Below are positions 1-59,613 of a DNA stretch of 59,613 bases, piece by piece. Position 1 is the first letter of the stretch. Every line of letters starts with the position of its first letter. The stretch covers positions 1 to 59,613 of the forward strand of contig JAFUWZ010000057.1 of the NCBI GenBank assembly GCA_017471045.1, given 5' to 3'. The notes below the pieces were generated by a model. The model saw only the letters and a list, made by a program, of their open reading frames with translations, was not told the DNA's origin and did no database searches. This DNA comes from Bacteroidales bacterium (GTDB taxonomy: Bacteria; Bacteroidota; Bacteroidia; Bacteroidales; UBA932). A program made the translations under genes and the position numbers.

Positions 1-44
1 AACGCTAAAAAAAAAAACAACTCCGGACCCGGAAAACCCTCCCC

Positions 45-79
45 TGACAGGCACGTTATTTGCTGCATTTACCCTGTCA
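45..79 (+). terminator. weak hairpin before the first gene
   Basis: A 7-bp inverted repeat (TGACAGG at 45-51, CCTGTCA at 73-79) is followed by TCTTTTAAC. It may end a gene lying left of the window. The loop is 21 nt and the T-run is poor, so this is a weak call. Nothing else is recognisable in the first 94 bases apart from an A-rich run at 7-17. Confidence 0.25.
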
Positions 80-94
80 TCTTTTAACAATGAT

Positions 95-523
95 ATGAAA
101 AAAACGCTGATTCTCCTTTCCCTGACCCTCATGACGGTGCTGGTTTCCGTCTCTTGCAATAAGAAAAACAAAGATACCGACCCGCTTCGCTCCACGACCT
201 GGTCGGCGTATGACGGTGACAATCTCATGGTACTGAAATTCGAGCTGGGCACCATAGCCACTTTCTATATCGGCAACAACAACCTGGACCGCGTCGGAAA
301 CGCTTCGATGTCTTCGTACACGCTGACGGACAACACCCGGATCAGTTTCGCAGACCTCAACGGCAGCTACGAAAACGAGCGCTACCGCTTCAAGACCGGC
401 ACCCTGGACGGCGACTCGATGGTGATCCTCTATGACCGCTGGACCTCCGCCGGCGGTTTGGACGGCGAGAAAACCCACACCCAAGCCGTTTTCCGCAAGA
501 AAGTCGACGCCAAAAAGAAATAA
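95..523 (+). CDS. small secreted lipoprotein, unknown function
   Basis: A 142-residue protein with a lysine N-terminus, a hydrophobic stretch and a lipobox ending at Cys21 (VSVSC), so it is probably exported and lipidated by signal peptidase II. The mature part (about 120 residues) is polar with alternating beta-like segments (LMVLKFELG, ATFYIGN, SMVILYDRW), as in the small single-domain lipoproteins common in Bacteroidales. I recognise no catalytic motif and assign no family. It ends in a lysine-rich tail. The next gene on this strand is 4.5 kb away, so it is probably monocistronic. Confidence 0.75.
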   Translation: MKKTLILLSLTLMTVLVSVSCNKKNKDTDPLRSTTWSAYDGDNLMVLKFELGTIATFYIGNNNLDRVGNASMSSYTLTDNTRISFADLNGSYENERYRFKTGTLDGDSMVILYDRWTSAGGLDGEKTHTQAVFRKKVDAKKK

Positions 524-630
524 TTCCCCTGCGGTTCCAGCGGTGCGGTTCTCTGGCAGATGACCGAATACAGGGTCCTCACCGCCGAAAGCTGGCAGGC
601 CTCAAGGGCGATATCATGCCTTGTTGAACA
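524..630. other. intergenic, nothing recognised
   Basis: 107 bases between the lipoprotein stop and the stop of the minus-strand remnant. I see no convincing terminator, promoter or open frame. Confidence 0.4.
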
Positions 631-939
631 TCATTCAGCGATCGGTTTCTTCGCCGGAAGCCGGGTACACTGCACCAATCCACGGACGGCAAAGAACAGG
701 CACACGATGCCCATGATGTAATACCAGGGATTCTCCAGGAGGGAGAAGAAGTCGGGAGAAATGGCCAGCCACATGTTGCACCACGGGTTGAAGTTGATAT
801 CTTTCTCGAACGTGACGGCCCTCTGGAGGCTGTACGTTTCCATACCCACCCAAATGGCCTCACCGATGGCGAGCAGCTGGAAGAGCAGGAAATGATTATA
901 TTTCAGGTAGGCATCCAGGAATACCCAGAAATAATCCGA
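631..939 (-). pseudogene. 5'-truncated membrane-protein remnant
   Basis: An open minus frame of 102 codons runs from just after an in-frame TGA (940-942) to the stop at 631. It reads like a membrane protein: aromatic and leucine-rich segments (YFWVFLDAYL, NHFLLFQLLAIGEAIW, NPWYYIMGIVCLFFAVRGLV) around a polar loop, then a basic tail (RLPAKKPIAE). There is no ATG; the first usable start is GTG at 849, in the middle of a hydrophobic stretch, so the front of the gene seems lost. Upstream on this strand lie only the tRNA-Cys gene and its terminator. It may instead be a short protein with an unusual start. Family not recognised. Confidence 0.45.
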
Positions 940-1039
940 TCACAGTTCAACAACGCCGGATACCGGGAGGAATTGACTCCGGTATCCAGTTTGCATGTCC
1001 GGCAGGATGGTTACAGAAAGTAGCCACCTTTTGGAAAGC

Positions 1040-1071
1040 AAATGCCCCTGCAGTCATCTGTAAGGGCATTT
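1040..1071 (-). terminator. terminator after tRNA-Cys
   Basis: An 8-bp perfect inverted repeat (AAATGCCC at 1040-1047, GGGCATTT at 1064-1071) starts one base after the encoded CCA of the tRNA and is followed on the minus strand by a short T-rich stretch. Position and symmetry fit termination of the tRNA transcript. Confidence 0.6.
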
Positions 1072-1072
1072 T

Positions 1073-1146
1073 TGGAGGTGCGTAGCGGAATCGAACCACT
1101 GTGACAGGTTTTGCAGACCTGCGCCTAGCCACTCGGCCAACGCACC
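1073..1146 (-). tRNA. tRNA-Cys (anticodon GCA)
   Basis: The minus strand folds as a full cloverleaf of 74 nt including an encoded CCA. The acceptor stem is GGTGCGT/ACGCACC (7 bp) and the discriminator is T. The anticodon stem is CAGGT/ACCTG with loop CTGCAAA, giving anticodon GCA (cysteine). The T arm is AGTGG-TTCGATT-CCGCT. A Bacteroidota-type promoter lies 14 nt upstream and a terminator hairpin directly downstream. This is the only tRNA seen in the window. Confidence 0.96.
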
Positions 1147-1159
1147 GGGATTGGGATTG

Positions 1160-1191
1160 CAAAGATAGAAAACTATTTCGCAATTCCCAAA
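1160..1191 (-). promoter_or_regulatory. promoter of tRNA-Cys
   Basis: On the minus strand TTTG (1191-1188), exactly 20 nt, then TATCTTTG (1167-1160) matches the Bacteroidota -33/-7 consensus TTTG-N19-21-TAnnTTTG. The tRNA 5' end is 13 nt further on. It is the best complete promoter in the window. Confidence 0.8.
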
Positions 1192-1203
1192 AAAAGATCA
1201 GGA

Positions 1204-1893
1204 CTATTTAACCTCGGCCTCGGCAGCCTCGATCATAGCCTTGTTGGCGGAGATGAAGATCTCAACGCGGCGGTTCTGGGCACGACCCTCGGCAGTCTCG
1301 TTGGAAGCGACCGGCATCGTGTAGGACTTACCCTCGGCGACCATGCGGTCCTTGGCGATACCGCAGTTGTTGAGGTACTTCTCAACAGACTCGGCGCGCT
1401 GCAGGGAAAGGCGCTCGTTGACGGCGTCGGAACCGGTGTTGTCCGTGTGACCGTAAATGGTGATGTCCGTGTCAGGCATGTCAGCCATCTTGGCAGCGAA
1501 ATCCTTCAGGGATTCCTTGGAACTGGCGTTGAGATCAGCCTTGTTAAGCGCGAAGAGAATACCGCTGTCGAAAGTGACCTTGATAGCCTCAAGGCCATTG
1601 GCATCCTCGACGGTCTCGACCTGGGCAGCCTCGATCGCAGCGAGTTCGGCAGCCTTCTTGTCCATCTTCTTGCCAATCAAGGCACCGACGCCGGCACCGA
1701 CGGCCGTACCGATGGCCGTACCGATAGCCGTGCTCTTGCCGTCCTTGCCAATGATGGCACCGGCAGCGGCACCAACCGTCGCTCCGACACCGCTACCGAC
1801 GAGCGTGCCCTCAGCGAGTTTGGACATCGTGGAGCATCCAGGGATCATGATCACCATGGAAGCACAAAGGAAAATAGAAACTAATTTTTTCAT
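1204..1893 (-). CDS. OmpA-family lipoprotein with glycine zipper
   Basis: 229 residues. The signal peptide has a lipobox ending at Cys20 (MIPGC), so it is probably anchored to the outer membrane. Residues about 30-78 are a glycine-zipper stretch (GTLVGSGVGATVGAAAGAIIG and a second copy). Residues about 105-220 are an OmpA C-terminal peptidoglycan-binding domain: VTFDSGILFALNKADL opens it, YGHTDNTGS is the diaminopimelate-binding signature, and NRRVEIFI closes it. This is the YiaD type architecture, linking outer membrane to peptidoglycan. It appears monocistronic, with about 100 bp of AT-rich DNA upstream. Confidence 0.9.
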   Translation of the reverse strand: MKKLVSIFLCASMVIMIPGCSTMSKLAEGTLVGSGVGATVGAAAGAIIGKDGKSTAIGTAIGTAVGAGVGALIGKKMDKKAAELAAIEAAQVETVEDANGLEAIKVTFDSGILFALNKADLNASSKESLKDFAAKMADMPDTDITIYGHTDNTGSDAVNERLSLQRAESVEKYLNNCGIAKDRMVAEGKSYTMPVASNETAEGRAQNRRVEIFISANKAMIEAAEAEVK

Positions 1894-1995
1894 TGTACTT
1901 AAGTATTTGAAAGTTGGATAATTGTCAAATCCACTCTTTTTAATGTACTAAGATATTGAACTTTTTTGAAACTTCAATGCGCCAAAAAGACAAAA

Positions 1996-3189
1996 TCACT
2001 CCACATAAAGCAAAAGACCTTTCAGATATTCACCTTCCGGGTGGTAGATACTGACGCTATGGTCGGCCGGTTGATTCATCCGGTCCAGGATACGGACGTG
2101 ACGCCCCGTCTGAGCGGCGGCGGAGAAGACAGCCAGCGAAAAAGCCTCTTTGTCCACGGCCTGCGAGCAACTGAAAGTGAAGACAAGGCCACCGGGTGCG
2201 ACCTTGGCAATCGCGGCCGCATTCAACCGCCGATAGGCACGGAGGGCATTGTCGAGGGCCCCGCGGTGCTTGGCAAAAGCCGGCGGATCAACAATGATCA
2301 GGTCATATTTGTCTTCGGGTGACTCTTTCAGGAAATCGATGGCATCGCAGCAGAAACTATGATGACGATCCGACGCACCGGTCAAGGCGACATTGCGGTC
2401 CACCAACATCATCGCACGCGCGGAGCTGTCCACAGAATCCACGCTTTCCGCCCCGGCCGCCAGTGCATAGACAGAGAAGCCGCCTGTATAACAAAACAGA
2501 TTCAGGACCCGGCGTCCGGCAGCATAATGCCCGACGGCGGCGCGGTTGTCGCGCTGGTCCAGAAAAAAACCCGTCTTCTGCCCTTCCGTCCAATTGACGA
2601 AGAAACGATGACCGTTTTCCATGACGACTTGTTCGTCATCGGTAAATCCGTCGCTGCGGTAAAGATAACCGTCAACCAGTTCTAGACCGGCTTTGAAAGG
2701 CGCGGTGCCCGAGCTTTTGTCATACACGGCTTTCAGGCGGTTTCCATACACGTCCTGCAGCGCCTCGCAAATCTGCTTCTTCGCCCGGAACATACCGACG
2801 GAGTGAGCCTGCATCACACAGACACCGTCATACCAGTCAATGATCAAGCCCGGCAGGCCGTCACCCTCACCATGGACCAGACGATAGCAGTTGGTGGCCG
2901 GATTGTCCACCAGACCGGCAGCCTCGCGGACGCGCAGGGCCGCGGCGATCATTTCAGTCCAGAAGCCTTCGGCCAAATACTCGCAACCGAAGCCCAGCAT
3001 ACGTACCGCAATGGATCCGATCTGGTAGTGCCCACAGCCGAGCAGGGATCCGTCGGAAGCAAAAACACTAACCAGATCCCCTTCTGCAGGATGGCCGACC
3101 ACCTGACCGATGGCACCGGAGAACACCCAGGGATGAAAACGCAAGAGAGAATCCTCCCGCCCCCGTTTCAGATAGATTTTACTACTCAT
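1996..3189 (-). CDS. rlmI: class I rRNA large-subunit methyltransferase, RlmI type
   Basis: 397 residues, usual for the RlmI/YccW family, which methylates C5 of a 23S rRNA cytosine (C1962 in E. coli) from S-adenosylmethionine. An N-terminal PUA domain (about 1-75; YLKRGREDSLLRFHPWVFSGAI) binds RNA. The Rossmann methyltransferase domain carries the SAM motif VLNLFCYTGGFSVYALAAGA, the acidic motif IVDPPAF, and FSCSQ with the likely catalytic cysteine. The start ATG overlaps the TGA of the exonuclease gene before it (3186-3189), so the two are probably translationally coupled. The exact rRNA target is inferred from the family. Confidence 0.9.
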   Translation of the reverse strand: MSSKIYLKRGREDSLLRFHPWVFSGAIGQVVGHPAEGDLVSVFASDGSLLGCGHYQIGSIAVRMLGFGCEYLAEGFWTEMIAAALRVREAAGLVDNPATNCYRLVHGEGDGLPGLIIDWYDGVCVMQAHSVGMFRAKKQICEALQDVYGNRLKAVYDKSSGTAPFKAGLELVDGYLYRSDGFTDDEQVVMENGHRFFVNWTEGQKTGFFLDQRDNRAAVGHYAAGRRVLNLFCYTGGFSVYALAAGAESVDSVDSSARAMMLVDRNVALTGASDRHHSFCCDAIDFLKESPEDKYDLIIVDPPAFAKHRGALDNALRAYRRLNAAAIAKVAPGGLVFTFSCSQAVDKEAFSLAVFSAAAQTGRHVRILDRMNQPADHSVSIYHPEGEYLKGLLLYVE

Positions 3190-3836
3190 TTCTTATCCGA
3201 TTTATCCTCCGCATGAGACGGATTCGGCGCCAGCTGCTCGGGTGTCAAAGGATGCTTTTCAGAGACAATCAGCCGCTGGTACATTTCCCGGCATACCCAG
3301 GCATCGGTAGCCGCATACTTCTTCTGGGCTTCGGAAAGTTGTTCCGCCTCCCAGTTGGACAGCTGCTGCGTCTTGGAAATACGGATGCCCAGGATGATCG
3401 CAGCCATCTTCTTGACGCTCTTATCCTTGATGCCGTATTCCCAGACGACTTTCTGGAGATCGACGAAAGAGGCCGGCTTGAAATCGCAGTAGCGCTGCAG
3501 CCCATGGATGTCATCGTTGACAGCGGCACCGACTTTGATAATATGTTCCGCCGCAAGGATTTTGAACAGACGCTTATACTGCGTCAGCTGCTTGATGCGA
3601 AAGAGGTAAGCCCGGTCCGGTCCGGAAAGCTGCAGCAACGCGACACCGTAATGGTGATGCTGCGGGGAGAAATTGGGCCTCGATTCGGTATCGAATCCGA
3701 GGACTTTCTGCTTTTTCAAATATTCGAGCGCCCGGAAGAAACCGAGGCCCGGATGATCGATCACGATGATCTCGCCCGGAAACGAGCGCATCTCCATCTT
3801 CTCAATTTCCTCGGGCGTGATACTGATCTTGAACAT
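3186..3836 (-). CDS. 3'-5' exonuclease, DEDDy (RNase D-like)
   Basis: 216 residues spanning a single DnaQ-like exonuclease fold. Metal-binding acidic residues are visible: D49 and E51 in LGFDTES, Asp in NDDIHGLQRY, and the Tyr/Asp of YAATDAW near the C-terminus, which makes it the DEDDy class used by RNase D. There is no HRDC or other RNA-binding domain, so it is a stand-alone domain and its substrate (RNA or DNA) is unknown. Its start overlaps the 3' end of the upstream lipoprotein gene by 35 nt and its stop overlaps rlmI by 4 nt. The pairing with an rRNA methyltransferase suggests RNA processing, which is inference. Confidence 0.85.
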   Translation of the reverse strand: MFKISITPEEIEKMEMRSFPGEIIVIDHPGLGFFRALEYLKKQKVLGFDTESRPNFSPQHHHYGVALLQLSGPDRAYLFRIKQLTQYKRLFKILAAEHIIKVGAAVNDDIHGLQRYCDFKPASFVDLQKVVWEYGIKDKSVKKMAAIILGIRISKTQQLSNWEAEQLSEAQKKYAATDAWVCREMYQRLIVSEKHPLTPEQLAPNPSHAEDKSDKK

Positions 3837-5025
3837 ACATTTTGTAAGTTAAAGGAGCGATGCGTTGCAAATCGTCGGTCATTTCCACCGGCAAGGCGTT
3901 CACGTCGAAATCCATCAGAAGATATCCCTTCGCCTCGGGTGAGGTCACATAAGCCGCCGCGACGGGATAGGCGATGTTGTGCGTAAACAGATTGTTGTCG
4001 CGAAGATATTGGTAACAAGCATCCGTCACCACACGAGCTCCGTCAATCACTTCAAAATCCTTGGAGAGCATTTTCCGATAAAAGGCGTTTTCGTCGGACG
4101 GACGGTTCAAAATCCGCTGGTAGGAGGCGCGCAGGGAATCAATGCACACAGAGGGATCATCGACCACCAAAGCCGTGAGGACGGCAGTTTTCCCGGACTT
4201 GGAATACTGGTCCAGAATCCGCTTGAAAACGTCGGAGGAGAATGCTGCGGCAGAAAGGGCCAGCGAATCGGCATCCCCGGGCGTAGAGAAAGCATAGACC
4301 GTGGAAGAATGATCGCCGCGTTTGCGGCAGAAATCCTGGAAGACAGATTGAAAGACGCCGGAAACCGCGGTCAGGCTGTCGGACAGGACGCCGATATTGA
4401 CGACGCCGGAATGGGTTTCCGCCACCCGGGAGTACATCGCCTCCGGGGCAGCAATCACCGGCACGGAAGCTCCCGTCGAACGGAACAGGGTATCCAGATC
4501 GAAACCACCGTTGGCCGCCATATAGGGCGAAGACAGGACGATCAGTTTGACCGAAGGCTTCCTGGATCTCCTCTCGTGGTCGAACGGGCCCAGACAACAA
4601 GCCGTATCCACGGCGCTGAGCGCCGCCCGGACGGTGACTTCCCGCAAAGCGGAGGCATTTTCGGCGGACAGGAAGCGATCGTAGGGTGGATAGAGGAGGT
4701 CGATGAAGGAAGTGATCCTTTCTCCCGAAAAATCGGGAAGCTGGTCCGAGAGAGCCATCCCATCCACATTGTCCCGCACATCACAGGTGACGAAGCGCTC
4801 GCTCAGATAAAAACAACGCTCCGGGGTATCCAGCAGGACGATGTCGCCGTGCGGATCCCGGGAGTTGAAACCGGAAAGCAAATGGTGCTCAGCGCTCTGC
4901 GGGTCATTGATGATACGCTCCACCAAGGGGATGGTGGGACGGGGCGAAGAGGTGTGGATCCGGCATCCGGAAAGGACGGGGAACAGGAGCAGGAAGGCCA
5001 ACAGGTGTTGGAAATTCATCTTCAT
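3802..5025 (-). CDS. secreted lipoprotein, function unknown
   Basis: 407 residues from the ATG at 5025 (MKMNFQ). The lipobox ends at Cys21 (PVLSGC), then a mature domain of about 385 residues with alternating hydrophobic strands (VKLIVLSSPYMA, SVPVIAAPEA, GVVNIGVLSD, KTAVLTALVVDD), consistent with an alpha/beta fold; no catalytic motif is recognised. A longer frame begins at GTG 5031, but that codon lies on the edge of a -7 box, so the transcript probably starts after it and may be leaderless at 5025 or 5019. It heads a three-gene unit with the exonuclease and rlmI. Confidence 0.75.
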   Translation of the reverse strand: MKMNFQHLLAFLLLFPVLSGCRIHTSSPRPTIPLVERIINDPQSAEHHLLSGFNSRDPHGDIVLLDTPERCFYLSERFVTCDVRDNVDGMALSDQLPDFSGERITSFIDLLYPPYDRFLSAENASALREVTVRAALSAVDTACCLGPFDHERRSRKPSVKLIVLSSPYMAANGGFDLDTLFRSTGASVPVIAAPEAMYSRVAETHSGVVNIGVLSDSLTAVSGVFQSVFQDFCRKRGDHSSTVYAFSTPGDADSLALSAAAFSSDVFKRILDQYSKSGKTAVLTALVVDDPSVCIDSLRASYQRILNRPSDENAFYRKMLSKDFEVIDGARVVTDACYQYLRDNNLFTHNIAYPVAAAYVTSPEAKGYLLMDFDVNALPVEMTDDLQRIAPLTYKMYVQDQYHARGN

Positions 5026-5030
5026 GAACA

Positions 5031-5038
5031 CAAAGGTA
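5031..5038 (-). promoter_or_regulatory. -7 box of the lipoprotein/exonuclease/rlmI unit
   Basis: TACCTTTG on the minus strand fits TAnnTTTG. It ends 6 nt before the ATG at 5025, so the expected transcript has almost no leader. No clear -33 TTTG is seen. Confidence 0.55.
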
Positions 5039-5051
5039 GAAAAAAAGTCCT

Positions 5052-5059
5052 TATATTTG
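5052..5059 (+). promoter_or_regulatory. -7 box of the alpha/beta hydrolase gene
   Basis: TATATTTG fits TAnnTTTG and lies 16 nt before the ATG at 5076. It is back to back with the minus-strand box at 5031-5038, only 13 bp away, so the two promoters share one short divergent region. Confidence 0.55.
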
Positions 5060-5075
5060 AAAAAGCACAGACAAA

Positions 5076-5864
5076 ATGATCAAGACGATCTTGTATATCC
5101 ACGGCATGGGAGGAGGGGCCGACAGCCGCATCCCTTCGGTCCTGAACGGATGGTTCGCGGCAAACCGGCCGGACGTGCGGGTCGTCGTCCGGACTTACCC
5201 GTTCCACCCGGGCCGGGCGGCCGGGCAGATCGATGCCTGGTACGGGGAGTTACGACCGGATCTGGTGATCGGAGAGTCACTGGGCGGCGTACACGCCCTT
5301 GCGCTGTTTGACAGACTTTCTACCGGCAGCAGGGACGCCGCTGTTCCCAAGGACTTTCCCCCGAAGGGGTCGAACTCTCTGCCCTTGGGAACAGCGGCGT
5401 CCCTGCTGCCGGCGAATGTCAACGCGAGGCAAACGCCACCGCCCCTGCTGCTGGTCTCCCCCGCCCTCAACGCGCCGCGGTTCCTGTATGCCGCCCGGCA
5501 TCTGGTCCGCATCCCTGCCATCCACCGATGGCTCAACCGCATCTATAAGGCCCGCGAAGGCGAACGCCAGGCGCTGGATTTCTCACCCGCTACCCTCGCG
5601 GCCTGGGGCTCCTTCCGCAACATCGCCAGGAAGGTCTCCTCTCTCTGGCACCGGCAAGAGCCGGGATGCCGACTCTCAGCTACGCCCCGTCCGCACGCCT
5701 TCTTCGGCCGCCGCGACCACTACCGCCGGAGCGGTATCGTCTCGCTCCGGGCGTGGCGCCGACTCTTCGGTCCCGGCACCTACACCTGCTACGACGGCTC
5801 GCACTATATGGAAGAGGAGCACCTGTTGGCGCTCCTCATTCCTTCCATTCTGGAAAGGCTCTAA
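5076..5864 (+). CDS. alpha/beta hydrolase interrupted by an in-frame fold-back element
   Basis: 262 residues. The N-terminal strand ILYIHGMGGGADS and nucleophile elbow GESLGG (Ser68) mark an alpha/beta hydrolase of the small YqiA/RBBP9-like sort. Strand LLLVSPAL and the probable acid (D214 in GRRDHY) and His243 (YDGSHYMEEEH) follow. Residues T83 to A113 are encoded entirely by the palindromic element at 5323-5412; its 90 bp are a multiple of three, so the frame stays open. The inserted peptide (GSRDAAVPKD...LGTAASLLPA) falls between the helix after the nucleophile and the next strand, where extra loops may be tolerated. The stop overlaps that of rhaA by 3 bp, tail to tail. Substrate unknown. 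Confidence 0.8.
   Translation: MIKTILYIHGMGGGADSRIPSVLNGWFAANRPDVRVVVRTYPFHPGRAAGQIDAWYGELRPDLVIGESLGGVHALALFDRLSTGSRDAAVPKDFPPKGSNSLPLGTAASLLPANVNARQTPPPLLLVSPALNAPRFLYAARHLVRIPAIHRWLNRIYKAREGERQALDFSPATLAAWGSFRNIARKVSSLWHRQEPGCRLSATPRPHAFFGRRDHYRRSGIVSLRAWRRLFGPGTYTCYDGSHYMEEEHLLALLIPSILERL
5323..5412. repeat. fold-back element, copy 1 (30-bp arms, in frame in a gene)
   Basis: A perfect inverted repeat: left arm 5323-5352 (starts CCGGCAGCAGGGACGCC), right arm 5383-5412, 30 bp each with no mismatch, around a 30-nt loop (5353-5382). The loop contains TTTCCCCCGAAGGGG and then TCGAACTCT, and can form its own small CCCC/GGGG hairpin; on the minus strand that is a cUUCGg-type tetraloop. A very similar loop occurs in the element at 14413-14489, whose arms are unrelated. 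No T-run follows, and it lies within a coding region, so it is not a normal terminator. Confidence 0.9.
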
Positions 5865-7111
5865 CGCTTCGAGAGCACTTCCCGCTCGTACTTTTCGATC
5901 TCGGGGATGAAAGCATCACCGACAGGCACGTTGTTCTTGAGGCAGAACATGTCCCAGACCGCGTTCCAAGGCATCACCTTGGTTTCCTCGAAGAGGGTCA
6001 ACTCCTGGAAGATCTGTCCTTTGAGCTCATATTCGCGCATCCGCTCAGTCGGTTCGATGAGGGCCCGCAGCATGCACTTCTGGGCAGCGCGCGTACCGAT
6101 GACGTAGGCACCGATGCGGTTGATGGCACCGTCGAAATAGTCGAGGCCGTAGTGGACGCGCTCCAAGGCGCCGGCCCGCACGATCTCGGCGAACAGCTCG
6201 AGCGTCGGATCGTCCATGATCGTCACGTGGTCGGAGTCCCAGCGGATCGGACGGCTGACGTGCAGCATCAGTTCCGGAACGAAGTTCAAGAGCGCGGACA
6301 CCTTGTCGGCCGGGCTCTCGGTCGGATGATAATGGCCCGTATCGATCGTGGGGATCTTGCCGTTAGCCGCCGCATAGGCCGTATAGAAGTCATGGGAGCC
6401 GACGGTAAAACTCTCCAGGCCGATGCCGAACAGCTTGCCCTCGATACAATCCTTCATGTTGTCATACTTCTGCGCGAAGATCTCGTCCAGGGAATCCTTC
6501 AGGATCGAACGGTAGAGGTAGTGGTTGACGGACTGCTCCTTGCAGCCGTCGTGGACCCACAGGTTCATAATGCAGGGATCGCCCTGGGCCTTGCCTATCT
6601 CCTCGGCGATGGCGCGGCAGCGCTGGGTGTGCTCGATCCAAAAATCGCGGATATCCTTGTCCGGGTTGGCCAGGGAGAGGTTGCCGCTCTTGGGATGCGA
6701 GAAGGAAGTGGAATTGAAGTCCAACTTGGTGCCGTGCTCCTTACCCCATTCGATCCAGCTCTGGAAATGTTTGGGCTCCACTTCGTTGCGATCGACGAAC
6801 TTGCCGCCGAAGTCGCCGTAGATCTCGTGGAGGTTGAGCCGGTGCATGCCGGGGATCAGGCTCTTCGCTTTGAGGATGTCGGCCTGTAGTTCGGCCATAT
6901 TGCGGGCTTTGCCCGGATAATTGCCGGTCGCCTGGATGCCGCCGGTCAGATCTCCTGCGCTCTCGAAACCGCCCACGTCATCCGCCTGCCAACAATGCAT
7001 GGAAACATGGAAATCCTGTAGTTGATCCAGCACCTTGTCCGTGTCGATGCCTTTTTCGGCGTACCGTTCTTTCGCGATTTCATACGCCTTCAGTACCAAT
7101 TCTTCTTTCAT
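5861..7111 (-). CDS. rhaA: L-rhamnose isomerase
   Basis: 416 residues from the ATG at 7111 (MKEELVLKAYEIAKERY), the usual length for RhaA, which converts L-rhamnose to L-rhamnulose in the cytoplasm using a divalent metal. The sequence follows the family throughout: SMHCWQADDVGGFE near the start, FNSTSFSHPKSG, NLWVHDGCKE, DTGHYHPTES and HVSRPIRWDSDHV contain the metal and substrate residues. An in-frame TTG at 7117 is less likely as a start. It is the last gene of a minus-strand run with glycerol-1-phosphate dehydrogenase 27 nt upstream. Rhamnulokinase and rhamnulose-phosphate aldolase are not in the window. Confidence 0.96.
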   Translation of the reverse strand: MKEELVLKAYEIAKERYAEKGIDTDKVLDQLQDFHVSMHCWQADDVGGFESAGDLTGGIQATGNYPGKARNMAELQADILKAKSLIPGMHRLNLHEIYGDFGGKFVDRNEVEPKHFQSWIEWGKEHGTKLDFNSTSFSHPKSGNLSLANPDKDIRDFWIEHTQRCRAIAEEIGKAQGDPCIMNLWVHDGCKEQSVNHYLYRSILKDSLDEIFAQKYDNMKDCIEGKLFGIGLESFTVGSHDFYTAYAAANGKIPTIDTGHYHPTESPADKVSALLNFVPELMLHVSRPIRWDSDHVTIMDDPTLELFAEIVRAGALERVHYGLDYFDGAINRIGAYVIGTRAAQKCMLRALIEPTERMREYELKGQIFQELTLFEETKVMPWNAVWDMFCLKNNVPVGDAFIPEIEKYEREVLSKR

Positions 7112-7138
7112 GATCAATTCGTTATTATATGTGATAAA

Positions 7139-8497
7139 TTAAAATGATTTCTCGTCCGTAAGGTCCCAGGCGCCGCCCGGGCCGAACACAGCCGCGACCA
7201 ACGCATCGTAGATCCCGGCGCGGAGGGAAAGGTCCAGCAGGTTGATCCGCCAGCGCATCAGCTGCGTCTTGGGGACCATGTCCTTGAGCTGGGCGCGCGT
7301 GACACCGATCTGCGAGGGATCGGACGGTGCCCCGACGGTCTCGAAGAGGTGCTTCATCTTACGGAAAGGATACACCTGCGCCCTGAGGCGGTCGCGCAGC
7401 TCCGGCCAGTGCGCCTTGACGGAGGACAGTTCCCGACGCACATCGTCCGGACCTTGATATTTCTGCGTGATGACGTTGTACCCCAGCTTCGGATCCACGA
7501 AGCCGTCGAAGAGTTTCAGCGCCCGTTCATGCTCCTGTTCGAGCGTCGGCCAGGCCGCCACGAGCGCCTCTACATCGATCCCGCCCAAATCCATCTCACA
7601 GAAAGCATCAAAAAAAGCGCACATCGTCAGCGTCCCGACCGCGACTTGGAAGCCGTGGGACTGGAGCTTGCCGCGGAAGCGGTGGTGCGTCATGTCGAGG
7701 TAATGGCTGAACAGATGGTCCGTGCAGGAAGCGGGACGGCTGGAGCGGGCGGCCTGCATGGCGAAACCACTGAGCGTCAGGCCTTCGAACAGCGCCGCGA
7801 TGGCGGAGGGTTCGCCGGCGGCGACGCCTTCCGGATCGGACAGCATCTCATCCAGGACATCCTGCAACACGTGCCACGCATCGGGGATGAGGGGCTCCGT
7901 ACCGAACAGGTCCGCGATCATCCATTCCGCCCCGGCGGGGATCTTGGCGGCCAGGTCAGCATAACCGGCTGCCGTCATCTCCTTCGGAGCCTGGGCGATC
8001 ACGCGGATGTCGGCGACGATCGCGACCGGTGCCGGACAGTCGAAGGTCTGCTTCACGCCCTCATAGGAGATGGAGGCCCCGAACGAGGAATAGCCGTCCA
8101 CGGAGGCCGCGGTCGGCACACAGATATATGACTGGCCCAGATGGGCCGACGAAAGTTTGCACAGGTCGTTGATCACGCCGGACCCGACGGCCACCGCCAC
8201 GGCGCCGGCGCCCTTCACAGCCGCCTCGACCATCTCGACATACTTCCACTCGGCGTGGAATTCCCGGTCCGGGATCAGGAAGACACCCGTCTCGATCCCG
8301 GCATCCAACAGATGCCGATAGACTTCGGCACCGGCGACGCGCCAGGTATTGACGTCCGCCACGACCATCGCCATCCGGCCGGGGAACAGCGCCGCAAAAA
8401 CGGCCGGCACCCGGGAGAGGCAACCCTCCCCCATCTCAAAAACTTTCGTATCGCGCGCTACAAGGAGCGCCTTGCGTATTCTTTCTTCAGTTTGCAT
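7139..8497 (-). CDS. sn-glycerol-1-phosphate dehydrogenase (AraM/EgsA family)
   Basis: 452 residues of the iron-containing alcohol dehydrogenase superfamily. It reduces dihydroxyacetone phosphate to sn-glycerol-1-phosphate with NAD(P)H. The dinucleotide-binding region AVAVGSGVINDLCKLSS, the substrate region PTAASVDGYSSFGASI, and the metal ligands around AGYADLAAK and SHYLDMTHHRFRGKLQSHGFQVAVG are visible. The length beyond about 400 comes from a C-terminal helical part, as in bacterial AraM. Its start overlaps the 3' end of the symporter gene by 11 nt. Next to RhaA it may draw on DHAP from rhamnulose-1-phosphate cleavage; that link is inference. Confidence 0.85.
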   Translation of the reverse strand: MQTEERIRKALLVARDTKVFEMGEGCLSRVPAVFAALFPGRMAMVVADVNTWRVAGAEVYRHLLDAGIETGVFLIPDREFHAEWKYVEMVEAAVKGAGAVAVAVGSGVINDLCKLSSAHLGQSYICVPTAASVDGYSSFGASISYEGVKQTFDCPAPVAIVADIRVIAQAPKEMTAAGYADLAAKIPAGAEWMIADLFGTEPLIPDAWHVLQDVLDEMLSDPEGVAAGEPSAIAALFEGLTLSGFAMQAARSSRPASCTDHLFSHYLDMTHHRFRGKLQSHGFQVAVGTLTMCAFFDAFCEMDLGGIDVEALVAAWPTLEQEHERALKLFDGFVDPKLGYNVITQKYQGPDDVRRELSSVKAHWPELRDRLRAQVYPFRKMKHLFETVGAPSDPSQIGVTRAQLKDMVPKTQLMRWRINLLDLSLRAGIYDALVAAVFGPGGAWDLTDEKSF

Positions 8498-9719
8498 GTT
8501 TCATATCCGTATTTACGTCCTCCGCGACACCTTCCGGTACCGCGGGGACCGTCGTTTTCATCCGGACCGCAATCCGGTCCATGATCAGGGCGACCGCACC
8601 GTCGCCGGTCACATTGCCGGCCGTCCCGAAACTGTCCATCGAGATATAGAGTGCAATCATCAGCCCCTGCATGTTGGCATCGAACCCCAGCATCGAGGAG
8701 AGCAGCCCGAGCGAAGCCATGATCGCCCCGCCGGGAACGCCGGGCGCCGCAACCATCGTAATCGCCAGCATCATCACGAAACCCAGATACAGTCCGGGGT
8801 CCGTCGCGAGTCCCATACCCAGCGAGATCGCATAGGCGCAGGCCGTGATCTTGAGGATGCTGCAAGGCATGTGGATGGTCGCACAGAGCGGAATGACAAA
8901 GTCTGCCACGGGCCCGCTGACACCGTTTTTCTTGGCGGACGCGAGCGTGACGGGGATCGTCGCCGCGGAAGACTGCGTACCCAGAGCGGTCACATAGGCC
9001 GACAACATCGTAGCCAGGGCGCGGAACGGGTTCTTGCGCGCAATGGCGCCGGCGATCAGGAACTGCAGCAGGAGCACGGTGATGTGCAGCACGATGATGA
9101 TGACGATGATCTTGGCGAAAGTACCCAACACCGGACCGACATTGCCCTCGGCGCCCAGCTGCAGGAAGATGCCGAAGATATACAGCGGCAGGATCGGAAT
9201 GATGAACTTCGAGATCACCACTTCGATCACCTCACGGAAATCGTGCATCGCCCGGTTGAAAGTCTTGCCGGGAATGACGGCCAGGCCCAGACCCAGCAAA
9301 AAGGCGAAGACGAGCGCCGTCGTCACGCTGATGAAAGCCGGCATCTCAATCGTGAAGAAAGGCAGCAGGCTGCCCGACATGTCCATCTCGCCCAAGGACT
9401 GGACCGAACGGCCCAGCAAGGACGGATAGGTGGCCCGGCAGGTGAGATAAGAGAAGAAGCCGGCCAGGATGGTCGAAAGATACGCGATCAGGATCGTGAT
9501 CAGCAACAGTCTCCCGGCTCCCCTGCCCAAGTCGGCGATCGCCGGGGCGATCAGGCCGATGATGAGCAGCGGGATGAACATCCCGAGGAAATTGCCGAAA
9601 ACCGAATTGAAAGTCAGGAAGACCCGCACGGCCCAAGTCGGAAAGAACAGGGAGCACAGGATACCCGCGACGATCGCTATCAGGATTTTCGGCAACAAGC
9701 CGAGATGAAACTTCTTCAT
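8487..9719 (-). CDS. dicarboxylate/amino acid:cation symporter (DAACS)
   Basis: 410 residues with about eight membrane segments and the two re-entrant hairpins of the GltP/SstT glutamate-transporter family. The serine-rich hairpin is LGTQSSAATIPVTL; the second is APGVPGGAIMASLGLL. The transport signature SMDSFGTAGNVTGDGAVALIMDR near the C-terminus holds the Asp and Asn that contact cation and substrate. The likely substrate is an acidic or small neutral amino acid or a dicarboxylate, moved with Na+ or H+. It sits 3 nt after the HerA-like ATPase gene and overlaps the dehydrogenase gene, so it is probably co-transcribed with rhaA. Confidence 0.88.
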   Translation of the reverse strand: MKKFHLGLLPKILIAIVAGILCSLFFPTWAVRVFLTFNSVFGNFLGMFIPLLIIGLIAPAIADLGRGAGRLLLITILIAYLSTILAGFFSYLTCRATYPSLLGRSVQSLGEMDMSGSLLPFFTIEMPAFISVTTALVFAFLLGLGLAVIPGKTFNRAMHDFREVIEVVISKFIIPILPLYIFGIFLQLGAEGNVGPVLGTFAKIIVIIIVLHITVLLLQFLIAGAIARKNPFRALATMLSAYVTALGTQSSAATIPVTLASAKKNGVSGPVADFVIPLCATIHMPCSILKITACAYAISLGMGLATDPGLYLGFVMMLAITMVAAPGVPGGAIMASLGLLSSMLGFDANMQGLMIALYISMDSFGTAGNVTGDGAVALIMDRIAVRMKTTVPAVPEGVAEDVNTDMKHAN

Positions 9720-9722
9720 GGC

Positions 9723-11360
9723 TTACTTGACAAGGTTGCCCAGGATGCTGCGCGTCAACTCTTTGGTCAACGTCGTCGTCGCGGATTTGGTAGCTTTTTC
9801 GACCGCCTTCTTGGTCGTGGAAGTCGTACTCTTTTTCTTGGTGCCCGTCACCTTGCCGGTCACAGAATCCGCCACGGAAGCAGCCACGACGCCGGTCACG
9901 GCCGTGATGACGGACTTCAGGACCTTGGAAGCGACGCTGTTCTTCGCCTTCTTCTGGGCTTCCTTTTCCGCCTTGGCAGCTTCCTTTTCGGCTCTTGCCT
10001 GCTCCCTGGCTTCAGCGGCCGCCTGTTTCTCGGCCTGCTTCTGCGCCTCGATCTCGGCCTTCTGGCGCTCGGCCTCCTCGGTCGCGGCGGTGAGGATCTC
10101 ATAGGCGCTCTCCCGGTCCACCGGATTGTCATACCGGCCCCAGAGCCGAGACTGCTTGATGATCAAGGCCCGCTGGTCCTCGGTGATGGCGCCGATCTGG
10201 CTGAGCGGGAAGAGGATCTTGGCGCGCTCGACCATGGACGGGGCGCCCTTCTCATCAAGGAAGGAGACCAGGGCCTCGCCGGTCTCCAGCTGGAGAATCG
10301 TCTCGTACGTATCGAACGCGGGGTTGGCACGGAAGGTTTCGGCCGCCGTCTTGACCGCCTTCTGGTCCTTGGGCGTATAGGCGCGGAGTGCATGCTGCAC
10401 GCGGTTGCCCAGCTGGCCGAGGATGTTCTCCGGGATATCAGTAGGGCTCTGAGTGATGAAATAGATACCCACGCCCTTGCTCCGGATCAGGCGGATCACC
10501 TGCTCGATCTTGGAGGTGAGGGCCTTGGACGTATCCTCGAAGAGCATGTGCGCCTCGTCAAAGAAGAAAACCAGCTTCGGCAAGTCCATGTCGCCGACCT
10601 CGGGCAGGGTGCTGTAGAGCTCCGACAGCAGCCAAAGCAGGAAAGTCGAATAGAGCTTCGGCTTGAGCATCAGCTTGTCGGCCGCCAGGACGTTCATCAC
10701 GCCCTTGCCGCCCTCGCACTGGAGCAGGTCATAGATATCGAATGACGGCTCCCCGAAGAACTTTTCCGCGCCCTGGTTCTCCAGGGTCAGCAGGGCACGC
10801 TGGATGGCGCCGATCGAGGCCGTGGAGACATTGCCATACTGGGTCGTGAACTCGGCGGCATTCTGGCCCACGAAGTTGAGCATCGCGCGCAGGTCCTTCA
10901 GGTCGATGAGCAGCAAGCCGTTGTCGTCGGCGATCTTGAAGACGATGTTCAGTACACCGGTCTGCGTCTCATTGAGTTCCAGCAGGCGGCCCAGCAGGTC
11001 GGGTCCCATATTGGAAATGGTGGAGCGCATCGGATGTCCCTGCTCGCCGTAAACGTCGAAGAAGCGCACCGGACAACTCTGGAACTGCGGATCCTCTAGG
11101 CCGAACTCCGGCAGGCGCTTCTGGATAAAACCGGAGAGCTTGCCCGGCTGGCTGATACCGCTCAGGTCGCCCTTCATGTCCGCCATGAAGCAGGGCACGC
11201 CCGCCTGACAGAAAGTCTCGGCCAGAACCTGCAAGGTGACAGTCTTTCCCGTTCCGGTCGCGCCGGCGACCAGTCCGTGCCGGTTAGCCATTTTACCGCA
11301 GATCGAGATGGGGCCGTTGGGGGCATGGGCGACATAGAGTCCGTGTTCTTTCGTAAGCAT
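9723..11360 (-). CDS. HerA-like P-loop ATPase, DUF853 (YjgR) family
   Basis: 545 residues. The Walker A motif GATGTGKT (33-40) lies in the typical N-terminus [23 protein letters not shown], and the Walker B region is [45 protein letters not shown] is the DUF853 sensor region. Residues about 425-475 are an Ala/Glu/Lys-rich coiled coil, followed by a Thr/Lys-rich tail. The cellular role of the family is not established; homology to HerA/FtsK suggests a hexameric DNA translocase. It is first in the run that ends in rhaA, with a gap of only 3 nt to the next gene, an unusual companion for sugar metabolism. Confidence 0.85.
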
Positions 11361-11427
11361 AGACAGATGGGGTTATCATAATCGTTTTCTATCTTGCTAA
11401 TATAATCATTATTCTCGAGATTTTTCT

Positions 11428-11435
11428 TATTTTTG
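11428..11435 (+). promoter_or_regulatory. -7 box before the 141-aa gene
   Basis: TATTTTTG fits TAnnTTTG; it is followed by AAGGAG (11441-11446), an unusually good Shine-Dalgarno for Bacteroidota, 8 nt before the ATG at 11455. Confidence 0.6.
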
Positions 11436-11454
11436 TAAAAAAGGAGACAGCAAA

Positions 11455-11880
11455 ATGCCCATCACCATCCAACTTCCCTTACTCCCAGGCTGGCGGTCCC
11501 AGCAAGAAACCCTGCCCGACCACGGGGCAGAGATCTTCCACCTGGAAGCTTACCTGCCCGACGACAGGAAGCAGTCCGACATCGCCCTGATCGACCTGTA
11601 CGCCGGCGACATGCCGGACGGTTCCGACGCCGGCCAGGAAGCCCTGAACTCCTATCGGGGCATCGTGGGGGATGATGACGAAGACCCGCTCACCATCTGG
11701 CCCTTCCAAGGCAAGGAAGCCTATGGATACGAGCTGATCTGCGACGACGACGCCATCATGCGCGTGATGTGCCTGGAGCCGATCCCGGGACAATCCCTGA
11801 TCATTAATATCGTGGCCCGTGACGAAGATCTCTTCGACACGGTTGTCACTTATGTCGAGACCCATCTTTCCATCCTCTGA
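11455..11880 (+). CDS. small acidic cytoplasmic protein, unknown function
   Basis: 141 residues without signal peptide or membrane segment, strongly acidic (DDRKQSD, GDDDEDP, CDDDAIM). The strand pattern (IFHLEAYL, IALIDLYAGDM, YGYELICDDDAIMRVMCLEP, LIINIVARDEDLF) suggests a compact alpha/beta domain. It has its own -7 box and a strong ribosome site, and the S9 peptidase gene begins 11 nt after its stop, so the two probably form an operon. I do not recognise a family. Confidence 0.75.
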   Translation: MPITIQLPLLPGWRSQQETLPDHGAEIFHLEAYLPDDRKQSDIALIDLYAGDMPDGSDAGQEALNSYRGIVGDDDEDPLTIWPFQGKEAYGYELICDDDAIMRVMCLEPIPGQSLIINIVARDEDLFDTVVTYVETHLSIL

Positions 11881-11890
11881 CCGAGCCGAT

Positions 11891-14398
11891 ATGCGTACTT
11901 TTCCCCTGCTCCTGCTCACGGCAGGACTGACGCTTGCGGCGTCACAAGCCCGAGCGGCCGGCGACACGCTGGCCGTCACTTCGTTCCGCCATTATGGTCC
12001 CATCTCCCTCGCTGCACCGGCCCGGATCGACAGCGTCAACATCCAAGGCAAGGGGTATGATCCCCTCGACCTGCTCTCGAATCCGGAAGGGACGGCGCTC
12101 GTCCGGCCGGGCGGCCCGTCCGGCCCCGGCACACGAATCCCCACGGAGGCGGGACTCCACCTGCTGGGATTTTCTGTCGAGACCCCGCGGTTCGCCCAGG
12201 CGGACCTCCTGGTGGAAGGCCTGCCGGACTACCGCCTGTTCGTGGACGGAGCGGAGAAGGCGGCGGCGGGAATCAAACTGGAGCCCGGCACCCATGCATT
12301 CGCCCTCAAATATCTCTGTCATCCTAAGCAAGGCGAAGGGTCCCCTTCCATCCGCATCGCCAGCGCCCGGCCCCTGACCCTCCGCGAGGACGGCCGGCGC
12401 CTATTTTCCCTGGACCTCAACACGCAGGGAGAATCATGCAGCGGCATCAGCGTCTCCCCCGGCGGGCAGTATTACAGCATCGGGCACAGTCTGACGGGAC
12501 AGGATGGGAGACCATCTTCGTGGCACGAACTGATCCGCCACGCCGATGGTCAGGTCATCGGACGCCGGGAAACTCCGTATCAATGGATGCCGGTCCTCCC
12601 CCAGGACGCAACGGCCGGCCGCAAAAGCGCCCGGAAAGCGGCTGCTCCAGCCGACCGCTTCTGGTACACACGTCCCGGCCTCAAAGGCAGAGACCTGATC
12701 GTGGAAGACCCCGCCGCCGGGACGCAGACGCTATGGGCCGCCGACATCCCAGAAGGTCATTTCGACATGGTCCCGGGCGAGCGCTTCCTCCTGTTCAGCC
12801 TGGAGCAGGAGGGCCCCAAGGAAGGGGAAGTCCATCAGATCCTGACCCCGGACGACCGGCAGCCCGGATGGAGAGACCGCAGCTACCTGGCCCTCTATGA
12901 CCGGACGACCGGACTGACGGAGCCCCTGACCTGGGGCTGGCACAATGTCTGGCTCCTTGACATCGCGGCCGACGGGAGCAAGATCCTGTTCCAGACCAGC
13001 CGGGAGCGCCTGTCTGCACGTCCCACCACCCTGTATTCCCTCTTCGTGATGGACCTCGCTTCCCGGCAGACGGAGTGCATCGTGGAGGACGACGGTTTCC
13101 TCAACGGAGCATCTTTTTCTCCCGATGCGGAGGAGATCCTGGTCACGGGAAGCCCGGAAGCCCTGGACGGCATCGGAAAGCAAGTTCTGCCCGGTCAGAC
13201 GCCCAATTCGTTTGACCTGCAACTTTTTGCCATCCGCCTGGCGGACCGCAGGGCCCGGGCCCTGACACGCGACTTCGCCCCCTCGATCCTGGATGCACGC
13301 TGGAGCCGCTATGACGGGCTGATCTATGCGACCGCTGAAGACAAGGATTGCAAGAACCTGTTTCGGATCGACCCGGCCGACGGGACGGCGCTGCGCCTGC
13401 CCAACCAGGAAGAATACCTGTACCGCTTCGACCTCGCCGATACGGCCCCCGTACTGGCGTATTATGGCCAGAGCCTGTGCAACGGGGACCGGGCGTACGT
13501 GATGGATACCCGGAGCCTGCGGCAGGACTGTGTCCGCGACCTTGACGCGATCCGTTTCGGAGATGTGGATTTCGGCGAAGGAGGAGCCTTCGAATTCACG
13601 AGCAGCCGCGGCGACCGGATCAACGGATTCTATGTCCTGCCCCCGGATTTCGATCCGGCGAAAAAATATCCGATGCTGGTCCACTATTACGGAGGCTGCT
13701 CACCGAGTGCGCGCTACTGCTACGGATCCTATTCGCCGCAGGTCTATGCGGCCCAGGGGTATGTGTTCTACGTCGTCAATCCCAGCGGTGCAGCCGGCTT
13801 CGGGCAGGAGTTCGCCGCCCGGCACGTCAATACGGCCGGTGAAGGGGTGGCGGAGGACATCCTGGAAGCCGTGGAGCAGTTCTGTCAGGCCCACCCGTTC
13901 GTGGACCGCAGACACATCGGATGTTTCAGCGCCTCGTACGGCGGATTCATGACCCAGCTGCTGCTGCAAAAGAGCGATATCTTCGCCGCCGGCGTCTCAC
14001 ATGCCGGCATCAGCGACCATACCAGCTACTGGGGCGAAGGATACTGGGGCTACTCGTACAGCGAGACGTCGATGGCTGACAGCTACCCCTGGACGCGGAA
14101 AGACCTGTACGTGGACCGCAGTCCGCTCTACAACGCCGACCAGATCCACACGCCCCTGCTGTTCCTGCATGGCAGCGCAGACACCAATGTGCCAATCGGC
14201 GAGAGCATCCAGATGTTTACGGCGCTGAAGCTGCTGGGGTGCGAAACAGCGTTCGTGGTCGTGGACGGCGAGAATCACGGCATCCGCGAATACGGCAAGC
14301 GACGGCAGTGGCTGCGGACGATTTTCGCCTGGTTCGCCAAGTACCTGCAGGACGATCCGGCCTGGTGGGACGAGCTCTATCCGGAAAAGCACCTCTAA
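11891..14398 (+). CDS. S9 family (prolyl oligopeptidase/DPP-like) serine peptidase
   Basis: 835 residues from the ATG at 11891, chosen because MRTFPLLLLTAGLTLAASQA is a clear signal peptide; an upstream in-frame ATG overlaps the previous gene. The middle is a WD-like beta-propeller (DMVPGERFLLFSLEQ, NGASFSPDAEEILVTG, DARWSRYDGLIYAT). The C-terminal 260 residues are an alpha/beta-hydrolase domain with the triad Ser682 (SASYGG), Asp764 (HGSADTNVP) and His796 (GENHGI). The nucleophile motif has Ala where most family members have Trp (GxSYGG type), a small departure. It probably removes dipeptides or cleaves after proline in the periplasm. Confidence 0.9.
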   Translation: MRTFPLLLLTAGLTLAASQARAAGDTLAVTSFRHYGPISLAAPARIDSVNIQGKGYDPLDLLSNPEGTALVRPGGPSGPGTRIPTEAGLHLLGFSVETPRFAQADLLVEGLPDYRLFVDGAEKAAAGIKLEPGTHAFALKYLCHPKQGEGSPSIRIASARPLTLREDGRRLFSLDLNTQGESCSGISVSPGGQYYSIGHSLTGQDGRPSSWHELIRHADGQVIGRRETPYQWMPVLPQDATAGRKSARKAAAPADRFWYTRPGLKGRDLIVEDPAAGTQTLWAADIPEGHFDMVPGERFLLFSLEQEGPKEGEVHQILTPDDRQPGWRDRSYLALYDRTTGLTEPLTWGWHNVWLLDIAADGSKILFQTSRERLSARPTTLYSLFVMDLASRQTECIVEDDGFLNGASFSPDAEEILVTGSPEALDGIGKQVLPGQTPNSFDLQLFAIRLADRRARALTRDFAPSILDARWSRYDGLIYATAEDKDCKNLFRIDPADGTALRLPNQEEYLYRFDLADTAPVLAYYGQSLCNGDRAYVMDTRSLRQDCVRDLDAIRFGDVDFGEGGAFEFTSSRGDRINGFYVLPPDFDPAKKYPMLVHYYGGCSPSARYCYGSYSPQVYAAQGYVFYVVNPSGAAGFGQEFAARHVNTAGEGVAEDILEAVEQFCQAHPFVDRRHIGCFSASYGGFMTQLLLQKSDIFAAGVSHAGISDHTSYWGEGYWGYSYSETSMADSYPWTRKDLYVDRSPLYNADQIHTPLLFLHGSADTNVPIGESIQMFTALKLLGCETAFVVVDGENHGIREYGKRRQWLRTIFAWFAKYLQDDPAWWDELYPEKHL

Positions 14399-14412
14399 GA
14401 GCCAGGTTTCGG

Positions 14413-14489
14413 CCACCCGGCCCGTGCGCTCCAGGAAGCATTCCCGAAGGGGGAAACTCTTTGCTTCCTGGAGCGCACGGGCCGGGTGG
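14413..14489. repeat. fold-back element, copy 2 (28-bp arms, intergenic)
   Basis: A perfect inverted repeat: left arm 14413-14440 (starts CCACCCGGCCCGTGCGC), right arm 14462-14489, 28 bp, no mismatch. The 21-nt loop (14441-14461) reads TTCCCGAAGGGGG then AAACTCTT, matching the loop of the element at 5323-5412 while the arms do not match. Within the loop TTCCC/GGGAA can pair. It lies between the stop codons of the convergent S9 peptidase and YitT genes and could act as a bidirectional terminator by position, but neither strand has a T-run after it. Confidence 0.9.
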
Positions 14490-14495
14490 TTTATG

Positions 14496-15467
14496 CTAGC
14501 CCTGTACCTTGTTGTGAGGACCGTGGTGCTGGAACCAAAGGCCGTAAACCTCACTGACATTGCCGGCCGTGATGAATGCCTTGATATCATGCTCGTGGAG
14601 GAAGGCCATCAGCGCCGAAAACTCATCCTGCGTCAGCAGGACCTGCACCTCCGTCATCTTTTCCCCGCTGAAACCGCCCGTAACCTCATAGAGGGAGCAG
14701 CCCCGGACCAGATCGTCGATGATGAAGCGCCGGATCTTTTCCGACTCCTTGGACACGATGCAGACGCGCTTGCGCTTGTTGAGGGCAGCCGTGAAATAAT
14801 CCACGACCAAGCCGTTGATCCATGTACCGATCAGGCCGATCACCACCATGCGGAAAGGATTGATGGCGAATGCCGTACAACAGATGATGGCGCCCGCGAC
14901 GCTGACGGACGCGCCGATGTCGAAATGAAGGTACTTGTTGACGATCTTGGCCAGGATATCCAGTCCGCCGGTCGAGGCATTGATCCGGAACAAAATCGCC
15001 TGGGATGCACTCAGCAGCAGGACGAAACAGAGCAGGTCGAACCATACGTCCCCCATCACGCTGGTCTGGCCTGCATCGGTGAGGAAACGCGAATAAGGAT
15101 AGATCTTCTCACACACATCCATCAGCGGGCCCAGGATCAACGCCGTATAGACCGTCTTGATCCCGAACTCCTTGCCCACCAGGAAATAGGCCAGCACAAG
15201 AAGGATGGCATTGATGCCCAAAACGACCGTGGACACCTTGACCGCCAGGCCGAACTTGGCCAGAATCCCGCTGACCACAATGGACAAGCCGGAAATACTG
15301 CCGATGATCAGTTTGCTCGGAACCAGGAAATAGTACACGGCCACCGCAGCGACCAACATGCCCAAGGTCATGATGACCCACTCTTTCCAAAACTTCCAGG
15401 TACGAAGAGCCTGCAAGGAGGTCCCGACGACATCATGGATACGTTCCTTGCTGATAGGATTTTTCAT
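14496..15467 (-). CDS. YitT family membrane protein
   Basis: 323 residues. Six hydrophobic segments in the first 220 residues (VIMTLGMLVAAVAVYYFLV, LIIGSISGLSIVVSGIL, STVVLGINAILLVLAYFLV, VWFDLLCFVLLLSASQAIL and others) make up the YitT_membrane region, including the characteristic INASTGGLDILAKIVNKY. The last 90 residues are the cytoplasmic DUF2179 domain (KRVCIVSKESEKIRRFIIDDL, GEKMTEVQVLL). The family is widespread, with no settled function; transport is suspected. It is followed on this strand only by the fold-back element, and the glycosyltransferase gene ends 20 nt upstream, so the two are likely co-transcribed. Confidence 0.9.
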   Translation of the reverse strand: MKNPISKERIHDVVGTSLQALRTWKFWKEWVIMTLGMLVAAVAVYYFLVPSKLIIGSISGLSIVVSGILAKFGLAVKVSTVVLGINAILLVLAYFLVGKEFGIKTVYTALILGPLMDVCEKIYPYSRFLTDAGQTSVMGDVWFDLLCFVLLLSASQAILFRINASTGGLDILAKIVNKYLHFDIGASVSVAGAIICCTAFAINPFRMVVIGLIGTWINGLVVDYFTAALNKRKRVCIVSKESEKIRRFIIDDLVRGCSLYEVTGGFSGEKMTEVQVLLTQDEFSALMAFLHEHDIKAFITAGNVSEVYGLWFQHHGPHNKVQG

Positions 15468-15487
15468 GGATTAGACAGGATAAATGA

Positions 15488-16597
15488 TTAATCGTTGTCA
15501 GACAAAAGCAGACGGAACAGGGAGGGCCAGTCGTATACCTTCGGATCATCCATGGGGCGATACGGCGCCAGAGACAGGACAGATTCGTCTCCCAAAACCA
15601 GAGCTTTCATCTTTTCTTTCAGGGCGACGGCATCATGTACCGGAAAAAAAGCCGTCTTGGGCGAACCGGCAGCCGTTTCCCGCGCATACGGGAGATCGAC
15701 GAGCAGCATGGGCTTGCCGGTCGTAGCGAACTCCGAAATCGGGCGTCCCCAAGCCTCGCAGCGGGACGGATAGACCAGACAGTCCGCCGCCTCATACCAC
15801 CCCCACAGTTTGGCCGGACTCTGCCAACCGGCAAAATGGACGGAATCGACATGGTCCCAATTGGATTTCAGCCACCACCCGTATTTGTTGTCTTCGCCGC
15901 GGATGGTGCATTCGACCCGGAAACGGCGGCGGCCGATCTCCAGCTCAAGCAGGCGGGCGGCCTCGCAGACGATCTCGAAATTCTTATAACAGTCCGGGGT
16001 GGAAGGACAGAAAAAAGTGTAGGCGCTCCTGGCGGGCATCTCCTTCTTGTCAGGAGCCGTCACATTCGCCGTGGATGGGAAGGTGATGATCTTTTTCCCG
16101 TCAAAGCGGGTCAGACGAGCCAGCTGTCGGCGGAAGAAATCATGCTGTACGATCAGATAATCGTTTCTCCTTACATTCCTGCGGTAGGCAGAACGGGCCG
16201 CGTAGACCGCTTTCGGGACGCGGCGGTCCATCATCCAATCCCGGGGACGCAGTTGAAGCCAGGGAAAAGGATTGCAGCAGAAGACAGCCTGGCGGGCCGA
16301 TTCCACATGAGGTGTCGCATCGAAAAGGGAGAGCCAGAGATCGATCGGCTTATCATCCTGCTCGGAGATCAGAACCGACTCCCTGTACAAGTGCTTGTCG
16401 TCAACTTGAACCTTATACTCGACATGAGGGAATGGACACAATTCCTGGTCTGAAACAAACGCGACGACCCGCGTTTTCCCGTCCGCAGCCATCTGGGAAA
16501 GCACCTGGAGGCACTGACGCAACAACTCGAGCCGGCCACCCTCACGGACACCGGAGGCGGAAACTACGATCGTCTTCTCGAAGGTTCTTCCCATCAT
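15488..16597 (-). CDS. glycosyltransferase, GT4-like (GT-B fold)
   Basis: 369 residues, no signal peptide. The C-terminal half has the group 1 layout: NVTAPDKKEMPARSAYTFFCPSTPDCYKNFEIVCEAARLLE, then VHFAGWQSPAKLWGWYEAADCLVYPSRCEAWGRPISEFATTGKPMLL, in which the E-x7-E-like nucleotide-sugar binding motif is ESW replaced by CEAWGRPISE. The N-terminal acceptor domain is divergent. It probably transfers a sugar to a surface polysaccharide or glycan; donor and acceptor cannot be told. There is no glycan cluster nearby. It has its own promoter a few bases upstream, and alternative starts at 16597 and 16594. Confidence 0.82.
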   Translation of the reverse strand: MMGRTFEKTIVVSASGVREGGRLELLRQCLQVLSQMAADGKTRVVAFVSDQELCPFPHVEYKVQVDDKHLYRESVLISEQDDKPIDLWLSLFDATPHVESARQAVFCCNPFPWLQLRPRDWMMDRRVPKAVYAARSAYRRNVRRNDYLIVQHDFFRRQLARLTRFDGKKIITFPSTANVTAPDKKEMPARSAYTFFCPSTPDCYKNFEIVCEAARLLELEIGRRRFRVECTIRGEDNKYGWWLKSNWDHVDSVHFAGWQSPAKLWGWYEAADCLVYPSRCEAWGRPISEFATTGKPMLLVDLPYARETAAGSPKTAFFPVHDAVALKEKMKALVLGDESVLSLAPYRPMDDPKVYDWPSLFRLLLSDND

Positions 16598-16604
16598 ATC
16601 CTTG

Positions 16605-16635
16605 CAAATTTATGAAACTTAGCCAACATCTCCAA
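16605..16635 (-). promoter_or_regulatory. promoter of the glycosyltransferase gene
   Basis: On the minus strand TTG (16635-16633), 20 nt, then TAAATTTG (16612-16605) matches the -33/-7 pattern. The start codon follows 7 nt later, giving a very short or absent leader. Confidence 0.65.
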
Positions 16636-16648
16636 CGGTGCGGCCCAG

Positions 16649-16678
16649 AAAAAAGCCGGCCCCTTGCAGGGACCGGCT
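16649..16678 (-). terminator. intrinsic terminator of the aquaporin gene
   Basis: On the minus strand AGCCGGTCCC-TGCA-AGGGGCCGGCT forms a GC-rich hairpin with one G-T or bulged pair, followed directly by TTTTTT (16654-16649). It lies 22 nt after the aquaporin stop. Confidence 0.85.
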
Positions 16679-16700
16679 CCTTATCAGGCCATGCCGAAAT

Positions 16701-17360
16701 TTACTTCTCGCAGGCGAGACCTTTCCAGCAAAGGGCGGCCAGGGCACCGCCGACGAGCGGGGCGCAGATGAAGACCCAGACATTTGCGAGGGCTTCACCA
16801 CCGACGAAAAGCGCGGGACCCAGGGAACGGGCCGGATTGACGGAAGTACCGGTCAGGTTGATGCATACCAGATGGATCAGGATGAGGGTGAGGCCAATGG
16901 CGAGACCGGCCAGGTTGCCGGCGCCTTTCTTTGCATCCGTAGCACCCAGGACGACCAGGACGAAGATGAAGGTGGCGACCACCTCGACCAGGACACCGGC
17001 CCAAGGGCCATGGACACCGGCAAGACCGTTCGCTCCGCCCATCTCAAAGTTGCTGCTCGCGCAGATCCAAGCCAGGATCGCAGCACCGACGATACCGCCG
17101 ATGAACTGTCCGACCCAGTATCCGCAGGCGTCCTTCCAGGTCATCCGGCCGGAGAGGACGACGCCGAGGGTAATGGCCGGATTGATGTGGCAACCGGAGA
17201 TGCCTCCGATCGTGTAGGCCATGGCGACGACCGCCAGGCCGAACGCGATGGCCGTACCGACGACGCCGGCAGGAGTGCCGCAGCCCAGGAAGACCGCCGT
17301 ACCGCAGCCGAGCAGGGTCAGGACCGCAGTTCCGATACATTCAGCAATGTACTTTTTCAT
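16701..17360 (-). CDS. aqpZ: aquaporin Z-like water channel (MIP family)
   Basis: 219 residues from the ATG at 17360 (MKKYIAECIG); the frame extends upstream but through the leader. Six membrane helices and both NPA boxes are present: HINPAIT (N60-A62) and SVNPARS (N175-A177). The selectivity-filter positions read Phe40, His163, Thr172 and Arg178, as in water-selective E. coli AqpZ rather than a glycerol facilitator. It acts in the inner membrane in water equilibration. Monocistronic, with a good promoter and a strong terminator. Confidence 0.95.
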   Translation of the reverse strand: MKKYIAECIGTAVLTLLGCGTAVFLGCGTPAGVVGTAIAFGLAVVAMAYTIGGISGCHINPAITLGVVLSGRMTWKDACGYWVGQFIGGIVGAAILAWICASSNFEMGGANGLAGVHGPWAGVLVEVVATFIFVLVVLGATDAKKGAGNLAGLAIGLTLILIHLVCINLTGTSVNPARSLGPALFVGGEALANVWVFICAPLVGGALAALCWKGLACEK

Positions 17361-17412
17361 AAATGAGTTGGTTTTAGTTAATGTTAACGACCGCTCCGAA
17401 GAGCCGCCAAGA

Positions 17413-17443
17413 CAAAAATAGGAAATAATCAAAGAAAATCCAA
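17413..17443 (-). promoter_or_regulatory. promoter of aqpZ
   Basis: Minus strand TTG, 20 nt, TATTTTTG (17420-17413). The start codon is about 50 nt downstream, so the leader is longer than for most genes here and can form a small hairpin (GCGGCTCTTCGGAGC). Confidence 0.7.
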
Positions 17444-17449
17444 CGCGGG

Positions 17450-18295
17450 CTACAATTCGCGGATCCAGATATTGCGGAACCGGACCGGATTCCCATGGTC
17501 CTGCAGGATGATGGGGCCGTCGCCATGCGCACGCTGATGCGGGAACCCGACATACTCGGTGGTGCCGAGGATTTCCGTATGGTTCTGGACAACGACGCCG
17601 TTGTGCAGGACCGTCACGTGCGGATAGGTCCGGAACGTGCCGTCCTTCTTGAAAGTAGGAGCCTCATAGATAATGTCATAGACATTCCACTGCCCGGGAG
17701 CGCGCATGGCGTTGACCAGCGGAGCATGCTGCTTGTAAATGCTGCCCGCGCCGCCGGAGGCGTACGTCTCATTGTGATAGTTGTCCAGGACCTGGATCTC
17801 ATAACGGCCCTGCAGGAAGATGCCGCTGTTGCCTCGCTCCTGGCTCTCCCCCTGGATGTCGACCGGTTCGCTCCACTCGATATGGAGTTGGAAATCATGG
17901 AAAACGCGCTTGGTCCCGATTTCCCCGGTCCCCGGGACGATGGTAAGGACCCCGTCGGCGACCTGCCAGCCGGGGGCCGCCCCTTTGGGACCAACCCACT
18001 CTTCCAAGCCGGACCCGTCGAATAGCACGATGGCGTCCGATGGAGCCGTCACATAGATATCGGAGGCTCCGACCGTGGCGGGAGCCGTCGCAGGCTGCCC
18101 TTTTTTCACTTTGCCGGAGACCGGCATGTCCACCGTGGCGACAAAAGAGCCGGGCGTAATCACCGGAGGCTGTGGCAACCAGAACTCAGTATGCCTCGGC
18201 TGCATCCCCTTGGGCTTGGGATACTCTTTCTGCTCCTGCCCACGGGCAGACAAGACACCGAGCAGGCAAAACGCCAGAATCATCAGTTTTTTCAT
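17450..18295 (-). CDS. secreted DUF1080 (3-keto-disaccharide hydrolase-like) protein
   Basis: 281 residues. The signal peptide MKKLMILAFCLLGVLSARG has no lipobox. After a linker (about 20-85) comes one DUF1080 concanavalin-like domain: IVLFDGSGLEEWVG opens it, then GWQVADGVLTIVPGTGEIGTK, FQLHIEWSEP, RGNSGIFLQGRYEIQVLDNY and QWNVYDIIYEAP. These proteins occur in carbohydrate-degrading Bacteroidota, and some members cleave 3-keto-glycosides. The catalytic residues are not established to me from sequence, so the activity is only a family-level suggestion. Monocistronic with its own -7 box. Confidence 0.88.
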   Translation of the reverse strand: MKKLMILAFCLLGVLSARGQEQKEYPKPKGMQPRHTEFWLPQPPVITPGSFVATVDMPVSGKVKKGQPATAPATVGASDIYVTAPSDAIVLFDGSGLEEWVGPKGAAPGWQVADGVLTIVPGTGEIGTKRVFHDFQLHIEWSEPVDIQGESQERGNSGIFLQGRYEIQVLDNYHNETYASGGAGSIYKQHAPLVNAMRAPGQWNVYDIIYEAPTFKKDGTFRTYPHVTVLHNGVVVQNHTEILGTTEYVGFPHQRAHGDGPIILQDHGNPVRFRNIWIREL

Positions 18296-18317
18296 GATCT
18301 TTCAGGTTGAATTTCGA

Positions 18318-18325
18318 CAAATCTA
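18318..18325 (-). promoter_or_regulatory. -7 box of the DUF1080 gene
   Basis: TAGATTTG on the minus strand fits TAnnTTTG, 22 nt before the start at 18295. No convincing -33 element. Confidence 0.5.
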
Positions 18326-18401
18326 ACAAAAAACGCGTGTATCGGATGCTTTTTTTTGCCTTTTTCGTAAATTCGCGCCGAGACTTATAGCACAGACGCT
18401 C

Positions 18402-19856
18402 ATGCTATCCTTGATCCTTTCCATCGCAGCCCTGGTTTTAGGCTATGTTTTTTACGGTAAACTGGCAGAGAGAATCTTCCGACCGGATCCCCAGCAGCCG
18501 ACGCCGGCCCTCAGCAAGGCGGACGGCGTGGATTTCATCCGCATGCCGGGATGGAAAGTATTCATGATCCAGTTCCTCAATATCGCCGGGACCGGCCCCA
18601 TCTTCGGGGCCATCATGGGTGCGAAATTCGGGCCGTCGGCCTACCTGTGGATTGTCTTGGGATGCATCTTTGCCGGAGCCGTACACGATTATTTCTCCGG
18701 CATGCTGTCCGTACGGAACGGAGGTGTGGGGCTGCCTGAAATCATCGGGAAATATCTCAGCAAAGGAGCCCGGAGCGTCATGCTGGTATTCACGGTCCTG
18801 CTGCTCATCCTGGTCGGCGCCGTCTTCGTTTACAGCCCGGCCATCATCCTGGGCGACATGACCGGCGGGACGACCACCTCCATCCTGATCTGGGTCGGCG
18901 TGATCTTTCTCTATTACCTCGTAGCGACCTTCATGCCGATCGACAAGATCATCGGCAAAATATATCCGCTCTTCGCCTTTTCGCTGTTGTTCATGGCCGT
19001 CGCCCTCCTCGTCGGGCTGCTGGTCAAATGGCCCGCCATCCCCGAGATCTGGGACGGCCTGGCCAACCGGGGTCCTTCCGTCGGCGTCAAGGGCCAGCCG
19101 ATCTTCCCCTGCCTGTTCATCACCATCGCCTGCGGTGCGATCAGCGGATTCCACGGGACGCAGTCACCCTTGATGGCACGCTGCATGGAAAACGAAAAAC
19201 TGGGCCGGCCGATCTTCTACGGATCCATGATCACGGAAGGCATTGTCGCCCTGATCTGGGCGGCCGTGTCGTCCTATTTCTTCTTTGCCGGCGGGGCGCA
19301 GGAAGTGGGCAGCAGTCTCAGCGCTTCCGCGCCGACCGTCGTCACGACCGTTGCCAAGAGCTGGCTGGGCGTCCTGGGCGGCATCCAGGCTCTGCTGGGT
19401 GTCGTGGCAGCACCGATTACGAGCGGTGATACGGCGCTTCGGAGCGCGCGGCTCATCGTGGCCGATGCCTTCAAGATCGAACAGAAAAGAGCCGGCGGAC
19501 GGCTCGTGATCTGCCTGCCCCTCTTTGCCGTGACGGCTTTGCTGCTCTGGTTCAACATCGCGGACGAGAACGGCTTCAACACGATCTGGCGCTATTTCGG
19601 CTGGGCCAACCAAACCCTGTCCGTTTTCACGTTGTGGGCCATCACTGTCTTCCTGGCCCGCTTCCGCAAGCGCCCCACGTTCCTGATCTCAATGCTCCCG
19701 GCCTGCTTCATGACCGCGACTTGCCTGACCTACATCTGTATCGACAAGATCGGGCTTCACATGCCCGCATCCATCATCCCCTACCTGGGTGTCGGCGGTT
19801 TCCTGGCCTCGCTGCTCCTGTTCTTCCTCTGGTACGCCCGGGAGAACGCTAAATAA
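18402..19856 (+). CDS. cstA: carbon starvation protein A family transporter
   Basis: 484 residues, many membrane segments, shorter than E. coli CstA (about 700) but the usual Bacteroidota length. Signature stretches: FFGKL-like YGKLAERIFRPD, GTGPIFGAIMGAKFGPSAYLWIVLGCIFAGAVHDYFSGMLSVRNGG, and SGFHGTQSPLMARCMENE. Characterised relatives import peptides or pyruvate across the inner membrane. The gene overlaps the nitroreductase gene by 8 bp, tail to tail. The region upstream shares the intergenic space with the divergent DUF1080 gene; I see no good -7 box on this strand. Confidence 0.9.
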   Translation: MLSLILSIAALVLGYVFYGKLAERIFRPDPQQPTPALSKADGVDFIRMPGWKVFMIQFLNIAGTGPIFGAIMGAKFGPSAYLWIVLGCIFAGAVHDYFSGMLSVRNGGVGLPEIIGKYLSKGARSVMLVFTVLLLILVGAVFVYSPAIILGDMTGGTTTSILIWVGVIFLYYLVATFMPIDKIIGKIYPLFAFSLLFMAVALLVGLLVKWPAIPEIWDGLANRGPSVGVKGQPIFPCLFITIACGAISGFHGTQSPLMARCMENEKLGRPIFYGSMITEGIVALIWAAVSSYFFFAGGAQEVGSSLSASAPTVVTTVAKSWLGVLGGIQALLGVVAAPITSGDTALRSARLIVADAFKIEQKRAGGRLVICLPLFAVTALLLWFNIADENGFNTIWRYFGWANQTLSVFTLWAITVFLARFRKRPTFLISMLPACFMTATCLTYICIDKIGLHMPASIIPYLGVGGFLASLLLFFLWYARENAK

Positions 19857-20550
19857 GGAGATCCTGCAGTCCCAGTTTCGGGACGATATGGACGCCGCCC
19901 TCGCGGAAGTATCGCAGGCTTCCGCCACGAACGGCGGTACGGAGTTCGAACTTCTCCGCCGGCTTGCCGATCGCCAGGACAGCGAGCGGATCGAGCGGCA
20001 GGGCTAGACCCCGCTTGAGGCCGTCCTGGTCGAAGGCACAGACCAGAACGCCGCCAAGACCCATTTCCGTCGTTTTGAGGAGCATGCTCTGGGCAGCAAT
20101 TCCCAGGTCCATATCGACGTAGCGGTCTTCGGGAACGGAAGAACAAATGACAATAAAAGCTTCCGGCTCCGTCCCGGGAAGAGGAAGATGAAGCTCCGGC
20201 AGTGCGGCCCCCAGATGGAGATGGCGAAGGACGATTTCAGCGGGACGCCTGACTGCCGCCAGTCCATCCGCCACAGCCGTCGCTGCCGGACAGGCGGGAT
20301 CATCCGCCGTGACCAGGCGGAACCGCAGCGGCTGTCGGTTCATCGCCGAAGCAACCTTACAGCAGACCCCGGCGATCCGCTCCAGTTGAAGCCGATGCAC
20401 CTTGTAGTCTTTCTGATAGCCCCGGCAACTGCGCGTACGTGTGAGCAGCGCATCCAATGAAATACCCGGGTGCTTGACAGCCGGTCTCCGGCCGCTGTAA
20501 AACTCCTCAAACTTCTTCTCCAAATAATTGTCTGCCATACGCAAGGTCAC
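19849..20550 (-). CDS. nitroreductase family flavoprotein
   Basis: 233 residues from a GTG whose bases overlap the TGA of the small ORF before it (20547-20550); ATG at 20538 (MADNYLEKKF) is an alternative. TRTRSCRGYQKDY near residue 37 is the FMN phosphate-binding start of the nitroreductase fold, DMDLGIAAQSMLLKTTEMGLGGVLVCAFDQ is the conserved dimer/FMN region, and LAIGKPAEKFE closes it. It probably reduces quinone- or nitro-type substrates with NAD(P)H; the true substrate is unknown. It is the last gene in the MATE-DUF3737-PatB-ORF run. Confidence 0.85.
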   Translation of the reverse strand: MTLRMADNYLEKKFEEFYSGRRPAVKHPGISLDALLTRTRSCRGYQKDYKVHRLQLERIAGVCCKVASAMNRQPLRFRLVTADDPACPAATAVADGLAAVRRPAEIVLRHLHLGAALPELHLPLPGTEPEAFIVICSSVPEDRYVDMDLGIAAQSMLLKTTEMGLGGVLVCAFDQDGLKRGLALPLDPLAVLAIGKPAEKFELRTAVRGGSLRYFREGGVHIVPKLGLQDLLI

Positions 20551-20768
20551 AGTTCCCCGGCATGATGGCCGGGAATGACAATATGGTGGTTACCGATCGA
20601 ATCCGTCAGGAAGTAGCGGGCCGTCCCGGGCGCGCGAAGGACGACTTCGACGGAAGGATCGGCCTCTTTCAGGGCCGCCGTCACTTCCCGGATGAAAGGA
20701 TCCCGGGCCGTCTGCGACATCGCTTCCGCATGAAGCCCGGAAGCCAGGCTGTATATCTTGACCATCAT
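20547..20768 (-). CDS. small protein of 73 residues, unknown
   Basis: It begins 7 nt after the PatB stop and its TGA overlaps the GTG of the nitroreductase gene, so it fills the gap between two operon genes exactly. The protein has no signal peptide, and reads as a small alpha/beta domain: VKIYSLASG, a helix FIREVTAALKEADPS, VEVVLRAPGTARYFLTDSIGNHHIVIPG. The fit between neighbours and the balanced composition argue for a real gene. No family recognised. Confidence 0.6.
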   Translation of the reverse strand: MMVKIYSLASGLHAEAMSQTARDPFIREVTAALKEADPSVEVVLRAPGTARYFLTDSIGNHHIVIPGHHAGEL

Positions 20769-20774
20769 CTTTTT

Positions 20775-21992
20775 TCAAAGGGATTGCATCCGCCGTTTCA
20801 GGCCGGCGGCGACGCGGTCCAGGCCTTCGCACAACAGGGCAGTCGGGCAGGCCAGGTTGATCCGGATGAATCCTTCCGATCCGTACATCGATCCGGCATT
20901 GACCCAGACTTGCTCGCCGCGCAGCAGCTCGGCTTCCAGGCGGGTGGAAGAAAGGCCCATGGAAGAAACGTCGATCCAGGCCAGGTAAGTCCCCTCCAGT
21001 TCGCAGACCGGCAGCGAAGGGAAATCGCGCCGGAAGCGCTCCGACAGCAGGTCGAAATGCGCCGAGACCCGTTCGTTCAAGGCCTCCAGCCAGCGCTCTC
21101 CTTCCGCCGTATAGGCGGCTTCCAAGGCCACGGGGCCGAAAGGATTGATGTCGCACACCTCATTGATGTTGATCGCCCGGTCGATCCGTTCGCGCCACTC
21201 CGGCCGGTCGCTGAGGATATTGGCGATCTGGAGGCCGGCGATATTGAAACTTTTGGAGGGCGAGCAGAGCGTGACGGAGCCGTGGAGATTCGCCTCGTTC
21301 ACGGCCGCAAAAGGCACAAATTTCAATCCGGGACGGACGATCTCGCAGTGGATCTCGTCGGTAACGACGATGACATCGTGCCGGCGGGCGATCTCCCCCA
21401 CCTGCGCCAGTTCCTCCGCCGTCCAGACCCTGCCGGCCGGATTGTGGGGGTTGCACAGCAGCAGGAGGCGGTTGGATGGCTCGGCGCAGGCCTTTTCCAG
21501 GCCCTCGAAATCAAACGCGTAGGTGAAACGGCCCGTTCCGCTCCCCCGCCGCAGCAGCGGTACGTCCACCAGGCGGCAGCCGTTGTTGCGCACGGAAGAG
21601 AAAAAACAGTTGTACACGGGCGTCTGGAGGATCACCCCTTCGCCGGGTGCGGCGAGCGCCTTGATGACGGCCGAAAGCGCCGGGACCACGCCGCTGGTAT
21701 ATTGGATCCAGTCCCGCTCCAGCCGAAGGCTGTGCCGTCGGCCGAACCAGCGGATGACAGCCTCGTAATAGCTGTCCTGGACCTTCGTGTAACCGAACAC
21801 GCCGTGGTCGCAGCGACGCCGCAGCGCCTCCAGGATGAACGGTGCGGCTGGGAAGTCCATGTCGGCCACCCAGAGCGGGATGACCCGCTCGCGCTGCTCC
21901 GGACTGAGGACGACGCCCTCAGGGAGCTCCGCGTCCCACTTATAGGACCCGCTCCCCCGCCGGCGAGGGACGGCATCAAAATCGTACGGCAT
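20775..21992 (-). CDS. PLP-dependent C-S lyase/aminotransferase, PatB/MalY type
   Basis: 405 residues, fold-type I. IPLWVADMDFPAAPFILEAL is the N-terminal PatB/MalY signature, YTSGVVPALSAVIKAL and TPVYNCFF follow, NPHNPAGRVW binds the cofactor region, VTDEIHCEIV holds the Asp that contacts the pyridine nitrogen, and SPSKSFNIAGLQ contains the PLP lysine. Family members cleave cystathionine or cysteine to pyruvate, ammonia and a thiol. It lies 3 nt after the DUF3737 gene in an operon with a MATE exporter and nitroreductase; the product exported, if any, is unknown. Confidence 0.92.
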   Translation of the reverse strand: MPYDFDAVPRRRGSGSYKWDAELPEGVVLSPEQRERVIPLWVADMDFPAAPFILEALRRRCDHGVFGYTKVQDSYYEAVIRWFGRRHSLRLERDWIQYTSGVVPALSAVIKALAAPGEGVILQTPVYNCFFSSVRNNGCRLVDVPLLRRGSGTGRFTYAFDFEGLEKACAEPSNRLLLLCNPHNPAGRVWTAEELAQVGEIARRHDVIVVTDEIHCEIVRPGLKFVPFAAVNEANLHGSVTLCSPSKSFNIAGLQIANILSDRPEWRERIDRAININEVCDINPFGPVALEAAYTAEGERWLEALNERVSAHFDLLSERFRRDFPSLPVCELEGTYLAWIDVSSMGLSSTRLEAELLRGEQVWVNAGSMYGSEGFIRINLACPTALLCEGLDRVAAGLKRRMQSL

Positions 21993-21995
21993 GGC

Positions 21996-22847
21996 TTATT
22001 CCCCGTAACCGGCCGTCACCTCGCAGGAGGCCGGCGCCTTGATGTTGCCGTCGAGGATCAGTTCGCCGTAGCTGCCGACCCGGATGAAGCCGGAACGCGG
22101 GTTCTTGATCGATGTCACATGCCCGCGCACGGTGGCCTGTACGTCGGAATACTCGAAGGACAGGTCGGCGTCCGGGTCGAAGGTGCAGTCCTCCAGGACG
22201 AGGCCGGTCGCATAGCAGAGCGGCTGGCTACCGCCGATATGGCAACGGATGAGGTGCAGGTTCCGGGAATACCAGCCCAGGAACTCGCCGTTGATGCGGG
22301 AATCATAGACCGTGACGTTGTCCGTCTCCCATAAAGCGTCCTTCGTATTCAGGTCGGAATCCCGGATCTCGATGTCCCGCGACCACTGGAAGGAATAGTT
22401 GCCCTGAAGGTTCAGGTTCTTGATCTTCAAGCCACTGCAGTGCATGAAGATGTAATCGGCCCGCAGCGCGCGCACGTCTTCCAGCAGGCCGCCCCGGCAG
22501 TGCCAGAACGTCTCCGACGCGGCATCGATGATCACGCGGCGCAGGGTCATCCCATCCATCTCGCGGAACATCTTGGGCGCATCCACGACGCAATCCTCCA
22601 TCACCATGTTCTGCGAGTACCAGATGCCCGCCCGGGCGCCTACGGTGAAGACGCTGTCCCGCACGGTGAAGTCGTTGCAGCACCAGAGCGGATATTTGCC
22701 TTCGAAACGGCAGCCGACCGCCTCAATCCCGGATGTTTCCTTCAAGCCGGACTCGCCGGCATGGATGACCACGCCCTCAAGGCGCAGGTCCTTCTCGCAA
22801 TAGAGCGGCCTTTCGCCGCCGAATGCTTGATTCTTGATCAGTTTCAT
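21996..22847 (-). CDS. DUF3737 right-handed beta-helix protein
   Basis: 283 residues from the ATG at 22847 (MKLIKNQAFGGERPLY), whose A and T overlap the stop of the MATE gene. The whole protein is a run of short repeating strands with aromatic turns (KYPLWCCNDFTVRDSVF, GIWYSQNMVMEDCVVD, TFWHCRGGLLEDVRA, YSFQWSRDIEIRDSDL, FLGWYSRNLHLIRCHI), a parallel beta-helix like pectate-lyase folds. No signal peptide, so it is probably cytoplasmic. The family has no established reaction, but is often found beside MATE transporters and PLP enzymes; here that neighbourhood recurs. Confidence 0.88.
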   Translation of the reverse strand: MKLIKNQAFGGERPLYCEKDLRLEGVVIHAGESGLKETSGIEAVGCRFEGKYPLWCCNDFTVRDSVFTVGARAGIWYSQNMVMEDCVVDAPKMFREMDGMTLRRVIIDAASETFWHCRGGLLEDVRALRADYIFMHCSGLKIKNLNLQGNYSFQWSRDIEIRDSDLNTKDALWETDNVTVYDSRINGEFLGWYSRNLHLIRCHIGGSQPLCYATGLVLEDCTFDPDADLSFEYSDVQATVRGHVTSIKNPRSGFIRVGSYGELILDGNIKAPASCEVTAGYGE

Positions 22848-24274
22848 ATTTCTTGTGTAGTCAATTTCGTTTTCAGCCACTTGTCCCCGCGGATCCGACA
22901 GACGAAGAGGGCGCCGCGCACGTTCAATTCCACGAACATGGCGATCCAGTAGCCCATCAGCCCGTAGTGCGGGGTCAGGACCAGGGCCAGGGCGATCCAC
23001 ACGGCCCAGACGCTGATGAGATTGAGGGCGGTCGGCACTTTCGTGTCACCGGCCCCCACGCAGGCCCCGTGCGCGACGATCGAAGCTGCGTAGCCCGCTT
23101 CCGCAAAGGCCTCCAGCCGCAAGCAGCGGGCGCCCAGGGCGACGACCTCGGGATCAACGCTCAGCAGGCCCATGATCTTCTCGGCCAGGATGAACATCAC
23201 CACGGCCAGAGAGACCATCATGCCGACCCCCAGGTAGAGGGTGATACGCGAGAAACTCTTGGCCAGGTCCTTGCGGCCGGCGCCGAGGCTCTGCCCGACC
23301 AGCGTCGTCGCGGCGTCGCCCATGCCGTATCCGGGCATGTAGCAGAAACTCTCGGCGATGATGGCAAAGGAATTGGCGGCGATCGCAACAGCACCCAATG
23401 GCGCCACGATCAGCGTACTCATCACCTGCGCGCCTTGCATGACCAGGTTCCGGATCCACATGGGCCAGGTAATATCCGCCGCCTTGCCCACGACCTCCCG
23501 GGTCGGCAGGAAAGAACCACGCTCGCCCACGATCGCCAGGTCCTTGTTGCGTACCAGCAGGAAATAGAGCATCAGGCAGGCCGTGATGGTCTCCGCGATA
23601 CCGGTGCCCAGTGCCGCGCCCCGCACGCCCATGCCCGCCCCGGGGACAGTCAGGTCCATCCCGAGCAGGTGCATCGGGCGCGTCGGGAAGATCAGCAGGA
23701 AGTTGAAGATGATGTCCAGCACGCACATCAGGATGTTGAGGATGCTGGGCAGTTTCATCTCCCCGCTGCACATCAGCATCGTACTGCAGAAATAGCCCAG
23801 TTGCATCATCGGCAGGAAAGCCGCATAGATGCGGAAATACGCGGACGCATCCGCCCGTATCCCAGACTCTCCGCCAAGCCAGCGCGGAAGCGGCCCCGCA
23901 AGGAAAGAGGCGGCCACCGACAGGAGCAAGGCAAAGAGCGTGACGACCAGCAGGCCCTGGCGCAGGACCCGGCGCGCCCGCGCGAAATCGCCCGAACCGA
24001 TCCGGTGTGCGACCTGTACGGAAAAGCCCTGTCCGATCGCCATGCAGAATCCGCCGCAGAGCCAGGTCGAAGTCGAGACCAGGCCGATCGAGGCCGAAGG
24101 GCCGGCACCCAGGCTGCCGACCATCGACGCATCGATGAACTGCAGCAGGACCGAAGCCAGCTGGGCCAGGATGGCCGGGCCGCAGAGGAGCAGGGTCAGG
24201 GATACGCGCTGCCGGTCCGAGAGGTGCTTGCCCTCCCGGATGTATCCAAGCAGTATATCCTTGCTTTGCGACAT
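22844..24274 (-). CDS. MATE family efflux transporter
   Basis: 476 residues and 12 predicted membrane helices in two repeated halves. The first half starts at SLTLLLCGPAILAQLASVLLQFIDASMVGSLGAGPSASIG, the second at ITWPMWIRNLVMQGAQVMSTLIVAPLGAVAIAANSFAIIAESF, with GMGDAATTLVGQSLGAGRKDLA as the second copy of the family turn. It would export cationic or aromatic compounds with Na+ or H+. It leads a five-gene overlapping operon (MATE, DUF3737, PatB, small ORF, nitroreductase). The divergent start of the SGNH hydrolase gene lies 54 bp away. Confidence 0.93.
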   Translation of the reverse strand: MSQSKDILLGYIREGKHLSDRQRVSLTLLLCGPAILAQLASVLLQFIDASMVGSLGAGPSASIGLVSTSTWLCGGFCMAIGQGFSVQVAHRIGSGDFARARRVLRQGLLVVTLFALLLSVAASFLAGPLPRWLGGESGIRADASAYFRIYAAFLPMMQLGYFCSTMLMCSGEMKLPSILNILMCVLDIIFNFLLIFPTRPMHLLGMDLTVPGAGMGVRGAALGTGIAETITACLMLYFLLVRNKDLAIVGERGSFLPTREVVGKAADITWPMWIRNLVMQGAQVMSTLIVAPLGAVAIAANSFAIIAESFCYMPGYGMGDAATTLVGQSLGAGRKDLAKSFSRITLYLGVGMMVSLAVVMFILAEKIMGLLSVDPEVVALGARCLRLEAFAEAGYAASIVAHGACVGAGDTKVPTALNLISVWAVWIALALVLTPHYGLMGYWIAMFVELNVRGALFVCRIRGDKWLKTKLTTQEI

Positions 24275-24328
24275 AATTTGCGAATATACGAATTTTCTCT
24301 TATTTTGCAGGACTAATCATATCTGACC

Positions 24329-25414
24329 ATGCTTTTCCGAGTGTTTTGTACCGCCTTTTTGCTCTCCGCCTCCCTGCTCTTGTCCGCCCAGGAAAGCACC
24401 CCCACGCGCTATGTAGAAGCCAGCGGCCTGACCCTGGTCGGTAAGCTGATGGAGACGTCCAACCCGTATTGGCGGGTGGATACGGCGCGATTCAAAGGTT
24501 TCTCAACCACGGAAAGCAATCAGGTACGTTGCGGGGCCGGATTGGCCGTCGCTTTCCGGACGGACTCCCCGTTCATCAACCTGCGGATCCAGCGCCGGCC
24601 CTCCTACCTGGGCATCTCGACGACGACGATCGCCTCGGCCGGATTCGACCTGTACATCCGCGAAGGGAAACATTGGATCTGGGCCGGCGATGTCGCGTTC
24701 AAGCCGGGACAGGAAAGCGATCCGGGCACCCTGGTACGGGACATGGACGGATCAATGCGCGAATGCCTGCTGTATCTTCCGATCCACACGGAACTGTATA
24801 GCTGTGAATTGGGCGTCGCCGCCGGAAGCACCCTGGAGTCCCTGGAGAATCCCTTCCGCCACAGCATCGTCTTCAGCGGATCCAGTTTCACGCACGGCAG
24901 CAGCACCAGCCGCCCCGGCATGAGTTACCCGGCGCAATTCGAGCGCCATACGGGCCTGCACGTCCTGCCCCTCGGCTGCGGCGGCAACGGCCGGCTCCAG
25001 CCCCACTACGCGGACGTATTCGCCGCCGTGGAGGCCGACGCCTTTGTCTTCGACCAGTTCTCCAACGGTTCTCCCGAGTCGATCCGCCGCAACTTCTTCC
25101 CCTTCCTGGAGAAGGTCCGTGCCGCACATCCCGGCGTCCCGATTATCTTCCAGCGGACCATCCGCCGCGAAAACGGCAATTTCGACACGGTCGCCCGTGA
25201 GCGCGAATTGGAAAAGAAAGCCGTCGCCGACAGCGTGATGAAGATCGCGATGGCCCAGGACCCGGACGTCTATTATATCCAGCCCTGCGCCTCCGACGGA
25301 TCCCACGAATGGACCGTGGACGGGACCCACCCCTCCGACTACGGCTACTACCTCTGGTCCCGCAGCATCGAAAAGCCCATCAAGCGCATCCTGCGCCGCT
25401 ACGGCATCCGCTAG
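24329..25414 (+). CDS. secreted SGNH/GDSL hydrolase with N-terminal jelly-roll domain
   Basis: 361 residues. The signal peptide MLFRVFCTAFLLSASLLLSAQ has no lipobox. Residues about 30-165 form a beta-rich N-terminal domain of the SGNH_hydro_N type (YWRVDTARFKG, VAFRTDSPFINLRIQ). The catalytic domain begins at IVFSGSSFTHGSST, where the usual GDS is GSS with Ser as nucleophile. GCGGNGRL and the catalytic dyad DGTHPSD near residue 336 follow. It probably deacetylates or de-esterifies carbohydrates outside the inner membrane. It is monocistronic and ends 54 bp from the convergent DUF4301 gene; that gap holds nothing recognised. Confidence 0.88.
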   Translation: MLFRVFCTAFLLSASLLLSAQESTPTRYVEASGLTLVGKLMETSNPYWRVDTARFKGFSTTESNQVRCGAGLAVAFRTDSPFINLRIQRRPSYLGISTTTIASAGFDLYIREGKHWIWAGDVAFKPGQESDPGTLVRDMDGSMRECLLYLPIHTELYSCELGVAAGSTLESLENPFRHSIVFSGSSFTHGSSTSRPGMSYPAQFERHTGLHVLPLGCGGNGRLQPHYADVFAAVEADAFVFDQFSNGSPESIRRNFFPFLEKVRAAHPGVPIIFQRTIRRENGNFDTVARERELEKKAVADSVMKIAMAQDPDVYYIQPCASDGSHEWTVDGTHPSDYGYYLWSRSIEKPIKRILRRYGIR

Positions 25415-25468
25415 GGCGCGCTCCCTTCCGGGCCCACCAGAGCCCCCTCGCTTGACGGAAAGACCCTT

Positions 25469-27007
25469 TCAGGCAGGCTGATGCGGCGCCTTCAGGAGGT
25501 CGAGGACGACCTTGACAGGGCTGAAAGTTTCGGCGGGGACCTCGACGAAAAGGGTGTTCCAGCGGCTCATGGAGCCGTTCCAGAGGCCCGGGAGTTCCAG
25601 GGCCTTGAGTTCACGGCCCTGCCAGCTCTTATGGCTGATGAAGCCGGTCTCCTCGTCCACGAAATCGGGCAGGTGGAACTTAGCACCCTTATAATCGTAA
25701 ACACAGCAGATGATATCCACCGGATTGAAATGCGTGGCCGCCTGCAAAGCCGCCAAGGCAGCCAGATCGTCCGGATTGATCTGGACGCTTTCGAGGATCT
25801 GGAGCGAGGTGGAGCCATCCTCTTCCTTGATCAGGAACGGTCCCCCGCCGGGCTGGCCTTCGTTGCGCACCATGCCGCAGACGCGGATCGGGCGGTTGAG
25901 CTTGGCACGGATCGCCTCCACCCGGGAACGGCAGTCCTTCGCGACAGGCATGTCAAGGCACAGTTCGCGGGCCATGAAATCTTCGATCTCCCGGCAGAGC
26001 GCCTGGCATTCCGGCGTCGCGCAGACATCTTCCCGGGGGGCGCTGTAGGCCGGCACATACGGGAAAGGCTCATAGCCCCGGATCCCTGACAGCGTCACCA
26101 TGTCCAACTCATTCAAGTACATATAGATCCGGTCCCGGAGTTCCAGGCATTTGCCCATCAGGGCCCGCTTCCAGCGCGACGTCAGCGGCAGGAAACGCTC
26201 ATTGGAGACATTGTCGATGTTCTTGATGGAGATCAGTTCTTCCTGCACCTCGTCCAGGTTGTGGATCAGGGCGCCGTGGCCGGCGGGCCGCATCAGGACC
26301 GTGCCGTCCTCTTTCAGGAAGGGCTTGTTGTCCAGATCCACGGCCACCGTATTCGTCCCGGGATCCTGACAGGTGAAACGAATGTCATACCGTACGCCAT
26401 ATTTGGCTTCGCAGGCCTCGCGGACCTCGGAGAGCACAGCCTCGAAAAGGGGACGGTGCTCCGGCGAGATGGTCACCGTCAGGTGGACGGAGCCGTCCTC
26501 GTCTCGCATATAGGCCTGGCCTTCCACCAGATGTTCGGCGAAGGCGGTACGGCACTCGCCGTCCGGATAGCGATGAAACCGGATGACGCCTTTCGGCTTG
26601 GAGCCGTAGCCCAGTCCCGCGTCCGTCAGCACCTTCTCCGCCACAAGTCGGCGGAACTGGGGTGAATCGACGGCCGCCAGGCCGAACAGGTCCTCGGACC
26701 AGAAGGCAAAGTGGTCGATCGAAGCCGCCAGGCGCGCAAGGGCCGACTGAGGATCGACGTCCGCGCCATTTTTCAGGGCCTCGTAACCGCTAAAGATATC
26801 CTTGAACATCCGGGAAGCCGCCCCGGAGGCAGGCACGAATTTGCAGCGTCCCCGCACGGGAAAAGCGGGTTCATAAGCAGCGGACCGCTCCGCCTCTTCT
26901 TCGGACAGGACACAAATACCCCGCTCCGGAGTCGCCGGAGAGACAATCTCCAACCAGGGAAAACCTTTCTTGAAGCGCTCGACCTGAGCTGCGATTTTCG
27001 TTTTCAT
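25469..27007 (-). CDS. DUF4301 family protein
   Basis: 512 residues from the ATG at 27007; an upstream ATG at 27034 would overlap pdxB by 11 nt and is possible. The DUF4301 hallmarks are visible: FVPASGAASRMFKDIFSG near the front, GVIRFHRYPDGECRTAFAEHLVEGQAYM, and RPAGHGALIHNLDEV, a nucleotide-sugar-pyrophosphorylase-like pattern in which the first motif resembles a phosphate loop. Function unproven; cytoplasmic. The ribosome follows pdxB closely (16 nt), and recF-DUF721-pdxB-DUF4301 is probably one operon. Confidence 0.88.
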   Translation of the reverse strand: MKTKIAAQVERFKKGFPWLEIVSPATPERGICVLSEEEAERSAAYEPAFPVRGRCKFVPASGAASRMFKDIFSGYEALKNGADVDPQSALARLAASIDHFAFWSEDLFGLAAVDSPQFRRLVAEKVLTDAGLGYGSKPKGVIRFHRYPDGECRTAFAEHLVEGQAYMRDEDGSVHLTVTISPEHRPLFEAVLSEVREACEAKYGVRYDIRFTCQDPGTNTVAVDLDNKPFLKEDGTVLMRPAGHGALIHNLDEVQEELISIKNIDNVSNERFLPLTSRWKRALMGKCLELRDRIYMYLNELDMVTLSGIRGYEPFPYVPAYSAPREDVCATPECQALCREIEDFMARELCLDMPVAKDCRSRVEAIRAKLNRPIRVCGMVRNEGQPGGGPFLIKEEDGSTSLQILESVQINPDDLAALAALQAATHFNPVDIICCVYDYKGAKFHLPDFVDEETGFISHKSWQGRELKALELPGLWNGSMSRWNTLFVEVPAETFSPVKVVLDLLKAPHQPA

Positions 27008-27023
27008 ATTGTCTGTAGATGGG

Positions 27024-28058
27024 TTATTCGACATAGAATTCCCGCCGATAGCTGTAGTTGAGACGAAGATTCTCAAAGCCGGCGGGATTCATCCGGAACA
27101 TGAAATCGTCTGAAAAAATCGGATAATTGTACGAGAGGATCGACGCGATCTGCCCCTGGGACATCCCCTTCAGATTCAGTTTGATGGCTTCCAGTTCCGC
27201 AAGCGGAGTCTCGGGGAAGAACTCATACAAGGCCTCGATGCCGAAGAAACGGGCGATGGCCCGGACTGCCAGCGCCGTACCGTTCTGTTTGCCCTGATAA
27301 GAGTAGCCGGCGATGTGCGGCGTAGCGATATCGACCATCTGCACCAAATCTTGGTTGACGTACGGCTCGTTGTTCCAGGTATCGATGATCACGGCTCCCC
27401 TGTCGGGAATAGCCCGGATCAGTGCCGGCTCGTCCACCACCTCCCCGCGGGACGTATTGATAAACAGGGAGCCGGGCTTCATCGCCGAGAAAAAGGCATC
27501 GTCGGCCATCCGGCGCGTCGTATCGGAGAGCGGGACATGCAGGGTCACGACATCAGCCTCGGAGAGGAGCTCCGGCAGGGAGCAAAAGGCATCGGGGCCC
27601 TCGGCCAGGGCACGCGGCGGATCGCAGAGCAGCACCCGCAGCCCGATGTGGCGGGCCATGGCAGCCACCCGGGAGCCGGTATTCCCCACGCCTACGATCC
27701 CGAGCGTCTTGCCCGCCAGGTCGATGGATTTGCGCGCGGCGATGCCGTACAAGGCCGCGAAAACGTAGTTCATCACACCGGTCGCGTTGCAGCCGGAAGC
27801 CGTGGAGAAATGGATGCCGTGCTCGTTGCAGTAATCGTGGTCGATATGGTCGGAACCGATGCTGGCCGTGGAGATCATCCGTACGGAGGATCCCTCCAGC
27901 AGGGCGGCATTGCATTTCGTGCGGGTCCGGATCACCAGCGCATCGGCATCCCGGACGTTTTCGAACGAGATATCCTTCCCTTCGAGATAGACCACTTCGG
28001 CATAGGGTTCGAAGAGATGTTCGATAAAAGGGATGGTCTTGTCAACGACAAATTTCAT
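27024..28058 (-). CDS. pdxB: 4-phosphoerythronate dehydrogenase
   Basis: 344 residues, close to the usual length. PdxB oxidises 4-phosphoerythronate in pyridoxal 5'-phosphate synthesis (DXP-dependent route). Visible: the Rossmann motif LGIVGVGNTGSRVAAMARHIGLRVLLCDPPRA, INTSRGEVVDEPAL with the catalytic Arg, DTWNNEPYVNQ, and HIAGYSYQGKQNG with the catalytic His, followed by the short C-terminal PdxB dimerisation domain that separates it from phosphoglycerate dehydrogenases. Its ATG overlaps the stop of the DUF721 gene (28055-28058). Confidence 0.95.
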   Translation of the reverse strand: MKFVVDKTIPFIEHLFEPYAEVVYLEGKDISFENVRDADALVIRTRTKCNAALLEGSSVRMISTASIGSDHIDHDYCNEHGIHFSTASGCNATGVMNYVFAALYGIAARKSIDLAGKTLGIVGVGNTGSRVAAMARHIGLRVLLCDPPRALAEGPDAFCSLPELLSEADVVTLHVPLSDTTRRMADDAFFSAMKPGSLFINTSRGEVVDEPALIRAIPDRGAVIIDTWNNEPYVNQDLVQMVDIATPHIAGYSYQGKQNGTALAVRAIARFFGIEALYEFFPETPLAELEAIKLNLKGMSQGQIASILSYNYPIFSDDFMFRMNPAGFENLRLNYSYRREFYVE

Positions 28059-28393
28059 TTCAAGATCAATTCTTCGACATGGTTCACGAGCGGGTCATCC
28101 TTGACGAACAGTTCGTCCCCGCGCAAGATCTCGTTGATCCGGTCTTTCAGAGCCTCTTTCTGGAACCCGAGCTGGTTGCGCACCATCGAGGAGCTGAGCG
28201 TGACGTACAGCTTCCCGTCCCGGAAATAACGGCGCAAGGTGTAGCGCGACGCACCGGAGGCCTGGTCCCAGGCCTCGAAAATGCGGCGCGTATTCAGGCC
28301 GGCGGAGAGTTTCATCGACTTGATGAACAACTGCACCAGCTCGTCCATCGCGACGGGCTCTTTCCTGCTGATGACTGAGGTCCTTCTGAACAT
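28055..28393 (-). CDS. DUF721 (DciA-like) protein
   Basis: 112 residues from the ATG at 28393 (MFRRTSVISRKEPVAMDEL), 4 nt after the recF stop. One DUF721 domain: a helical front (VQLFIKSMKLSAGLNTRRIFEAWDQASGA) and a KH-like beta part (YFRDGKLYVTLSSSMVRNQLGF). DciA members help load the replicative helicase in bacteria lacking DnaC. Short forms next to recF are typical of Bacteroidota. The role here rests on family and position. Confidence 0.88.
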   Translation of the reverse strand: MFRRTSVISRKEPVAMDELVQLFIKSMKLSAGLNTRRIFEAWDQASGASRYTLRRYFRDGKLYVTLSSSMVRNQLGFQKEALKDRINEILRGDELFVKDDPLVNHVEELILK

Positions 28394-28397
28394 CTTC

Positions 28398-29495
28398 TCA
28401 CTGTCTGGTAAACACGCCCGAAGCCGTGTCGAAATAGGCGCCGTCCTGCGTGATCTCATCGACGATCCCGTGGACCCGGGCCTTGTCCGTATCCGTCAGG
28501 AAAATCTGGCCGAAATCGTTGCCGGCCACCATTTTCAACAGGTTCGACACGCGGTTCATGTCCAGCTTGTCAAACAAGTCGTCCAGCAGCAGCATGGGCG
28601 GATAGCCGTACTTCTCCTTCATGATTTCGTACTGGGCTAACTTCAAGGAGACGAGGAAGGACTTCTGCTGGCCCTGGGAGCCGCACTTGCGGATGGGATA
28701 GCCGTCCATCTCGAAGAGGAAATCGTCCCGCTGCAAACCGATGGAGGTAAATCTGAGCATCCGGTCCTTCTCGCGGGACTGGGCCAGCAGCGCGGCCAGG
28801 TCCCGCTTCGCCAGGTCGGAACGGTAGCGGATGGAGACCTGCTCCCGCCCGCCGGAAACCCGCACGTAGTATTCCTGCACCGCCGGGGACAGCTGCTGCA
28901 CGAAAGCGGCCCGGCGCTCGTACAGGGGGCCGGCCAAGGCGGAGAGGCGCGCATCGAAGGCGTCGAGGAGCCCTTCATCCGCCATCCCGTCCTTCAGCAG
29001 ACGGTTGCGCTGGAGCAGGAGACGGTTATACTGCTGCATCGAGTACAGATACTCGCGGTCAAGCTGAGAAAGCACCGAATTGACGAACTTGCGGCGTTCG
29101 TCGCCGGACTCACTGACCAGGGAAGTGTCCGAGGGGGAAACCATCACGACCGGAAGGACGCCGATGTGGTCGGAAATCTTCGGGTAAGGCTTGTCATCCC
29201 GGCGCAGTTTCTTCTCCCCGCCGGACGAGACCTGGATGGAGAAACGCGCCTGCAGGCCCGTCGGCATGGCGTAGGTTCCGGCAAGGGAAAAGCTGCCACT
29301 CCCGTAGCGGAAGTTGAAACGGTCCACGGCCGAAAAGGCACTTTTCGTCATGGAGAGGTAGTAGATGGCATCCATCAGATTGGTCTTCCCCTCCCCGTTG
29401 TTGCCCCAGATGCAATTCACATTGGGCGAGAACGCCAGCTCCTGGAGTTCGATGTTGCGATAGTTCTGGACGACGATTTTCTCGAGTATCGGCAT
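28398..29495 (-). CDS. recF: DNA replication and repair protein RecF
   Basis: 365 residues, an SMC-like ABC ATPase that binds gapped DNA and helps RecOR load RecA. The N-terminus IVVQNYRNIELQELAF, Walker A GNNGEGKT (31-38), the RecF-specific LRDDKPYPKISDHIGVLPVVMVSPSD region, the signature CGSQGQQKSFLVSLKLAQ and Walker B PPMLLLDDLFDKLD are all present in order. It leads the recF-DUF721-pdxB-DUF4301 operon from a promoter that faces the symporter promoter. Confidence 0.96.
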   Translation of the reverse strand: MPILEKIVVQNYRNIELQELAFSPNVNCIWGNNGEGKTNLMDAIYYLSMTKSAFSAVDRFNFRYGSGSFSLAGTYAMPTGLQARFSIQVSSGGEKKLRRDDKPYPKISDHIGVLPVVMVSPSDTSLVSESGDERRKFVNSVLSQLDREYLYSMQQYNRLLLQRNRLLKDGMADEGLLDAFDARLSALAGPLYERRAAFVQQLSPAVQEYYVRVSGGREQVSIRYRSDLAKRDLAALLAQSREKDRMLRFTSIGLQRDDFLFEMDGYPIRKCGSQGQQKSFLVSLKLAQYEIMKEKYGYPPMLLLDDLFDKLDMNRVSNLLKMVAGNDFGQIFLTDTDKARVHGIVDEITQDGAYFDTASGVFTRQ

Positions 29496-29517
29496 ACGGC
29501 GCGCTTTCGGTCAATTT

Positions 29518-29525
29518 CAAAGATA
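29518..29525 (-). promoter_or_regulatory. -7 box of recF
   Basis: TATCTTTG on the minus strand, 23 nt before the recF ATG. With the plus-strand TATCTTTG at 29539-29546 it forms an inverted repeat 13 bp apart. Confidence 0.6.
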
Positions 29526-29538
29526 GCAATTTTTTGAA

Positions 29539-29546
29539 TATCTTTG
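29539..29546 (+). promoter_or_regulatory. -7 box of the sodium:solute symporter gene
   Basis: TATCTTTG, 18 nt before the ATG at 29565. It shows that the longer frame starting at 29544 is not transcribed in full and fixes the start at 29565. Confidence 0.6.
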
Positions 29547-29564
29547 CCGCCGGATACTGAGAAT

Positions 29565-31034
29565 ATGAGGACGGAAAGAAAAGAAAGCAACAGCGCCTTT
29601 TTCACCGGGGACCGGAAGTCGCCCTGGCCCGTTGTTGCCATCTCGATGGTCGGCACGTCCATTTCCGGCGTCACCTTCATCTCCGTCCCGGGACAAGTCG
29701 CCGCCACACAAATGTCCTACATGCAGATGGTATTCGGCTTCTTTGCCGGATACATCGCCATCGCCTTCATCCTGCTGCCCCTGTACTACCGGCTCGCGTC
29801 GTTCAGTATCTATGGATATCTCTCCGAGCGTTTCGGGCCCCGAAGCCGCCGCACCGGATCGGCCTTCTTCCTGCTCTCCAAGTTCCTGGGATGCGGCGTA
29901 CGGATGTACCTGACGGCCATCGTGCTGCAGGTGATCCTCTTCGGCCCGCTGGGCATTCCATTCCTCGTCAACATCCTTGTGACGATGCTGGTGGTCTGGC
30001 TCTATACCTTCCGGGGCGGCGTCAAGACCTTGGTCTGGGTGGACATGGTACAGACCCTGTGCATGGTCGGCGCCGTCATCCTGAGCATCGTTTTCGTCTG
30101 CCAGGCCCTCGGGTACGACTTCCGGGGCCTCGTCACGGCCGTATCCGACAGCCCCATGTCCCGGATCTGGTTCTTCGACGATCCCACGGACAAAAAGTAT
30201 TTTTGGAAACAATTCCTGGCCGGTACATTCACGACGATCGCCATGACCGGGCTGGACCAGGACATGATGCAGAAAAACCTGTCCTGCAAGAACCTGCGCG
30301 CCGCACAGAAAAATGTCCTGAGCTACGGGTTCAGTTTCGTGCCCATCAACCTGCTCTTCCTGTGCCTGGGCGTACTGCTCTACCGGTACGGCTCCCATGT
30401 CGGCCTCTGCGACGTCGCCGGACATCTGCACGGGCTCAAGCCCGACGAGCTCTACCCCGTCCTGGCGACCGGGACCGATCCGGTCTCGGGGGCCCGCTAC
30501 CTTCCGCTCGCCTTGTCGGTCATCTTCGTCGTCGGGCTGGTCAGCGCGGCCTTCAGCAGCGCGGGATCGGCCGTCACGGCGCTGACGACCACCGTCACGG
30601 TGGACCTGCTGGGAGCCGACCGCCGGGGCGGCGAGGCGCAGCTCACGCGCACACGCCACCGGGTCCACGCCGCCGTCTGCCTCATCATGGCCGTCTTGAT
30701 CTACGCGTTCCGCGCCATCGGCAACGGCAGCGTCATCAATGCCGTCTATGTCGTGGCCAGCTATACCTATGGGCCCCTGCTGGGCTTGTATGCTTACGGA
30801 CTGTTCAGCCGCCGGCAGCCCCGGGACCGCAGGGTCCCCTGGATCTGTGTCTGCGCTCCCCTGCTGTGCCTGGTGCTCTCGCTGAACGCGCAGCGCTGGT
30901 TCGGTTTCGGGATCGGCTATGAACTGCTGCTGATCAACGCGGCCCTGACAGTTGTCGGGCTCGCCATCGCTTCCCTGGGGAAGGAGACGAGCCCGACAAG
31001 AAGCCCGGACCGGAGCCCGGATCAGAAACGGTAG
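29565..31034 (+). CDS. sodium:solute symporter, lacking the first helix
   Basis: 489 residues of the SSS family (LeuT fold). The conserved stretch SAFFTGDRKSPWPVVAISMVGTSISGVTFISVPG, residues about 9-45, is normally preceded by one membrane helix of about 25 residues; here only eight polar residues come first (MRTERKES), and a stop codon and the promoter lie just upstream, so that helix is truly absent. The rest is intact: LGCGVRMYLTAIVLQVILFG, GGVKTLVWVDMVQTL, FTTIAMTGLDQDMMQKNLSC and SAAFSSAGSAVTALTTTVTVDLL (second Na+ site region). Substrate unknown. It overlaps the PorV-like gene by 13 bp, tail to tail. Confidence 0.85.
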   Translation: MRTERKESNSAFFTGDRKSPWPVVAISMVGTSISGVTFISVPGQVAATQMSYMQMVFGFFAGYIAIAFILLPLYYRLASFSIYGYLSERFGPRSRRTGSAFFLLSKFLGCGVRMYLTAIVLQVILFGPLGIPFLVNILVTMLVVWLYTFRGGVKTLVWVDMVQTLCMVGAVILSIVFVCQALGYDFRGLVTAVSDSPMSRIWFFDDPTDKKYFWKQFLAGTFTTIAMTGLDQDMMQKNLSCKNLRAAQKNVLSYGFSFVPINLLFLCLGVLLYRYGSHVGLCDVAGHLHGLKPDELYPVLATGTDPVSGARYLPLALSVIFVVGLVSAAFSSAGSAVTALTTTVTVDLLGADRRGGEAQLTRTRHRVHAAVCLIMAVLIYAFRAIGNGSVINAVYVVASYTYGPLLGLYAYGLFSRRQPRDRRVPWICVCAPLLCLVLSLNAQRWFGFGIGYELLLINAALTVVGLAIASLGKETSPTRSPDRSPDQKR

Positions 31035-31954
31035 CCAATACCGGCCATCCAGGTACCGGAAAGCACGTCGGAGGCCGTCAGATAGGCCAGATCCAGCGTC
31101 ACTCCCTTGAAGGTAAGCCCGCCGCCCAATGCCAGGAAGGAGGGAATGACCGCCTGCGCGGACGCGAAACGGTAGCCCCCCCGCAGGAATCCGATCCCGC
31201 CGATTCCCAGGTTGAGGCCGGCCGCGACGGCATAGTTGCCACTGAAGAAATAATCCCCGTCCAGCGCAAATTGAAGGTCGGCTTTCCCGAAGGAGAGCGT
31301 GTAGTCGGCCGCCAGTTTGACCGAAGTCGGCAGCGCGTAGGACGATCCGCCATCGGACTTGACCTTCCCGCCCAGGTTGACCAGACCGGCCGCAACGTTC
31401 AGTCCGGCGAAGCGATACTGGGCCAAGGCATTGACGGCCAAGGCCGAAAGGCTGTAATCAGACAGCAAGGCCTGCTTCATATACACAAGCGAAGCACCGA
31501 GGGAAAAGGACTCGCCGAGCGCATAACCAACCCCGGCGCCGAACAGCAGGTCGGACGGGGCGAAGCCGGCCTCCGTATCGGAATCCAGCGTCCCGAATCC
31601 CTGACGGGACAACGCGACAGAGAGCGACAGATCCTCTGCCGGACGGCCGGTCACACCGACGGAAAGCGTCTTGCCGGCAGCATATTGCGGCGCCCAGGTG
31701 GCGTAGGAAACACCCGCCTCAATCGTCTTGTGGACCTGGGCCGAAGCAGCGGGATTGCCCAGGGCGGCATAGGCCATGTTGACGGAGGTCGAAGAAGTGC
31801 CGGCGCCCGCCATCCCGAGCAAGGCGGGATTGCGCTCGATGCGCAGTCCGCCCATGGCCTCGGTCGTCTGGGCACGAAGCGGTCCGGCCAGAAACAGCGC
31901 AGCCACAAGACCGGACATCCACACACAGATTGGAAATTTCGTCATCTCGTTCAT
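31022..31954 (-). CDS. PorV/PorQ-like outer-membrane beta-barrel
   Basis: 310 residues: a signal peptide (MNEMTKFPICVWMSGLVAALFLAGPLRAQ), then an opening typical for PorV/PorQ, GGLRIERNPALLGMAGAGTSSTSVNMAYAALGNPAA, and about twelve amphipathic beta strands ending in GTWMAGIGYRF with a C-terminal aromatic. PorV shuttles type IX secretion cargo to the attachment complex; PorQ is its relative. The start ATG overlaps the stop of the S8 protease gene (31951-31954), so a function tied to that protease is likely. It may be a PorV paralogue dedicated to this locus; core type IX genes are not in the window. Confidence 0.8.
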   Translation of the reverse strand: MNEMTKFPICVWMSGLVAALFLAGPLRAQTTEAMGGLRIERNPALLGMAGAGTSSTSVNMAYAALGNPAASAQVHKTIEAGVSYATWAPQYAAGKTLSVGVTGRPAEDLSLSVALSRQGFGTLDSDTEAGFAPSDLLFGAGVGYALGESFSLGASLVYMKQALLSDYSLSALAVNALAQYRFAGLNVAAGLVNLGGKVKSDGGSSYALPTSVKLAADYTLSFGKADLQFALDGDYFFSGNYAVAAGLNLGIGGIGFLRGGYRFASAQAVIPSFLALGGGLTFKGVTLDLAYLTASDVLSGTWMAGIGYRF

Positions 31955-34563
31955 TTTTTGACCAGCGTCCGGCGCGTGACCGACCCGGCGATATCGACAT
32001 ACAAGGTGTACAGCCCAGGAGAGAGACCGCGCGTGTCCAGCACGATGGGCTCAAAGGCGCTGTAGTTGCCCCGGACCTCGGCAGCGATGACGCCGGACGT
32101 GCCGACCAGACGCAGGAGCGTCGGAGCGGGCGTATCGGCCCCCAGCACCGTCAACTTGTCGGAGAAGGACGCCCCTTCCAGGACCGTCACCTGCTCCCCG
32201 GAGGGGCGCACCAGCACGGACACGTCGCCCCGCACCGATTCGCCCATGGCGTCGGATGCGGAGACCCGGACCGAGCCCAGGCCGAGGTCCTTGGCGGTGA
32301 TCCGCAGCGTCTGGCCGTCCACCAGTTCAGCGGACAGCAACGTGGTATTCAAGCTGTTGACCCGAAAGTCCAGGGGCTCCCCGTCTTCATCCAGGAAATG
32401 GGGCGGAAGGGCCACGTCGGCCTGCTCCCCGGCCCCGGTGAGGAGGACGGGAGCGAAGGGGTCCGACAGGACTGGAGCGACGTTCTCCAGCACCGAATAG
32501 TTGAAACTGCGCAGCGCCTGGGCTCCGTAGCGGTCCGTAACGACCACGGTCGCCTGGAAAGAAGCCGGAGCCCGCACAGCCTGGCAGGCCAGATGGAAAT
32601 GCCAGCGGCCATCCTCCTCCTCCCGGAGCGTAGCCCGGCCGTTGGTCTGGAAGTCCACGCGCAGCGTATCCATGTCCGGATCCGTCAGGGTGAAGGGAAT
32701 GTCCACGCTCTCATACTGGCGGAAAACGAACGACACGCCCTCTTCGGTCGAGATCACGGGTTTGCCGTTGGTCCCGGTATGGATCTTCCGGATCGGGGCC
32801 AGATCCGAATAGCGGCGTCCATAGCTGTAGGCCACCACCGAGACATAGTAGTCCGTATCCGGCTCCAGGGACAACATGGTGATCGTCCGGGGTTCGACCG
32901 GCGCTTCGGAATCGGCGATGATCAGGTGGCTGGCCTCGATCCCCCCGTCCAGCTGAGTGAGGCTGGTCTTCAACAAGGCTTCCTCCGAGCGGGCGGCAAG
33001 CGCCATATAGCCGTAGGCTCCCCCGCCTCCATCGAAGACGAAGCGGACGTTATGTCCCATCGGGACCACGGTGAAGTCCGTCACAGGATCGGGGACCCGG
33101 CTGTCGCCGGCCACGAAAGAGCCGTAGGCGTCCACGAAGGAGCCGATCGGGCGGGCACCGGTCGACAGCCCGATGTCGCGCGCTCCTTCCAACAAGCGGG
33201 ACTTCAACTGATCGACCGTGAAGCCCTGTCCGCCGAAGAAAGACACGATCAGCGCCGCGACGCCCGATACATGGGGACAGGCCATCGACGTACCGGAAAA
33301 GGACACAAAGCTGCCGCCGGGATAGGTGCTGATGATGCTGGACCCGGGAGCGCATATGTCCACCCAGTCGCCGTAATTCGAGAAACTCGCCTTCGAGCCG
33401 TTCATGGTCGTAGCGCCGACGGCGATGCACGGCTCATAATTGGACGGTGCACCGTAAGGGATATTCTCGTTGCCGGCCGCGAAGACAACCAAACCGCCCT
33501 TCATCAGAGAGCCGGGCAGCTGGTTGCCGTCATTGTCGCAGCCCGCGTATTTGACGAAATAATCAATGGCGCGGGCGATCGAATAATACTGGACATTCTC
33601 ATGGGCCGAGCGTGCCGAAGCCAACTCGCTGCCCGTGATCTGCCCGTCATCGTTTTCGTCGAAGTTATAGCCCCAGCTGTTGGATGCGATCAAGGCCCCC
33701 TTATCGGCAGCCTCCTTGAGGGCCGTCTCGAAATCCCCGCTCCGGTCAGAGGCATTCTGTCCGGATCCGACGGTATAGAAACACTGCTGGGAGAGCAGGC
33801 TCACGCCCCGTTTGCCCCGGGCATAATCGCCGCCGGCCACGCCGGCGATGCCGATGCCGTTGTTGCTCACGGCCGCTATGGTACCGGCGACGTGAGTGCC
33901 GTGGTCGTGCCCGACGATCCCGTCCGCTCCCCGGACATAATTCTTATGCCCGGAAGACAGGCAGTTCCAAGCCAGGTCGGGGTGGGTCAGATCGATGCCG
34001 CCGTCCACGACGGCAACGATGACATCCGGGTTGCCGGCCGTATAGTTCTCCCAGACGAGCTGGGCATTAATGTCATAACCGGGGAAACGGACATTGTTGA
34101 GCGCCCATTGGTCTCCCCAGTTCCGGTCGTTGGTAGCCAGCGAAGCCTTGATGGGCACTTCGACCTGCTCCACACCGGGAAGCGCCTCAAACGCGCGCGT
34201 TGCACGCGTCACGGGCACATCCTGCGCATAGCGAACCTTGTACCAACGGTGCAGCCCCTCCTTGCGGGTACGCGGTTCATACTCCCGCGCGAAGGGGAAC
34301 AGCCGTTCCATGGACTCGACCCCCAGTTCGGAGGTGAGATCGTTAAGGCCTTCCGAGCGGGTACGCAACTGTCCGCGGGACAGGTCCTCCTCGATCAAGC
34401 CGATCATCTCCTCGCTGAAAAGCACCTTCACAAAGGAAGGTGCTTCAACCGTTTGCACATCCGATCCGGCCTGCGGCTCTGTCTCAATGACTTCGGGCGT
34501 CTCCCGAACACACGAGAGCAGAGCCGTCAGCAGGACCAGAAAAGGAAAAATCTTTGGGTTCAA
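31951..34563 (-). CDS. subtilisin-like S8 protease lipoprotein with a sorting-type C-terminal domain
   Basis: 870 residues from a TTG, 3 nt after the previous stop; no ATG would retain the signal peptide. Lipobox at Cys18 (ALLSC). A prodomain (about 40-150) precedes the peptidase domain: Asp near 184 (VVDGGIDLTHPDL), His near 218 (HDHGTHVAGT), oxyanion and Ser near 424 (FSGTSMACPHVSG). Then fibronectin- and cadherin-like beta domains. The last 75 residues (VLEGASFSDKLTVLG to GLSPGLYTLYVDI and TRRTLVKK) look like a type IX secretion type A domain. Lipobox plus such a domain is odd. Last but one in the SusCD unit; it would generate peptides at the surface. Confidence 0.88.
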   Translation of the reverse strand: MNPKIFPFLVLLTALLSCVRETPEVIETEPQAGSDVQTVEAPSFVKVLFSEEMIGLIEEDLSRGQLRTRSEGLNDLTSELGVESMERLFPFAREYEPRTRKEGLHRWYKVRYAQDVPVTRATRAFEALPGVEQVEVPIKASLATNDRNWGDQWALNNVRFPGYDINAQLVWENYTAGNPDVIVAVVDGGIDLTHPDLAWNCLSSGHKNYVRGADGIVGHDHGTHVAGTIAAVSNNGIGIAGVAGGDYARGKRGVSLLSQQCFYTVGSGQNASDRSGDFETALKEAADKGALIASNSWGYNFDENDDGQITGSELASARSAHENVQYYSIARAIDYFVKYAGCDNDGNQLPGSLMKGGLVVFAAGNENIPYGAPSNYEPCIAVGATTMNGSKASFSNYGDWVDICAPGSSIISTYPGGSFVSFSGTSMACPHVSGVAALIVSFFGGQGFTVDQLKSRLLEGARDIGLSTGARPIGSFVDAYGSFVAGDSRVPDPVTDFTVVPMGHNVRFVFDGGGGAYGYMALAARSEEALLKTSLTQLDGGIEASHLIIADSEAPVEPRTITMLSLEPDTDYYVSVVAYSYGRRYSDLAPIRKIHTGTNGKPVISTEEGVSFVFRQYESVDIPFTLTDPDMDTLRVDFQTNGRATLREEEDGRWHFHLACQAVRAPASFQATVVVTDRYGAQALRSFNYSVLENVAPVLSDPFAPVLLTGAGEQADVALPPHFLDEDGEPLDFRVNSLNTTLLSAELVDGQTLRITAKDLGLGSVRVSASDAMGESVRGDVSVLVRPSGEQVTVLEGASFSDKLTVLGADTPAPTLLRLVGTSGVIAAEVRGNYSAFEPIVLDTRGLSPGLYTLYVDIAGSVTRRTLVKK

Positions 34564-34566
34564 ATC

Positions 34567-36699
34567 TTATCTGCGTTTGTACGGAACGGCAGGACCGCTC
34601 TGGAAGGTTTTGTACAAAGGGATGAACTCGCCTTTATGCATGTCGTAGCAAGCCGTACGGATCGCCTTGACGGAAGAAGAAGATGCCTTGGTCATCGTAG
34701 CGGGCAGATCGATCTCCACTGGGTTCTGGGAGGCATAATAGAATCCATCTTCCGCTGAATCATAAGCGAGCAACCGAATGGTGACAATCCGCTCGTGATA
34801 AGACGTACCACCATAGACCGCATCATACTCTGCGCCGACCAGATTGGCACTCTTCCCGGCTGCATCGAGTGTCGCTGTAGCCAGCAAGCCGTCCTTCGCA
34901 GGATCGCCATCGACAACATAGCCTTGACCGTCATCATCAATGCCGAACAGGCACAGTTCCCGGGAACCGGAAGTGGCGATAACCTGATAGAAAAACTCCA
35001 TCTTGCCATCCACATACCGCGTTTCGAAATCATAGCCTTCCAGTCCGGACACCGTGTAGGTCTGACCGGAGACCTTCTGGCTGACGGTCAGATCGACGCC
35101 TGCAACCGTCCAGGTCCCTAGCCACTTTTCATAGCCACTGGAGCCGGGATCATCACCAGGATCATTCCCGCCGCCCGAGCCTCCGCCCTGCGTCAACTGT
35201 GTGGCAGTGAACGGGAAGCGATACGGCGTAGAATTGTCAAAGGACCAGGCGGAATTGCCTTCGATACCGTTGAAGCGCATACCGGTCAACGGATACTCTC
35301 CGTCCGCGCCCTGAAGCCGCAGGGACGGACCGGCCGTCACAGTCATCCGACCGTCGCCGGTCAGGGCAGCCACGCAGGCTACGTAATCACCGCCGACAGA
35401 CACATCCGACGAGCCGTTGTATTCAATCAAGCCATTGAACCGCATTTGGACCGTATGCTCCGTGCCGCTATTGGTGAAGGTGTACTCACCCAGATTCGCC
35501 TTGGTACGCAACGAGAAGGTGTTGTCATCTGCATTGAAGACACCATCCAGCTCGTACTCGCCCATGAAAGCCGCGGATCCGCCTTCCAGACCGGTAACGG
35601 TATAGCTCACACCGGGAACTTTCTCGGCGACCGTCCAGGTATCTTCGTAAGCACCGCGCATCACAGACCAAGTACCCAGGAACTTCTCATAAGGAGACAG
35701 GACAACGGTCACCTTGAAGGTGGTGACGGCATAATCATACGACAAGGCGCCATCCGGACCGACGCCGATGGCATAGAGCAGGTAGTTGCCGTTGCCCAGT
35801 TTGTCGATCTCCAGCCGGGAAGTGGCGCGGTAGAGGACCGGCGAAGCGGAAAGCCACGCTGCAGCATTGCGGTTCAGCATCAGCTGATGGTCGCCGCCGG
35901 CGGCGGTAAACTCACTCTGCGGGACCACCTGGATGAAGAACTTGCCGGCAGCGGCCGGATCTTCGACATCGACACCGACCGTGCTGAAAGTCTGTTCATT
36001 ATCGACCGGTTCCACATAGACAGGCGTCCAGGCCGGCTGCAGGACAAACTCGTGCGGCTCCTCATCACCCGGATTGAATCCGTCCGGATTGGGCTCCTGG
36101 ACAAAGGTGACCGACCGGACCCAGTCACCGATGGTGACCGTCGTGGAGCCGGTACGCTCATAGTTGTAGAGGCTTCGGTCGAAGGTATATTGCACCGCAC
36201 CCTCGATCACGTCGGCATGGATCCACTTCGTACCCTCGATCTCGACCCAGACTGTACCGGGCTCTTCGTAAGGGAGGGAAAGCGTCGTCCCCTCAAAGGG
36301 GATGCGGTAGCTCTCTTCCCACACAAGATCGGACTTGACGCCGAACTGATGGGCGATAATCTCAGCCTGTTCCGAACCGGACTTCAGCGTGACCGTTGCA
36401 TAACGGGACTGCAGCGTCTCGTTGGGAGAGACCGCCAGGTCCACCCGGTTGCCGGAAACGGTCACCGTAATCCAGGGACGGTCCGCATACGCGGTCAGGT
36501 TGCCGGAGGCATCCGCCACGATGTAGCCGGTCCCGCCCTGAGGGTTAAACACGACATTCTTGGAGGTGATCTTCAATGCAGGGGCAGCCGCATACTGCGA
36601 TCCGTCCGGTTCATTGTCGGGCTGCGGAATGATATCGCATGCTCCAAAGGCCAGGACGGTGGCTGCTGCAAGGAAAATAGGAAATATCTTTTTCATCAT
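34567..36699 (-). CDS. BACON-domain surface lipoprotein with two LGTW repeats
   Basis: 710 residues, lipobox at Cys21 (LAFGAC). Two BACON-like Ig domains (about 45-120 and 132-205; SGNLTAYADRPWITVTVSG and GTVWVEIEGTKWIHADV). A third beta region (about 220-330) follows. Two copies of a domain opening with Y-E-K-(F/W)-L-G-T-W and continuing (V/T)W or DLTV, K-V-x-G-x-(S/T)-Y-T-V-(T/S)-G-L-E-G stand at about 336 and 521, the second after a GGGSGGGNDPGDDPGSSG linker. The same repeat occurs twice in the first gene of the unit. No catalytic residues; probably ligand binding on the cell surface. The gene lies 6 nt after DUF4302. Confidence 0.85.
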   Translation of the reverse strand: MMKKIFPIFLAAATVLAFGACDIIPQPDNEPDGSQYAAAPALKITSKNVVFNPQGGTGYIVADASGNLTAYADRPWITVTVSGNRVDLAVSPNETLQSRYATVTLKSGSEQAEIIAHQFGVKSDLVWEESYRIPFEGTTLSLPYEEPGTVWVEIEGTKWIHADVIEGAVQYTFDRSLYNYERTGSTTVTIGDWVRSVTFVQEPNPDGFNPGDEEPHEFVLQPAWTPVYVEPVDNEQTFSTVGVDVEDPAAAGKFFIQVVPQSEFTAAGGDHQLMLNRNAAAWLSASPVLYRATSRLEIDKLGNGNYLLYAIGVGPDGALSYDYAVTTFKVTVVLSPYEKFLGTWSVMRGAYEDTWTVAEKVPGVSYTVTGLEGGSAAFMGEYELDGVFNADDNTFSLRTKANLGEYTFTNSGTEHTVQMRFNGLIEYNGSSDVSVGGDYVACVAALTGDGRMTVTAGPSLRLQGADGEYPLTGMRFNGIEGNSAWSFDNSTPYRFPFTATQLTQGGGSGGGNDPGDDPGSSGYEKWLGTWTVAGVDLTVSQKVSGQTYTVSGLEGYDFETRYVDGKMEFFYQVIATSGSRELCLFGIDDDGQGYVVDGDPAKDGLLATATLDAAGKSANLVGAEYDAVYGGTSYHERIVTIRLLAYDSAEDGFYYASQNPVEIDLPATMTKASSSSVKAIRTACYDMHKGEFIPLYKTFQSGPAVPYKRR

Positions 36700-36705
36700 A
36701 ATCGC

Positions 36706-38010
36706 TTATTCTACAATCTTCTGAATGGTGATCGGCCCTTGGAGATAACTTTGTCCGTCTGCGAAGTTCCACGAACTGGGCAGGCTCTCATAGTCATACG
36801 TATCGCTCGAAGGTGAGCCGCTGAATGCAGTCACGTAGAACGAAACCCAGCCGGTCCACTCATCACCGCCATCATACTTCCCATCATCGACAAACGACAG
36901 GGTAAAGTCGGGCTTGAACTCATCATCCACCTCGCTGTACATGCCGCAATTCTCACTCCATGAGAACTGGTTCGCGCTGGCATCCAATGCACAGAACCAA
37001 TAGGTATGGGTACTGGATGCACCGATCTGCTGGACATTGAACGCTAAACGACCGCGACCGGAGTGATAGCGGACCGGCAGTTTCCATGCGGACGACAGAC
37101 CCGCCAGGTTAAAGCCCTTGCCAGTCCCGTCATCTTCCAATGTAACGGTAAAAGTACCGCCGTTGTAAGAAAGATTGTATTGGCCCAGCAGCTGGTCGAA
37201 GGAAAGGTAGCCCTTCGGGATGATCTTGTGGAAAGAACAGTCTGCCCCGGAGACAGTCTCGGTTGCAGAATCGACGACAAACTCCTTGAACTCAACACCG
37301 TTGTAGGTCAGCGGAGTCATCAGACGCAAAGCCTTGTCGGTAACGACATAACGGACATCTACGCTCTGGGACTCATCGTCCTTGGGAGAGATGCTGATGG
37401 TACGGGTCGCATCGTCGATAAATCCGACAACGAGGCTGTCTCCGATGCTGCCTTCGAAGGCAGCCACCGTGAGACTGTTCTCATATCTCTTGACCGCCGC
37501 AAAATACTCCTCGGCAGACTGGGTCAACGGACGGAGCGTGCAGGTGTTGCGGGAACGCTTACCGATCATGACGATTTCCCTGGCCTCCTTGTCAAACGAG
37601 CGGATTTCAAACTCAAAATCGCCACCCATCGCCTGATACTGGCTGCTATTGGGAGTTGCATACGCATGCAACACTTTGTTGTAAGTATCAAACGAGAGAA
37701 CCGGGCCATTGTCGGTCTTCAACGCATACGTCGACGTCACCTTTGTAGCAGGATCGGTCTCCAGGCTGGCCGTCACTTTCTGGTCTGTAAAGTTCAGGAC
37801 GAAAGTGACCCCTGCATATTGGGAACTCGGAAAATAGTCCAACGTCCACCCCTGCTGTTCAGAAGACAGGGCTGTGCGGACTTCCTCCAGGAAATCCGAA
37901 AGACGCGCCGAGGAGGGCTTGTCAAACACATCCGGTTCCAGTTGCTGGCACGAAGGCAGCAGAACCCAAGCGGAAAGAATCAATGCAAAGCAAAACTTAT
38001 TCATTTTCAT
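36706..38010 (-). CDS. DUF4302 surface lipoprotein
   Basis: 434 residues, lipobox at Cys21 (VLLPSC). The DUF4302 hallmarks follow: SARLSDFLEEVRTALSSEQQGWTLDYFPSSQYAGVTFVLNFTD near the N-terminus, then a long beta-rich domain (SYALKTDNGPVLSFDTYNKVLHAYATP). Residues about 270-434 resemble the LGQY/LGTW beta unit seen in its neighbours. DUF4302 proteins travel with SusC/SusD pairs and the HExxH lipoprotein before it; they have no known activity and probably help capture the substrate. It starts 11 nt after the metallohydrolase stop. Confidence 0.9.
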   Translation of the reverse strand: MKMNKFCFALILSAWVLLPSCQQLEPDVFDKPSSARLSDFLEEVRTALSSEQQGWTLDYFPSSQYAGVTFVLNFTDQKVTASLETDPATKVTSTYALKTDNGPVLSFDTYNKVLHAYATPNSSQYQAMGGDFEFEIRSFDKEAREIVMIGKRSRNTCTLRPLTQSAEEYFAAVKRYENSLTVAAFEGSIGDSLVVGFIDDATRTISISPKDDESQSVDVRYVVTDKALRLMTPLTYNGVEFKEFVVDSATETVSGADCSFHKIIPKGYLSFDQLLGQYNLSYNGGTFTVTLEDDGTGKGFNLAGLSSAWKLPVRYHSGRGRLAFNVQQIGASSTHTYWFCALDASANQFSWSENCGMYSEVDDEFKPDFTLSFVDDGKYDGGDEWTGWVSFYVTAFSGSPSSDTYDYESLPSSWNFADGQSYLQGPITIQKIVE

Positions 38011-38021
38011 AGCCAGCCCCC

Positions 38022-38966
38022 CTATAAAATTTTTACCGTATTGAGATCCACCTTGCCGGCGACCACATCGGCCGTACGCCGATTGATAATGTCCCGAAGC
38101 TCATCAATGTCTATCGACCAGGAAGTCTGCATGTAGTCACGGACAATGTCGATCTTGGACTGGATCAACTTGTCACCTTCCGCCGCAGAAGGAGTGGTCT
38201 TCCGGACTTCAGCCGTTTCGTCGGCCGCCGCCTTGATCTGCTCCTCCCACCAGGCCGCATCGTGTGTCACGTACTCGGACAGCAACTCGGCAAAATCCTC
38301 ACGCGGTTCTGACTGGGCATAATCCGTAATATAACCCCGTCCGCGCCAATACTGATCCGTGTCGAAACAGGCGTCTGCAACATACGTTGTAGAAGTGATC
38401 TGCTTGAACGCATCGGAAAAGACCTTCGTCTGGTTCAGGATATGCGTAAACTCATGATGGATGGTCTTGATGTAATACTTGTTGAGATACGCATCCAATT
38501 CCGCTCCCTCCATCTGCTCCAGCACGTCCGGCAGGAAATTGACACCGGAAAGCATGATCTTCTTGCCGGCTTCGGCCGTACCGAGGACGATACTGCCGTT
38601 GTTACGGTACTCCCAGGTCCCGATGAGAAAGAACATCTTCGGGAAATAACTCCGCGTGAAAGCGACGCCGGCGATTTCGTCGTAGGAGTCGATGCAGAGA
38701 TATTTCACCAGGTGCGCGTAGATGATGGACGACTCATAGTCGGCCGGGACCGTATAGTACCCCATATCGGACTCATTGAGCGCATAACGATACACGAAAT
38801 CGATGTTATAGGGCTTGAGGAAGTTGACCTCGAGCCAACGATCGAAATCGTTCATCTCCACAACGGAATCCTTGATGACGCTCTCGGACTCGATCCGGTC
38901 ACGTTGGCAGGATGCCATGCAAAACAGCATCAAACCGATGGAAAGACTATATATATACTTTTTCAT
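38022..38966 (-). CDS. substrate import-associated zinc metallohydrolase lipoprotein
   Basis: 314 residues, lipobox at Cys20 (CMASC). The zinc motif HHEFTHILNQ has His171, Glu172 and His175; a conserved EPREDFAELLSEYVTH about 60 residues later can supply the third ligand. The family name comes from its strict partnership with SusC/SusD pairs. It probably hydrolyses a peptide or amide bond in the substrate before uptake, at the outer face or in the periplasm. It sits between SusD and DUF4302 (17 nt after susD), the family's usual place. Confidence 0.92.
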   Translation of the reverse strand: MKKYIYSLSIGLMLFCMASCQRDRIESESVIKDSVVEMNDFDRWLEVNFLKPYNIDFVYRYALNESDMGYYTVPADYESSIIYAHLVKYLCIDSYDEIAGVAFTRSYFPKMFFLIGTWEYRNNGSIVLGTAEAGKKIMLSGVNFLPDVLEQMEGAELDAYLNKYYIKTIHHEFTHILNQTKVFSDAFKQITSTTYVADACFDTDQYWRGRGYITDYAQSEPREDFAELLSEYVTHDAAWWEEQIKAAADETAEVRKTTPSAAEGDKLIQSKIDIVRDYMQTSWSIDIDELRDIINRRTADVVAGKVDLNTVKIL

Positions 38967-38983
38967 ATCGTTCGGCTTTAATA

Positions 38984-40657
38984 TTAACGGGGATTGGGTT
39001 CGATGCCGGCTGAGATGATGTCCGGAGGGATCTGCATCGCCCGGCGGGGGTCATTGACCATGAGGCTGTCCACCCGGCCGTTCATGACCTTGAATCCGGC
39101 ATCATACTGGCCTGCGCTGGAATCCGGCTCCAGCGTACGGCGATAGATCTCAATGCCATAGCGCTTGATGTCCAGCCAGCGAAGACCTTGGGCCATATTC
39201 TCCAGCCGCTTGAAATTGAGCACACATTGGAGCATGCACTCACGCAAATCATTGTCCGTCCCGATCGGGAAAGCAGGATTAAGTTTCTTTTTGATCGTCG
39301 GCTTCTCGGGTGTCCAATAATCAATCTTGGAGAAGAACTCCTGAATATACTCCGGCGTCAGGGCGAAACTGAAGTACTGGGGATCAATAATATTGTGCGC
39401 CCAGGTATTGAGGTCTTCCGCCGCTTCATCATATCGGCCCATCATCACATAGGCCTCGGCCCGGTTGAGCAGGGTCTCGTCAGTCGTCAAGACCGGATAG
39501 ACCGCATGGGCATAACCGGTACGGGCAACCGGATCGGTATATTCAAACAGATACGGGATCTTGAAATACACAATCTGGTCAAAATTACTGCCGCTATACC
39601 ACTCGGGACCATCCCAATACCAGGGACGGATGTAGCGCCAGCCCGTCTGCGTGTTGCCCCATGCATGCGCAGCGTAAGCACCTTCCGTAAAGCACAGGTA
39701 CGAACTGTGCGAATACTTGGTGATACCAGGATAGGCCATATACCAGCCGAAAGCCGTATAAGCCGTCATCAACAACAGGTTGGCGTCATAGGAGGACTTG
39801 ATGAAATCGTTGGATTTCACCTCACGGTCCCGCTCCAGGCCATTGCGGTACTTCCAATTGCGGAGCACCTGCCCCGGCTGGGAGCCCAGGCACTTGGTGG
39901 CATACTCGGCCGCCAGGTCCCATTTCTCATAGAAGAGATAGAACCGGGAGGCAAACGCATAGGCCGCCTTCACATTGAAATGATACTTCGGAATCTGGTA
40001 ATATTCGTCGCTGACATAACGGAGCGCGATCTCCAGATCCGTTGCGATCTTCTCATAAACTTCCGACACCGTCCCCCGATCATAATGGGGATTCAGTTCC
40101 TGGGAGATCTCTTCAATGTAAGGAATGCCCAGGTCCTTGTCACTGGTGTTGGAATTGTAGTTCAGGCTGAAGAAATTGACCAGCAGGAAATGGTGGAAAG
40201 CCCGGCAGAGCAGGGCCTCGGCCAACTCAGCGGTCAAACCAGCTTCTTCGACGGCCTTCAGTGACAGTTCGTCTTCGCAACCGGCGAGTTGCTGGATCGC
40301 ATAGATCGCATAGTTGGCATGGTTGATGGCATCATAACCACCTTCCCAGAAATACTTCGGACTGTCATTGTCCGTCTCCGTCACGTCTGTCCAGGTATAA
40401 CACTGGTCCACGAAACGGTTGGTACCGGGATTGTCGTCGCCCAGATTGTCAACATTGTCAGACATATACTCACTGAAGAACAGGTACGTACCGGTCGAGT
40501 AAGCGGAAGCTAAGAGAGCGCGGACTTTTTCCTGGGAGCTGACCTCGGCCCGGTTGTCCGGCATCTTGTCCAGGAACTTGTCACAAGAGGAAAACGCCAC
40601 AAGGGCGATAACGGCGAAGAACGCCTTGAATAAACGATTCATATTAAACATATTCAT
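38984..40657 (-). CDS. SusD/RagB family substrate-binding lipoprotein
   Basis: 557 residues, lipobox at Cys25 (VAFSSC, then DKFLDKMPDNRAE); the start may be the second or third Met. The TPR-like helical core has the family features: YFWEGGYDAINHANYAIYAIQ, ALLCRAFHHFLLVNFFSLNYN, GIPYIEEI, KYHFNVKAAYAFASRFYLFYEKWDLAAEYATKCL, LNRAEAYVMMGRYDEAAEDLN, and the C-terminal RWLDIKRYG. It forms the lid over the SusC barrel (pedal-bin model). It follows susC by 12 nt. No glycan-specific residues can be read; the neighbours point to a peptide ligand, as for RagB. Confidence 0.95.
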   Translation of the reverse strand: MNMFNMNRLFKAFFAVIALVAFSSCDKFLDKMPDNRAEVSSQEKVRALLASAYSTGTYLFFSEYMSDNVDNLGDDNPGTNRFVDQCYTWTDVTETDNDSPKYFWEGGYDAINHANYAIYAIQQLAGCEDELSLKAVEEAGLTAELAEALLCRAFHHFLLVNFFSLNYNSNTSDKDLGIPYIEEISQELNPHYDRGTVSEVYEKIATDLEIALRYVSDEYYQIPKYHFNVKAAYAFASRFYLFYEKWDLAAEYATKCLGSQPGQVLRNWKYRNGLERDREVKSNDFIKSSYDANLLLMTAYTAFGWYMAYPGITKYSHSSYLCFTEGAYAAHAWGNTQTGWRYIRPWYWDGPEWYSGSNFDQIVYFKIPYLFEYTDPVARTGYAHAVYPVLTTDETLLNRAEAYVMMGRYDEAAEDLNTWAHNIIDPQYFSFALTPEYIQEFFSKIDYWTPEKPTIKKKLNPAFPIGTDNDLRECMLQCVLNFKRLENMAQGLRWLDIKRYGIEIYRRTLEPDSSAGQYDAGFKVMNGRVDSLMVNDPRRAMQIPPDIISAGIEPNPR

Positions 40658-40669
40658 TCCTCCCTTTCA

Positions 40670-43600
40670 TTAAAGTCCCATACGAAGCGTGAAGGTGAAC
40701 TGCTTGGCAAGAGGCACGGCGACACCACCGGTGTTGTAGAACTCCGGATCCTGTCCGTTGAGCTTCTTGTCGGCATAGAGGAGGAAGAGGTTGGTCGCCT
40801 GAACCTTGACACCGAGGCTGCCCAACTTGAGGGCTTCGGCGGTGCGCTTGGGGAAATCATAGCTGAGGGACAGTTCCTTCAGGCGGATGAAATCACCCCG
40901 TGCGATACGGGCATCCGAGTAGTTATAGGCGTTGTAGGCATAACTCAGGTAGGAGCCGGAATTGGAATGGATCCGGTTCTGCCAATAGCTTGCGATGACC
41001 GGGATATCGGTCTTCGCCTCATCTCCAGGCACGGTCCAGCGGTTCTTGAACTCGCGGGGCATGGAATTGAGATCGTCATACGTGCTCCGGAACACGGGAT
41101 CCAGGCGGATCACGTTGCCGAAAGAATAGGTCAGATACACGTTGAGCTTGACCCCACCCCAGGTAAAGATGTTGCCCAGCGAACCGACATCCGTCGGATC
41201 GACGCTGCCGGAATAGACCAGATTCTCCTTCAGCAGGTCGGCATCCCGCTCCTGGAAATAGACACCGGAAACGGTAGGCACACCCGCTTCGCTGATGAAG
41301 GTCGGAAGGCCTTCTTCATTCAAACCCGTAAACTGATAGGAGAACAGGCTGCGGACAGGATAACCCTCGAAGGCAAATCCCGTACCGGCAATCAAGTCAA
41401 AGGCACGGACGTTGCTCTCCAACTGCGTCACCACGTTGTGCGTGTGCGAATAGATGAAGTTGGTCGTCCAGGAGAAGTTCCTGGCCTGGATGTTCTTGGT
41501 CGTCAAGGAGATCTCGAAGCCATCGGAGGACATCGAGGCTACGTTGCCCCGCGGGGTGCCGAACATGGTCGAAACTGGACCGATCAGATCGTAGTTGTCA
41601 CGCTTGTACCAGTCAAAGGCAAAGTTGATCCGGTTGTCAAAGAAACCGGCTTCCAGACCCAGATTCAGCTCATGCTTCTTTTCATACGTCAGGGACGGGT
41701 TAGGCAGGCTTGAAATATAAAGGGCCGACTCCTTGTCGTCAGCAAAAGGTCGCCAGGGATTGTAGGAGCCGATCACGACCTGCGCATTGGACACGCTCGG
41801 ACGGTCGCCCGTCAGGGAATACGAAGCCTTGAGACTGAGATGGGTGACCGTAGGATACAGGGACTTCATCCAATCCTCTTCGTGCATGTTCCAGGCGCCC
41901 GCGACGTTCCATGTAGGCAGCCAGCGGGCGGTACGGGCCTTGCCCAAGCCATTCGTGCCTTCGTAGCGGAACGTCCCGTTGAGCGTGTACTTTCCTTGAT
42001 ACGAGTAGGTCCCGTTGGCAAAGAAAGCCGTACTGCGGCTGCTGGTGTTGGTTATCGTAAAATACTGGGTATTCTCTTCCGATCCTTGCTTGAACACGCG
42101 CCAGTCATAATTGGCGATCTCGCCAAAATCGTACTGCATACCCCAGCCACGGAACCAGATGCTGTGGCGGTCGATGTTGTTGACTTCTGCACCGGCAAAC
42201 AGATTGACGATGTGATCCGTCAGGAACGTGTTGTTGTAGTTGGCAGTGGCGCGAATGTCCCAACTGTTCATATTGTTGTCGGAACGCTCATAAATACCGC
42301 CGGCCGGCAGGACCGTCACAGGGAGGGCATACGGGTTCTCGGGATCGGTATACAGGAAGGGGTTGGCATCCCGGATGGAGGCCGTGGACATCTCACGATA
42401 AGCGAGTGCCTGGTTGGCGTCGTCCTTGATGTAGTGCTCCTGGGAGGTGGAGGTCGCCTTGTAGGCGGCCAACGCACTCAGTTCCAGATGGGAGACCGGC
42501 TTGTACTTGAGCTCACCCTGCACACGGAGATCATTGACATTGAGGTCAATGTAGTTGTTGTCCAATTCGTGCAGGATATTGAACTTCGAATAATTACGGG
42601 TATAGAACTCATCCGGATCCAACGCGCGGGAAGTGTTGAGCGCGTAAGAATAAGGGTTGATGTCGAAATCACGCTTCACCTCGCCGGACACGACATCCAT
42701 CTCGCTGTTGATGGTACCGGGAGCACGCTGCTTACGGTAGGAAGCGTTGCTGATCATGTTGAACGACAACTTCTCGGAGAGTTTGTACGTCATGTTCAAG
42801 TTGCCGGTATAACGGGCCACGGAACTCTGCTTGGTCCAACCCGGATCGGCCAGGGCGGATATGGAAGCATAGTAAGAGCCCTTGCCGGAACCGCCGGACA
42901 TGCTGACCGAATGATTGTGCTGCAGCGAATGGTTGAACAAGACGTCAAACCAATCGGTATTGCGGAATTCGGCGGCACGCAGGTAAGCGTTGCGCGCAGC
43001 CTCCGTATTGGCCAGACCGAACGTACCATCGGACGCGCTGTATTCGGTGATCAGCTGGTACATCTTGCCGTAGATACCGCTGTTGCTGGCATTGGCCGTC
43101 TCGGCATAGTTCAGGTAACCCTTCTCTTGGAGCTCCTGGTAGATTTCCATCTGATCCTGGGAGTTCATGATGTTGAAGGTGTTGTAACTGGGCTTGAGAC
43201 GGTAGGTGTATTCACCGGTATAGTTGATTTTGCTGGAACCGCTGACACCTTTCTTGGTCGTGACGACGATAACGCCCGCCATGGCGCGCGCGCCGTAAAT
43301 GGAAGTAGCGGAACCGTCCTTCAGGATGTCGAAAGACTCGATGTCATCCGAGTTCAGGCCGGCGATGGCCGAGGAAATCAGGGTGTTGGCGTCACCGGAC
43401 GAGAGATCGTCCGCGCTGACGTCCACGACATCCTCCATGATGACGCCGTCCACAACCCACAAGGGTTTGGAGGAACCATAGATGGAGGTAGCGCCACGGA
43501 CGCGGATCTTCGGCGCCGTGCCGAAAGTACCGGACACGTTCTGGACGGAAACACCGGCCGCGCGGCCTTCCAGGGAGCGGGAAATATCCGCCATGCCGCT

Positions 43601-43999
43601 GATGTTGGCCTCCTTGGCATCGACCTTCACGGCGGAGCCGGTGTTCATCCGGCGGTCTACCGTGTACATACCGGTCGCGATCGCACCCTCCAGCAGTTCA
43701 GCGTCATCCTCGAGGACGATCTTCATGACGGGAGTGATCGCGACACGGGCCTCCTTCGCGCCCACGAAGGACGCGACCACATACTTGGCACTTGCAGGGA
43801 CGCCCGGAATCTCGAAGTTTCCGTCCAGGTCGGTGACGCCGCCGATCTTCGTGCCCTCGACGGACACGAAGCAGCCCACGACCGGCGTCCCGTCCGCGGC
43901 GAAGGTCACGTTGCCCTTCACCGTCCGGTTCTGGGCAATCGCGACCCACGCCGAGAGAGCGAGCGCAAGCAGCGTGAGAATATATCTCAGTTTATTCAT
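40670..43999 (-). CDS. SusC/RagA family TonB-dependent outer-membrane transporter
   Basis: 1109 residues from the ATG at 43999. After a signal peptide (MNKLRYILTLLALALSAWVAIAQ) comes a carboxypeptidase-regulatory-like domain (NVTFAADGTPVVGCFVSVEGTKIGGVTDLDGNFEIPG), then the plug (ISRSLEGRAAGVSVQNVSGTFGTAPKIRVRGATSIYGSSKPLWVVDGV; ILKDGSATSIYGARAMAGVIVVTTKKG). The 22-strand barrel follows, ending FTLRMGL. With SusD it imports oligomers across the outer membrane using TonB energy. It lies 32 nt after the PL29-N lipoprotein gene. Confidence 0.97.
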   Translation of the reverse strand: MNKLRYILTLLALALSAWVAIAQNRTVKGNVTFAADGTPVVGCFVSVEGTKIGGVTDLDGNFEIPGVPASAKYVVASFVGAKEARVAITPVMKIVLEDDAELLEGAIATGMYTVDRRMNTGSAVKVDAKEANISGMADISRSLEGRAAGVSVQNVSGTFGTAPKIRVRGATSIYGSSKPLWVVDGVIMEDVVDVSADDLSSGDANTLISSAIAGLNSDDIESFDILKDGSATSIYGARAMAGVIVVTTKKGVSGSSKINYTGEYTYRLKPSYNTFNIMNSQDQMEIYQELQEKGYLNYAETANASNSGIYGKMYQLITEYSASDGTFGLANTEAARNAYLRAAEFRNTDWFDVLFNHSLQHNHSVSMSGGSGKGSYYASISALADPGWTKQSSVARYTGNLNMTYKLSEKLSFNMISNASYRKQRAPGTINSEMDVVSGEVKRDFDINPYSYALNTSRALDPDEFYTRNYSKFNILHELDNNYIDLNVNDLRVQGELKYKPVSHLELSALAAYKATSTSQEHYIKDDANQALAYREMSTASIRDANPFLYTDPENPYALPVTVLPAGGIYERSDNNMNSWDIRATANYNNTFLTDHIVNLFAGAEVNNIDRHSIWFRGWGMQYDFGEIANYDWRVFKQGSEENTQYFTITNTSSRSTAFFANGTYSYQGKYTLNGTFRYEGTNGLGKARTARWLPTWNVAGAWNMHEEDWMKSLYPTVTHLSLKASYSLTGDRPSVSNAQVVIGSYNPWRPFADDKESALYISSLPNPSLTYEKKHELNLGLEAGFFDNRINFAFDWYKRDNYDLIGPVSTMFGTPRGNVASMSSDGFEISLTTKNIQARNFSWTTNFIYSHTHNVVTQLESNVRAFDLIAGTGFAFEGYPVRSLFSYQFTGLNEEGLPTFISEAGVPTVSGVYFQERDADLLKENLVYSGSVDPTDVGSLGNIFTWGGVKLNVYLTYSFGNVIRLDPVFRSTYDDLNSMPREFKNRWTVPGDEAKTDIPVIASYWQNRIHSNSGSYLSYAYNAYNYSDARIARGDFIRLKELSLSYDFPKRTAEALKLGSLGVKVQATNLFLLYADKKLNGQDPEFYNTGGVAVPLAKQFTFTLRMGL

Positions 44000-44031
44000 A
44001 AGCAATGATTCTATTTGACTCGGGCTTCCGC

Positions 44032-47000
44032 CTAAAACTTACGTGCCTTGTCAAAGGCGCCGCGGGTATTCCGGACAGGCTGAGCCTCTGCCGGAGCATT
44101 ATACTGCTGAAAGACGGCTTTTTCCTGGACATCTGAAGAAACTTTGAGACCGTCGAGGACCAGGCCGCGGCTGAACATGTCGCTGACAAGGGAACTCGTC
44201 TTGACGGAAGAACCGGAAGCAGAACGGACCTCCCGCGGCAGCGTGACCCTGTCGGTCAAGTTATAGACAGAACTCCCGACAACGCCGTAGTAAGTGAATC
44301 CGACAAAATCGCCATACGTGCTGCACGGCTCCGGAGTCAGCGTGGCAGTATTGCTGGCCGATAAAACAGCCGTCGCGAGTTTGGATCCACCTCCCCAATA
44401 GTAATACTGTCCGTTAAACAGAATGTCTCCGAAAAGGCATACGACAGCCGGAACGGGATCAGCTCCCTGTTCAAGGGTAAGATTAACTGTGGCTATATCC
44501 TCTTGCTCGTAGAGTTCAAAAGCGCTGGTAGCCGCGTTGAATTGAGCCTCGATGGGAAGATCGGAGATGCCGGCAATGCCGGTGACAGAATAAGTCTTGC
44601 CTTCCACTTTGGGAGCAATCGTCCACGTCTGGTCACCGAACTGCCAGGAACCGATCCAACTGTTGTACGAATCCATATCAACCGCTACTTTTGTCAACTG
44701 GTTGGGGAGCGCAGTGGTCGATAACCAGTTTCCAGCCCGATAATTGGGATTCGCTTCATTGACGATCACCCAAGCATATCTGAAACCGGAATAAGTCCCG
44801 TAAGGGCAAGATCCGGCTTCAAGATTGACCGAGCCATCATCCTGGAGAGCAGCGGTAAAGATCACCGTCGGTTCATCATTGTAACGGCTGCTGTTGAACC
44901 AGTAATAACCATATTCATTCCCCGAGGTAAAGACACCCTGGAAGATTCGTTTGCAAGCGCCATAATTGGCATTTGTAAAATCTCTCAGCGCCTGATCCGA
45001 AACAGTAAACTTGCCAGCTTCGGCATCATATACACCCTCGACTGCAGGATAATTGTTGCCATCGTAACCCGGAAGTCCGGAAATGGAATAGGTTTCACCA
45101 TTTACTTTTTCTTCGATTGTGACGATATCGGAGCCCAGTTTCCACTCGCCGAGGAAATCCTCGTACTTCGCAAAAACCGAAGGGTCTTTCTTCTCAAAAA
45201 CAGAATAATTGAACTTACCGCTCAAGCGGCCTTCCGCGTCCACGCCGGCCGCCACGATGACATACTGCCCGTAAGGGAACTCCCTGAAGGACTCGTAGGC
45301 TGATTCGACATGTGCAAGATAAGCGAACGCATCGTCATAACTGTCACCATAATACTGATGGTAGAGCGTAATGTAATAGAGCACATCGTCGGAAAGGGAA
45401 GTCAAGGACGACAGCAGGAAGTCACTCATACTCTCATACTGGGAGAGAGCAGCGGCAGCATAGACAGACAAGGTATAATAATTGCCTTCGACCGGACTGG
45501 CAACGTTGTTGCCGATGACCTCGGGATAGCTCGCGTTGCCGGAATTGGGACCGCCATAGTACAGTTCCCAACCTGTCTCCTGCGAGAAGGATACGGCGTG
45601 GATGTCCGTCAGGACGATGTGGATGTCTTCCTTGACATCTTTCTCGAAGTCAACCGTCTTCACCCAGCCGCTGAGTGCGACCAGCCGGCCCACGAGGGCG
45701 CTCAGATCCTGGACCGGATCTTCCACCACGAACTGCTGGGGTTTTTCAAGTCCGGCGAGGTAATAGACACCGTCCTGCTCGGCGACGACGCCGTTGTAGG
45801 AGGTATAGAAATAATCAAAGTCATTCTGGCCCATGCCATAATAGAGATAGTGCTCCTTGGTGCTGACCTGCACGGCCTGCGCCTCGGCGTCGACCGTGAC
45901 TTCGCCGGCCTCGACATAGCCGAGTCCGAATCCGTCGGTCTTCTTCGTTCCGGTCACGTTGATGACCTTGCCCGCCTCACCGGCATAACCGGCGACATAG
46001 CTGAAGGCCTCGCCGTCGGTGACGATCGTGCTCTGCTTGGATGCGGCAACGACGGTCACGCCCTTGAGACTGACCGCCTTGTCATCCGGCAGGGCGACCA
46101 CGGAAGCAAGATCCGTCGCGGCATCCGGGTTGGCATACTGCAGGATCTCGATATCCTTGACGGAGTTGCCCTTGGCGTCGAGCACCTGGAGGGTCGTCTG
46201 ACGATAGGAGCCGGTCTCGTTCTTCGCGACTTGGATCGTATAATTGTCGGTACGGACCCTGGTCTCGGGCGAGACGGTGATCCAATCCTCAGCCGCAGCG
46301 GGGATGAAAATATGGTAAGAGACGTTGGTCTTGACCGCGAGGTCGAGCTCACCGCCCTCCCAGTCGATGTCGTGCGTTTCGATGATTGCCTCGAGGACAC
46401 CTTCCTCGAACTTCAGGGTGCGGATGTCAGTCTTGCCCTTGTGGTTGGCCGCATAGACGGTCACCTTGGCAGCCACATTCTCGGTCGCCGTGACTTTGAG
46501 GACACCGGAAGCGTTGTCCGTGGGGACTACTTCTGCCGTCCAGTCACCGATGATGCCGATGACATCGACATCCGTCTCGTCGGAAGCATTGACACCGGAG
46601 ATGGTGTAAGGGAACGAAACCGTCTCACCGGCCTTGACACCGTTGTTCTCGATCGTCGTAAAGGTCAGGGTGAAAGCCTTCTCCTTGGGGATCTGGACCT
46701 CCGTCGCGCCGACCACGAGGACGATATAGTCATCCGTCTCTTTGTCAGGATCAATGTAGGCGCTGTAATCCGTGTCGCTGGTCAGGCCCAAGGTCTTCCA
46801 AGTCTCGCCGTTGTCATAGGACACGACCCAGTGCCCGTCGAGGATGCCGAACTGCGGCGTGACACCATCCTTTCCGTCCTTGCCGGCCACCGGGATGGAA
46901 TGGCCTTCGTCGTCCTTGAGGACCGCGCCGTTGACCGTCCAGACATAGATGCCGTCTTCCAGCGTAATGCTGACCTTTGGCGTCGTGCCGTCCTCGCCGT

Positions 47001-47532
47001 CCACGCCGCTGACCGGGATCGGGTTGCCCTCGTCATCGGTCAGGACCTCACCGTCAATCGTCCAGTAATAAACGCCATCGACAGGCTTGATGCCGATCTT
47101 CTGGGCGTCGATACCGCTCTTGCCGTGCTTCAGAAAAACTTTCTGCCCGTCGGAGAAAGTGATCAGATAACCCTCTTCGGACTCCTCGATGGAAAGGATC
47201 GTAACGCCGTCATATCCGTTCACGGCCTTGCCGTCCACACCATTCTTGATCGTTGCGGTCGTACCGTCCGAGAAGTTGATGACGTAGCCCTCGTCGGTTT
47301 CGACGACAGAGGCTACGGTAATGTTGCCCTGGAGACCTCTCACAAGAGACGCCAGCCCGGGGACATCGACCTCGTTGAGCTGTTTGACCTGTTCCTCGAG
47401 CGTGACCACACGCTTTTCGAGGCCATCGATGCGGCCGTTGACTTCGTCAAGGTCGCTCGACTTGACACATCCGACTGCAGCGACCGCCGTCAGCGATGCC
47501 GCAAGGATCATCCATTTGAATGCTTTTTTCAT
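44032..47532 (-). CDS. large surface lipoprotein: PL29-N/DUF4988 coiled coil, BACON, two LGTW repeats
   Basis: 1166 residues from the ATG at 47532; the open frame upstream is the antisense of the next gene. Lipobox at Cys22 (VAAVGC), a coiled coil (about 27-50; EVNGRIDGLEKRVVTLEEQVKQLNEV), then the DUF4988/PL29 N-terminal repeats: DGxYYWTIDGEVLTDDEG and its copy DGIYVWTVNGAVLKDDEG, each followed by a GVDGEDGTTP/GKDGKDGVTP turn. A BACON domain is at about 380-468 and an OB-like beta domain near 480-640. LGEW (about 787) and IGSW (about 954) repeats match those of the fifth accessory protein. Not a lyase itself. It is first in the unit and probably a long surface binder. Confidence 0.88.
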   Translation of the reverse strand: MKKAFKWMILAASLTAVAAVGCVKSSDLDEVNGRIDGLEKRVVTLEEQVKQLNEVDVPGLASLVRGLQGNITVASVVETDEGYVINFSDGTTATIKNGVDGKAVNGYDGVTILSIEESEEGYLITFSDGQKVFLKHGKSGIDAQKIGIKPVDGVYYWTIDGEVLTDDEGNPIPVSGVDGEDGTTPKVSITLEDGIYVWTVNGAVLKDDEGHSIPVAGKDGKDGVTPQFGILDGHWVVSYDNGETWKTLGLTSDTDYSAYIDPDKETDDYIVLVVGATEVQIPKEKAFTLTFTTIENNGVKAGETVSFPYTISGVNASDETDVDVIGIIGDWTAEVVPTDNASGVLKVTATENVAAKVTVYAANHKGKTDIRTLKFEEGVLEAIIETHDIDWEGGELDLAVKTNVSYHIFIPAAAEDWITVSPETRVRTDNYTIQVAKNETGSYRQTTLQVLDAKGNSVKDIEILQYANPDAATDLASVVALPDDKAVSLKGVTVVAASKQSTIVTDGEAFSYVAGYAGEAGKVINVTGTKKTDGFGLGYVEAGEVTVDAEAQAVQVSTKEHYLYYGMGQNDFDYFYTSYNGVVAEQDGVYYLAGLEKPQQFVVEDPVQDLSALVGRLVALSGWVKTVDFEKDVKEDIHIVLTDIHAVSFSQETGWELYYGGPNSGNASYPEVIGNNVASPVEGNYYTLSVYAAAALSQYESMSDFLLSSLTSLSDDVLYYITLYHQYYGDSYDDAFAYLAHVESAYESFREFPYGQYVIVAAGVDAEGRLSGKFNYSVFEKKDPSVFAKYEDFLGEWKLGSDIVTIEEKVNGETYSISGLPGYDGNNYPAVEGVYDAEAGKFTVSDQALRDFTNANYGACKRIFQGVFTSGNEYGYYWFNSSRYNDEPTVIFTAALQDDGSVNLEAGSCPYGTYSGFRYAWVIVNEANPNYRAGNWLSTTALPNQLTKVAVDMDSYNSWIGSWQFGDQTWTIAPKVEGKTYSVTGIAGISDLPIEAQFNAATSAFELYEQEDIATVNLTLEQGADPVPAVVCLFGDILFNGQYYYWGGGSKLATAVLSASNTATLTPEPCSTYGDFVGFTYYGVVGSSVYNLTDRVTLPREVRSASGSSVKTSSLVSDMFSRGLVLDGLKVSSDVQEKAVFQQYNAPAEAQPVRNTRGAFDKARKF

Positions 47533-47607
47533 AAGAATGTATTTAAATAAATAATAGTTGCTGCCGTAAGGATACAATATCCCGTTTAGGGACAATACAC
47601 AAAGGTG

Positions 47608-47637
47608 CAAATTTATAAAAGTTTTCAATAATTCAAA
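47608..47637 (-). promoter_or_regulatory. promoter of the SusCD/protease unit
   Basis: Minus strand TTTG, 18 nt, TAAATTTG (47615-47608). The spacing is one short of the usual 19-21. It predicts a leader of about 70 nt with a small TCCC/GGGA hairpin before the first gene. Confidence 0.6.
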
Positions 47638-47639
47638 AG

Positions 47640-47799
47640 ATTCTCCTGACCCGCCGACGAGCCGAAAAGAAAACAATCTGCACCGATTGCGCATTTTTTC
47701 TTGCAGGATCCAAGCAAACCCGCCCGCATATTTATAATTTTTTAGAAGAAAGGGCTGCCGCCTTTCTATTGTAAACTTTTTTAAAATCAAACTTTTTTC
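47640..47799. other. AT-rich divergent control region with hairpin
   Basis: About 160 bases between the promoters of the SusCD unit and the oxidoreductase gene. It holds a hairpin, AGAAAGG (47747-47753) with CCTTTCT (47761-47767), and several A/T runs. No open frame and no regulator gene. It may carry operator sites. Confidence 0.4.
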
Positions 47800-47807
47800 T
47801 ACATTTG
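47800..47807 (+). promoter_or_regulatory. -7 box giving a leaderless transcript
   Basis: TACATTTG fits TAnnTTTG and ends 4 nt before the GTG start at 47812, so transcription is expected to begin at or next to the start codon. Confidence 0.6.
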
Positions 47808-47811
47808 GCTT

Positions 47812-49068
47812 GTGACACAAGCCCAAAAGACCATCGCCATCGTCGGAGCCGGCGCCGCCGGATGCCTGGCCGCCATCGAGGCCAAGCGCCGGATGCCGGG
47901 CTCGGACGTCCGGATCCTGGAGGCCGGGGCCGCCCCCATGGCCAAACTCGCCCTGACCGGCGGAGGCCGGTGCAACCTGACCAACACCTTCGAGGAGGTC
48001 ACCGACCTGAAGTGGGTTTATCCGCGCGGAGAACGCCTGATGAAACGGGCCCTGCGGCAGTTTGGCGCAGCGGAAACGATGCGCTGGTTCGAAGAAGAGG
48101 GCGTCCGGCTGACCGAAGAGGAGGGTGGCCGGATCTTCCCGGCCTCCGGTGACGCCCGACAGGTCGTCCAGGCCCTGGAGCGGGCCCTCCGGCGCCTGGA
48201 TATCTCCCTCCTCTGCCGGCGGCGCGTCCTCTCCATCCGGCCCGTACTGCCGGAGGGACGCTATGAACTCCGGACCGGGAGCGGCGAAACCTTCCCTGCC
48301 GACGCCGTCATCGTCACGACAGGCGGTAGCCCCCGGCGCAGCGGCCTGTCCTTCCTCGATCCCCTGGACTTGGCAACCGTGCCCCCGGTCCCCTCCCTGT
48401 TCACGCTCCGGCTGTCCGATTCCGGACTCAAGGCCCTGATGGGCACCGTCGCGCCCGATGCGGTCCTGTCCATCCCGGGGACCGGGTTCAAGGCTTCCGG
48501 GCCCCTGCTTCTCACGGACTGGGGCATCGGCGGTCCGGCCACGCTGCGTCTCTCTTCCTACGCCGCCAGATACCTGGCAGACTGCGGATACGGCTGCCCC
48601 GTCGCCGTCAACTGGACCGGGGCCAACGAGCAGGAGGTCCGCGACGGATTGCAGCGGCTGACCGGCGGACAAAGCCGGAAACTCGCCGCCAACACGCCCC
48701 TGCCCGGGCTGAGCGCCCGCCTCTGGTCTTACTTGCTGGAGCGCAGCGGGGCCCGTCCCGACATCCGTTGGGGAGAGTTCGGCGGCAAGGGTCTCAACCG
48801 GCTCATCAGCACGCTGACCAACGATGTTTATGAAACCACGGGGCGGGCCGCCTTCAAGGAAGAGTTCGTCACCTGTGGCGGCGTGTCCCTGGATGCTATC
48901 CACCCGCATACGCTGGAGGCCAAAACACACACTGGCCTGTTCTTTGCCGGCGAAGTCCTGGACATTGATGCGGTCACCGGCGGGTTCAATCTGCAGGCCG
49001 CGTGGACGACAGGGTGGATTTGCGCGCGCTCGACGGCTGATTATTGTACAAAATCACTATCTTTGTAA
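47812..49068 (+). CDS. FAD-dependent oxidoreductase, HI0933/YhiN family
   Basis: 418 residues from GTG. The N-terminal dinucleotide-binding motif is IAIVGAGAAGCLAAIEA, followed by the family signature KLALTGGGRCNLTNT. ADAVIVTTGGSP in the middle and the C-terminal FAD region TGLFFAGEVLDIDAVTGGFNLQAAWTTGW are complete. The family is abundant and its natural substrate unknown (annotated as NAD(P)/FAD-dependent or aminoacetone oxidase). It has its own promoter, with probably no leader, and is followed 29 nt later by a small barrel gene that has its own -7 box. Confidence 0.92.
   Translation: MTQAQKTIAIVGAGAAGCLAAIEAKRRMPGSDVRILEAGAAPMAKLALTGGGRCNLTNTFEEVTDLKWVYPRGERLMKRALRQFGAAETMRWFEEEGVRLTEEEGGRIFPASGDARQVVQALERALRRLDISLLCRRRVLSIRPVLPEGRYELRTGSGETFPADAVIVTTGGSPRRSGLSFLDPLDLATVPPVPSLFTLRLSDSGLKALMGTVAPDAVLSIPGTGFKASGPLLLTDWGIGGPATLRLSSYAARYLADCGYGCPVAVNWTGANEQEVRDGLQRLTGGQSRKLAANTPLPGLSARLWSYLLERSGARPDIRWGEFGGKGLNRLISTLTNDVYETTGRAAFKEEFVTCGGVSLDAIHPHTLEAKTHTGLFFAGEVLDIDAVTGGFNLQAAWTTGWICARSTADYCTKSLSL
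49058..49065 (+). promoter_or_regulatory. -7 box of the small barrel gene
   Basis: TATCTTTG, inside the last codons of the oxidoreductase gene, 33 nt before the ATG at 49098. It gives the barrel gene its own transcript. Confidence 0.6.
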
Positions 49069-49097
49069 AATCTGAAACAAATCAACAGTCCTATACC

Positions 49098-49577
49098 ATG
49101 AAAAAGTATCTGATCCTTATCCTGCTCAGCCTGGCCTGCATCGGCCTCAGGGCGCAGGACTACAACTGGGCCATCGGCGTCCGCGGCGGCGTCAACGATT
49201 CGGGCGTGACGCTCAAGCATATCCTGAGCGACTACAACGGCCTGGAGTTTACTTACAATTATCAATATGGAAGAGACAACATGATACGTGCCAGCGTATT
49301 ATCTCTTCTCTATGAATGGAATGTTCCCATCATTGACGATGGATTTCTGCTGTATTACGGGCTTGGGGCCCATGTGGGTGCGGCAACGATGAAAAAAGAG
49401 AACAGTGAGAACTACGGTCAGATCAACCTGGGTGCCGTCGGCGTGTTCGGCTTGGAATATAAACTGTACAGCCTGCCGCTCGCCTTTTCGCTGGATTACC
49501 GTCCCTTCGTCAACGTACTCCCCCAGCCCCGGATCTTTTTCGGCAATATAGGCCTCGGGATCAAGTTCTGCTTCTGA
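49098..49577 (+). CDS. small outer-membrane beta-barrel protein
   Basis: 159 residues from the ATG at 49098. Signal peptide MKKYLILILLSLACIGLRAQ, cleaved after AQ, then a short barrel of about eight strands: NWAIGVRGGVND, GLEFTYNYQYG, MIRASVLSLLYEWNV, LLYYGLGAHVGAAT, INLGAVGVFGLEYKL, PLAFSLDYRPFVNV, IGLGIKFCF. It ends in an aromatic residue as outer-membrane barrels do. Porin-like or OmpW/OmpX-like small barrel; ligand unknown. Confidence 0.82.
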   Translation: MKKYLILILLSLACIGLRAQDYNWAIGVRGGVNDSGVTLKHILSDYNGLEFTYNYQYGRDNMIRASVLSLLYEWNVPIIDDGFLLYYGLGAHVGAATMKKENSENYGQINLGAVGVFGLEYKLYSLPLAFSLDYRPFVNVLPQPRIFFGNIGLGIKFCF

Positions 49578-49606
49578 TGCCCCTGCGACTGGACGATGGC
49601 CCGTGT

Positions 49607-49633
49607 CTGAGACTTGCGGATTTGCGCTCTCAG
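49607..49633. repeat. short hairpin between convergent genes
   Basis: CTGAGA (49607-49612) pairs with TCTCAG (49628-49633), with GCG/CGC able to pair inside. No T-run on either strand. The rest of the 142-bp gap to trmO holds nothing recognised. Confidence 0.4.
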
Positions 49634-49719
49634 GCCCGATGCTGACAGCCAGCAACGAGGATCTGCCTGTCGTCCCCGTCCCTCCGTTTTCTACCCGCCG
49701 GTCCTGCACCAGCAGCAAC

Positions 49720-50385
49720 CTAGTCCACAGCCGTCACGGTCAGTACGCCATCCCCGACGCGGAATCGGACATTACGGCCTGCGAACGTCAGGCCGTATTC
49801 TTTGTCCGGATCGTCCTGGTAGCGGGGCCTGGGATCGAGCGCAAGGACCTGTCTCAAGGAGAGCCACTCCTCAGGTTGGAAAGCGCCGGCGTACGCATCC
49901 GGGACCACAACCGTCAGTTCCCGCCAGGACGTGGTATCCGTAAAGCCGCCTTTCGCCCCTGGATGCGCATCCGTATAGGCCAGATAGGGTTTGATGTCGT
50001 AGATGGGCGTTCCATCCATCAGGTCGGCGCCCCGCACGTAAAGGATCATTTTCTCCACATCCACCCGCTCCAGGCGCACGGACGACAGGCCCAGCGGATT
50101 GGGCCGGAAGGGTGAGCGCGTCGCAAAGACGCCCAGGCGCTGATTGCCGCCCAGACGCGGCGGGCGTACCGTTGCTTTCCAGGGACTGCCCGGCGCCGTC
50201 CCGTTGGCGGAAAAGCCCCAGATCAGCCAGATGTAGTCGAAGTCTTCTACCCCGCGCAGCGCATCCGGCTGGCGGTACTCCCCCACCAGATGGACTTCAC
50301 CCGGCACATCCTCTGCCAGGCCGCTCTGGCGCGGGATGCCGAACTTGCCGCCGAAGGGCGAACGAAAGATGGCGACGGGATCCAT
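49720..50385 (-). CDS. trmO: tRNA (N6-threonylcarbamoyladenosine37-N6)-methyltransferase
   Basis: 221 residues from the ATG at 50385, 4 nt after the M23 gene. TrmO methylates t6A37 in tRNAs for ACY codons. The beta-barrel core is clear: AIFRSPFGGKFGIPRQSGLAEDV, then FDYIWLIWGFSANG, PPRLGGNQRLGVFATRSPFRPNPLGLSSVRLERV, and GADLMDGTPIYDIKPYLAYTDA. The RSPFRPNPLGLS block binds SAM. A C-terminal domain (about 150-221) is as in E. coli YaeB. It ends the gcv-M23 run. Confidence 0.93.
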   Translation of the reverse strand: MDPVAIFRSPFGGKFGIPRQSGLAEDVPGEVHLVGEYRQPDALRGVEDFDYIWLIWGFSANGTAPGSPWKATVRPPRLGGNQRLGVFATRSPFRPNPLGLSSVRLERVDVEKMILYVRGADLMDGTPIYDIKPYLAYTDAHPGAKGGFTDTTSWRELTVVVPDAYAGAFQPEEWLSLRQVLALDPRPRYQDDPDKEYGLTFAGRNVRFRVGDGVLTVTAVD

Positions 50386-50389
50386 GCAG

Positions 50390-51604
50390 TCAACGGGATC
50401 CGGCGCCCAGATCGAGCGCCATCGCTTCATAGACCCGGCGCACGGAGTCGAGCGCGGGCAGGTTTTCCGGCCGGATCGGATCGGCCGAGGGAGACTCCAT
50501 CTTCAGGGGATTGATGGCCGTCCCGTCCTTATAGACCCGGAAATCCAGATGGGGACCCGTCGCCGTTCCCGTGGCGCCGACATAGCCGATCACCTGGCCC
50601 TGGTGCACGTGCTGTCCGGCCTTGAGGCCCTTGGCATAGCGGCTCAGATGCATGTAGGACGTCACATAGGAGGCGTTGTGCCGAATCTTCACCGTATTGC
50701 CGCCACCTCCGGCCCAGCCGGCGCTCAGGACCGTGCCGTCGCCGATGCTCATCACGGGCGTACCGGCCGGTGCCGCATAGTCGATCGCCGTGTGCGGACG
50801 GATCTTGCCGGTCACGGGATGCTTGCGCGCATAGGAGAAGCCGGAACTGATCCGGGTAAACTGCAGGGGCGCCTTCAGGAACGCTTTCTTCAGGCTCTGT
50901 CCCTCGGCATTCCAATACTGGTTGCCGCCGTCGCCCTGATCGAAAAGGATCGCCGGGACCTGGCGGCCTTCCCGCTCGAAGACGGCGTAATACACCGTAT
51001 CGACCGAGATGATTTCATCCTCGCAGAGAGTCTGACCATACAACATGCGGAAACGGTCCCCTTCGTGCAGGCCGAAGAAATCGACGGTCCACGCATAGAT
51101 GTCCGACAACTTCAAGATCAGCAACGGAGAGGCGCCGGCACAGGTCATATCGTTCCAGAGGGAGGATGAGATTTTCACGTCGGCATACTTCCGCTCATAT
51201 TCCACCTCCTTCCCGGAGGTCCAGACCGCCAGGGAATCGAAGCACTTGAAGACGGTCTGGTGGATGCGGTCGTTGTTGTAAACGACATATTTCACCTCAT
51301 GGCCCAGGCTGTCGAAATACACCTCCAGACCGTTGCCGGCCCGGAGCCTGCGTACGTCGAAGACCGAATCGCAGGCCTGCGCGAGGCGGAACGATTCATC
51401 CGAAGTCATCCCGATGCGGGTAAAAAGCCCCGTGAAGGTCTCGCCTGGCTGGACACTCCACTCCTCGACCAGCAGCGAATCCGCAAAGAATCCGAGGCGA
51501 GGGAGCTCCGGCAAAGGCTCCTCTTCCACCGCCTGCTGCCCCCGACCGCACGCGACGGGCAGGAGCAGCAAGGGAAGAAGAAAGGGAAGGAGCCTAATTC
51601 TCAT
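50390..51604 (-). CDS. M23 family metallopeptidase lipoprotein
   Basis: 404 residues, lipobox at Cys19 (LPVAC). An N-terminal LysM-like or OapA-like stretch ([47 protein letters not shown]) is followed by the LytM/M23 domain: [36 protein letters not shown] holds the first two zinc ligands and GPHLDFRVY the third. It cleaves peptidoglycan cross-bridges in the periplasm, needed for wall growth or division. Its start overlaps the end of gcvPB by 11 bp. Confidence 0.92.
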
Positions 51605-52997
51605 CTTGAATCTTCAGGATGGGATTGCGGGCGGCCGTCGTTTCGTCCGGGCGGGAGATCGGGGCGTTGTGCGGGGCGGCGTGGAGGATGTCGGGATCCT
51701 CGGCCGCCTCCCGGGCGATCTTGTGCATCACGGCGACGAATTCGTCCAGGGTCTCCAGCGACTCGGTCTCCGTCGGCTCGATCATCAACGCCTGGTGGAA
51801 CAGGAGCGGGAAATAGATGGTCGGAGCATGGAAGCCGAAGTCCAGCAGGCGCTTGGCGACATCGAGCGTCGTCGCGCCGGCCTTCCCCTCACGGGCGCCG
51901 TCGTCGATCAAGCCGTCAAAGACGAACTCGTGCTTGCACACGCTGTCGATCGGGAGTTTGTACGCATCCCGCAGGCATTCCTTGATGTAATTGGCATTGA
52001 GGGTCGCCAGCCGCCCGGCCAGCCGCACATTCTGCTTGCCGAGCATCAGGATATAGGCCAGGGAGCGCACGATCACGCCGAAATTGCCGTGGAAACCGGA
52101 GGTATTGACGCCGAGGAACGGGACCAGCCGCTCCGCGACACCGACCGGGCCGCTGCCGGGACCGCCGCCGCCGTGGGGCGTGGAGAAGGTCTTGTGCAGG
52201 TTCAGGTGCATGATGTCGAAGCCCATGTCCCCGGGACGTACCGCGCCCAGGAGGGGGTTCATGTTGGCGCCGTCATAGTAGAGCAGGCCGCCGCATCCGT
52301 GGACCAGCGCCGCGATCTGCTTGATGTCCTTCTCGAAGAGACCGAGCGTATTGGGATTGGTCATCATGATGCCGGCGATGTCCGGGCCGAGCAGGGGCTT
52401 CAGGTCCTCTACATCGACCAGGCCGGCCGCGTTGGATTTCACCTCCACGATCTCCAGCCCACAGACGGCCGCACTGGCCGGATTGGTGCCGTGGGCGCTG
52501 TCGGGGACGATGATCTTGGTCCGGGCCAGGTCGCCCCGAGAGAGATGGTATTCCCGCAGGATCATCAGGCCGGTCAATTCGCCGTGCGCACCGGCGCAGG
52601 GCTTGAAGGTGAAGTGCTTCATCCCCGTAATCTCGGCGAGAAGCCGGTCCGTCCACTCCAGGACGGCGCAGGCACCCTTGACGGTCGCGGGGTCCTGCAG
52701 CGGATGCAGGCCCTGGAACGCGGGCAGGGCGGCCAGTTCCTCGTTGATCTTGGGATTGTACTTCATCGTACAGCTGCCCAGCGGGTAGAATCCGGTATCG
52801 ACGCCGAAATTCATCTGGGACAGGTTGGTATAGTGACGGACGACATCCACTTCGCTGACTTGGGGCAGCAAAGGGGCATCCGCACGCAGCAGGGAGGCGT
52901 CCAGCCCGAGTGAAGCGTCTTTCCATTCGCCGGAAAGGGAATACCCGGTCCGGCCGGGTTTCGAGCATTCGAAAATCAGCTTGTCGTAGTATCTCAT
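51594..52997 (-). CDS. gcvPB: glycine dehydrogenase (decarboxylating) subunit 2
   Basis: 467 residues, the C-terminal half of the P-protein as found in organisms with a split enzyme. It carries the PLP lysine (K269 in [18 protein letters not shown]), [11 protein letters not shown] and [11 protein letters not shown]. With GcvPA it decarboxylates glycine and passes the aminomethyl group to lipoyl-GcvH. The ATG overlaps the proper stop of gcvPA (TGA at 52996-52994). Confidence 0.96.
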
Positions 52998-54324
52998 ACG
53001 CGTACCTCCTCGATGGCTGCGACCAGGGCGTCGATTTCCGCCCGGGTGTGTTTTTCAGTGACACAGAAACTGACATAACCTTCCTCCGTCTGCAAGGCGG
53101 CGAAGAATCCGGCCTGGCAGAGGCGCTGCTGCAAGGCCCGACATCGACAAGGGGCTTCAGGACAAACTCCTTCAGGAAGGGCGCGTCGAAGACGGGCTCG
53201 AACCGGCCCGTCTGCAGGAGCCGGTCATAGAGGTAATGCGCGCCGGCGGAAGACTGGACGTTGACCGCCTTCATCCCCTCGGGGCCCATCAGCGACAGGT
53301 ACACCGTCACCCAGAGGGCCATCAGGGACTCGTTGGAGCAGATGTTGCTCGTCGCTTTTTCGCGACGGATGTGCTGCTCGCGGGCCTGAAGCGTCAGGAC
53401 GAAGGCCCGACGGCCCTGCGCGTCACGGGTTTCCCCGACGATGCGTCCGGGCAGTTTGCGCATCAGCGCTTTCGTACAGGCCATGAATCCGACATAAGGA
53501 CCGCCGAAATTGAGCGGGATGCCCAGGCTCTGTCCGTCACCGACCGCGATGTCGGCGCCCCATTCGGCAGGCGTCTTCAGCACGGCGAGGGCCGACGGAT
53601 CACAATACTCCACCAGGAGGGCGCCTGCGCCGTGGAGCGCGTCCGCAAAGCCGCCCAGGTCCTCGATGAGGCCATAACGGTTGAGCGACGGGACGATGGC
53701 ACCGGCGACCTCGCCGGATGCCAGCAAGGCCAGCAGGCTCGACAGGGCCGTACGTCCGCCTTCGGCCTCGATATAGCCGAGCCGGATGCCGGCGTACCTG
53801 GCATAGGTCTCGACCACGGCGATGACGTGCGGCAACAGGGTCCGCGAGAGCAGGACGGTGGATTTCTTGCGCGTGGAGGCAATGCACATGCGCATCGCTT
53901 CGGCCGCCGCCGTCGGGCCGTCATAGACCGACGCGTTGGACACGTCCAGGCCCGTCAGGGCGCAGATCATCGACTGGTATTCGAAAATATAGCGCAGGGT
54001 GCCCTGCGAGATTTCGCACTGGTAGGGCGTATAAGCCGTCAGGAATTCGGAGCGGGATGTGATGTACGGGATGACGGCGGGCACGTAATGGTCGTAGGCG
54101 CCGGCCCCGACAAAAACTTTTAGTTTCGGATCCGCATCGGCAAGCGACTCGAAAAACGCGCGCACCTGCTGCTCCGACATCGCATCCGGAAGGTTCAGTT
54201 CCTCCTTATGGAAGAACTCGGGAGGGACATCGCAATAGAGGTCGTCCATGGAGGAAACCCCTATCTTTTTCAACATCAAGGTGATGTCTTCCTCCGTATG
54301 GGAGAAGTAAGCAAAACCGGCCAT
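52994..54324 (-). CDS. gcvPA: glycine dehydrogenase subunit 1, frameshifted near the 3' end
   Basis: The frame from 54324 is normal GcvPA ([58 protein letters not shown]) to about residue 395 (LKPLVDV). After GGG at 53139-53137 it runs in the wrong frame through the whole gcvPB front. A shift of one base there restores [20 protein letters not shown] and ends VRV, stop at 52994. The full protein would be 443 residues, the normal length. One G missing from a short G-run explains everything. It may be a sequencing error or a recent mutation. As sequenced, the last 47 residues would be replaced by a long wrong-frame tail. Confidence 0.93.
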
Positions 54325-54326
54325 CC

Positions 54327-54704
54327 CTACTGCCCGATGAATTTCGCGTACGCCTCAGCGTCCATCAACTCGTCCAGTTCGGCCGGATTGCTCATATGGA
54401 TGCGGATGATCCAGCTGCCGTAAGGGTCCTCGTTCAGGAGTTCGGGGGCATTTTCCAGATCCGTGTTGCGCTCGCTGACGGTCCCCGTGACCGGGCTGTA
54501 CAGGTCACTGGAGGCCTTGACGCTTTCCAGCGCACCGAACTCTTCGCCCTTCAGGACATTGTCCAGATCAGGCAGATCGACATAAGTGATGTCGCCCATC
54601 TCTTCCTGGGCGAAATCGGAAATGCCCACAAACGCATTCGGGCCTTCGACACGGACCCACTCGTGCGATTCGCTGTACAGCAAACCTTCTTGTACCTTGC
54701 TCAT
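54327..54704 (-). CDS. gcvH: glycine cleavage system H protein
   Basis: 125 residues, the standard length. HEWVRVEG near the start, the lipoyl-attachment stretch GALESVKASSDLYSPVTGTV with Lys63, and the C-terminal GSWIIRIHMSNPAELDELMDAEAY are complete. The lipoyl arm carries the aminomethyl group between GcvP and GcvT. It is 3 nt after gcvT and 2 nt before gcvPA. Confidence 0.97.
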   Translation of the reverse strand: MSKVQEGLLYSESHEWVRVEGPNAFVGISDFAQEEMGDITYVDLPDLDNVLKGEEFGALESVKASSDLYSPVTGTVSERNTDLENAPELLNEDPYGSWIIRIHMSNPAELDELMDAEAYAKFIGQ

Positions 54705-54707
54705 AGT

Positions 54708-55811
54708 CTATTTTTTATAGTTTGTCTGATAAAATCTCTTCTTGACGACTTGACCGGGGAAGACGCGGCTGCGGATGCGGATCCACAGCGGCGTACCCAG
54801 GGCGGCACACTCCGTCTTGACCAGCGCGAAGCAGATGCTCTTGTCCAAGGAAATGGAATGGTAGCCCGTCGTGACGACGCCCACCTGTGTCCCGTCTTCC
54901 AGCTCGACCGGATAACCGGCACGGGGGACGGCCCGGTCGGCGATCTCGATGCCGACCAGCTTCTTCCGGGTGCCCTCGGCCTTCTGGCGGGCGATCACAT
55001 CCTTGCCGATGAATTCGTCCTTGTCCAGCTTGCAGAACAGGCCCAGACCCGCCTCGACCGGCGTGATCTCGGCGCTCAGCTCGTCGCCGTACAGCGGCAG
55101 TCCGGCCTCGAAGCGCAGGGTGTCGCGGCATCCCAGGCCGCACGGCGTGACGCCGGCGTCCAGCAGGAGCTGCCAGATCTCCTGCGTCCCCTCGACGGAA
55201 GTATAGATTTCGAAGCCGTCTTCACCCGTATAGCCGGTGCGGCTCACGATCATCCGTGACCCCTTCCAGGTGCTGTCATAGAACTCATAGAATCCGACCC
55301 CGGCCGCCCGGGCCTCACCCAGCACCTCGACCACCTTCTTTTCCGCCTCCGGCCCCTGGACGGCAATCTGCCCCCAGGCCTCGGACTGGTTGTCGACCTG
55401 CACGTCGAAGCCCGCCGCCTGGTCCAGCATCCACTGATAATCCTTGGCGATGTTGGCCGCGTTGACGACCAGCAGGAAATGGTCCGCTTCGACCTCGCGG
55501 TACACCAGCAGGTCATCGACCACGCCGCCGTCAGGATACAGCATCATCCCGTACAGGACCTTGCCGGGCGCGAAGCCCCGGATCTCGTTGGTGAAGATAT
55601 GGTTGACATACCGCTCGGCATCCGGACCGCAGACGAAGATCTCTCCCATGTGGGAGACGTCGAACATGCCCACCTGCCGGCGCACGGCCTGGTGCTCGGC
55701 GATGATATTGGAATACTGGATCGGCATAATGAATCCGGCGAAAGGACTCATACGGGCCCCGAGGGCCACATGACTGTCATACAGACAGGTTTTCTGCAAA
55801 TTCTCTTCCAT
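54708..55811 (-). CDS. gcvT: aminomethyltransferase (glycine cleavage T protein)
   Basis: 367 residues. It transfers the methylene from GcvH to tetrahydrofolate and releases ammonia. MSPFAGFIMPIQYSNIIAEHQAVRRQVGMFDVSHMGEI is the classical N-terminal motif with the catalytic Asp; SRTGYTGEDGFEIY and GCRDTLRFEAGLPLYGDEL follow; the C-terminal barrel is RAGYPVELEDGTQVGVVTTGYHSISLDKSICFALV. It begins 17 nt after the arginase-fold gene, so there is no room for a glycine riboswitch directly before it. Confidence 0.97.
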   Translation of the reverse strand: MEENLQKTCLYDSHVALGARMSPFAGFIMPIQYSNIIAEHQAVRRQVGMFDVSHMGEIFVCGPDAERYVNHIFTNEIRGFAPGKVLYGMMLYPDGGVVDDLLVYREVEADHFLLVVNAANIAKDYQWMLDQAAGFDVQVDNQSEAWGQIAVQGPEAEKKVVEVLGEARAAGVGFYEFYDSTWKGSRMIVSRTGYTGEDGFEIYTSVEGTQEIWQLLLDAGVTPCGLGCRDTLRFEAGLPLYGDELSAEITPVEAGLGLFCKLDKDEFIGKDVIARQKAEGTRKKLVGIEIADRAVPRAGYPVELEDGTQVGVVTTGYHSISLDKSICFALVKTECAALGTPLWIRIRSRVFPGQVVKKRFYQTNYKK

Positions 55812-55828
55812 TCTAGTCTAAACAGGTT

Positions 55829-56512
55829 TCAAATAGTTTGTAAAGTTACGAAAAAAGCTTGTAGTTCTTCATCGGTACGCCGATTGATTTCCACATCTTT
55901 TCCACAGGCGCCCTTGGGCCGGGACAAGCCGCCGCACACGTCGATGCCCAGGATCCGGTGGCGGGAAGCCAGCCGGTGGATCATCCATTCCAGCTGCGGG
56001 AGCGTCATCCCGCCCTGGTCCCAGTTGGTCCGGGCGTAATCCGGCGAAAGGACGTCCTTGTCAATGGACAGGTACAGCGGGAGACCGGCCGGGAGCGCCA
56101 CCTGACGCGCATCGCGGATCCAGATCGCCCCCCGAAGCAGCGGGAGCCGCTCCCGGGCCGCGGCGACCCAGTTGCCGCAGCTCAGCAGATCCCCGCCGAA
56201 AGCCGAAGGCTGATCGTCGCTGTGGTGATCGAAGAGAGCCAGCAGGAAAGGTTCGCGGATCTTCTCCATCCACAGCAGGCTGACATAATGATAGTCGCCG
56301 CCATCGATCCAGTGAAGGCCTTCCGGCGGGTAAGGCGCCATGCGCCGGCGGATCTCCGCGGCGGCGCCGGCATCGCAATAGCACTCCGTTCCTTCCAGGG
56401 AGGAACAGTCCAGCACATCCGCCCCGACGGGGAGAAAACCTTCCTCGGGATAGATGCCCGAAAAGTTCATCAAGACAGTCGAAAATGCCACCGGCGCCAT
56501 TAAAAAGCACAT
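55829..56512 (-). CDS. arginase/ureohydrolase-fold protein
   Basis: 227 residues (ATG at 56512 or 56500), about 70 shorter than most arginases. Metal-site motifs are present: DGGDYHYVSL, ALFDHHSDDQ (DHHSD for the usual DAHxD), and LYLSIDKDVLSPDYARTNWDQGGMTLPQLEW, which matches the SxDxDxxDP and GGxT pattern. The N-terminus lacks part of the first metal helix region. It may hydrolyse a guanidino or amide group, but with changed metal ligands the substrate is uncertain. First in the run with gcvT. Confidence 0.8.
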   Translation of the reverse strand: MCFLMAPVAFSTVLMNFSGIYPEEGFLPVGADVLDCSSLEGTECYCDAGAAAEIRRRMAPYPPEGLHWIDGGDYHYVSLLWMEKIREPFLLALFDHHSDDQPSAFGGDLLSCGNWVAAARERLPLLRGAIWIRDARQVALPAGLPLYLSIDKDVLSPDYARTNWDQGGMTLPQLEWMIHRLASRHRILGIDVCGGLSRPKGACGKDVEINRRTDEELQAFFVTLQTI

Positions 56513-56572
56513 TTTAACCTTTAAAAATACGAAAAAATGCGATCAGAAAGGGAGTTTTTCAGAAATTTTGAA

Positions 56573-56580
56573 TATCTTTG
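56573..56580 (+). promoter_or_regulatory. -7 box of the 154-aa gene
   Basis: TATCTTTG, 24 nt before the ATG at 56605. Confidence 0.6.
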
Positions 56581-56604
56581 CTTCGATTTGCAGATTCACA
56601 TCCT

Positions 56605-57069
56605 ATGACAGAAAACGTTTCATACCCGCTCGACCCGGAGAAAGTCTATTTCTCGACGGACGAGTTGACGCTTGAAACGGAGGAGGGACCCAAGACCCTG
56701 AAAGTCGGTGCCTGGCTCAACGAGGATCCGGTCCGCATCCACAAGATGATCATCCGGGAGAAAACGCTCCACGTGGACAATATCGAAGTCCTCGCCCCCC
56801 TGGTCAGCAAACTGCGCAAGAGCGACCCTGATTATTATAAAAAGTTCATGGGCCTGCAGCTGGTCATCGATTATCCCGGCTACAGTGCCGGGATCAAGGC
56901 CAAAATCCCCTTTGAGAACGATCCCGTCGGCTTCTACCGCTGGTGGCGCAAAGGCAAGCACGAGGAAAAGGTGTACCTCTCCCTCGGCTACCAGGTGCTG
57001 CTGTTCCAGAAGGTGGCCCTGATGGACCCCAAGGTCATGCTCAAGAAAGATCTCGAGCTCGTCCGCTAG
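56605..57069 (+). CDS. small cytoplasmic protein, unknown
   Basis: 154 residues from the ATG at 56605. No signal peptide or membrane segment. It reads as an all-beta front (YPLDPEKVYFSTDELTLETEEGPKTLKVGAWL) followed by helices and a C-terminal beta part (IPFENDPVGFYRWWRKGKHEEKVYLSLGYQVLLFQKV). Charged throughout. The gene has its own -7 box and ends 3 bp from the convergent flavodoxin gene. Family not recognised. Confidence 0.72.
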   Translation: MTENVSYPLDPEKVYFSTDELTLETEEGPKTLKVGAWLNEDPVRIHKMIIREKTLHVDNIEVLAPLVSKLRKSDPDYYKKFMGLQLVIDYPGYSAGIKAKIPFENDPVGFYRWWRKGKHEEKVYLSLGYQVLLFQKVALMDPKVMLKKDLELVR

Positions 57070-57072
57070 CCC

Positions 57073-57480
57073 TTATTTCAGAGACGTAACGAAACTGCGC
57101 AGGAGCTCCAGGTCTTCGGCGTTGGGATGTCCCGCGTGTACCGGGCCCATCGAGCCCAGGCAGGAGAAGGACTGGTCGCAGACCTTTATACCCCGCTCTT
57201 CCAGCATTTTGCGCAGCAGCGGGACCGGCGAGTCCACGATGGCGCTGGAGCCGAAACAGACGACGCAGCCCACCTGTGAAGGATCGAGTGTACGGATGAA
57301 CTCCCCTATCTTGGCATTGACCTTGCCCAGGAAGATGCCGGCCCCCAGGAACAGCACGTCGACCGGCTCGGCAAGGGGTACGGAAACGGGCTGGGCCCCG
57401 ACCTGGCAGACTTCGCCGATGACATCGGCCATCGCTTTGGAATGGCCGAACTTGGAATAATAACGGATCGCAGTTCTCAT
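57073..57480 (-). CDS. flavodoxin-family protein
   Basis: 135 residues from the ATG at 57480, which overlaps the stop of the radical SAM gene (57477-57480). IRYYSKFGHSKAMADVIGEVCQ is the FMN phosphate loop in which the usual T/S-x-T-G is YSKFGHS; LFLGAGIFLGKVNAKIGEFI and VVCFGSSAIVDS complete the fold. It probably reduces the iron-sulfur cluster of its operon partner; that pairing is inference. Confidence 0.85.
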   Translation of the reverse strand: MRTAIRYYSKFGHSKAMADVIGEVCQVGAQPVSVPLAEPVDVLFLGAGIFLGKVNAKIGEFIRTLDPSQVGCVVCFGSSAIVDSPVPLLRKMLEERGIKVCDQSFSCLGSMGPVHAGHPNAEDLELLRSFVTSLK

Positions 57481-58592
57481 ATCGATAGCATTTGTTCGAT
57501 TTCTTCCCGATGCTCGAAGAGCGTGCAACCTCCCGTGTGGTCCCAGCCCAGGGCCCGGGCATCCCGGATCTTGCGGAACAACGGGGATTGAAGGGCGCCC
57601 CGCAGACCGACCTGCGTGACGTTGGCGTCTGAAAACGGCGAGAACGGGCAAGGCTCCGCACTCCCGTCGGGACCGATGTGGAAAAAGCCGCGGCCGGAAG
57701 CCAGGCAGCCGCCAAGCTCCTTTTCGTCTCCGGGGAAGGAGAGGAAGATCACGTCGGGGAAAGCGCCCCGCCGCTGCTCCAGCAGCTGCTCCATCTCGGC
57801 GACCTGTTCATCACCGAAAGCAAGGTGCTCCGTCCCAGCCTCGGTCGGGACATATTCGACATAGAAGATGATCTTGCACCCTTTCCCGGTCAGGGACTGG
57901 ATAAAATCCGGGGAGGTGACCAGACGGTAATTCTCGGTCGTGACAGTGATGCTGGTCCCAAAAAAGAGCTTGGCTTCCTGCAGCAGATCCATCGCGTGCA
58001 TCGCCCGCCGGAAGACGCCCTGGCCGCGCCGGTCGTCCGTACCGAGCGCCGTACCCTCGATGCTGATCACCGGGACCATGTTGAGGTGTTCCTTGAAGAA
58101 GTCCATCCAGATATGTCCGATCAAGGTCCCGTTGGTGAAGATCGGGAAAATCATGTCTTCGACCTTGGAGACGGCTTCCAGGATGTCCCTGCGCATCATC
58201 GGCTCACCGCCGGCCAGCAGGGAGAAGTTGATCCCCATCCCGGCGGCCTCGGTAAAAACCTGCTGCCACTGCTCCGGGGACAGGGTGGCCTTCCCGGCCT
58301 GACCGTCTTCCCGGGCTATCCCGTTCGAACGGGCATAGCAGCCTTTGCAATGCAAGTTGCAGGTCGTGGATATGCTGCTGATCAGGAAGGGCGGCACATC
58401 GATCCCCTCCTTCTCCTTGATCTCGGCGCGCCGCTTCTCGGATTTCTTGAACAGGCGCTGCATCCGGTAGGCAAAGCGGGCTTCCCTGGGATTGGATAAG
58501 ACGCTGGTATAGGCTTTTTTCATAATGCCGGCTATGCTGCCGCTCATATAGGCGGCCAGGTCAAAGCGCGGCTGTCCAGGAGTGGATTCCAT
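57477..58592 (-). CDS. radical SAM protein
   Basis: 371 residues. The cluster motif CX3CX2C is at Cys78, Cys82 and Cys85 (TTCNLHCKGCYA). INFSLLAGGEPMMRRDILEAV (GGE SAM-binding motif) and IISIEG-like VISIEGTALGTD follow. A C-terminal cysteine-containing part (GGCLASGRGFFHIGPDGSAEPCPFSPFSD) resembles a short SPASM/twitch domain with an extra Cys. Substrate unknown. It starts from its own -7 box and is coupled to a flavodoxin gene. Confidence 0.88.
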   Translation of the reverse strand: MESTPGQPRFDLAAYMSGSIAGIMKKAYTSVLSNPREARFAYRMQRLFKKSEKRRAEIKEKEGIDVPPFLISSISTTCNLHCKGCYARSNGIAREDGQAGKATLSPEQWQQVFTEAAGMGINFSLLAGGEPMMRRDILEAVSKVEDMIFPIFTNGTLIGHIWMDFFKEHLNMVPVISIEGTALGTDDRRGQGVFRRAMHAMDLLQEAKLFFGTSITVTTENYRLVTSPDFIQSLTGKGCKIIFYVEYVPTEAGTEHLAFGDEQVAEMEQLLEQRRGAFPDVIFLSFPGDEKELGGCLASGRGFFHIGPDGSAEPCPFSPFSDANVTQVGLRGALQSPLFRKIRDARALGWDHTGGCTLFEHREEIEQMLSI

Positions 58593-58616
58593 ATCGCTTC
58601 AGTTCGTTTTATACGA

Positions 58617-58624
58617 CAAAAATA
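58617..58624 (-). promoter_or_regulatory. -7 box of the radical SAM gene
   Basis: TATTTTTG on the minus strand, 25 nt before the ATG at 58592. Confidence 0.5.
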
Positions 58625-58677
58625 CAAAAAAGTTTCGAAAACAGAAACAATCCATCCCCGAGGAAGGGCCGAAATCC

Positions 58678-59538
58678 TCACACGAGGCCGTAAGCGCGGA
58701 GACGACGGCAGAGGGCTCCGTGGAGGGGTCGGTCGGGGATCCGCTCTCCCATCAGGTCGAGGCAGAGGGCTTCCAGCATCTGGTGGAAACGAGGCCCGTG
58801 GTTCATCTCCTGCAGGTGACACAACTCATGCAGGATGACATAGTCGCGCAATTCGGCCGGCAGGCGCACCAGGTTGAGGTTGAGATTGATGTTGCGCTTG
58901 GATGAGCAACTGCCCCAGTTGGACCGGTTGTGCTTGATGAAGACCCGGTTGAAACAGAAGCCATAGCGCTCTGCCAAGGCACCGCAGCGGGCCGGAAGGA
59001 CCAGCTTGGCATCCTTGCGCAGGCGTTCGACATCCGCGATCCGCTGGAACGCCAGCCGCTCCGCCCCGTCGGACAGATAAATGATCCCGCAGCAGCTGAA
59101 CCCGGACTTCAGGAGAAGCGACTGCATGATATGATTGTCCCGGTGCGTGTCGATGCGGATGTTGGGCATACGCTCCCAGCACCAGTCCAGACAGGTGTCG
59201 AATATCCGCTTGTACGCCGGATCACCGGCGATCCGGTGGATCGTCGCGTAGGGGGTCTCGCGATCCAGCCAGCGGCCCCGCCAGATGCGCCGGTACGTCG
59301 GTTCTGCCCCCGGGATGAATGCGAAAGTGCCGATCACGCGCCCCTCCTCCTCAATCACATAGCTCACCTTGCGGGAGAGATCGCGGCGGACGGCCTCTTC
59401 GTCCGGATAGGTTCCGGCCCACTGCGAGAGGTTGCCATCCGCGCGCATGGTCTGCCGCGCCAGGGCAAACAACTCCAGCAGCCGCGGAATATCACGGCTC
59501 ACCGCCCTGCGGACCTGTCTGGAAGCTGTCTGCGCCAC
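58678..59538 (-). CDS. GNAT acetyltransferase fused to YgjP-like metallopeptidase
   Basis: 286 residues from GTG at 59538. Residues about 8-165 are a GNAT acetyltransferase (RRAVSRDIPRLLELFALA, YVIEEEGRVIGTFAFIPG, RIDTHRDNHIMQSLLLKSGFSCCG). Residues about 180-286 are a YgjP/DUF45 metallopeptidase domain: NRSNWGSCSSKRNINLNLNL, YVILHELCHLQEMNHGPRFH with the HExxH zinc motif near 235-239 and a third His in the run. In most bacteria the two are separate genes. Its -7 box lies 17 nt upstream. Confidence 0.85.
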   Translation of the reverse strand: MAQTASRQVRRAVSRDIPRLLELFALARQTMRADGNLSQWAGTYPDEEAVRRDLSRKVSYVIEEEGRVIGTFAFIPGAEPTYRRIWRGRWLDRETPYATIHRIAGDPAYKRIFDTCLDWCWERMPNIRIDTHRDNHIMQSLLLKSGFSCCGIIYLSDGAERLAFQRIADVERLRKDAKLVLPARCGALAERYGFCFNRVFIKHNRSNWGSCSSKRNINLNLNLVRLPAELRDYVILHELCHLQEMNHGPRFHQMLEALCLDLMGERIPDRPLHGALCRRLRAYGLV

Positions 59539-59554
59539 TTTGCGAAATTTTGGA

Positions 59555-59562
59555 CAAAGTTA
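59555..59562 (-). promoter_or_regulatory. -7 box of the GNAT-YgjP gene
   Basis: TAACTTTG on the minus strand, 17 nt before the GTG at 59538. Confidence 0.5.
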
Positions 59563-59613
59563 GGTTTTTCCGAAAAAACCGTAAAATATATTTGGACTTT
59601 CACAAAAAATACC

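Follow-up and report, generated by a model that had tools for sequence, protein, structure and literature searches.

The stretch of DNA analysed here (the window, 59,613 bases of a Bacteroidales bacterium genome) holds two long perfect palindromes, one lying in frame within a gene and the other between two convergent genes. A scan of the window for inverted repeats (arms of at least 12 bp, loop below 120) returned three perfect ones, at 5323-5412 (arm 30, loop 30), at 14413-14489 (arm 28, loop 21) and a third with 12-bp arms that is kin to neither long palindrome. The positions and the perfection of the two long palindromes are as the initial annotation had given them, with arms of 30 and 28 bp. 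The features, with the evidence for each in brackets, are as follows.

5076 to 5864, plus strand: host gene of copy 1, with the hairpin in frame and residues ~78-122 extra (comparison with relatives, Pfam)
5323 to 5352, plus strand: left arm of copy 1 (inverted-repeat scan; covariance-model match at 5328-5407, plus strand, 61 bits)
5353 to 5382, plus strand: loop of copy 1, divergent core ACTTTCCCCCGAAGGGGTCGAACTCTCTGC (sequence, inverted-repeat scan, alignment)
5383 to 5412, plus strand: right arm of copy 1, exact reverse complement of the left arm (inverted-repeat scan)
11819 to 14398, plus strand: left neighbour of copy 2, S9 prolyl-oligopeptidase-family protein (stop 14 bp before the hairpin)
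14413 to 14440, plus strand: left arm of copy 2, terminating in ..GGAAGCA (covariance-model match at 14412-14490, plus strand, 76 bits)
14441 to 14461, plus strand: loop of copy 2, TTCCCGAAGGGGGAAACTCTT, with inner mini-hairpin TTCCC-GAAGG-GGGAA (sequence, scan, folding)
14462 to 14489, plus strand: right arm of copy 2 (inverted-repeat scan)
14496 to 15467, minus strand: right neighbour of copy 2, YitT-family membrane protein (convergent; hairpin 6 bp from its stop codon)

Both loops have CCCGAAGGGG, AACTCT and TGC in common, and to this extent the shared loop form described in the initial annotation stands, although copy 1 is a divergent member of its family, in which the loop usually starts GC-ATTCCCC. 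Aligned with the rest of the family, copy 2 has its left arm ending at GC, position 14439. Whichever strand is folded, each palindrome does better than every one of its 200 shuffled versions (z -11 to -15). Two more genuine gaps between convergent genes, of 83 and 54 bp, were found in the window, and their stems reach only 5 bp. The product of the gene that hosts copy 1 appears hydrolase-like by reading, with a Pfam UPF0227 match below the cut-off.

Comparison with relatives was informative for the first site. A match to its gene was found in 33 relatives among the 101 genomes searched, and 32 of these align both halves of the protein (residues up to ~77 and from ~123 on) with 0-51 nt between them as against 135 here, the gap being 15 nt or less in 30 of the 32; the 33rd aligned downstream only. 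The absence of both arms of copy 1 from these relatives supports an insertion at this site and counts against an arm copied from the flank. A congener outside these 33 matches, G071, has the gene with a hairpin at the same place, its core on the opposite strand, and carries a second hairpin at a position that is bare in the window genome. For copy 2, six YitT orthologues were compared, four of them without a hairpin within 400 bp and two (L308, L309) with an unrelated one, and a model search gave no family match at any of the six loci. These loci were rejected as an empty site for copy 2, as the other neighbour gene differs there by reading.

Extent, anatomy and placement of the hairpin family

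A strict loop pattern, GAAGGGN{1,6}AACTCTNTGC, matches only twice in the 2.6 Mb window genome (hereafter G000; G071 and G223 are congeners), both times in the window and with no match in the reversed control, so that the finding looked like a two-copy case. Across 150 genomes it added four matches in three congeners, none palindromic-looking. The strict pattern understates the family. A relaxed pattern, CCCGAAGGN{0,12}ACTC, gave 13 matches, two of which are additional clear hairpins whose loop is the same and whose arms are unrelated, and more copies turned up in flanks retrieved around other loci. The core GCATTN{0,2}CCCGAAGGG matches 20 times in the window genome and 21 times in G071, with no match in the reversed control of either, and by reading 18 of the 20 and 20 of the 21 are hairpins, a count that includes three cut by contig ends (one duplicating another copy) and one weak stem. 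The core occurred without a hairpin in three of these 41 matches (L103, coding; L104, degraded, 31.5 bits; and L123). The expectation that the core always comes with a palindrome was borne out to this degree in G000 and G071, but not in some other Bacteroidales, where stems are of 6-9 bp only. In the other 148 genomes the core matched 27 times against 12 in the control (0-2 per genome), and none of the 26 of these 27 matches inspected had a stem (stem scores 2-5).

Flanks of the core matches were aligned on the inner GC and 22 copies with clean stems were chosen. A covariance model at E up to 0.01 gave 47 matches in G000, 39 in G071 and 41 in G223, including opposite-strand matches of the same palindrome. 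In all, 152 model matches (150 aligned) reduce to 107 distinct copies: 43 in G000 (the window's two included), 28 in G071 and 36 in G223, the last genome being ~55% complete. This count comes from a search of 100 of the 108 element sources, and a few copies may be strain duplicates at contig ends. The prediction of many copies per genome is thereby upheld, and the window's two are far from the sole copies. A broader model found a match in 45 of 400 genomes of the genus, with 13-14 in each of the three main genomes (14 candidates scored each), 12 in G058, 10 in G283 and one to six in the rest.

A scan of named genomes returned 19 stretches with 22 core matches, 12 of which have arms of at least 15 bp, all in Bacteroidales metagenome-assembled genomes (MAGs). 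Five Bacteroidales cores have 6-9 bp stems only (L220, L227, L231, L233, L235), records from Pseudomonas, Salibacterium, Lachnospiraceae and Bacillota have 6-bp stems, and one match in a Veillonellaceae MAG has a 13-bp stem. The strict core gave no match in IMG/VR, and a looser core gave six stretches without a perfect repeat of at least 13 bp in the parts examined. A literature search of open-access PMC papers found none describing this hairpin family.

The family unit is ~80-90 bp long, with a loop near GC-ATTCCCC-GAA-GGGG-T..TTCT-GC; the consensus runs GC-ATTCCCC(C)-GAA-GGG(G)-T..., often with TTCT or a similar string before the final GC. Among 94 copies selected for at least 22 of 28 pairs, pairing by position is 0.81-0.98 at positions 1-28 and then 0.61, 0.44 and 0.19 at 29-31, a drop that places the arm end at 28-30 bp. 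Both partners vary at 26 of 28 arm pairs in the 22 aligned copies, and the covariation score is 0.925 compared with 0.191 for shuffled and at most 0.189 for slid alignments; because these copies were picked for clean stems, their 97.9% pairing is biased upward. The arm consensus is weak and clearest next to the loop (GG.AGC), and in 95 copies the arms fold on themselves no better than their shuffled versions (mean z -0.09 and -0.16). Alignment and covariation of the copies thus confirm the proposal that the loop is conserved and the stem variable, the reverse of ordinary REPs. On the non-core strand the loop reads as a CCCC-UUCG-GGGG hairpin; the UUCG tetraloop is very stable. Copies from elsewhere in the genus again have the inner stem GGAARGC/GCTTYC and a loop near ATTTCCC...TTTCT, and their inner CCC-GAA-GGG hairpin can be altered (CCCGACAGGG, CCCGCAAGGG) or absent.

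With genes called by a home-made codon model, on which all counts of placement, frame and orientation depend, 71 of the 107 copies are intergenic with both neighbours called: 46 of them have convergent, 21 tandem and 4 divergent neighbours. Of the others, 30 fall within called ORFs and 6 at the edge of a contig. The hairpin lies 2-20 bp past the nearer or upstream stop codon in 40 of the 46 convergent and 11 of the 21 tandem copies. The core is antisense to the gene in 56 and sense in 30 of 86 copies (p 0.007; nearer gene for convergent pairs). Copies inside genes are read through in frame in 25 of the 95 well-paired copies. Five hosts have Pfam matches, namely dnaX, a polysaccharide-synthesis protein, a phosphoglucomutase-family protein, a 3-dehydroquinase with EPSP-synthase domain and a radical-SAM/TRAM protein; the Pfam match spans the copy in two of them, the polysaccharide-synthesis protein and the 3-dehydroquinase/EPSP-synthase. 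In the phosphoglucomutase-family gene (L284:767-2080) the copy lies in frame just ahead of the domain I match. Some copies come in pairs 7-33 bp apart (L289, L292, L293, L296, L297, L203 in G223 and L266 in G000), and except at L289 the two members are opposite in orientation, as in BIMEs.

Strand bias, arm evolution and mobility

Mismatches in the stem favour G.T over A.C on the core strand. Read on the core strand, the 95 copies left after 12 of the 107 were dropped for poor pairing have 110 G.T, 32 A.C and 67 other mismatches (p 3e-11). The excess recurs in each of the three genomes (G.T:A.C 41:19, 32:6 and 37:7), and by copy 54 have more G.T, 11 more A.C and 30 are ties. The count rests partly on copies found by a model scored for RNA, a bias limited by the subset of 33 copies from G000 and G071 defined by the core pattern only, in which G.T again exceeds A.C (36 versus 15, p 0.005). 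The excess has the same direction whether the core runs sense (33:12) or antisense (70:16) to the gene, whereas an effect of transcription direction would reverse. Most simply, this would mean that selection or processing has acted on the core strand when it folds by itself, suggesting that the single core strand must fold. G.T wobble is tolerated by RNA and single-stranded DNA alike; the lack of a fixed orientation to genes would favour single-stranded DNA.

When all three species were compared, orthologous sites were often occupied, with flanks 66-92% identical. Arm identity in 35 cross-species orthologous pairs ranges from 0.34 to 0.98 with a mean of 0.57, compared with 0.43 +/- 0.09 cross-species at large; links within one genome and inconsistent ones were left out, and a locus that has two copies side by side is counted more than once. 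At some orthologous sites the arms thus appear to be of common ancestry, while many pairs lie near background, where repeated insertion at the same spot and drift are not separable. The core has opposite orientations at five unambiguous orthologous loci. Arms are clearly common in two of these, G000 C13:24154 versus G223 C24:1422 (identity 0.98, one flank matched) and G000 C47 versus G223 C6 (0.75) and G071 C6 (0.64). The other three have arms near background identity and may represent independent insertions. Where arm identity is 0.60 or higher (14 pairs), a hand count over partly non-independent pairs and with no baseline to compare gave 39 double changes of transition type and 40 of transversion type; changes on one side only numbered 42 (25 G.T, 9 A.C, 8 other).

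Concerted stem changes and inverted loops are described as marks of template switching in one study (PMC8794818), as are arm homogenisation and spacer inversion in another (PMC8604942). Loop inversion with the arms kept is found at the two loci with common arms (0.98; 0.64-0.75), which supports the initial suggestion that stems are kept perfect by gene conversion or template switching. Together with the transversion-type double changes, the loop flips point to arms being re-matched by copying. Template switching alone does not predict the G.T excess and selection alone does not predict the loop flips.

Near-identical arms at different sites were seen within one genome (L145/L162 in G283; C19:4140/C38:11449 in G000) and across species (L149 in G309; L328/L332 in G023/G163), which indicates that whole hairpins have been copied, with the arms travelling with the loop. 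Direct repeats of at least 3 nt at the ends occur in only 2-5 of 95 copies and target duplications were not found, and since direct repeats are nearly absent we infer transposition from the common arms. Conserved terminal inverted repeats of the MITE type were not found in the family copies. No mobilising enzyme could be linked to the family. No recurring gene was seen near 13 low-copy loci when the nearest ORFs were compared, beyond one orthologous pair of loci.

Among the Y1-transposase matches listed (37 in 15 genomes, including G000, G071 and G223), 20 loci were inspected. The sole match of G000, that of G071 and two of the five in G223 have other hairpins or nothing, with no family hairpin. 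The only family-model match at the 20 loci, L183 in G309, is weak (19 bits) and directly beside the Y1 gene, so that a link to REPs may exist; its hairpin (L183:795-867) reads GCGGGAAGC-ATTTTTTATAGGAAACC-GCTTCCCG. Other Y1 (RAYT-like) genes of the genus (L186, L188, L182, L193, L184) each have their own kind of double hairpin on the flanks, which has a short linker and differs between genes. Within 8 nt of the arm, the REP foot was sought in 95 copies and GTRG was found once (5'), CYAC twice (3'), CGTC four times and GACG not at all. There is no T tract past the 3' arm (T 0.25-0.32 at 29-32 and 0.13-0.21 at 33-36) or on the opposite strand (T 0.39, 0.44 and 0.29 at 29-31, then 0.11-0.19 at 32-38), and 10 loci gave no Rfam match above the gathering score.

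Interpretation and relation to known elements

We think it probable, with appreciable room for doubt, that these are lineage-specific, non-autonomous, interspersed hairpin repeats of one Bacteroidales genus, in which a folded core strand is read through its loop, the hairpin is copied whole and the arms are re-matched by template switching together with selection. The conserved loop would be the recognition site of a putative protein acting on the folded core strand, presumably as single-stranded DNA rather than RNA. Whole hairpins would occasionally be copied to new sites, and template switching from arm to arm during replication would re-match the arms and at times invert the loop. Selection for folding of the core strand could do the remainder, so that the arm sequence would drift while pairing stays. 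A bolder version, which we offer tentatively, sees the copies as hairpin replicators whose sole sequence identity may be the ~25-nt loop on one folded strand, with the arms serving as a 30-bp pairing handle rewritten arm to arm, and a putative single-strand enzyme recognising and copying the unit via the loop.

The hairpins could instead be cis-acting RNA elements at 3' ends (a terminator, an mRNA-end stabiliser or a protein-binding element) whose loop and pairing are under selection and whose arm sequence is free to vary. This reading would account for the short distance of 2-20 bp from a stop codon in 40 of the 46 convergent and 11 of the 21 tandem copies, and for the strong RNA folding, the covariation and CCCC-UUCG-GGGG on the non-core strand. 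Against it, orientation to genes is not fixed (antisense 56, sense 30), the loop orientation varies between species and the G.T excess tracks the core strand whichever way the gene runs. A terminator is further disfavoured by the missing T tract past the arm, though A reaches 0.39-0.44 at 29-30 on the 5' side, and the 25 of 95 copies in genes, the 5-bp stems of the window's two other convergent gaps and the lack of an Rfam match in 10 loci add to the case against, so that we regard an RNA role of this kind as rather unlikely. About the same doubt, or a little more, attaches to REPs or REPINs of a Y1 (RAYT/TnpA-REP) transposase with a conserved linker and diverged REP parts. Y1 matches are present in G000, G071 and G223, the repeats by several Y1 genes likewise have GC pairs that enclose a short, AT-rich linker, L183 gives a weak hit to the family model, and extragenic placement, close opposite pairs (in G223 here) and in-frame insertions are features of REPs (PMC6006769, PMC3733652). 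Yet the foot is nearly absent (GTRG 1/95, CYAC 2/95), the arms do not self-fold beyond chance, and the inspected Y1 loci of G000, G071 and G223 (2 of 5 in the last) carry other hairpins or none of the family.

That a mobile core copies its flank as an inverted arm at each insertion, as the initial annotation had also proposed, would account for arms that are mostly different from copy to copy, stop at a constant distance from the loop and in many cases match perfectly, and for the 6-9 bp stems at some other Bacteroidales cores. It is very improbable given that near-identical arms recur at different sites within a genome and across species, that the relatives at the first site have neither arm and that the arms have a weak consensus. 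Assembly or library artefacts such as fold-back chimeras deserve mention since the genomes include metagenome assemblies and several copies sit at contig ends; we give this hardly any credence in view of orthologous sites in three assemblies, the covariation, the conserved loop and open reading frames running through copies.

On the preferred reading, of repeats recognised by their loop and copied whole, the family is most likely new, non-autonomous and REP-like but inside-out. It is similar to REP, BIME and REPIN repeats with RAYT (TnpA-REP) in that each genome has tens of hairpins, most of them extragenic and many located after stop codons, single or in close opposite pairs and sometimes in frame within genes. 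As a multi-copy extragenic palindrome it would pass for a REP. It lacks the two self-folding inverted REP hairpins of a REPIN or BIME, since its arms (95 copies) do not self-fold, and its arms of 28-30 bp compare with REP stems of 5-13 and 8-9 bp in a survey (PMC3733652, Table 1) and basal stems of 7-20 nt allowed in PMC6006769. The family conserves the loop and not the stem, has no GTAG/CGTC foot, and no Y1 gene was found beside its copies in G000 or G071.

Rickettsia palindromic elements also insert in frame in protein-coding genes, with enzyme activity kept (PMC6649704). Their host lineage is unrelated, and here most copies are intergenic (71/107) and the loop is the conserved part; the likeness drawn is one of habit. 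Quasipalindromes (PMC8794818, PMC8604942) and coding palindromes of Nematomorpha mitochondria (PMC6649704) are alike in concerted arm changes, homogenisation and inversion of the spacer or loop; they are mutation patterns in host or RNA-gene sequence, whereas here there is a dispersed family with one conserved loop. MITEs are likewise short, non-coding, multi-copy and bounded by inverted repeats, but the family has no conserved terminal repeats and no target-site duplications were seen.

It is debated whether long perfect stems persist via selection with wobble intermediates or via template switching, and paired sites in three related genomes offer a natural experiment on this question. In this family the flips and transversion-type double changes point to copying and the G.T excess to selection on one strand. 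Gut Bacteroidales also gain with it an interspersed palindrome family with in-frame insertions in housekeeping genes.

Some observations concern the assemblies and the local arrangement of copies. Several copies lie at or near contig ends (L114/L115, L136, L140, L257, L273, L278), and the same copy is present on G000 C49 and C63, which suggests strain variants or assembly breaks at repeats. Extra loop cores lie close to a full hairpin at L148, L231 and L335, some with degraded arms. On G071 C9, three copies within ~4.4 kb (L128, L285, L286) have flanks (CCGGYGAC...CCAA) and outer arm bases in common, hinting that a larger unit was duplicated.
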